From: Candidatus Peregrinibacteria bacterium CG10_big_fil_rev_8_21_14_0_10_42_8
Lineage (GTDB): Bacteria; Patescibacteriota; Gracilibacteria; Peribacterales; Peribacteraceae
Assembly: GCA_002772815.1 (NCBI GenBank)
Contig: PFDQ01000019.1
Coordinates: 1 to 33,651 of the forward strand
Direction: 5' to 3'
Length of the DNA stretch: 33,651 nt
Under the pieces are notes generated by a model that ran no database searches, had not been told where the DNA came from, and saw only the letters and a program-made list of their open reading frames with translations. The stretch's first letter is position 1. Each line of letters begins with the position of its first letter. The position numbers were made by a program, and so were the translations under genes. Of this stretch, positions 1 through 33,651 are shown piece after piece.

Positions 1-618
1 ATTGTGATGTTGAAGTATATCAGTAATCATTTGTGTTTTACGTGATAGTACTTCTTCGATTTTTTCTTCATCTTCATCTTCATCTTCTATAGTGGATCCT
101 GTTCCTGCGACAAAGATACCAACGTCAGAAAGGCTTGGTGTATCAGTATCGTTACGTTCTTCAGTTGCACTGCCGTGCAACAGTCCGGCAGCGATTTCTG
201 CGTAGCGCTTACGAATACGATTATGTGCCGCAGCACCACCAGTTTGTACATTAACGGTCAATGGTCCCGTAGTCCCTGGGGAGGATGCAAAGTCAAACGC
301 ATCAATAGCGAATACGCTGTAATAATAATTGCCATTTTCCAGATCGGTGTCAGCGTACGACAATGTTGAATTGTCGACGGTGGTCGTAACCAGAGTGCCA
401 GAAGAAGTACTTGCAGGTGCGGATGTAACACTACGACGAACCATGAAATGGTCTGCCGGAGCCTGGGCATCCCAAGATAAGTTAATTGTTGATCCGTCCA
501 CAGAAGAGGTAACTGTCGGTGTAATAATCCCATCCGCAAATACAGGAACGGCAGACATACAGAGCATCGGCAGACCGAGTGCAATTGCTACGCCATAGTG
601 AAAGCGAGGGAAACGCAT
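1..618 (-). CDS. Secreted/surface protein with fibronectin type III-like domain, C-terminus off window
   Basis: Open minus frame from ATG at 618 to the window edge (206 codons, not in the ORF track because no stop is in the window): MRFPRFHYGVAIALGLPMLCMSAVPVFADGIITPTVTSSVDGSTINLSWDAQAPADHFMVRRSV...; signal peptide followed by FnIII-like pattern; acidic EDEDEDEEKIEE stretch near the edge. Confidence 0.75.
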   Translation of the reverse strand, partial: MRFPRFHYGVAIALGLPMLCMSAVPVFADGIITPTVTSSVDGSTINLSWDAQAPADHFMVRRSVTSAPASTSSGTLVTTTVDNSTLSYADTDLENGNYYYSVFAIDAFDFASSPGTTGPLTVNVQTGGAAAHNRIRKRYAEIAAGLLHGSATEERNDTDTPSLSDVGIFVAGTGSTIEDEDEDEEKIEEVLSRKTQMITDILQHHN

Positions 619-629
619 TTACTGCATAG

Positions 630-651
630 CATAGAGGCAGTCTCCTCTATG
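630..651. promoter_or_regulatory. Perfect 8-bp inverted repeat CATAGAGG-cagtct-CCTCTATG between divergent genes
   Basis: Read directly; lies 12 nt upstream of the 618 start codon (minus gene), likely operator or 5' UTR hairpin. Confidence 0.5.
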
Positions 652-715
652 TCAAAGTGTCTGAGGATTAATACCTTTCCTCATCACAGACAAGATAGTA
701 CGGTATACTACTCTT

Positions 716-1114
716 ATGAAAAAAAACCTAGGTATCATCATCGGCTTTATTATTCTACTGGTTGCTGGCTTCTATGCATTTAACGCCTATATCTACAATG
801 AAAAACAAGGTGACGGAACCACAGTTTCCGCATATCGTGGGACACTAACTGGAAAGAAAGTATGTTTGACCTATACTGATACAAGCGAGCCACAACCTAC
901 AGGATGTGAACTTGGTATACAGACTGATGCTGGAGAGTACTACGCGCTTAATTTTGTACTACTTTCACAGACTCCCGATCCAGAGTTAGTAACAGGTGAT
1001 CGGTTTTCGGCAAGTGGTCTTATTACCCCAATAGAAATGCTTAGTACTGACCAATGGAGGAAGTACGGTATCGAGGGTATTTTTTCGGTGACTGATTCTA
1101 TCGAAAAGTTATAA
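716..1114 (+). CDS. Hypothetical membrane-anchored small protein
   Basis: MKKNLGIIIGFIILLVAGFYAFNAYIYN... single N-terminal TM/signal anchor; TATACT at 704-709 just before ATG. Confidence 0.75.
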   Translation: MKKNLGIIIGFIILLVAGFYAFNAYIYNEKQGDGTTVSAYRGTLTGKKVCLTYTDTSEPQPTGCELGIQTDAGEYYALNFVLLSQTPDPELVTGDRFSASGLITPIEMLSTDQWRKYGIEGIFSVTDSIEKL

Positions 1115-1190
1115 GCAGAGATAATTGGCTCCCGAGTTCAAACACTCTCATAGAGCTTCTGGCGGATGCGGAGAAACAGATTGCGACATC

Positions 1191-2337
1191 TTACGCACAA
1201 TTGAGCACATCGTATTCATCGCACCTATCGCCTGACCAACACTCGGGGCAGGAGCATTCACCGCCGAATACAGTTGGTCCACACGTTCCGCCATTCTGGC
1301 AGGTGTCCCCCAGTGTGGTGCAGTTGGTATCCCACATATTACACGTATCTCCGGAATAAATGCCGACGCATTCGCAACTGTATGCACCACCGGGCTCACT
1401 CGTACATACACCATCGTTTTGGCAGGGAACGGCCGCACAACCACCCGGGAACACTTGCAACGTTGTACCGGTCGACGCTCCAAGATAGTTCCCGGATGCC
1501 GATTGCGTGGCGGTAATGGTTGTGGAGCCGTTGGAAACAAGAGTTATGGTTTTACCGCTTACGGTTGCGATGGACTCATCAGCAATAGAGTAACTGATGG
1601 CACCATCACTATTGGAGGTTGGTGTTGTCATCGTAAACGGGATGTCGCCGACGTTCTTGGTAATTTGGGCAAAGAGGTCGAATGTTGGAGAAATGGCGTT
1701 CACCGTTAATGTTACCATCACCGAGGTTTCAGCATAGGTTCCGCCAGTCGCTTGCATGGCGGTAATTGTGGTGGTGCCGATTTCCACAATGGTGACAGTG
1801 GTTCCTTCAATCGTGGCAACATCGGTATTACTGCTTGTAAATGTAAATGCACCTGCACTGTCTGACGTCGGAGATAGAGTGAATGCAGCGTCGCCATATG
1901 TTTTAGTAATATCTGCAAATGTAATGCTGGGTGTCGTTAGACTGCTTTGCGATAGTTTGATTGCTTCCTCCACCCCCTCCGCCACCACGTCTTATAGAAG
2001 CGCGGAAAGCGCTCCAGCTATTGGGTGCAGAAGGTGCAAAAGTGTGTTGCGGAGTATGAACAACAGTACGTCGAGAAAATAGTGTTTTTGTTGTATTTCT
2101 CACACCTGTAAGTAACCATTGTGTAATCAGCTTTGCCTGCTCATGTAGGGGTGGAGGAGGTGTGGCATCATAAATTCCTGGTATCACCCAAGCAACAGTG
2201 GTTGTATCTGTAAGCACAGAAGAGCTGTCCGGTGTATTCGATGCAGATACTGATTTTACAGTCGATAACATCAAGTTTCCTGCCAACGTGAAAAAGAAAA
2301 TAATGATGCCAATATCAAATGGTCTGCTATGCGACAT
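1191..2337 (-). pseudogene. Surface protein with two Ig-like (MBG/BIG-type) repeats and two C-terminal EGF-like modules; appears split by a 1-nt frameshift (ORFs 1903..2337 and 1191..1988)
   Basis: N-terminal ORF has a signal anchor and ends in RRGGGGGGGSNQ...; downstream ORF, shifted by 1 nt, carries ITFADITKTYGDAAFTL... repeats and Cys-patterned EGF modules CAAVPCQNDGVCTSEPGGAYSCECVGIYSGDTC and CTTLGDTCQNGGTCGPTVFGGECSCPECWSGDRC; overlap lies at a GGAGGGGGTGGAGG tract. Confidence 0.6.
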
Positions 2338-2496
2338 TATGTAAAATTATAAAGAGAAAACGCGCCGCTGTAAATTTGAAATATCTCAATTCGTGAAACT
2401 ATGAGATTGTTTGAACTTGGATCCCCAGTTCAGATGTAATAATAACACTGATGATGGATAACAGTTACTGGAAGATTATGGCAACGGAGTTAATGA

Positions 2497-2682
2497 TTAT
2501 TGGAGATATGATGAAAATGCAGGACAGTACTTTACCCCACGTTTTTTACAACTTTTCTGCGCTTCCTTTGTAAAAGCAGTCATCCCTGTAAGTGCATTGA
2601 GCTTACTTTCAACAGATGCATACTTCATCCGTCGAAGTTGCTCTGTGTCAAAACCCGATGTTCGTGCTTTCTTTTTTTTCAT
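2497..2682 (-). CDS. Small basic protein, partner of adjacent nucleotidyltransferase
   Basis: 61 aa MKKKKARTSGFDTEQLRRMKYASVESKLNALTGMTAFTKEAQ...; overlaps the upstream NTase stop by 4 nt. Confidence 0.6.
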   Translation of the reverse strand: MKKKKARTSGFDTEQLRRMKYASVESKLNALTGMTAFTKEAQKSCKKRGVKYCPAFSSYLQ

Positions 2683-3182
2683 AGATCTTTCAATTCTAGA
2701 AGAGCAACAGCATCTTGTATATCTTTTTCTCTGTCAGATTGCTTTTTCATATCAATAAGATCATCAATGGACACGACAGGCACATCGATGTTCCACACTT
2801 CTGCACGCATGGTGTGCTCTGAAAATTTCTCGAAGTCGATTGACTGCGCAACGAGCACATCTACGTTGAACTGAGGATATTTGTCATGGATGAATGAATA
2901 GGCAATCAAGCCTTTTTCGTTAATGAATGCACGAGCTTGTTGTTCATCGGAGAGTTCTTGAATGCTTATGGGTAGCCTTTGCTGATATCCCATGTCTTCC
3001 ATGATCGTCGCCATCTTGTCCAGATTCTCTCGATCAAGGGTCAGTAGAATATCAAGATCATTCGTAAAGCGCGGATAACCATGCAAATTCACTGCCACTC
3101 CACCCACAATCAGATAGTTGATATGATTCTCAGAAAATGCGCGCAGCAGAGGTTCATAGGTTTCCATAGATGAATATATCAT
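2679..3182 (-). CDS. Nucleotidyltransferase-fold protein (MNT/AbiEii/DUF6036-like)
   Basis: INYLIVGGVAVNLHGYPRFTNDLDILLTLDRENL: G-G-x(8)-R-x-T-x-D-x-D motif; strong SD AGGAGGTGAT immediately upstream of the start. Confidence 0.85.
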   Translation of the reverse strand: MIYSSMETYEPLLRAFSENHINYLIVGGVAVNLHGYPRFTNDLDILLTLDRENLDKMATIMEDMGYQQRLPISIQELSDEQQARAFINEKGLIAYSFIHDKYPQFNVDVLVAQSIDFEKFSEHTMRAEVWNIDVPVVSIDDLIDMKKQSDREKDIQDAVALLELKDL

Positions 3183-3539
3183 ACGCTATCACCTCCTGTT
3201 ACAGAAGTTTGATTTCTGTCCAAGTTGGCTCCACAACCTGTTTGACGTTCGCGCGGACATCACCGAAACATTCCACAGACTTAAAGCGGCGTTTTCGCTA
3301 TTTAATCCAGCTCTCTAGGCAAGTTTTCAATATCGGAGTGACAGAAAAAATAGCACACAGTGCTATGGCGCGGTCATGCCAGATTCCCCCTTTCTAGGGG
3401 TTTACATATACTCTTATATATGGTAAAAATATCTTCCCTAGAATACCCTGAATTGAGTTTCTATAGTTCTTTTCTGTGTTCTAGGCGTTCATTCACATAA
3501 ACGGCAATGAAACATGATTAGAGAATCCCATTTTTGGGC

Positions 3540-3597
3540 TTTTCTAGTAACAGCAATTTGAGTATGAATTTGTGCTTAAGTTGCTGTTACTAGGAAG
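3540..3597 (+). ncRNA. Candidate structured RNA hairpin: 27 consecutive base pairs closed by an AAUU tetraloop
   Basis: 3540-3566 pairs with 3571-3597; 13-bp perfect core CTAGTAACAGCAA/TTGCTGTTACTAG plus G-U wobbles that only pair in the + strand transcript. Confidence 0.55.
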
Positions 3598-3607
3598 AGT
3601 TTCCTAG
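3590..3607 (+). promoter_or_regulatory. Overlapping hairpin CTAGGAA-gagt-TTCCTAG, mutually exclusive with the base of the 3540-3597 stem
   Basis: Perfect 7-bp arms; shares 3590-3597 with the preceding stem. Confidence 0.5.
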
Positions 3608-3698
3608 CTCCATGCCGCTCGGCAAGGAGTTCTTTACCACCTCTCATGTCTACTGTTGCAGGGACTGAGAGTTAACCTCAATCGAAGGAGATTGAACC

Positions 3699-4808
3699 AT
3701 GCAACGCGCAACTGTTCTGGAAGAAGCGAAGAGGGATGAACACATTCGACAGATGATCGAATGGCACTTCAGCCCTGACGCAGGAAGTCCGTTCTGGCTG
3801 AGCCAGATGGATGAACTTGGCTTTGATCCGCGCGAAAAGGTGAAAGGTTTCGGCGATCTCGTCGAGCATTTCCCCAACTTCGACGGTGACAAGCACCTGC
3901 GTACTGTCAGCGCTGATCAGTGGATTCCGACAGGTTTCACTGAAGCGCAACGATGGTCGATGTTCGTCACGGGCGGAACGACGGGTGACCCCAAGCGCCG
4001 ACTCGGTCGACGGGGGATGGAACGCGGTGAGTCTGATATTGCTGACGACTACCACGCGTTCGCCAAGCACCTTTCTGCCGGAGGGGGTTTCCCCCAAGGC
4101 GGCAAGTGGCTCTACATTGGTCCCGGAGGTCCGCGTCGTCTGAAGCGTGGAGTGGAAGTCCTCTCCAACGTCCACGAGTCGGTGTTTATTGAAATCGACA
4201 TGGACGTGGCGTGGATGAAGAGTGGCAACAATACCTTGAAGGGTCCCTACAAGCGGGAACTCGTCGAGCGTGCCATTGGTGCGCTGCGACGTGATCGCCC
4301 CGACAAGGTGTTCTGCCCGCCGATTCTCATTATGGCAATTGGCGAACTCTTCGACTGGTCGGAGAGTGGCGTCACCGGCGTGTTTGCCGGTGGTACGGAA
4401 ATGTCACCGGAGACGGTGCGTTTTATTCACGAGGAGTTGTTCAGAGGCAAAGTCCATTTCGCGCCGACCTACGGGAACGCGCTGGTGGGCATCGCTCCGA
4501 ATCGTCCTTACTCCACGTTCGATCGACCAATCGCCGGTCAAGATCCTTACCAAGTCATCTACCAGCCGCTGCAACCGCAAACGCTGCTACGGGTGACGAA
4601 GAAGGGGGACAGCCAGTCTCTGGTCGAGTATGGTGAGTTCGGCTACGTCGAAATCACCACAGTCACGAAGAGTTGGTTCATGCCGCGCTTTCTTGAGCGC
4701 GACTACGCCAAACGCATTGCTCCGACAGAAGAGTTTCCGTGGGATGGTCTGGCTGAAATCCAGCCTCCGCCGGAACTCAAAGGCAAACTGTCCACAGGTG
4801 TTTACTAA
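3699..4808 (+). CDS. ANL-superfamily adenylating enzyme (acyl-protein synthetase/phenylacetate-CoA ligase-like)
   Basis: P-loop-like FVTGGTTGDPKRR; FAGGTEMSPETVRFIHEELF...FAPTYGNALVG; RBS GAAGGAG 8 nt upstream; visibly GC-richer than neighbours. Confidence 0.75.
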   Translation: MQRATVLEEAKRDEHIRQMIEWHFSPDAGSPFWLSQMDELGFDPREKVKGFGDLVEHFPNFDGDKHLRTVSADQWIPTGFTEAQRWSMFVTGGTTGDPKRRLGRRGMERGESDIADDYHAFAKHLSAGGGFPQGGKWLYIGPGGPRRLKRGVEVLSNVHESVFIEIDMDVAWMKSGNNTLKGPYKRELVERAIGALRRDRPDKVFCPPILIMAIGELFDWSESGVTGVFAGGTEMSPETVRFIHEELFRGKVHFAPTYGNALVGIAPNRPYSTFDRPIAGQDPYQVIYQPLQPQTLLRVTKKGDSQSLVEYGEFGYVEITTVTKSWFMPRFLERDYAKRIAPTEEFPWDGLAEIQPPPELKGKLSTGVY

Positions 4809-4841
4809 ACCATGCACTAACAGAAAGGAAAACGTGCAACC

Positions 4842-6263
4842 ATGACTATTCAACTTCCTGCCCTTCGCTTCGGCGATGGGTATCAAAGCCTCAACCGCAA
4901 CCCGGTCGTTGACTTGGGTTCGGGGGAGGAGATCGCAACGCTTGGACTGGTTGACGGGTCCATGATTGCAACCGACTGCCTTCATGGCGGGAGGTTGCAA
5001 GTCGCATTGGATGCGCTTCAGGCAATTCCAGTGCGAAAACGGATCGCAATGTCAGTCGAAGCGGCTAATCACTTCGAGAGTGCCACGCTCGATTGCGGGG
5101 GTGATGATCAGACCCTCGACAATTACATCGAGCAACTCGCTCGTACGAGTGGACTGTCCTTCGCGCTTGCCAAAGCGAATACCTCGCGTATTTGCGCGGC
5201 ATTGCGAAGCACCGAGGACGTGTTGAACGGATTGTCGCGTGGCTTGCCACTCGACATCTACGACACTGGTTTCGGTACACAGGGTGGAGCCAATGTGCGG
5301 ATTAATCCCCGCATAAAGGCTCTCGGATGCTGCATGCCGAATAACTCACCCGGCGTGCATGTCCTGTGGCTGACACCGCTCGCGTTCGGCATTCCGGTTC
5401 TGATCCGACCAGGAAGTTCAGAGCCGTTCACGCCGTACCGGCTGATCCAAGCGCATATTGCCGCTGGATACCCCAAAGAAGCCTTTGGGTACTATCCATG
5501 CGACTACGGCGCAGCAGATCGCATCCCAACGCTCACGGGCGGAGGGATCGTCTTTGGGTCGGATGCAACGGTCGAGAAGTGGGCTAGCAACCCACGCGTG
5601 AACGTCCATGGTTCGGGCTACAGCAAACTCTTTCTTGGCGACGATGTCGTCGATGATTGGGAACGCTTGCTGTCCGAAATGGTGAAGAACGTTGCTGCCA
5701 ACAGTGGTCGAAGTTGCTTCGCTGTGTCGCGCATTTGCGTTCCACGGCATGCAACGCAGATCGCTGCGGCACTGGCGGAAGAGCTGGCGAAAATTGCCCC
5801 TCTCCCGCTTCAAGATCCAGAAGCGAGACTGTCTGCGATGTCGATGCCACAAGTGGCAACGATGGTCGATGAGAGTATTCGTGAAGGACTGGAGCAGGGG
5901 GATGCCACCGACGTGACCGCACGGTACCGAAAAGGCGACCGTTTGACCACGTTCGAGGGACGGACATACCTCCAGCCAACACTGGTGACGTGTCCGGGGA
6001 ATGACCATCCTCTGGCACAGAAGGAGTTTCTCTTCCCTTACTCCGCGATTGTTGAATGCTCAACAGATCAGGCATTTGCTGAAATGGGTCCAACGCTTTC
6101 GCTGGCTGTCTATACCAATGACGACCAGCTCAAAATGCGCGCCCGTCGCAGTCATGCCAGACTCGTCAGCATCAACGTGCCGACAGGGAAGCTCGACCGA
6201 CGACAGCCGCATGAAGAGGATCTCTTTGATCTCCTCTATCATCGGCAAAGCTACGTCGAGTAA
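4842..6263 (+). CDS. Aldehyde-dehydrogenase-fold protein (acyl reductase candidate)
   Basis: MPNNSPGVHVLWLTPLAFGIPVLIRPGSSEPFTPYRL and catalytic-Cys region NSGRSCFAVSRICVP typical of the ALDH fold. Confidence 0.8.
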   Translation: MTIQLPALRFGDGYQSLNRNPVVDLGSGEEIATLGLVDGSMIATDCLHGGRLQVALDALQAIPVRKRIAMSVEAANHFESATLDCGGDDQTLDNYIEQLARTSGLSFALAKANTSRICAALRSTEDVLNGLSRGLPLDIYDTGFGTQGGANVRINPRIKALGCCMPNNSPGVHVLWLTPLAFGIPVLIRPGSSEPFTPYRLIQAHIAAGYPKEAFGYYPCDYGAADRIPTLTGGGIVFGSDATVEKWASNPRVNVHGSGYSKLFLGDDVVDDWERLLSEMVKNVAANSGRSCFAVSRICVPRHATQIAAALAEELAKIAPLPLQDPEARLSAMSMPQVATMVDESIREGLEQGDATDVTARYRKGDRLTTFEGRTYLQPTLVTCPGNDHPLAQKEFLFPYSAIVECSTDQAFAEMGPTLSLAVYTNDDQLKMRARRSHARLVSINVPTGKLDRRQPHEEDLFDLLYHRQSYVE

Positions 6264-6296
6264 CGTCGTGTTTCATCAGACCGTTTTGTGAACCCC

Positions 6297-6327
6297 GCCC
6301 TCCTGCTTCGGTAGGAGGGCTTCTTTT
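6297..6327 (+). terminator. Rho-independent terminator with UUCG tetraloop
   Basis: GCCCTCCTGC-TTCG-GTAGGAGGGC followed by TTCTTTT. Confidence 0.9.
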
Positions 6328-6513
6328 AGCTTAAATAAGCCATAAATATGCTGGCTCTCCGAACTGTACGAAGTTCGAACTCATGTTACAGACACTTTCC
6401 GACGAATGGAAACTGCATTTTCTTTGCTACACGCTGCCACGAACTAGGGTTCTTCTTACCGGTATTTCTCTTAAAAATGACACGAAAGTGCCATGGTGCA
6501 GTATATTGTAAGC

Positions 6514-7428
6514 ATGACTGAACAAGGCGCACATAAACACGTATTAGATAGAGAGCTACGAAAGGCAGAGCTGAAAGAGATAATTGATGAAATGTATCCA
6601 ATACTTGTAGATATTGTTGATGAGAGTAGCTGGGTGCTTCGGGAGGCTTTTACGAGATATGATGGTAATAGAGAGAATTTAGCTATACCCCTTCTCTGTC
6701 ATTCACAGTTTGAAATGTTAGATGCAATGAGTGAATTGTGTAAGGAAGCCATATACCTGCCTGCATACTTACAGTTACGCTCAATACAAGAATCGCATTA
6801 CTATAGTAGATTTTTGGATAAGTCTGGTGATTTATTCCAAAGAAGAGCAATTGCATATGTTTATGAATATCACAGACAATACATGGTTTTAGGGAGAAGG
6901 TTGGAATCGATAAAAGGCGAAGACTCTGATTGGATTGAAAAACATTTAGAGGAGCTTGCAGAAAAAGGGTTTAAAGAGACTATCGATGAACATAAGCGAG
7001 CAAAGAAGGAAAACGGCAATCGTTCTTGCCAGTGGTATTCTCTATTTAATGGACCCGCAAATTTTACCGATTTAACAAAAGAAGTATTGGCACATATACC
7101 GGAAGGTGCGGATGGAAGTGCAGAAGCTAATTCCATAATGTATGGAATGTATTCTCAAGGAATGCATGCTAATGACCACTATATGAGGATATCTTCCAAT
7201 AATGATGGTACTGCAGAAATAAAATCATTTCGCACTTTTAACAAAATTAATGATTTTGTTGTCTGTTATGGTCTGGCTGCACGTATGACTCTTTTTTCTG
7301 TTTCTATCTTACTTCAACGTAATTGTACTAATTCTTTTAAGCGTGGTGTTGATTTATGGATAAATAACTTTCAACCAAGACTTCAAAAACTTGAGAGATT
7401 CACACCGGAAGAAGAGGTTAATGAATAA
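6514..7428 (+). CDS. DUF5677-like protein
   Basis: Helical protein with ...WYSLFNGPANFTDLTKEVL...SIMYGMYSQGMHANDHY pattern; start chosen at second Met because TATATT (6502-6507) lies 6 nt upstream; ORF-track start is 6493. Confidence 0.6.
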   Translation: MTEQGAHKHVLDRELRKAELKEIIDEMYPILVDIVDESSWVLREAFTRYDGNRENLAIPLLCHSQFEMLDAMSELCKEAIYLPAYLQLRSIQESHYYSRFLDKSGDLFQRRAIAYVYEYHRQYMVLGRRLESIKGEDSDWIEKHLEELAEKGFKETIDEHKRAKKENGNRSCQWYSLFNGPANFTDLTKEVLAHIPEGADGSAEANSIMYGMYSQGMHANDHYMRISSNNDGTAEIKSFRTFNKINDFVVCYGLAARMTLFSVSILLQRNCTNSFKRGVDLWINNFQPRLQKLERFTPEEEVNE

Positions 7429-7429
7429 G

Positions 7430-7567
7430 CTATCTTGAGAAATAGTCATCCAGGAACTTATTGCAGAACAGACGTATGCCTTGCAGAAGCTCCTCAAGCT
7501 CCTCATCGGAACTGGTTGTGTCTCCAAGCATCTTTCGACATTCAGCAACGGTTAAGGGTTTTGTCAT
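7430..7567 (-). CDS. Small 45-aa protein
   Basis: MTKPLTVAECRKMLGDTTSSDEELEELLQGIRLFCNKFLDDYFSR; immediately downstream of the DUF2779 gene; ORF track extends it to 7618. Confidence 0.6.
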   Translation of the reverse strand: MTKPLTVAECRKMLGDTTSSDEELEELLQGIRLFCNKFLDDYFSR

Positions 7568-7577
7568 AGGTAAGGGG

Positions 7578-9065
7578 CTATATAAGTTGTAATGCTCTCC
7601 ATATCTCCACCATAGCAATGGTATCCAGCTTGCAGTACTCCAGAAGGTTTGCAGCTATGTTTTTCTGCTCCTGCTCACTTAATCCATCAAACATCATCTG
7701 TTTCCATACACTGCACGCCATACCTCCATCACTTACTACTAGGTCTGTATAGCTTAAGTCAGGTACGAGTACAGGCAGTACAGCTTTAATAGAGCTACTA
7801 CCTTTGAAGTCTTTGTGTACGTAATGCTGCTTACTAAAGATTTCCATTAAGTCGTAGAAGCGATTATTTACGCCATGTAGGAACTCGGCTAGCTCTGGTA
7901 CGAAATTCGCTAGGTCTTCGTTGCACTTACCTTCAAACTTCTTATTCCAGACAATGACAGTACCGGTGTCTCCTATATCTGCTCGTAGCTTTTCTGCCAG
8001 TGGCTTCATTGGGTTGTCATCTTTTGTCTGTAGGTACTCGGTATGCACAAGCTCTCCTTCTGGTTCATGCAGGGTATGTAGCGAGTACTGAAATGGCACT
8101 TGTTGGAAGGGGTAACAGCCATCGAATACAGGAATAGCTGCCGGGTAGGTTTCGTAGTCTAGGAAGTAGATAGGGTACTCAATTCTCTGTAGCTCCTCAC
8201 GAATTTTATCTTCGTGAATGATGACATCATTGGTATTCGTTACGTGTACCTGGGGCTGCTGTGTAGAGCTTAATTCGTATTCTTTCGGAATATCGGTAAT
8301 GGATAACCAGTCGTTATCTATCATCTCCTGTAGCTTCTTTGGACTACTACCTATCCGACAAATATCATGCACAGAGTAATCTGGTACATGTGGATGGCAG
8401 TATGCGAAGACAGGACAATGATGATTGCGAGCTTTATAGATGCATTCACATAGTGGTGGTTTGTCGTTTTGCATCACCTTCTTGGCGTTTTCTATGTGTA
8501 ACAGTATGTCCTGCTCCATATTTCCCATCTCTTCCGTAATATCTGACTTTATCAGAAGGTCTATGGGGTCAATTTCTCCGTCTTTCGCAAACTCCTTGTT
8601 TAGCTCTATGAGTTGTACTTTACCGACTGGCATATCAGCCTTCTCAAGTAGGATTTTTTGAAAGCAGGCATCTTGATAGTGGATTTCTTTTTTTACTTCT
8701 TTTGAGGTTGTTCCTTTCACCTCATTTACTATCCAGTATGAGTTTTCTTCATCCCATTCCAGAATATCGACCATTGCGTATAAGCCATCTGCTTCAAAAG
8801 TTGCTTGAAAGATTACCTTTGTCTCTGCATCAAGGAGATTCTTTGTATCTTCCACAGCTTGTACTTCTCTAGAAGTGACCAAAGTTCCACTGGGATACAG
8901 CTTACGAGCCCACTGCTCTACTTCTATACCTTGCTCAACAATCTGCTTCTCAAAGTCACTCAAGGGTATCTTCTCTACCTCCTCTGGTTTGTTCTTGCGT
9001 AACCAAAAGTGCGTAGGACACTGCATGTACGCCAAGAAGTCTGTTTTAGAGATGTGGGAAGCCAT
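7578..9065 (-). CDS. DUF2779 protein (RecB-like N-terminus plus RNase H-like domain)
   Basis: MASHISKTDFLAYMQCPTHFWLRKNKP...; CECIYKARNHHCPVFAYC Cys cluster; IYFLDYETYPAAIPVFDGCYPFQQVPFQYSLH...GTVIVWNKKFE...LLEYCKLDTIAMVEIW. Confidence 0.85.
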   Translation of the reverse strand: MASHISKTDFLAYMQCPTHFWLRKNKPEEVEKIPLSDFEKQIVEQGIEVEQWARKLYPSGTLVTSREVQAVEDTKNLLDAETKVIFQATFEADGLYAMVDILEWDEENSYWIVNEVKGTTSKEVKKEIHYQDACFQKILLEKADMPVGKVQLIELNKEFAKDGEIDPIDLLIKSDITEEMGNMEQDILLHIENAKKVMQNDKPPLCECIYKARNHHCPVFAYCHPHVPDYSVHDICRIGSSPKKLQEMIDNDWLSITDIPKEYELSSTQQPQVHVTNTNDVIIHEDKIREELQRIEYPIYFLDYETYPAAIPVFDGCYPFQQVPFQYSLHTLHEPEGELVHTEYLQTKDDNPMKPLAEKLRADIGDTGTVIVWNKKFEGKCNEDLANFVPELAEFLHGVNNRFYDLMEIFSKQHYVHKDFKGSSSIKAVLPVLVPDLSYTDLVVSDGGMACSVWKQMMFDGLSEQEQKNIAANLLEYCKLDTIAMVEIWRALQLI

Positions 9066-9072
9066 AATTGGG

Positions 9073-9423
9073 TTAATTGAATTGAGATAAGTAGTCATTA
9101 ATTCGTTGTTTATCCTCTCTGTGACTCTCACTCTTGATATATAGCTCAATGAAGATGATTTCTATCGAATCCTCATGTCTAGCGTAAATAACACGAAACT
9201 TATTACCACGAAGAGTGGTACAAGGCATTTTAGCTTTATAGACGCTGACATCACCCTGTGCCTTTAGCAGGGTGTAGTTTTTATTTGTTCCTGGGAAACC
9301 GTTATCCTCTTCTAGTTTCAGAGTAAATTTGCAAAATCGTTCTATATCCAACTCAAGGCTCCGAAACTTTTTAATAAGCTTCTTGCATTCACTTTGGCAT
9401 TGGCTGGTAAAGCTATAACTCAT
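9073..9423 (-). CDS. RelE/ParE-like toxin candidate
   Basis: MSYSFTSQCQSECKKLIKKFRSLELDIERFCKF...RGNKFRVIYARHEDSIEIIFIELYIKSESHREDKQRI; start overlaps end of the upstream antitoxin gene. Confidence 0.7.
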   Translation of the reverse strand: MSYSFTSQCQSECKKLIKKFRSLELDIERFCKFTLKLEEDNGFPGTNKNYTLLKAQGDVSVYKAKMPCTTLRGNKFRVIYARHEDSIEIIFIELYIKSESHREDKQRINDYLSQFN

Positions 9424-10204
9424 CGTCTTCGTCGCGTACGGAAAATTCTGAATCACGGTAGAAAACGGATTCGTAATCAATTACTTCTCCCATTTCATGA
9501 ACTTTCCATGGAACATCTTTATGGGAGTATTCGCTAATATCCGTCGCTGTTTTATCAGAAAGTCTCTGTAGGACATCATCTATCATTCCTACTTCATGAG
9601 CCTTCAATAAACGAAGGTTAGGCTTTCTTAAAGGAATGAACTTAATCTGCTCTTTGTCATAGTACTTACCTCTAATTTCTTGTAATTCATCCTCTTCTTT
9701 CATCTGCCCTACTAGTTCTGCAAATTCTACAGGAGCAGGACCTCTTGCTATTTTTTTGTATGTAGCACCAATAAGCTGTTCCTCAAATTTCTCATAGAAA
9801 TCAAAATCACTAAAGTAAAGCAACTTGTAGAGTACAGTCTTCCCAACGTTTGGTTTAGCACCAACTTTGCCTAGTATATATAGCAGTACCTCCTTAAACT
9901 TTTGAACTCTTTCTGGGTCAACTGACAATTGAGGCGTGGGGTCTCTTTCTTCTGTAGAAGTGGTTGCTTCTGCTTTCTCTTCCACTTTTTTTGCAAGGGT
10001 GGATTTAGCAGGCATCTCTCCACTGGAGAGGTTATCTACTGAAATATCAAAAAGCTTCGCACACTGACTAGCTTGAGCCAGTTTGAGGTCTGCCTCACCG
10101 CGTTCAACTTTTGCGATGTGCTGACGGGAAACACCAATAGCTTCAGCAAGCTCCTCTTGGGTATATCCGTTTTGCTCTCGGAGTTGGGTAAGTATGTGGG
10201 GCAT
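9413..10204 (-). CDS. HTH-XRE plus Panacea (DUF4065/SocA-like) antitoxin
   Basis: MPHILTQLREQNGYTQEELAEAIGVSRQHIAKVERGEADLKL (XRE HTH) then KPNVGKTVLYKLLYFSDFDFYEKFEEQLIGATYKKIARGPAPVEF (Panacea). Confidence 0.9.
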   Translation of the reverse strand: MPHILTQLREQNGYTQEELAEAIGVSRQHIAKVERGEADLKLAQASQCAKLFDISVDNLSSGEMPAKSTLAKKVEEKAEATTSTEERDPTPQLSVDPERVQKFKEVLLYILGKVGAKPNVGKTVLYKLLYFSDFDFYEKFEEQLIGATYKKIARGPAPVEFAELVGQMKEEDELQEIRGKYYDKEQIKFIPLRKPNLRLLKAHEVGMIDDVLQRLSDKTATDISEYSHKDVPWKVHEMGEVIDYESVFYRDSEFSVRDEDDEL

Positions 10205-10232
10205 AGGAAGGGGGGAAGTCGTTTGACTTTAT

Positions 10233-10251
10233 CACTATGTTAATAATAGTG
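10233..10251. promoter_or_regulatory. Inverted repeat CACTAT-gttaata-ATAGTG upstream of the antitoxin gene, putative autoregulatory operator
   Basis: Perfect 6-bp arms 29 nt upstream of the antitoxin start. Confidence 0.45.
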
Positions 10252-10260
10252 TCAATGTCT

Positions 10261-10277
10261 TGTTATTTTTAATAACA
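10261..10277. promoter_or_regulatory. Inverted repeat TGTTATT-ttt-AATAACA, second putative operator
   Basis: Perfect 7-bp arms. Confidence 0.45.
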
Positions 10278-10306
10278 TGTACTAATATAAAAGCCATGGA
10301 ATATCT

Positions 10307-10609
10307 TCAGCGAATCATCGCATACAGCCCTTCGGCTGCAAATGTCGCTTGAAAGATTTGTGTTTCTCCTGCATCCAGTAGAGCTTTCGTATCTTCTACA
10401 GCTTGTAGATCTCTTGTTTCTATGAGTTTACCCTTCGGGAAAAGTTTTCGTGCCCACTGTTCTACTTCTATTCCCTGCTCAATGATCTGCTGCTGGAAGT
10501 CGCTTATGGGCAGTCTTGCTACCACTTCTGGCTTGTGCTTTTCGAGCCAAAAATAGGCAGAACACTGCAAATAGTGCAAAAATTGGGTTTTAGAGGTGTG
10601 TGAGTGCAT
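10307..10609 (-). pseudogene. Truncated DUF2779 paralogue (N-terminal ~95 residues only)
   Basis: MHSHTSKTQFLHYLQCSAYFWLEKHKPEVVARLPISDFQQQIIEQGIEVEQWARKLFPKGK...GLYAMIR* aligns with the N-terminus of the 7578..9065 product, then stops. Confidence 0.85.
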
Positions 10610-10822
10610 GGCTTTGTAGTGTAGCTATGTATTACTGATATATGAAGCGCACTAGGAAAAAAGCGAACACTGCAGAGACTGCAAAAAGACTTTACGCTAC
10701 TACAAGGACTGGAAAGCACTTGTACACATGGATGGCTCCAGCAAGTAGAACATTGTCTGCATGAATTTGCCGCGTGTAAGCCCCTTTCTTTTGATGTAAA
10801 AAACTGCTTAACTATTTAACAT

Positions 10823-13800
10823 ATGAGCCAAGTGATCCAAAATTATTTAACGCAAATAGAAGGACTCTTAAAAAGCGGACAGGCTACTGAGCATTCATAC
10901 CGTCCTGCTCTTAAAGATGTTTTTACAGAGATTACACAGCTCTATGTAGTGAATGAGCCAAAAAGGAGTAAGCATGGAGCACCAGATTTTATCTTTGTGA
11001 ATTCATCAGAAGCACCTGTGTGTTGGGCAGAGGCAAAAGATATTGGTGTATCGCTGGATAAGATTGAAAAGAGCGAACAAATGAATCGCTATTATGGTTA
11101 CGCAAACCTCATTCTAACAGATGGTTTGGAGTTTCGATTTTATAAAAACGGTGAGAAGTATGGCGATCCAATTGCTATAGCTATATATACAAATGGTGCA
11201 TTCGTTCGAAAAGAGCAGTCGTATGAACTTTTTACTCGAAAATTAGCAGACTTCATAGCAGCCCCTATTGATTCTATTCGTAGCTCTGCACAGCTTGCCA
11301 AAATAATGGGAGGAAAGGGCAGAAGACTCCGAGATAACATCATTGAAATGCTATCAGATGATTTTAGAGAAAAACATGGAAATAAAACCAAAGAAATTGA
11401 AGGTATTAAAGAGGTATTGACCAAGAATCTCATACACGACCTAGATACACCTCAATTTGCCGACATTTACGCTCAAACTCTTGTTTATGGGTTGTTTGTT
11501 GCAAGGTATCACGATGACACACCAGAAGATTTTACTCGGGCAGAGGCACGAGATAGGATTCCTGCTAGTAATAAGTTTCTTCAGCAATTCTTCGATCATA
11601 TTGCAGGAACGAATTTTGAAAAAAGACTTTCATATATTGTCGATGAACTTTGTGATGTTTTTGCTCACAGTAATGTACATGACATAGTGCATGGCTTGTA
11701 TCAAAAAAAAGAAGATACACATGATCCAATCATTCACTTTTATGAAGATTTCTTGAGTGAATATGATCCTGCATTACGTAAGCAAAGAGGGGTATTTTAT
11801 ACCCCTCTTCCTATCGTGCGGTACATCGTAAAAAGTGTTGATAGCATTTTAAAATCCCATTTTGGATTACCTGAAGGCTTAGCAGATACCTCCAAAGTAG
11901 AGTACAACTACACAGAGCAGGGGAAAACAAGTAAGAAACAAGTTCATCGTGTGCAAATACTCGATCCTGCAACTGGCACTGGAACATTTTTAAACGAAAC
12001 TATTCTACATCTTTATAAAAAATTTGAAGGACAGGAAGCTTTGTGGAAGCAATACGCAAAAGAACACCTTGTACCACGGCTTAATGGGTTTGAGTTGATG
12101 ATGGCAAGTTATACCATTGCACACCTAAAGCTCAGTATGACTCTTGCAGAAACAGGAGTAGATGACTTACCAAGCCGTCTGCGTGTGTTTTTAACCAATA
12201 GTTTAGAAGCACCAAGTGATGAACAACCAAACCTGTTTACCTTAGGATTGCAAGGAGCATTAAATGAAGAGTCTGCAGCAGCAGATGAGATAAAGAGGAA
12301 TTTACCAATTATGGTTGTCATGGGGAACCCTCCGTATAGTGTGAGTTCATCAAACAAAGGTAAGTGGATAATTGACCTCACAAAAATGTATAAAGAAGGC
12401 TTGCAAGAAAAAAGCTACAACGCTCTCTCGGATGACTATGTGAAATTCATTTGCTTTGCTCAGCATCTCATCGATAACAATAAACAGGGGATAGTCGCCA
12501 TGATTACCAATAATTCTTTTATTGATGGATTAGTTCACAGGAAAATGCGTGAAAGTTTATTACAATCTTTTGATGATATATATATTCTCGATTTACATGG
12601 CAACAGTAAAAAGAAAGAGGTCGCACCAGATGGAGGAAAAGATGAGAACGTGTTTGATATTATGCAGGGAGTTAGTATCAATATTTTTGTGAAAACTGGA
12701 AAGAAGAAAAAGAATGAACTCGGAAAAGTGCATCACATAGATTTGTTTGGAAAACGAGACGCAAAGTACAAATGGCTAACAGAACATAATGTAAAAAATT
12801 CTCATTGGCAGGAATTGGAAGCATCAAAGCCAAATTATTTTTTTGTGCCGAAGGATTTCTCACAGGAAAAAGATTATAATGATGGTCTAAGTTTAGATGA
12901 ATTGTTTTCACTTCTTTCTAGCGGCTTAACGACATTTAAAGATGATTTGGTTGTATCGTTTGAATCTGAAAAAATAAATTGCTTGATACAAGAGCTTCAA
13001 AGTGAAAAAGAATCTGAGCTAAGAGTTCGGTACAACTTAAAGGATACTCGAGATTGGAAGTTGGCTAATGTTATTAATGATCTAAAAAATGCTAGCATTG
13101 AAAAAGTGTCCTACAGACCCTTTGACGTTCGTCATGTTTTGTATTCCCCAAATTCCAAAGGGGTTATTTCATATCCCCGATATGAAGTGATGAGTCACTC
13201 ACTTAAAAAAAATATTGCTTTATTGGCATGCAAAAGACAAACATCTTCTGATTTTTATCATGTATTTGTGACTGACACAATCTCTGAGCGTTGTTCCGTT
13301 TCACTTCAAACTGGAGAATTATCATACCACTTTCCTTTGTACCTCTACCCAGAACCAGATTCACTTGAAACCAAACGCAGACCAAATCTTGATCAGAAAA
13401 TCATTGACCAAATTGCGAAAAAGTTACAACTAGAATGGTTAGAAGATGGTAGAGGAAACGGTACATCTACCTTTGCACCTGAAGATATTTTCGATTACAT
13501 CTACGCCATTCTCCATAGTCCGACCTACAGAGAACGGTACAAAGAATTTCTTAAAATAGATTTTCCTCGAGTGCCATTTACGAGTAACAAAGAGTTGTTT
13601 TGGAAGCTTGTAGATTTAGGACGAGAAGTGAGACTGTATCATCTTATGGAATATGCTAAGTCTTCTGATTTCATCACAAAGTATATGGGTGACGGTGATA
13701 ATGTTGTCAGTAAGAAATTGAAATATCAAGACAAGAAGGTTTGGATAAACGATAATCAGTACTTTGAAGGAGTACCAGAAATAGCATGGAATTTTTACAT

Positions 13801-13972
13801 TGGCGGGTATCAGCCTGCGCAAAAGTGGTTGAGAGATCGTAAAGAAAGAGAACTAAGTTATGACGACATAATCCATTATCAAAAAATAATTGTTGCACTT
13901 GTAAATACAGATCGACTTATGAAAGAGATAGACCAAGAATTGGAGCGTTTTGGTGGTTTTCCTATCAAATAA
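10823..13972 (+). CDS. Single-chain type IIG/ISP-like restriction-modification protein (PD-(D/E)xK nuclease plus N6-adenine MTase)
   Basis: APDFIFVNSSEAPVCWAEAKD (PD...ExK); ILDPATGTGTFLNETI (SAM motif); VVMGNPPYSV (NPPY); long C-terminal specificity region. Confidence 0.85.
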   Translation: MSQVIQNYLTQIEGLLKSGQATEHSYRPALKDVFTEITQLYVVNEPKRSKHGAPDFIFVNSSEAPVCWAEAKDIGVSLDKIEKSEQMNRYYGYANLILTDGLEFRFYKNGEKYGDPIAIAIYTNGAFVRKEQSYELFTRKLADFIAAPIDSIRSSAQLAKIMGGKGRRLRDNIIEMLSDDFREKHGNKTKEIEGIKEVLTKNLIHDLDTPQFADIYAQTLVYGLFVARYHDDTPEDFTRAEARDRIPASNKFLQQFFDHIAGTNFEKRLSYIVDELCDVFAHSNVHDIVHGLYQKKEDTHDPIIHFYEDFLSEYDPALRKQRGVFYTPLPIVRYIVKSVDSILKSHFGLPEGLADTSKVEYNYTEQGKTSKKQVHRVQILDPATGTGTFLNETILHLYKKFEGQEALWKQYAKEHLVPRLNGFELMMASYTIAHLKLSMTLAETGVDDLPSRLRVFLTNSLEAPSDEQPNLFTLGLQGALNEESAAADEIKRNLPIMVVMGNPPYSVSSSNKGKWIIDLTKMYKEGLQEKSYNALSDDYVKFICFAQHLIDNNKQGIVAMITNNSFIDGLVHRKMRESLLQSFDDIYILDLHGNSKKKEVAPDGGKDENVFDIMQGVSINIFVKTGKKKKNELGKVHHIDLFGKRDAKYKWLTEHNVKNSHWQELEASKPNYFFVPKDFSQEKDYNDGLSLDELFSLLSSGLTTFKDDLVVSFESEKINCLIQELQSEKESELRVRYNLKDTRDWKLANVINDLKNASIEKVSYRPFDVRHVLYSPNSKGVISYPRYEVMSHSLKKNIALLACKRQTSSDFYHVFVTDTISERCSVSLQTGELSYHFPLYLYPEPDSLETKRRPNLDQKIIDQIAKKLQLEWLEDGRGNGTSTFAPEDIFDYIYAILHSPTYRERYKEFLKIDFPRVPFTSNKELFWKLVDLGREVRLYHLMEYAKSSDFITKYMGDGDNVVSKKLKYQDKKVWINDNQYFEGVPEIAWNFYIGGYQPAQKWLRDRKERELSYDDIIHYQKIIVALVNTDRLMKEIDQELERFGGFPIK

Positions 13973-13989
13973 TGATTTTACAAATGACA

Positions 13990-14018
13990 TTGCACATAGG
14001 TATATACCGAGATATAAT
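13990..14018 (+). promoter_or_regulatory. Candidate sigma70-type promoter TTGCAC-17-TATAAT
   Basis: TTGCAC 13990-13995, TATAAT 14013-14018. Confidence 0.5.
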
Positions 14019-14046
14019 AATATTATCCTCGCCGCTTTATGCGGTT

Positions 14047-14075
14047 CCCGAGCTGCCCGCGCACTCGGGTTTTTT
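14047..14075 (+). terminator. Rho-independent terminator CCCGAG...CTCGGG plus T6
   Basis: CCCGAG(14047-14052) ctgcccgcgca CTCGGG(14064-14069) TTTTTT. Confidence 0.8.
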
Positions 14076-14089
14076 ACATACAAAAATAT

Positions 14090-14770
14090 ATGCCAAATAG
14101 AGTCATTGTATTAGTTGATGGCTTTAATCTGTATCATGCTCTAAAAGGTGATAAAAGAACTGCTTCAAAAAGTAAGCATAAGTACAACTGGCGAAGATAC
14201 CATAAGTATAAATGGTTAGATGTGAAAAAAATTGCAGAGTGTTTTTTGCAACACGGTGATGAAGTTACCGCTTCGTATTACTTTACTGCAGTACATTGGG
14301 GTGCAGAAAAGGCGGCAAGGCACAGGCATTATATTGACGCTTTGCAAGCACATTCTATTGAAACTATAGAAGGAGAGTTCAAAAGGCGGGATATAACCTG
14401 TAGGGCAGAAGGGGGTTGTGGAAGAGTATTTGTAAAGCGAGAAGAAAAAAAGACAGATGTAAATATTGCTACGTTTTTATTGGGGCTAGCCAGTGAAGAC
14501 GCTTTTGACAAGGTTGTACTTATTTCTGGAGATAATGATCTCATACCAGCTATAGATTGGCTTAAAAGGCTACAACCAGAAAAGAAATTACATGTAATTA
14601 TTCCTATCAGTCGTTATGCCACTGATGATTTAAAAGATACGTTACATATGCTTGGGTACACCTATTCAGTCATGAAGGAAAAACATCTCAAGAAATCACA
14701 AATGCCAAATAGGATCGAACTTGATGACAAAACTATTCTGAATCCTTACCAATCTAATAATGAAGAATAA
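14090..14770 (+). CDS. NYN-domain (PIN-like) ribonuclease
   Basis: MPNRVIVLVDGFNLYHALKGD...KKTDVNIATFLLGLASEDAFDKVVLISGDNDLIPAIDWL: conserved Asp motifs of NYN family. Confidence 0.88.
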   Translation: MPNRVIVLVDGFNLYHALKGDKRTASKSKHKYNWRRYHKYKWLDVKKIAECFLQHGDEVTASYYFTAVHWGAEKAARHRHYIDALQAHSIETIEGEFKRRDITCRAEGGCGRVFVKREEKKTDVNIATFLLGLASEDAFDKVVLISGDNDLIPAIDWLKRLQPEKKLHVIIPISRYATDDLKDTLHMLGYTYSVMKEKHLKKSQMPNRIELDDKTILNPYQSNNEE

Positions 14771-15824
14771 CATTGTAAAACTCCCTCCCTCCTTCAACTT
14801 TGACCAAGTTGCTATTCTCAAGCAGCTAAACACTGCAAACATGGCTCTTGCAAAGCTCAACGCTACGGCACGCTTTGGCTTACTGCCAGACCCATTGCTT
14901 CTTATTGCCCCACTTCTTGCCAGAGAATCCGTAGCAAGCTCGGGAATAGAAAATATTAATACCACGGTAGAGCAGGTGTTTCAGATGGAACTGCTGCCAG
15001 AGAAAAAACGAACAGGAGCTGCAAAAGAAGTTTTGCACTACAGAGACGCTATGCTGGAAGGGTTTAAGATTGTGCAGAAGAAAGAGCTACTAACGACCAA
15101 TGACATCGTAAAGCTGCAGAAGATAGTAGAGCCGACCAAAAGTGGCATTCGCAAGTTGCCCGTAAGCATAAAGAACGAAAAAACAGGCGAAATAGTGTTT
15201 CAGCCACCAAACGGCGAAAAGGTACTACGAGACTTACTACAAAACCTCGAAAACTATATTCATGATGCAAAAGACGAAACAGATGCACTGCTCAAGATGG
15301 CAGTGATCCATCATCAATTTGAATGTATTCATCCATTCTTAGATGGTAACGGCAGAGTAGGACGTATCATCATGATTTTGTACTTAGTGCTCACAAAACG
15401 TATCGACTACCCGATACTGTTTTTAAGCGGATACATAGAAAAAAACAAAGGCGAGTATTACAGGTTACTGCGTACAACATCTGAAACAGGCGACTACACA
15501 GAATTACTGCTCTACTTTTTACAGGGCATAGAGGAGCAGGCTAATGATGGCATCGAGCGTTTAGAGAAGATCCAAAAGCTCATGGCTACATTCCGCAAGA
15601 AAGTACCCGATAGCATAAAAGTGCAGCACCAAGAACTAGCAGAATGCGTCTTTAGTCGTCCTTTGCTTACCATTGAGTATGTAGAGTCGTACTTTGACCT
15701 CAAAGCCCGCCAGACGGCTTCTAAATACCTAAGAGAGCTAACAGAGGCAGGACTTCTGGAAGAAGAGAAGATAGGGAAGTACAAAGTCTTCTACAGCCGT
15801 CCTTTTCTCAAGCTCTTGTCATAA
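14760..15824 (+). CDS. Fic family protein (putative AMPylase) with N-terminal inhibitory motif
   Basis: HPFLDGNGRVGR Fic motif; SSGIEN inhibitory-helix motif (S/T-x3-E-N); C-terminal winged-helix-like region. Confidence 0.92.
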   Translation: MKNNIVKLPPSFNFDQVAILKQLNTANMALAKLNATARFGLLPDPLLLIAPLLARESVASSGIENINTTVEQVFQMELLPEKKRTGAAKEVLHYRDAMLEGFKIVQKKELLTTNDIVKLQKIVEPTKSGIRKLPVSIKNEKTGEIVFQPPNGEKVLRDLLQNLENYIHDAKDETDALLKMAVIHHQFECIHPFLDGNGRVGRIIMILYLVLTKRIDYPILFLSGYIEKNKGEYYRLLRTTSETGDYTELLLYFLQGIEEQANDGIERLEKIQKLMATFRKKVPDSIKVQHQELAECVFSRPLLTIEYVESYFDLKARQTASKYLRELTEAGLLEEEKIGKYKVFYSRPFLKLLS

Positions 15825-15830
15825 AACAAT

Positions 15831-15863
15831 ACATGTTAAAAAATTGTATATAAATTAACATGT
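15831..15863. promoter_or_regulatory. Inverted repeat ACATGTTAA-15nt-TTAACATGT
   Basis: Perfect 9-bp arms between the fic stop and the recombinase stub. Confidence 0.5.
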
Positions 15864-15890
15864 TTCTGTGATACGTTAATACCTACTAAC

Positions 15891-15950
15891 ATGAAAGCTA
15901 TTATCCTTGCTCGGGTATCCTCGGAAGAACAGGAAGTACGCAATAGTTAA
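15891..15950 (+). pseudogene. Serine site-specific recombinase N-terminal stub
   Basis: MKAIILARVSSEEQEVRNS* matches the catalytic-Ser N-terminus (ARVSSEEQ) of resolvase-family recombinases, then stop. Confidence 0.65.
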
Positions 15951-15968
15951 TCACTCAAATCGTACAGT

Positions 15969-16094
15969 ATGGCTCTAGATACCCACACAATTAAAACACT
16001 CCTATTCGACGTTTCAGAGTGCGAGAGGGTAGAGGTACTTCTGGAAGCGATGGTTAAAATGACGAAGATGAACAGATTTCCTACTCTTCTGTAG
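15969..16094 (+). CDS. Possible 41-aa small protein
   Basis: MALDTHTIKTLLFDVSECERVEVLLEAMVKMTKMNRFPTLL*; below the track cutoff; only compositional plausibility. Confidence 0.35.
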   Translation: MALDTHTIKTLLFDVSECERVEVLLEAMVKMTKMNRFPTLL

Positions 16095-16494
16095 GTTCTT
16101 CAATTTCAACATCCACCAGAAACATCTTGTCCAGTCCATTGGGTCCTCCTCGCTTTGAAAATGCAACTCGCTGACCTCCGGCTAAGTCTTTCAATCGACC
16201 ACTGGTCATGATGAGTAGCTCGTTCAGTCTGAATCTGGCACTACCGCGTAACCCTTCGGTAGTCTGATTCTTGTTTTGCCTGAAAAGTTCAGCTTCTTCA
16301 GGAGTGAGAATGAGCTTTTGGAATTCACCTCCTTCCCCAAAGATTTCGTAGTACAGGTGTTCACGTATTGCATCCAGAGGTGGCAAGTAGTCTTCGTCTT
16401 CTTTAAAGAGTGGTGAAAGGTCAATTTCATGAATTTCACTACGATTCGGTGAATTGGGCGGTTCATCCCAGAATGTGATTTCCAGTCGTGCCAT
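16081..16494 (-). CDS. Hypothetical protein
   Basis: MARLEITFWDEPPNSPNRSEIHEIDLSPLFKEDEDYLPPLDAIREHLYYEIFGEGGEFQKLILTPEEAELFRQ...; perfect TATAAT 7 nt upstream of ATG. Confidence 0.65.
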   Translation of the reverse strand: MARLEITFWDEPPNSPNRSEIHEIDLSPLFKEDEDYLPPLDAIREHLYYEIFGEGGEFQKLILTPEEAELFRQNKNQTTEGLRGSARFRLNELLIMTSGRLKDLAGGQRVAFSKRGGPNGLDKMFLVDVEIEEPTEE

Positions 16495-16559
16495 GAATGG
16501 TATTATAACATATTCTACAAAATAGAGATAGTGCAGTAAAATTCCGCTATAATAAGACC

Positions 16560-17060
16560 ATGAAGCCAGATGAGACCTTGCCAGAAGGCGACGAAAATAC
16601 ACAAAGCGAGGCTGAAGTTCCTACAGAGGAAACCGCTGCATGGTATGCGCCGTATATTGAGGCTGGAAGACAGTCAGGTGTTATCAGGGGAGAGGAATTT
16701 GAAGAGGTAGAGACTGCACGACAGCGCAAAGAAGCTGAACTCTTAAGAAGACGCGAAGCAAAAGAGGTAAGTCCACACGACTTCGACCTCAACTTCATTT
16801 TTCGTCTTAACGAGATTGATGTCCCTCTGACCCGTAAAGATTTGGTGCATGAAACGGGTAATCAGGCAGTCGTAATTACACGTGAAAAACTTGAAGAAAT
16901 AAGTGAACTTAGTTCCAATTATGGCGATGGAAGGGATTTGGGATACGTAGATTTTATCCACGTTTCAGGAGAAAGGAGACTGATCGAATCAGAAGATATC
17001 CGGGAGGGTGATGTGCTGATTCTCTACCCGGAAGAATTGGGGGATGAGGAGAAAACGTAA
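16560..17060 (+). CDS. Hypothetical acidic protein
   Basis: 166 aa ORF; perfect TATAAT (16548-16553) 6 nt upstream of ATG. Confidence 0.65.
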   Translation: MKPDETLPEGDENTQSEAEVPTEETAAWYAPYIEAGRQSGVIRGEEFEEVETARQRKEAELLRRREAKEVSPHDFDLNFIFRLNEIDVPLTRKDLVHETGNQAVVITREKLEEISELSSNYGDGRDLGYVDFIHVSGERRLIESEDIREGDVLILYPEELGDEEKT

Positions 17061-17064
17061 AACC

Positions 17065-17124
17065 CAAACCCGACACTATTAAGTCGGTTATTCTTTACAA
17101 ATCTGTCAAACCCGACACTACTAA
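17065..17124. repeat. Two-copy direct repeat CAAACCCGACACTAYTAA (17/18 identical, period 42)
   Basis: 17065-17082 and 17107-17124; first copy also forms CCGAC-8-GTCGG. Confidence 0.7.
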
Positions 17125-17171
17125 AACAAGGATTTTCCCTTGAGAAAGCCGTTCGTTGTTTGATTCCAATT

Positions 17172-17246
17172 TGGCTCCCCCGGCAAGATTCGAACTTGCG
17201 ACCCATCGGTTAACAGCCGATTGCTCTACCACTGAGCTACAGGGGA
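17172..17246 (-). tRNA. tRNA-Asn(GTT), CCA encoded
   Basis: Reverse complement TCCCCTGTAGCTCAGTGGTAGAGCAATCGGCTGTTAACCGATGGGTCGCAAGTTCGAATCTTGCCGGGGGAGCCA; cloverleaf pairs, anticodon GTT, T-loop GTTCGAATC. Confidence 0.97.
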
Positions 17247-17395
17247 ATGTGTGAGAATGATGACGCGGAGAAAGATCAGGAGGAACCGATATGGATCCTT
17301 CGTCCGCCTCTGGCGGACTACGGCCTGCAAGCAGGGGAACGTCTGCAGAATTATACGCATTTTTGGCAGTCTTCCAAGTGTTTAAGGCCAAGATA

Positions 17396-19036
17396 TTAAA
17401 ATCTGGCACCTTCCTCTTTTTCGAGGAAAAGTTTTACCAATTTCACCTCCGAGTACGAATATTCGCCGTTACAAGCGTCATAGATTGGTTTGAGGGCATT
17501 CATCCCATGCTGGTAGAAAGCCCCTGCAATCTGCTCAAATTGGTATTCCTCTGGTCTAAGGTACTCAATATCAATAGGAATTTTCTCTAGTAAGAGCTTT
17601 TCGATATGGCCAATAATAGTGTCTTCTTTCCATTCGAGCTGCTGAGAGATCTTATCAAGAGGGACTTTCTGCTCTAAAAGAGGCAGAGTTTTTTTATGAT
17701 TACCACCCTTGGCACGAGCTTTTTTTGCAGAAGGTTTACTACGGCTTTCAGAAGAGAGTTTTAAGTCTGTATCGGGAAGAGAGGCAGAGATCTGTTCCCA
17801 CTCGTATCGGATGCCATTATAGAAATCTTGGACAAGAGGATCGATAAAAATACTTCGTTCATCCCATTGTTCGATAAAGAGCCCCTTCACACTACGCGCA
17901 CGGCTCAAAGCAACATACGCATGGCCAGATTCCCAGAGGCGTGTGAGGCTTATCATCAGTGAGTCGATAGATGCTCCTTGTGCTTTATGAATGGTTGATG
18001 CCCATGCGAGGGTGATCGGGAAATTATAGGCACTTGCTTGCTCTTCACCGTTGCCATCGATCAGTGAAAAGGTTGATCGTTCGAGATCGATTGTTTTTCC
18101 ATCGAGGAGTTTGATAGTCAGTGTGTCGTTCGAAAGCGCCATAATAGTACCAAGTGTTCCATTAACATATGCATATGGATACTGAGCATCGTTTTTTCGT
18201 AGCATGACGAGAGCTCCAATTTTGAGATGGATTTCTTCAGGAATAGGACATTGCCTCTTGAGTTGCTCGATAGAAATGCCTCGACCTTCGTAACTTGTGG
18301 GAAAAATATTCTCTCTACCCGGTAGGGTATCTAGTCTTTGGTGGTTATACCGATCTGCTGTCGCACGATGTGGAAAAAGTCGTGTGCCATCAAAAGAATC
18401 ATTTGGTATCACTGTTCTGCTCTGAAGAAATTCTATGACATCGGATGATACATTCCCTTCACGAATGCTATTAAGTGCATTCAAGAGCTCTGGCTCGTTT
18501 GTTCGAACAGGTGTTTCGAGAAATGCTGGGGAAAAGTGAGACTCTCTCCATACATCATGAGTAAACCCCCAATCGACAGCGCCACCACCTCGTTGCACAG
18601 GAGGGAGTTGCGCGAAGTCTCCTACTGCAATGATGCGTAGTCCACCCCATGGACGGACGCTTTCTCGGACATTTCGAGCGATTTCTTCTGCGGTTGCAAG
18701 TGTTTCGCCTGAGAGCATTGATATTTCATCAATAATGACACATTCTGCTTTTTGGATTCTCTTATGAAGTCTGCCATTACGTAGTACACGCATGACAGTT
18801 GCATCACGTCCTCCTTCCATAATTCCAAGGCCAAAGAAACTGTGGAATGTTCTTCCATTGACGAGCATGGCAGCAGTACCTGTACTTGCAAGAATAGGAT
18901 ATGCATCCCAGTCTTTCCCACGTAAAAACTGCTGTAGCAAAAAACTCTTTCCTGTTCCCGCAGCACCTGTTAGGAAAACATTTGAACCACTCTCTAAAAG
19001 ATGAAGTGCCTTGGACTGACAAGTGGTAAGTTGCAT
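17396..19036 (-). CDS. PIF1/Dda-like SF1 helicase with C-terminal HTH (HTH_40-like) domain
   Basis: Walker A LTGAAGTGKSFLLQ, VIIDEISML, AVGDFAQLPPV, WASTIHKAQGASID, YVALSRARS. Confidence 0.9.
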   Translation of the reverse strand: MQLTTCQSKALHLLESGSNVFLTGAAGTGKSFLLQQFLRGKDWDAYPILASTGTAAMLVNGRTFHSFFGLGIMEGGRDATVMRVLRNGRLHKRIQKAECVIIDEISMLSGETLATAEEIARNVRESVRPWGGLRIIAVGDFAQLPPVQRGGGAVDWGFTHDVWRESHFSPAFLETPVRTNEPELLNALNSIREGNVSSDVIEFLQSRTVIPNDSFDGTRLFPHRATADRYNHQRLDTLPGRENIFPTSYEGRGISIEQLKRQCPIPEEIHLKIGALVMLRKNDAQYPYAYVNGTLGTIMALSNDTLTIKLLDGKTIDLERSTFSLIDGNGEEQASAYNFPITLAWASTIHKAQGASIDSLMISLTRLWESGHAYVALSRARSVKGLFIEQWDERSIFIDPLVQDFYNGIRYEWEQISASLPDTDLKLSSESRSKPSAKKARAKGGNHKKTLPLLEQKVPLDKISQQLEWKEDTIIGHIEKLLLEKIPIDIEYLRPEEYQFEQIAGAFYQHGMNALKPIYDACNGEYSYSEVKLVKLFLEKEEGARF

Positions 19037-19064
19037 GTGGGGTACAACAATACACGAAATATTC

Positions 19065-20378
19065 CTAAATGACACAACCGTCATCACGACACTTTTTTCT
19101 CCTCTCTGCAATGCGAGCGTAGATACGTTTCCCTACAAAAGGCATGCCAGGAATGTAGAACAGGGGAGTGAAGAATCGAGTAATTGGGAGGTGCCATGCA
19201 ATTTTTCGGAAGGCAAAGAACCCCTTATAGTATGTACCATCAGGGAGTTTGATGTGCATTGCCCTATCAAGGTCATCTTCGGTGATTTTTGCTGCATATT
19301 TCTTTCGCTGTTTAGGATCACGGAAGTTGACGATTTCAAGCCTATGAAGTTGGTCTAGTAGCTGGAGTATAAAAACACTGCGTTGACAGAGGTGACACTG
19401 CCCATCGTAGAGAACAACAATCTTTCCTGTGAATCTTTTATTAAGTACTCGGATAAACATTTCAAAATCTTCATCCAGCAGTAGCCCGAGGAAGGCTGTA
19501 CTCATTGCAAATGGGAAGGATCCAACATCCATAAAGACGAAAATTCCCCAGTGGAAAATGACGCCACCAAGAATAATCCACCTCCTTAAGGAGAACCGAT
19601 GCATCCATCGTGGTCGTACCATCCAAAGCTCGCGAGGTACAAGGAGAAGTAACCATGAGAACTCCCAAATTATTGTGTAGAAGCATGCATAAGGAGATAT
19701 CCAGCTTACACTATCCATGAAATCCTTAGACCACCTCGCAAAGTGTGTGTGGTGAAAAGCAGCTTCAACCACAGTACCGGCAGACCACATTGTCCCTTGA
19801 GTTTTATCCCATGCAGATGTGACATAGATAATAATAACTTGCCACAAAAGAAGTCTATACGGCCAGATGTGTGTCCGAAGTGGCTTTAAATATTCCCCAG
19901 TGGATTTCCATGATAACCATTGTTTTTCCAGTCTAGCGATAGAGAATGCAGAGATCTCTGGTGCTATCATCAATAGAAAACCGATGTTTCGAAGAACAGT
20001 ATCTCCTCCACCAAGTGGCTGGAGGTTTCTTTCATGAAAGCTAAAGAGAAGAAGTACAGAAGTAATAGTCATAAGCCGTGGCCATATTCCAATCATCATA
20101 CAAATGAGGCAAACAACAAAGATACTCCACAGTGCAATGACTGCATGTGGTTCTGTGATATACAGCAGCAGTGAATAACGATATTCATTTCGGAATACCA
20201 AATGTCCAAGTTCTGCAGGAAGAATACCTGCTTCGCTGTAATAGCGCATAACGTCTGGTGCACTTCCAAATAAAAAGGCAAGGACAGTAGCAGCCCATGC
20301 GATGCGCATAAGGCCAAATGCAGCAGCATTTGTTTCTGCAAAGAAGAATCGATCGATGTAGCGGATGATACTTCTCAT
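19065..20378 (-). CDS. HTTM (gamma-carboxylase-like) membrane protein fused to a DCC1/DUF393 thiol-disulfide domain
   Basis: N-terminal multi-TM ...RIAWAATVLAFLFGSAPDVMRYYSEAGILP... typical of HTTM; C-terminal VVLYDGQCHLCQRSVFIL...IVNFRD typical of DCC. Confidence 0.82.
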   Translation of the reverse strand: MRSIIRYIDRFFFAETNAAAFGLMRIAWAATVLAFLFGSAPDVMRYYSEAGILPAELGHLVFRNEYRYSLLLYITEPHAVIALWSIFVVCLICMMIGIWPRLMTITSVLLLFSFHERNLQPLGGGDTVLRNIGFLLMIAPEISAFSIARLEKQWLSWKSTGEYLKPLRTHIWPYRLLLWQVIIIYVTSAWDKTQGTMWSAGTVVEAAFHHTHFARWSKDFMDSVSWISPYACFYTIIWEFSWLLLLVPRELWMVRPRWMHRFSLRRWIILGGVIFHWGIFVFMDVGSFPFAMSTAFLGLLLDEDFEMFIRVLNKRFTGKIVVLYDGQCHLCQRSVFILQLLDQLHRLEIVNFRDPKQRKKYAAKITEDDLDRAMHIKLPDGTYYKGFFAFRKIAWHLPITRFFTPLFYIPGMPFVGKRIYARIAERRKKCRDDGCVI

Positions 20379-20917
20379 GTTGCAGTACAGGTAACAGACA
20401 CATCAATATGTTCATTCCAATCTGGTTGCCAGTTCTGCCACCACTCAGTGTCGTATATTTTTTCGTGTTTTGGGATGACGTGCCATCGTTTAATCATGCG
20501 TAACTGAGTACCAATAGGGATATCTCGTGTACGACAGTAATCGAGTAGGTACCGTTCACGAAGTGCTTCTTTATCATCATCTTCCATTCGTCTCATTGTT
20601 TTGAGCTCTGGTGCTCTTTGCCACCAGCTAATACTGTGTTCATTAAGAGTATACACACGAATCCATTGCCCATGGATACGTTGTTCTATGTCGACTTCAA
20701 TAACGCGACGCAGAGGATCTGGAGAGAATAAATTCCAGCGTTGCCATTGTGATGTCGTGAGAACATATGGTCTAAAAAAACTTCGCTGGTCAGATATCCA
20801 TTGAAGTACTGGCACTTCTTCAACATGATAAATGCTATAGCTGAATATGGCAGCAATGTGCCATAAACAGAATGCGCCAATAAGCATTTTGACAGTTATG
20901 TGAAGAACTCTGTTCAA
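20375..20917 (-). CDS. HTTM-partner membrane protein (DUF5819-like)
   Basis: N-terminal TM; SQWQRWNLFSPDPLRRVIEVDIEQRIHGQWIRVY; 4-nt overlap with the HTTM gene. Confidence 0.6.
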   Translation of the reverse strand: MNRVLHITVKMLIGAFCLWHIAAIFSYSIYHVEEVPVLQWISDQRSFFRPYVLTTSQWQRWNLFSPDPLRRVIEVDIEQRIHGQWIRVYTLNEHSISWWQRAPELKTMRRMEDDDKEALRERYLLDYCRTRDIPIGTQLRMIKRWHVIPKHEKIYDTEWWQNWQPDWNEHIDVSVTCTAT

Positions 20918-20944
20918 TTGCTTCTATGGTACAGCTCTTGAGTC

Positions 20945-22189
20945 TTATTCCAAAGACTTGTTTGGCTTTGGTTGTAGCATGACGACTTCTCGTCCAACAA
21001 ATTGCCCAGTGCGCTGATAGAGGAGGGAAGGTCTCTCGGGGTTATCTGCTTCGATGCCTTCAGGAAGGATGGCTTTGTATCCAATATCATCAAGAGCTTT
21101 CCAGATCTTTTCTAAGTGAATGGCTTCCCCTTTTACTTTCCAAAATGGCCACGTACAAACAAGAGGGACACCAGGAAGTGTTTCTGCTGCATTTTTTAGG
21201 AAGGCTACCTGAAGTTTTTCATTATCGTTTCGCATCTTTGTTGCATCGCGGCTATTTGCACTTCGTTCAAGGTTAGGACCAAGGCTTGTTTCGGTCACAA
21301 CCATGTCTGGCAGGGTTTTGTATGTAAACGGCTTTTCAGCATCGTGTTTAGAAACGCTGTCTGATACATCTTTTTTAAGAATTTTCTTTTCCTTACGAAG
21401 CCAGTCGATATTCGTTTGTGTACCTGAAACTGCTTTAGCTGTTATGTCAGATGCAAGGATATTCCATCCACGAAGAAGACATTCCAAGGGGATAACTCCT
21501 GTTCCGCAGAAAGGGTCTAGTACAGTATAGACTTCTTTTTTCAACTTCTTTCGTTTTGGATCTAGTGGAGTGCGAACCATAGAAGCACCAAGGTTGAGCA
21601 TGATTTGCGCAAGCTTTGGAGGAAGAAGTCCTACTGTCGTATCTCGAACAGGCTTTTCCATGTCCCTCCACGTGTATGCATCGATATCTTGCGCAGCAAT
21701 TGTCTTTCCCACCCAGAGTGTATCTTTTACTTGGATAATAAACATTTCTACACCCTTTTTACCATTGAGGATTTGAGCACTGTGTAATAGTGCAGTGGCA
21801 GCAGCTTTTTTCTCGTTTCCAACATAACGACATGGTCTCTTCTGGTCTTTCATAATTTGCTTTCCCTTGATGTATGCAGTTTTTACCTGTGGACGAGGGA
21901 TGCCGTAGCAACGAAGTCCAAACGTCACTTTCTTTTTCACTCCTTCCACTTCATTCGCCATAATTTTTGGAATATCTGCCATAGAGACATCCGCAGTGGT
22001 AACACGTTCAGCAAGAAGAATAGTACCTCCTAGCTGGTCTACTGTATCTTGGCTTAGTGGGTGGCTTGATGAAAAAAGGACCACAACCTTTTGTTCAATA
22101 GACTCTAAAGCAAAACCAGGAATAGTGGCTACTAGCTCTGCAAGACTCAGGTGAGATTGATGTCCAAGAATGGCTGCGTATTGATGCAT
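20945..22189 (-). CDS. Trm11/TrmG10-like SAM-dependent RNA methyltransferase
   Basis: VLDPFCGTGVIPLECLLRGWNILASDITAKAVSGTQTNIDWL; motif IV position reads VVTETSLGP. Confidence 0.75.
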   Translation of the reverse strand: MHQYAAILGHQSHLSLAELVATIPGFALESIEQKVVVLFSSSHPLSQDTVDQLGGTILLAERVTTADVSMADIPKIMANEVEGVKKKVTFGLRCYGIPRPQVKTAYIKGKQIMKDQKRPCRYVGNEKKAAATALLHSAQILNGKKGVEMFIIQVKDTLWVGKTIAAQDIDAYTWRDMEKPVRDTTVGLLPPKLAQIMLNLGASMVRTPLDPKRKKLKKEVYTVLDPFCGTGVIPLECLLRGWNILASDITAKAVSGTQTNIDWLRKEKKILKKDVSDSVSKHDAEKPFTYKTLPDMVVTETSLGPNLERSANSRDATKMRNDNEKLQVAFLKNAAETLPGVPLVCTWPFWKVKGEAIHLEKIWKALDDIGYKAILPEGIEADNPERPSLLYQRTGQFVGREVVMLQPKPNKSLE

Positions 22190-22197
22190 GTCTTAGA

Positions 22198-23586
22198 TCA
22201 TACAGAAACTTCGTCCGTCTTTCTATGGAGAATGCTATGAAGAAGAAGTGTCGTACTCATGACAATAAGTGGAGTGAGGTGAATGAGTCCTCTGGCGTAT
22301 CCTGTCTGGTTTAATGCTTCAATATACAAACTTGTAAACATATAGATAGGAAGTTGTCCAAGCCATACAATAACGATAAAGCCAATAAGAATGTTCATTG
22401 GTGTAAAGAGAACTCGTTTCCATTGTGTAAGACAAAGCCCCACAAAAAGCACAGGAAGGAGGTTCCAGTTTCCTTCAAGGAGAGTATTGAATTTTATGGC
22501 AGAGAGAACTCCTGCATGCCATTCAATATCAAATGAAGAAATACTCTTTGCATTTCCAAACGTTAGTCCATAGTGCCATTTAAAAGCGATCCATGGGATA
22601 ATGCATGCCATAATGAAAACCCCATACCATGCAATGGTTTGCTTTTTCTCAGATGGTGTAAATTTTGCAAAAAACATACCAACGACAAGAATCAAAACAA
22701 TCGGTGGTAGATGCAGTAGCAGCGCTTCATTTTTTGAGAATACAAGAAGTGCAGTGACGAGGGATGCAATACGGATGAAGCTCATACGAACTGCTCCAGT
22801 ATTCTGTACTGCAAAGAACAGCCAGCTTACACTCAAGAAGATCAAAATACTGAGATAGAGATCTGCGTAGGCAATCATCCCATGCATAGAATACAGAGGA
22901 ATACTGCTAAGGAGATACACACCAAGCATCGCCCATGGGAGTGACAAAAGTCGTCTCAGTGCAAAGAAAACAAGTGCAAGTGCACATATGTACCAGACAA
23001 TGTGAACACTGTTTACTAGACCTTCATGCCAATCTCCGTTGAGGTTTGCAAGCCATGTCTTCATCATTGGTACAGCCTGAGGGTAGGATGCAACACCGTT
23101 GTCTTTTCCTGGTTCTATTTCGAGAATCAGTTCTTGTTGAACGAAAAATGCTTTACCGCGCATGTTCCAGTTATTCATGACATCATCGTAGTATGGTGGG
23201 CCAATGAGGAAGATGAACCCAGCAACAAGCTTTGCTGCTATCCACAAGCCAAGAATACCAGTAAGAATTTTTTGCCATAGTAAGAGCTTTTCTACTCTCT
23301 GTTTAGGGCTTTTTGGTAATTCATTTCTTTTGAAGAAGCAGTATCCACCAAGGAGTACAGCAGAGAAAAGCTGAACACTCAGCATCCCAATAAGTGATAA
23401 ATCGATGACTCCAATGATATGGAGAATAAACGTATCGAACATTGTTCCAATGATTCCAATGCAGAGACCTGCAACAATTCGCTCAGCTTGGAAAAGCACA
23501 GGAGTCTTTCCTTCAAGAATACGTAAGACGCTCCAACCAATAATAGTAGGGAGAGCAAGGCCGAGTGGTAACCAAAGATATGTCAT
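22198..23586 (-). CDS. Multi-pass membrane protein, GT-C glycosyltransferase-like
   Basis: Many TM segments; PPYYDDVMNNWNMRGKAFF and SYPQAVPMMKTWLA loops as in GT39/ArnT-like proteins. Confidence 0.65.
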   Translation of the reverse strand: MTYLWLPLGLALPTIIGWSVLRILEGKTPVLFQAERIVAGLCIGIIGTMFDTFILHIIGVIDLSLIGMLSVQLFSAVLLGGYCFFKRNELPKSPKQRVEKLLLWQKILTGILGLWIAAKLVAGFIFLIGPPYYDDVMNNWNMRGKAFFVQQELILEIEPGKDNGVASYPQAVPMMKTWLANLNGDWHEGLVNSVHIVWYICALALVFFALRRLLSLPWAMLGVYLLSSIPLYSMHGMIAYADLYLSILIFLSVSWLFFAVQNTGAVRMSFIRIASLVTALLVFSKNEALLLHLPPIVLILVVGMFFAKFTPSEKKQTIAWYGVFIMACIIPWIAFKWHYGLTFGNAKSISSFDIEWHAGVLSAIKFNTLLEGNWNLLPVLFVGLCLTQWKRVLFTPMNILIGFIVIVWLGQLPIYMFTSLYIEALNQTGYARGLIHLTPLIVMSTTLLLHSILHRKTDEVSV

Positions 23587-24731
23587 TAACGAGTAAGGAA
23601 AACGAAAGAACCAGGTTCGAAATTGAGCATCACATCACCAGGAGGAGAAATTACTTCTCCACCAAGAGTGAGCCTTCCACTCTCATCGATTTGTATATCG
23701 CGCCTGTTATAAACAACCCATGTCTCGATGTCATCCGTTGCATTATCAAGCGTGACTGGTAGTGCAGGGTATGCAGTGTAGAGGAGTGTGCTCCAAAATG
23801 GCCATCCATGAGATGCAAGGAAGACATAGTTCTCTTTCCCTTCTGTATACTCTGTAACAAGTTGGCTAAACGCGGCAAAGCTTCCACGGTCTCGGTAGTC
23901 TTTCAGTTCGTATGGTTTGCTCCACCACGTTTTTATGTCTGTATTGGCGTAACTGATAATTTCTGCTCCCATACGTGCATCATAGAGGATCCATAGACAG
24001 GCAAAGAGAACAAAGAAAGCAGTCACTGCCTTTCGTCCGATTCTTCGCTTACGCCAGAGAGCAAGAATAAGCCCAAGTCCGAGGATGTAATAAAAGCCTA
24101 TATTCCAAGAGTCTGCAACTGGAGGGAACTCTGTAAAGAGTGCAGCGTATTGGTTTGCTGAGTAGGTCATGAGTGGACCCCAAAGAAAATTGATACTGTA
24201 GGCTCTTGCTTGGTCTAGCGTAAAGAATGTTTTAAACGGATATACAAAAGCGTTCGTCGAGCTTTCACCAGAAAATTCCATTTTCTGAAGGACAAAATCT
24301 ATATTTGGCATCAGTACAAAACCAATACGATCGCTTCGTGCGTTCCATTCAGGAACCTTGTTCATATTTAAGACCAACTGTTGTGGAGTGCTGCTCGCTA
24401 CAAAATCTACGGGAACTTGGTATACTTCATCCTCTTTCATTCCAGGTGCGCGCCAGATGAAAATCCCTTTTCCTCCTGTTGGGGATGTGTAGGTTGTAGA
24501 GATTGTATCGACGCTATGACGAAGCTTACTGACTTTTACAATCTGCCCTGCTGTATCTGTTTGAATAGAAAGCCCTTGAGGCATCAGTTGTACACTAGTG
24601 AGATTCACCGTATTCCATCCTTCGAGCTTATCCTGATTTTGCAAATCCCAGACTGTCACATTTTTTGCAGCACATACTGCTGGAGTAGTGAGAATGACAA
24701 GCCCAAGAAAAAATAATGATAAACGGTTCAT
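23586..24731 (-). CDS. Exported membrane-anchored hypothetical protein
   Basis: Signal peptide MNRLSLFFLGLVILTTPAVCAAK; internal TM; overlaps downstream GT-C gene start. Confidence 0.65.
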   Translation of the reverse strand: MNRLSLFFLGLVILTTPAVCAAKNVTVWDLQNQDKLEGWNTVNLTSVQLMPQGLSIQTDTAGQIVKVSKLRHSVDTISTTYTSPTGGKGIFIWRAPGMKEDEVYQVPVDFVASSTPQQLVLNMNKVPEWNARSDRIGFVLMPNIDFVLQKMEFSGESSTNAFVYPFKTFFTLDQARAYSINFLWGPLMTYSANQYAALFTEFPPVADSWNIGFYYILGLGLILALWRKRRIGRKAVTAFFVLFACLWILYDARMGAEIISYANTDIKTWWSKPYELKDYRDRGSFAAFSQLVTEYTEGKENYVFLASHGWPFWSTLLYTAYPALPVTLDNATDDIETWVVYNRRDIQIDESGRLTLGGEVISPPGDVMLNFEPGSFVFLTR

Positions 24732-24743
24732 AACACAATAATA

Positions 24744-26543
24744 TCAGGAAGAGGCTTCAGTTGCGACTTCTATAGCATCTGGACCACCAGAGATAACTGC
24801 TTTAATACGTCGAACTCCAGACGAAGAGCTCTCCTCTTTTTTGAGAGTAAAGTGTCCAATCATTCCTGTTCTTGCAACGTGAGGCCCTCCACATACTTCT
24901 TTAGAGAAGTCTCCCATACTGTAGACCTTCACTTCATCACCATATTTTTCACCAAAGACACCAATTGCACCTTCGTCCATTGCCTTGTCTGGTGTGGTGA
25001 GGTGGTAGCTAACAGGGTAATCGTCATCGATTGCCTTATTAACAATATCTTCAACTTCTTTCTTTTGTTCATCTGACATTTTTTCGGAGTGAGAGAAATC
25101 AAACCGAAGACGCTCTGCAGTAATGTTTGATCCTTTCTGAAAGACATGCTTTCCAAGGACGATACGAAGAGCTGCATTCAGCAAGTGTGTTGCCGTATGA
25201 AGTTTTGTTGTTTCAACACTGTGGTCTGCAAGCCCTCCTGCAAACTTTTGTTCTGAACCTTTCCGGCTAAGGTCTTGGTGAGCCTTGAAGGCAATATCGT
25301 AATCATCTTCATTAATAGTAAATCCCTGCTCGCTGACAATCTCTCTTGTCAGTTCTAGTGGGAAACCATACGTGTCATATAAATGGAAAGCATCAGTCCC
25401 TGCAATAATAGAGCCTGTTGTATCTGCCATTACTTTCTCTAGTTGCTTTGTTCCTGCAAGAAGAGTTTTTCCGAATTGTTCTTCTTCTTGTGCCAAAGTA
25501 TCGGCAATCATTTTTTCTTGTTCTTTGATATACCCATAAATATGTCCGTACTGAGTCACAACTTCATCAGAGATTTGCGCACAGAAGCTACCATCAGTTT
25601 CTATGCCTAGTTGCTTAGCGCTACGAATAGCACGACGGATTATTTTTCGGAGCACATAAGACTGGTCGACATTTCCAGGCTTTACTCCATCAGCAATAAT
25701 AAAGGTCGCTGCTTTGATGTGATCTGTAACAATACGTTCATGACGAACGTCACTCTGCGGTGCGAGTCTTTGGACTCGATCCATAATTGGTTTCATGCGA
25801 TCTGTCTCATAGACGTTATCAACCTCTTGCATAACTTGTGCTACTCGCTCCAATCCCATTCCTGTATCAACATTTTGTTGAGTGAGTGGTTCAAATTGTC
25901 CAGATTCAGTTTTGTTGTACTGCATGAAAACATCGTTCCAGATTTCTAGCCATTCGTGGTCGTTGACCTCTGGGTTCCCGTGGGGTTCTCCTTCGCCAAT
26001 CCAATAAAACATCTCAGTATCAGGGCCACATGGGCCAGTAAGTCCAGCCGGACCCCACCAGTTATCTTTTTTAGGAAGGAATCCAATGCGATCTTCAGGC
26101 ATACCGGCATTCATCCAGTATCCTGCTGCTTCTGTATCTTTTGGGGCATCGTTATCTCCTTCAAAACAGGTAACAGAAAGCATTTTTTTATCGATTCCGA
26201 GGACATCTGTTAAAAATTCGTAACTCATAGTAATTGCTTCTTCTTTAAAATAATCACCAAGACTCCAGTTTCCAAGCATTTCAAACATTGTGAGATGCGA
26301 TGCATCGCCAACTTCATCAATGTCCTGTGTTCGTACACAGCGTTGTACATCGCAAAGCCTATTGCCTCCAGGGTGCTTTTCCCCAATAAGGTAGGGGACG
26401 AGCGGGTGCATTCCTGCTGTCGTAAACAGCACTGTAGGGTCGTTTTCTGGTACCAATCGCGCACCTGGAATTACTGTATGGCTCTTCGATTGGAAGAAAT
26501 CGAGGTATGCTTGCCGAATATCATCTGTGCTAATTGGAGGCAT
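24744..26543 (-). CDS. alaS: Alanyl-tRNA synthetase, short form lacking the usual C-terminal extension
   Basis: Class II core, GMGLERV, editing motifs HTATHLLNAALR and EVCGGPHVARTG; 599 aa ending just after the editing domain; UGA stop. Confidence 0.95.
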   Translation of the reverse strand: MPPISTDDIRQAYLDFFQSKSHTVIPGARLVPENDPTVLFTTAGMHPLVPYLIGEKHPGGNRLCDVQRCVRTQDIDEVGDASHLTMFEMLGNWSLGDYFKEEAITMSYEFLTDVLGIDKKMLSVTCFEGDNDAPKDTEAAGYWMNAGMPEDRIGFLPKKDNWWGPAGLTGPCGPDTEMFYWIGEGEPHGNPEVNDHEWLEIWNDVFMQYNKTESGQFEPLTQQNVDTGMGLERVAQVMQEVDNVYETDRMKPIMDRVQRLAPQSDVRHERIVTDHIKAATFIIADGVKPGNVDQSYVLRKIIRRAIRSAKQLGIETDGSFCAQISDEVVTQYGHIYGYIKEQEKMIADTLAQEEEQFGKTLLAGTKQLEKVMADTTGSIIAGTDAFHLYDTYGFPLELTREIVSEQGFTINEDDYDIAFKAHQDLSRKGSEQKFAGGLADHSVETTKLHTATHLLNAALRIVLGKHVFQKGSNITAERLRFDFSHSEKMSDEQKKEVEDIVNKAIDDDYPVSYHLTTPDKAMDEGAIGVFGEKYGDEVKVYSMGDFSKEVCGGPHVARTGMIGHFTLKKEESSSSGVRRIKAVISGGPDAIEVATEASS

Positions 26544-26650
26544 GTGAAAGCCAGAATATCAATGTTTGAGACTAAATGCGACTATTTCATGGTCTTCCCT
26601 ACGTGTATTTTTTTTGACATTCTAAAAAGAGAGGCATACCCTTTTGAGCT

Positions 26651-27268
26651 ATGAGCAGTTCACTTGATACCGACATAGATCTATCTGATTCAATTATTGG
26701 ACTTGATGGACCTCCATACGTAGAGCTTCAGAATATTGAAGTAGCCTCATGGGATGTAAGAAATCAGCTCATAAAGCAATTAGAAGATGCTGTAGTGCGA
26801 GGGGATTTACAAAGACAATCAGTTTTCTCTTCAAGGGAGAGGGTTTTAGGTGTTCAGAAGAAGTTGGAAGAGAGAATGTTAGCAATATTACAGGCAGAGG
26901 ATAAAAAAGAGTTTGCAGTGCGTTGGATTATTGGAGAAGTATGCGTAAATAGTGGTATCTCACATGGTAATGAAGCAGATCCTTCTAAGATATTTGAAAC
27001 TATGCATGGCATAGATACACAATCAAATGCAGCGATAGTATACATCGGAGACCAAGGTTCAGGCTTTAACCCTTTAGAGGTGCCAGATCCAACAGCTTCT
27101 TTTGATAGGATCGAAAAATCGTCGGGTAGAGGATTGCATACCATGGACGAGTTGCAGTTACGTAAACTAGGAGAAGGCGCACAGGGTATCTATCTTCCTA
27201 TGTATGAGGGTAGTGCTATGTGTAGAGAGTTCGTTTTGAAAATACCTTTGGATAGGGCAGAAGTTTGA
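26651..27268 (+). CDS. RsbW/SpoIIAB-like HATPase (anti-sigma-factor kinase-like)
   Basis: GEVCVNSGISHGNE (N box), IGDQGSGFNPLEVPDPT (G1), SGRGLHTMDEL (G2). Confidence 0.75.
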   Translation: MSSSLDTDIDLSDSIIGLDGPPYVELQNIEVASWDVRNQLIKQLEDAVVRGDLQRQSVFSSRERVLGVQKKLEERMLAILQAEDKKEFAVRWIIGEVCVNSGISHGNEADPSKIFETMHGIDTQSNAAIVYIGDQGSGFNPLEVPDPTASFDRIEKSSGRGLHTMDELQLRKLGEGAQGIYLPMYEGSAMCREFVLKIPLDRAEV

Positions 27269-27283
27269 ATACATTTTTTACTC

Positions 27284-27300
27284 TCTTATACGGTATAAGA
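27284..27300. promoter_or_regulatory. 17-nt perfect palindrome TCTTATAC-g-GTATAAGA
   Basis: 8-bp arms around one central base, 15 nt after the RsbW-like stop. Confidence 0.5.
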
Positions 27301-27467
27301 CATATGGATCACCTGCATATCTCATAGTATGCAAAAGAAAGGTAGGCACTTTTTCTATAGGACGTCGGATACGGAAGAGTAAAGATTCTGAAAGATCCTG
27401 GAACTCTCACCAAAACCAATGACCAGTATAATTATATAGATGTTTCATACATTTTCGAGCATAATAA

Positions 27468-28058
27468 ATGCGCTTGATACCCATCATATCTATGCCTCTC
27501 TACCTCCAAGACCCTTACTACTTTAGTACTGCGATTGCAGTACTTGTCATTGCTCTACAGGTGGCAGCAGTATTCACAATACTATTGATGCTTTTTGCAT
27601 CACCATCATCAAATAAGTACTTGGCATTTCTTGCTCAACATGCAATAGGGCTTGCCTTCACTGTCGTCGTTGTCGCTGTAACAAGCAGTATGACATATTC
27701 AGATATCTTTCACATGAACCCTTGCAAGCTCTGTTGGTATCAGCGGATTTTCATTTTTCCACAGGTGATACTCCTTGGTATGGCTTTGCTCAAGAAGCAT
27801 ACCAACATCATTACAGATTATAGCTTGGTGTTTGCATGCATTGCTGCGCCTATCTCTGTATTTCATTACCTATTACAGATAACAGATGCTCCAGCTGTTC
27901 ATGCATTCGCCCCATGTGATGTGACTGGTCAGGCACCATCGTGTTCAGGCTTTTATGTTCATATGTATGGGTATGTCACTATCCCACTTATGGCACTCAC
28001 AACATCTCTTGTTATTGCGTTACTCATGGTACTTCGGAAAAGAGCTGTCATTTCCTAG
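27468..28058 (+). CDS. Disulfide bond formation protein DsbB/BdbC family
   Basis: MNPCKLCWYQRIFIFPQVILLG (CxxC-W-Q-R) and second Cys pair APCDVTGQAPSC; four TM segments. Confidence 0.9.
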   Translation: MRLIPIISMPLYLQDPYYFSTAIAVLVIALQVAAVFTILLMLFASPSSNKYLAFLAQHAIGLAFTVVVVAVTSSMTYSDIFHMNPCKLCWYQRIFIFPQVILLGMALLKKHTNIITDYSLVFACIAAPISVFHYLLQITDAPAVHAFAPCDVTGQAPSCSGFYVHMYGYVTIPLMALTTSLVIALLMVLRKRAVIS

Positions 28059-28090
28059 AAAAATACGAGACGAGGGCGTACGTTGCGACC

Positions 28091-29164
28091 GTGTATACAG
28101 ATGATAAACCGGTTGGCATTGTTACGTTTCAGTGTTCATTAAATGAGGGGTCACAGGTGCAAGCATGGGCAATGAAGCAGTTAATGGATAGAACATTCGG
28201 AAAGAGTGTGATTGTTGATTATTTCCCAGTGGAAAGAATGCACTATCAAAATGAGCATTGGGATGTACCAAAGGTAAGCTCGTATAGTGATATTATTGGA
28301 AAGCAGTGCCTGTCGCCATATGCAGAAGATGCCAATGCTGCTGCGGAATGGATAGATAGCAATTGCACGGCGGCAGTCTTCGGGAGTGATGAAATTTGGC
28401 GTTTCCAAGCAGATAAGCACCCAAATACACTCTCATTACCAAATATATATTTCGGAAACGGTGTGCATGTGCCAAAAGCAGCGTATGCAGTAAGTATTGG
28501 GGAGTCTCGACTGGAGGATCTTTCTCATGAGCAAATAAGTGCTCTATCACAAGAGTTACAACAGTTTTGTTTTATCGGTGTGCGTGATGAAGCTACACAT
28601 AGATGTGTCTCCACAGTAGTGCCACACAAAGAGCGTTACCTTTTTCATGTACCAGACCCAACATTCGGTGTGCAATTGCCACTGCAAAAACGATGGACTA
28701 TGAGAGCACGGTTTGCTGAGGTTGGGCTCGATATTTCACAGCCAATTGCTGTGCTTATTCCAAGTTTTAGAAATAATATTACCCTCGATGATGTTGCACA
28801 CCTCACGCTAGAAGGTTACCAAGTAGCCAGTATGTACGATGTGCAAGGAGTGGTATCACTAGAACCGCTTCGGCTTTCTCCGCTTGACTGGTTTGCAGCG
28901 ATTGCAGCAAGTGATTTTGTGGTTACAACGCGAATGCATGGCTTAATAGCTGCACTCATCGGCAATGTGCCAGTTGCAGTCTTAAGTAATAAACAAAAAT
29001 TACAGGCATTAGTATCAGATTTCTCACTTCCGACTGGCACAGCAACCGACATTGCACAACAATGGTCGCATGATGTTGTGGAAGAAAAAAAGAAAGAATA
29101 CTATCGGTTGCACCAAGAAGCTCTCAGAAATATGCACGCTGCGCTTGCACGAACCTCTCAGTAA
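28091..29164 (+). CDS. Polysaccharide pyruvyl transferase family protein
   Basis: VGIVTFQCSLNEGSQVQAWAMKQLM...FGSDEIWRF...FCFIGVRDEATHRCV...VVTTRMHGLIAALIGNVPVAVLSN; GTG start inferred, ORF-track start at 27941 overlaps dsbB. Confidence 0.85.
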   Translation: MYTDDKPVGIVTFQCSLNEGSQVQAWAMKQLMDRTFGKSVIVDYFPVERMHYQNEHWDVPKVSSYSDIIGKQCLSPYAEDANAAAEWIDSNCTAAVFGSDEIWRFQADKHPNTLSLPNIYFGNGVHVPKAAYAVSIGESRLEDLSHEQISALSQELQQFCFIGVRDEATHRCVSTVVPHKERYLFHVPDPTFGVQLPLQKRWTMRARFAEVGLDISQPIAVLIPSFRNNITLDDVAHLTLEGYQVASMYDVQGVVSLEPLRLSPLDWFAAIAASDFVVTTRMHGLIAALIGNVPVAVLSNKQKLQALVSDFSLPTGTATDIAQQWSHDVVEEKKKEYYRLHQEALRNMHAALARTSQ

Positions 29165-29990
29165 ACACTGTACGATGCATATTGGCGGTCCAGCAGAAGC
29201 AATGGCTTTCCCAGAGACAATTGATGAGTTCATCGCAGTAGTGGACTATTGCCAGCGGTCAAACTATGCCTATCGGGTAGTTGGTAATGGTTCAAATATT
29301 ATTTTTGACGATGCTGGGTTTGCAGGTGTTGTGATTAAGACATCAAAAATGAAGCATATATCTTTTATTAATGATCATCAGGTATATGTCGAAGCTGGAA
29401 TGTCGAATCAGGCTTTTATTCTTCAGTGTCACGAGCGGAATATGGGTGGTTTGGAGTACTTGTATTCTGTACCAGGTACAGTAGGAGGAGCTATATTTAT
29501 GAATGCAGGAAGGGGAAAAGAGCACAATCTCTTCATTGGTCAGAAGGTATTGAGTGTTGATATATGGGATGGACAAACAAGGCGAACACTATCTGCTCGT
29601 GACTGTGAGTTTGATAATAGGCAGTCTGTTTTTCATCATCATCGTGATTGGATCATTTTGGGTGTATTACTTGTAATGAAAAAGATTTCTCCAGAAGAGG
29701 GGAAGGAGCTGATACGTGAACGTATGGAATTTGTGAATGCCAATCAGCACCGTATGCTTCCTAATTGTGGCACTGTATTCCGAAGTGGATTCCATCAAAC
29801 ACTATTTCCTCAGCTGCCATTACGTGTTGGGCATATTGTGACACCTAATAATAATGCAAACTGGATCTTAAATGAGGGGGGCGCTTTAGCATGCCAAGCC
29901 ATGCAACTAGTTGAAATGATAGAGGAAGAGCACAAGAAAAATAATCTCCCTGTGCCAGTGCGTGAAATAGAGTTTATCCCTACTGCATAG
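29073..29990 (+). CDS. MurB-like FAD-dependent reductase (divergent)
   Basis: EPLSKHCTMHIGGPAEAM, VVGNGSNIIFDDAGFAGVVI, YSVPGTVGGAIFMNAG match MurB; catalytic-region motifs differ (see findings). Confidence 0.8.
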   Translation: MLWKKKRKNTIGCTKKLSEICTLRLHEPLSKHCTMHIGGPAEAMAFPETIDEFIAVVDYCQRSNYAYRVVGNGSNIIFDDAGFAGVVIKTSKMKHISFINDHQVYVEAGMSNQAFILQCHERNMGGLEYLYSVPGTVGGAIFMNAGRGKEHNLFIGQKVLSVDIWDGQTRRTLSARDCEFDNRQSVFHHHRDWIILGVLLVMKKISPEEGKELIRERMEFVNANQHRMLPNCGTVFRSGFHQTLFPQLPLRVGHIVTPNNNANWILNEGGALACQAMQLVEMIEEEHKKNNLPVPVREIEFIPTA

Positions 29991-30513
29991 CACGATCTTT
30001 TATTTTGACTGCAGGTACACCTGTATACACACCATAAGGCTCTGTACTGTGTGTCACAACTGCTCCCGCACCAATAACACAGCCTTTGGCAATAGTTACA
30101 CCGTCTAGAATCTTTGCACCTGCGCCAATCCACACATCATCTTCAATTGTTATTCCAAGTGTCGTCAGTCCCTGTTGTCGAATTAGCTTATGAGGATCAG
30201 AATACACATGGTTCGCAGGAATAATAGTAGTTCCAGCGGCAATGCGGACGTCGTTACCGATCGTAAGGTTGCCATGTCCAAAGAGGAGGCAATAAGGATT
30301 AATCGAACAGTGAGAGCCAATAGTAATTGTACCGCCACGAGAACCTAGTATAGCACCATGTAATACAACGGTATTATTACCAATACGAATACATCCTCCT
30401 CCTGATGTATCAAGAATTGCACTCTTTGCTATTTTCACCCCTTTGCCTCTAGAAATGTTAGATGATTGAAACCTTGAGATTGCGCGATATATGGATGTAA
30501 ATACTGTTTTCAT
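29980..30513 (-). CDS. Hexapeptide-repeat acyltransferase
   Basis: Left-handed beta-helix hexapeptides; DDVWIGAGAKILDGVTIAKGCVIGAGAVVTHSTEPYGVYTGVPAVKI. Confidence 0.9.
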   Translation of the reverse strand: MKTVFTSIYRAISRFQSSNISRGKGVKIAKSAILDTSGGGCIRIGNNTVVLHGAILGSRGGTITIGSHCSINPYCLLFGHGNLTIGNDVRIAAGTTIIPANHVYSDPHKLIRQQGLTTLGITIEDDVWIGAGAKILDGVTIAKGCVIGAGAVVTHSTEPYGVYTGVPAVKIKDRAMQ

Positions 30514-31244
30514 ACAATGCTCTGTTCAGCAATTTTCTGACGCTGTGCAACAGCATTCCGAACGTTATCTAGTTGAGCAATTTTATCATCTATACCAATT
30601 GTCCAGTTAGCATGGTGCAAGGCAATGTCTCTTGGAACTGGAAAATCCATACCAGATTGCCATAGTCTATTTGGGTGAGTGCACCCGTTGATGTACGATT
30701 CTGGTAGGTAGTCGTAGCGAATTTGTTTTCCAAGTAATCTGTGCGAGTGCTGTATAATGTAGTTGAAGCATATTTGCTCCCTGTTTTCCCTTGGGGTTTG
30801 TTTCTTCACGAGTTCCAACAAACGTAATGTAAGATCGTTAGCTCTACAGATAAAAAACCCTGCACACAGTACATCAGGACCATGTGTGATATGGTCGTTG
30901 AGACACACAATGTCGTACCCTTCAATGGCATTCAGTAGATCTTCTGTAATAGGTTTGAAGATCTGAATATCAACGTCAGAGACAATAAAAACATCTCCCC
31001 AGTTCTCTTGGATTGCATTGAGTATCATGTTTTGTTTTTTTTCGAGGACTCCTGCAAAATTATGAGATTTATATTCTCCACCTGGAGTGTCTTCGAGCAA
31101 GGTGATGTGTGTATCAAATTGATTGCCGAGAGATGGGACAAAAAAATCTGTCGCGATTCCCTCGTAACTTTTTGTATAAGATGCGTAAAGTTTTAATGGT
31201 TCTGTCGCCATAGTTGTGCATGTTAACACTAATGTATTGGTCAT
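30510..31244 (-). CDS. Nucleotide-diphospho-sugar transferase-like glycosyltransferase
   Basis: DVFIVSDVDIQIFKPITEDLL (DxD) and CAGFFICRAND; ATG start at 31244 preferred over track GTG at 31271. Confidence 0.7.
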   Translation of the reverse strand: MTNTLVLTCTTMATEPLKLYASYTKSYEGIATDFFVPSLGNQFDTHITLLEDTPGGEYKSHNFAGVLEKKQNMILNAIQENWGDVFIVSDVDIQIFKPITEDLLNAIEGYDIVCLNDHITHGPDVLCAGFFICRANDLTLRLLELVKKQTPRENREQICFNYIIQHSHRLLGKQIRYDYLPESYINGCTHPNRLWQSGMDFPVPRDIALHHANWTIGIDDKIAQLDNVRNAVAQRQKIAEQSIV

Positions 31245-31446
31245 GCTATCTATACATTGTTCGCATGTCACATTGAAAAATGTCCACGCATAGCAATTGT
31301 TTTATCTGCTTCAAACCCTCCCATTTGGTGAGTAATATGCTCCATATCATCAAGAGACTCCGCATCATGGAGAATGAGGCAGAAGCGTATTGGGATGCTC
31401 AGAAGTACAGTTCTTTGTCGAAGAGAGTGGATAGACCATTAGCAAT

Positions 31447-33651
31447 CTATTCAATTGTGATCTTTCCATCACGAAGAACGACATGTGCTGTTGATCCTTC
31501 TAACAATTTTCCTTCTATAATTTGCAATGACAACGCATTAAGAATAGATGTTTGGATCAGCCGTTTTAATGGTCTTGCTCCAAAAAGAGGGTCAAATCCT
31601 TCTTTTGCAAGTTGTGTCAGTGCTTCTTTAGAAACGTGTAATGTAATGCCTTTTTGTTGCAGGCGTTGTTCTACAAATTGTAACTGAAGCTCAACAATAT
31701 GTTTGATTTGTTCTTCGTCTAGGCTTTCGAAGATGATGATATCATCAATTCTATTGAGAAATTCTGGTCGGAAATGTGCACGTAGCACTGTGTGAATCTC
31801 GTCGACTGGTATGCGATCTCCTTTTTCAGTATGTTGTATGATGACATCACTTCCAAGGTTACTTGTCATGATAATAACCGTATTTTTAAAATCCACAGTA
31901 CGCCCTTTAGAGTCTGTCAGTCTGCCATCATCAAGTACTTGCAGAAGAATATTGAAAATCTCAGGATGTGCTTTTTCGATTTCATCGAGCAGAACAATGG
32001 TGTAGGGGTGCGTACGAACCGCTTCTGTGAGCTGTCCACCCTCCTCGTATCCTACATAACCAGGGGGCGAACCAACAAGGCGTGCTACCGAGTGTTTTTC
32101 AGAATACTCTGACATATCAATCCGTGTAATCTGATCTTCATTATCAAAAAGAAGTTCAGCTAGTGCCTTAGCAGTTTCTGTTTTTCCTACACCTGTTGGG
32201 CCAAGGAATAGGAACGAGCCAATAGGCTTATTTTCTTCTTGAATACCAGCTCGGCTACGGCGAATAGCATTACTGACTGCCTTCAGTGCTTCTTTTTGAC
32301 CAACAACACGCTGGGAAAGCATATCCTCCATATTTTTAAGCTTTTCCTGTTCTGCTGTAAGCATTTTTTCAATCGGTATACCTGTCCACCGTGAAGCAAC
32401 TTTTGCAATATCTTCTTCTGTTACTTCTTCACGCATAATAGGGTTATCCTTTTGGATTTTCATGAGTTCCTGCTGAGCATTCTGTAGTGTTTTTTCAAGA
32501 TCAGGAATACGCCCATAACGAATCTCTGCAGTGCGTTGCAGGTCTCCATTTCGTTCCGATTGTTCTGCTTCAGCTTTGAGACTATCAATCTCTTTACCTG
32601 ATTCCTTGATAACATCTACAAATTTTTTTTCATTCTGCCATCGTGCTTCGATAGTTTTCTGCTGCTCTTGTAAGTCAGATAGTTCTTTATCAATATCTTT
32701 TAATCGCTTCTTTGAATTCTCATCCTTCTCTTTCTTTAATGACTCTTTCTCAACTTCTAGTTGTCGTATACGACGGTCAAGTTGATCAAGTTCTGTTGGC
32801 TTGCTGCCCATTTCAATGCGGAGAACAGAGGCAGCTTCATCCATGAGGTCAATTGCTTTGTCTGGCAAGAAGCGGTCTGTAATGTAGCGATCCGACAATT
32901 GTACTGCAGCAACAACCGCATTATCTTGAATGCGTACACCATGGTGGACTTCGTATTTCTCTTTAATACCTCGTAAAATAGATATAGCATCTGATAAAGA
33001 AGGGGGATTGACGATAACAGGCTGGAATCGTCTTTCTAAGGCAACATCTTTTTCAATATACTTGCGATATTCCTTTAGGGTAGTTGCGCCAATAGTTCGA
33101 AGTTTTCCTCTAGCCAGTGAAGGCTTGAGAATATTCCCTGCATCCATTGATCCTTCTGAAGCTCCAGCACCAACAATAGTGTGTAGTTCGTCAATAAAGA
33201 GGATTAATTCTCCATTTGAGGCTTCGACTTCCTTCATCACACTTTTGAGACGGTCTTCAAATTCTCCACGATATTTTGTGCCAGCTATCATCGAGCCGAG
33301 GTCTAGGGAGAGTATTTTTTTATTGCTCAGTGAGTCGGGCACGTCGCCATCTATGATTTTTTTGGCAAGCCCCTCAACAATTGCTGTTTTACCAGTACCA
33401 GGTTCACCAACAAGCACAGGATTATTTTTTGTCCTTCTGGAAAGAATTTGCATCACTCGTCGAATTTCTTCATCACGTCCAATAACTGGGTCAATCTTTC
33501 CTTCAGCTGCCATTTGAGTGAAGTCTTGTGTATATTTTTCGAGTACGTGATATTTTCCTTCAGGATCAGGATCTGTAACTTTTTGCCCGCCACGAAGCTT
33601 TTGTAATTCCTTAAGAACTAACTTTTTGTCTACACTGCATAGTTTCTTCAC
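31447..33651 (-). CDS. clpB: ATP-dependent chaperone ClpB, 5' end beyond window
   Basis: [58 protein letters not shown], coiled-coil middle domain, second [25 protein letters not shown]; the GTG at the window edge is not the true start. Confidence 0.97.

Follow-up and report, generated by a model that had tools for sequence, protein, structure and literature searches.

A candidate new family of structured leader RNAs upstream of a putative aryl-carboxylate reductase operon in Peribacteraceae

Background

What is the role of a very long RNA hairpin placed just ahead of a two-gene operon in a bacterium with a small genome? We addressed this question in the window, the whole stretch of 33,651 nucleotides from a Candidatus Peregrinibacteria bacterium (GCA_002772815.1, contig PFDQ01000019.1). 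The source genome has about 1.01 Mb and is 98% complete, and sampled members of its phylum range from about 0.5 to 2 Mb. To our knowledge, regulation in bacteria with ultrasmall genomes is little studied. A previous sequence-only reading of this DNA had proposed three hairpins ahead of the operon as a structured leader RNA of no known class. We followed up that proposal by folding, homology searches and comparison among species.

A 27-pair hairpin on the + strand

The long hairpin, which we call P3 (3540..3597, + strand), pairs 3540-3566 with 3571-3597 in 27 unbroken pairs around an AAUU loop. The stem has 20 Watson-Crick and seven G-U pairs, with a Watson-Crick core of 13 pairs; coordinates, pairs, loop and core were all as first described when we recounted them. 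It is the longest uninterrupted stem of the genome (the runner-up has 19 pairs, on both strands of 1,013,445 bases) and is present there in a single copy.

The segment 3520-3650 folds with a minimum free energy (MFE) of -57.0 kcal/mol whereas its shuffled versions average -29.1 (z -7.7), and 0 of 200 shuffles reach that value. The reverse complement of the same segment reaches -38.7, with the upper stem broken where the + strand has G-U pairs. P3 pairs in full solely as the + transcript, which agrees with the earlier claim of strand-specific pairing and of selection at the RNA level.

Searching genome contigs for the pattern of the hairpin core retrieved 10 loci, mostly Arthrobacter palindromes. 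Loci L108-L110, L112, L114 and L117 are intergenic palindromes of Arthrobacter/Paenarthrobacter with the form CCCAACTnAGTAACAGCAAACG, repeated within genomes. The dispersed Arthrobacter palindromes carrying AGTAACAGCAAACG have an 11-nt arm core in common with P3, as selected by the pattern itself; they are repetitive DNA in an unrelated context, and we regard the resemblance as chance.

A long and nearly perfect hairpin, whose 11-nt core recurs in dispersed repeats of Arthrobacter, could also be a mobile palindrome, intact or as a remnant (MITE, REP or IS-end hairpin), that inserted before the operon. We consider this extremely unlikely: it is single-copy in its genome, is absent as DNA from 39 relatives, and has no match in phages or plasmids, nor by pattern in viral contigs. 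Moreover, in another genus the orthologous operon is preceded by the same covarying structure at the same site.

Homologous leaders in two other genera

Among 353 genomes of the class, orthologues of the aldehyde dehydrogenase-fold (ALDH) gene of the operon were found in genomes G019 (locus L121, 64% amino acid identity) and G198 (locus L122, 60%), and in no other. Both genomes belong to the same family as the source genome and to different genera. L121 has both operon genes in the same order, with 61% identity for the adenylating (ANL) protein. In L122 (C1 421500-431000; 4190-5786), the leader and the ALDH gene are present and the leader is still conserved. The ANL gene is nowhere in this one-contig genome, which either lost it or never had it.

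In both loci, a leader that aligns with that of the window sits immediately upstream of the orthologous genes. Its local alignment beats all 500 dinucleotide shuffles in each of the three species pairs, whereas the similarity of the stretch upstream of the promoter is not above shuffles in the same test. As DNA, the leader has nothing similar in 39 related genomes. Small searches of two further classes in the phylum gave no additional members, the ANL protein query gave no relatives in genome contigs or 380 genomes of the phylum, and no viral contigs had an ALDH alignment. The genes neighbouring the operon differ among the three genomes. We describe the leader as a candidate new family of cis-acting leader RNAs, with three members so far.

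Leader anatomy from promoter to start codon

All elements described here lie on the + strand. The predicted promoter (3401..3429) consists of TTTACA, 17 nt and TAAAAA, with a TG before the -10, and it is conserved in the three leaders. L121 presents TTGACG at 54-59 and TAAAAA at 77-82, and L122 presents TTGACT at 4178-4183 and TAAAAA at 4201-4206; the -10 and the 17-nt spacer are identical in the three sequences. From the position of this promoter, transcription is predicted to start at about 3436. The hairpins at 3540-3631 of the sequence-only reading are all there, but the extent of the leader was understated, as the element reaches some 100 nt farther in the 5' direction, to near 3436. A start downstream of 3631, which had been named as the result that would speak against a leader, is not what the sequence suggests; the conserved predicted promoter lies upstream instead.

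The 5'-terminal stem, P1 (3437..3485), joins 3437-3446 with 3476-3485 in 10 pairs, and its loop is long in the window and 7-8 nt in the relatives. Directly 3' of it follows a conserved unpaired motif of 20 nt, GGCGWUCNUUYACAUNAACG (3484..3503), whose first two G close P1. The small hairpin P2 (3519..3546) comes from the MFE fold and is not clearly conserved in L121; its 3' arm (3540-3546) doubles as the 5' base of P3. Downstream, P4 (CUAGGAA/UUCCUAG, 3590..3607) overlaps the base of P3. It is pairable in the three leaders, as CAGGAA/UUCCUG in L121 and CAGGA/UCCUG in L122.

P5 (3606..3636) is a terminator-like hairpin at 3606-3631, CUCC-a-UGCC-gcuc-GGCA-a-GGAG, followed by UUCUUU, and corresponds to the third hairpin of the earlier description. 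Its place is taken by CCCCGCC-augc-GGCGGGG AUUUUAUUUUU in L121 and by CCUGC..GCAGG AGG UUUUUU in L122. These terminator-like hairpins and U-runs are stronger than those of the window, where the U-run (UUCUUU) is weak and P5 is not listed by a simple terminator scan. In three of three leaders, a terminator-like hairpin with a U-run lies between promoter and gene, about 50-70 nt ahead of the gene. The post-terminator hairpin P6 (3641..3671) carries a GUCUnCyGU motif; it is conserved in L121 (77% identity, 95% of cells paired), and GUCU..AGAC is kept in L122. A short tail, the Shine-Dalgarno sequence and the start codon at 3699 complete the leader.

The core common to the three leaders consists of P1 with the 20-nt motif, P5 and P6; the long P3 is not universal. 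On base composition, 3183-3699 of the window contains seven CTAG tetramers in 516 bases versus about 1.6 per kb elsewhere, several of them within the arms of P1, P3 and P4.

Evidence for selection on RNA structure

For P1, we aligned the three leaders with shortened loops, entered by hand to keep the arms in register. The 10 pairs had 96.7% of cells paired across three species, three pairs were changed on both sides, and the covariation score was reached by 3 of 500 shuffles. For P3, L121 retained 26 of the 27 pairs of the window: 18 unchanged, five with one-sided and three with two-sided changes, and one lost. In a simulation, the same number of substitutions scattered randomly over the arms gave an L121-like pair retention with a probability of 6.5e-5. 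Sliding the partners by 1-3 columns reduced the pairing between window and L121 from 97% to 37-49%. The two-sequence shuffle control for P3 was weak, with 29 of 500 shuffles reaching its percentage of paired cells. Its absence from L122, the third leader, marks P3 as an optional module and not as the sensor.

We also searched with two covariance models. R1, built from the window alone, recovered the L121 leader on the correct strand (E=1.4e-9); its only other matches in about 1.03 Mb were the same two hairpins read from the opposite strand. R2 was made from the three leaders and covers promoter, P1 and motif, so its members match by construction; they scored 69-91 bits, and nothing else in 341 genomes of the class exceeded 30 bits. 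Structure with compensatory change, of the kind expected of a cis-regulatory leader, is present on the coding strand and upstream of orthologous genes in three species for P1 and in two for P3.

The promoter-proximal part could instead bind a transcription factor as a DNA operator, with hairpins that are only mRNA-stabilizing 5' or intrinsic structures. The motif lies about 30-70 nt past the predicted start, and in L122 its ends resemble an operator (CGUUC..GAACG); in L121 these palindromic ends are broken. P1, with its G-U pairs, compensatory changes and little sequence conservation, suits RNA better, and P3 pairs fully on a single strand only, as RNA. We thus find an operator unlikely.

The operon (3699-6263) has a G+C content of 56% in a 42% genome, and the G019 copy sits in a neighbourhood of 57% G+C, which suggests transfer within the family. 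Since the operon is well above its genome in G+C and the neighbourhoods differ, the cassette has moved. It is nevertheless highly unlikely that the leader is conserved merely through a recent whole-cassette transfer between lineages, with no selection on it. The proteins share 60-64% identity and fourfold-degenerate codon sites are 35-39% identical between window and L121, near random, a divergence at which sequence free of selection could not be aligned any more. Identity between the same two loci nonetheless reaches 74-80% in motif, P3 and P6 (80% for the motif), which refutes an unselected leader. The leader keeps a G+C content of 39-42% even where host coding DNA has about 57-61%.

Comparison with known RNA families

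None of the 4227 families of Rfam 15, riboswitches and T-boxes included, matched the three leaders at its gathering score. Weaker matches at permissive thresholds were eukaryotic microRNA hairpins or scattered, and we attribute them to chance. The earlier proposal of a structured leader of no known class is well supported by comparison, because it passed the four tests applied to it: stability over shuffles, the Rfam search, compensatory change in homologous leaders at orthologous operons, and the position of the promoter.

In layout, the leader resembles the terminating riboswitches and attenuators among the Rfam 'Cis-reg' families, with a promoter-proximal structured domain, alternative hairpins, a terminator-like hairpin with a U-run, and then the gene. 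It differs from them in having no sequence or structure match, and its switching and ligand are only putative. The PyrR-binding and pyrG leader attenuators also have a small 5' element ahead of the terminator; their match was at chance level, in one of three leaders, with 16.7 and 18.7 bits versus gathering scores of 54 and 65. We discarded a leader-peptide attenuator as well: the ATG after the motif opens MKHD-stop in the window and a different frame in L122, and L121 has no ATG.

We found no description of this leader in the open-licence literature. The lone paper found with both 'Patescibacteria' and 'riboswitch' treats riboswitches only as engineering tools (PMC11665869).

A proposed mechanism

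Our main reading, with a probability of roughly 0.6, is that a transcribed cis-acting 5' leader of about 260 nt controls the aryl-carboxylate-reductase-type operon through conditional transcription termination. RNA polymerase would start near 3436, and sensing, be it of a metabolite or of an RNA-binding protein, would fall to P1 with the 20-nt motif. The state of the sensor would bias the fold between P2, a short P3 and P4 on one side and the full P3 on the other. This outcome would decide whether P5 terminates transcription or the operon is read through.

The base of P3 and P4 are mutually exclusive and of near-equal energy, as conserved alternatives, in line with the exclusion of the first two hairpins noticed from the start. 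The full P3 and the P2, short P3 and P4 states are about 1-3 kcal/mol apart in the window and in L121. Only in L122 does P4 exclude P5 completely, and their overlap is 2 nt in the window and none in L121. For this reason, the coupling of P4 to P5 may vary from member to member, or be governed by kinetics or a protein. No uniform anti-terminator appeared across the three leaders, and no pairing or pseudoknot partner of the 20-nt motif is shared by them, each leader having its own candidates. We infer that the leader is switchable, and possibly a riboswitch.

In its most specific form, which we put forward tentatively, the leader would be a rare new riboswitch class of Patescibacteria-like bacteria. 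P1 and the 20-nt motif would recognize what a carboxylate reductase of the EhpF/GriC-GriD type consumes or makes, and the 27-bp hairpin would be an optional module. Candidate ligands would be aromatic acids or aldehydes and metabolites related to them.

Protein sites on RNA are often short, unpaired and beside a stem. An antiterminator or other RNA-binding protein, and not a metabolite, could read P1 with the 20-nt motif or the long double-stranded P3, which might serve as an RNase III site, and the bound protein would set read-through or the half-life of the mRNA. The conserved unpaired motif next to P1 fits such a protein, P6 in the read-through part is also conserved, and one species does without P3. 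However, the neighbours of the operon differ in the three genomes, so that no gene for a candidate regulator accompanies it, and none of the known protein-binding leaders in Rfam was matched. We find this explanation rather unlikely.

The operon and its surroundings

The first gene (3699..4808, + strand) encodes an EhpF-like ANL protein, whose nearest solved structure is EhpF (PDB 3hgu/3l2k, E 2e-26). Its plasmid homologues, at about 30% identity, are annotated as arylcarboxylate reductase or phenazine biosynthesis. The second gene (4842..6263, + strand) encodes the ALDH-fold reductase partner (PF00171, E 1.5e-14). A terminator-like hairpin read from the sequence, GCCCUCCU..AGGAGGGC followed by UUCUUUU, closes the operon at 6298..6326 (+ strand).

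In Streptomyces, 3-amino-4-hydroxybenzoate is activated by adenylation by GriC and reduced by GriD (PMC10179220). The operon has the same two-gene layout of adenylation and reduction as EhpF (phenazine) and GriC/GriD (grixazone). Unlike them, it has no biosynthetic cluster around it, and G198 retains only the ALDH gene. Given the EhpF-like ANL protein, the ALDH fold and the GriC/GriD parallel, a carboxylate reductase is a fair inference from sequence analysis.

Upstream of the leader, an AbiEii-like nucleotidyltransferase gene (2679-3182) is present in 20 of 57 genomes of the family, and similarity to relatives at this gene stops at about 3166-3209. Downstream of the operon, 7578-9149 encodes a DUF2779 protein with a weak match to Cas4-like nucleases. 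Two diverged direct repeats (72-73%) at 8772-9059 and 10316-10603, 1544 bases apart, represent a partial duplication. A defence cluster at 10823-15824 contains a type IIG restriction-methylation enzyme, a HEC-09-like protein and a SoFic-like Fic protein.

Significance

A conserved RNA control tied to one operon would provide a handle on the purpose of an unusual reductase in these bacteria. If the leader senses a ligand, that ligand should name the pathway.
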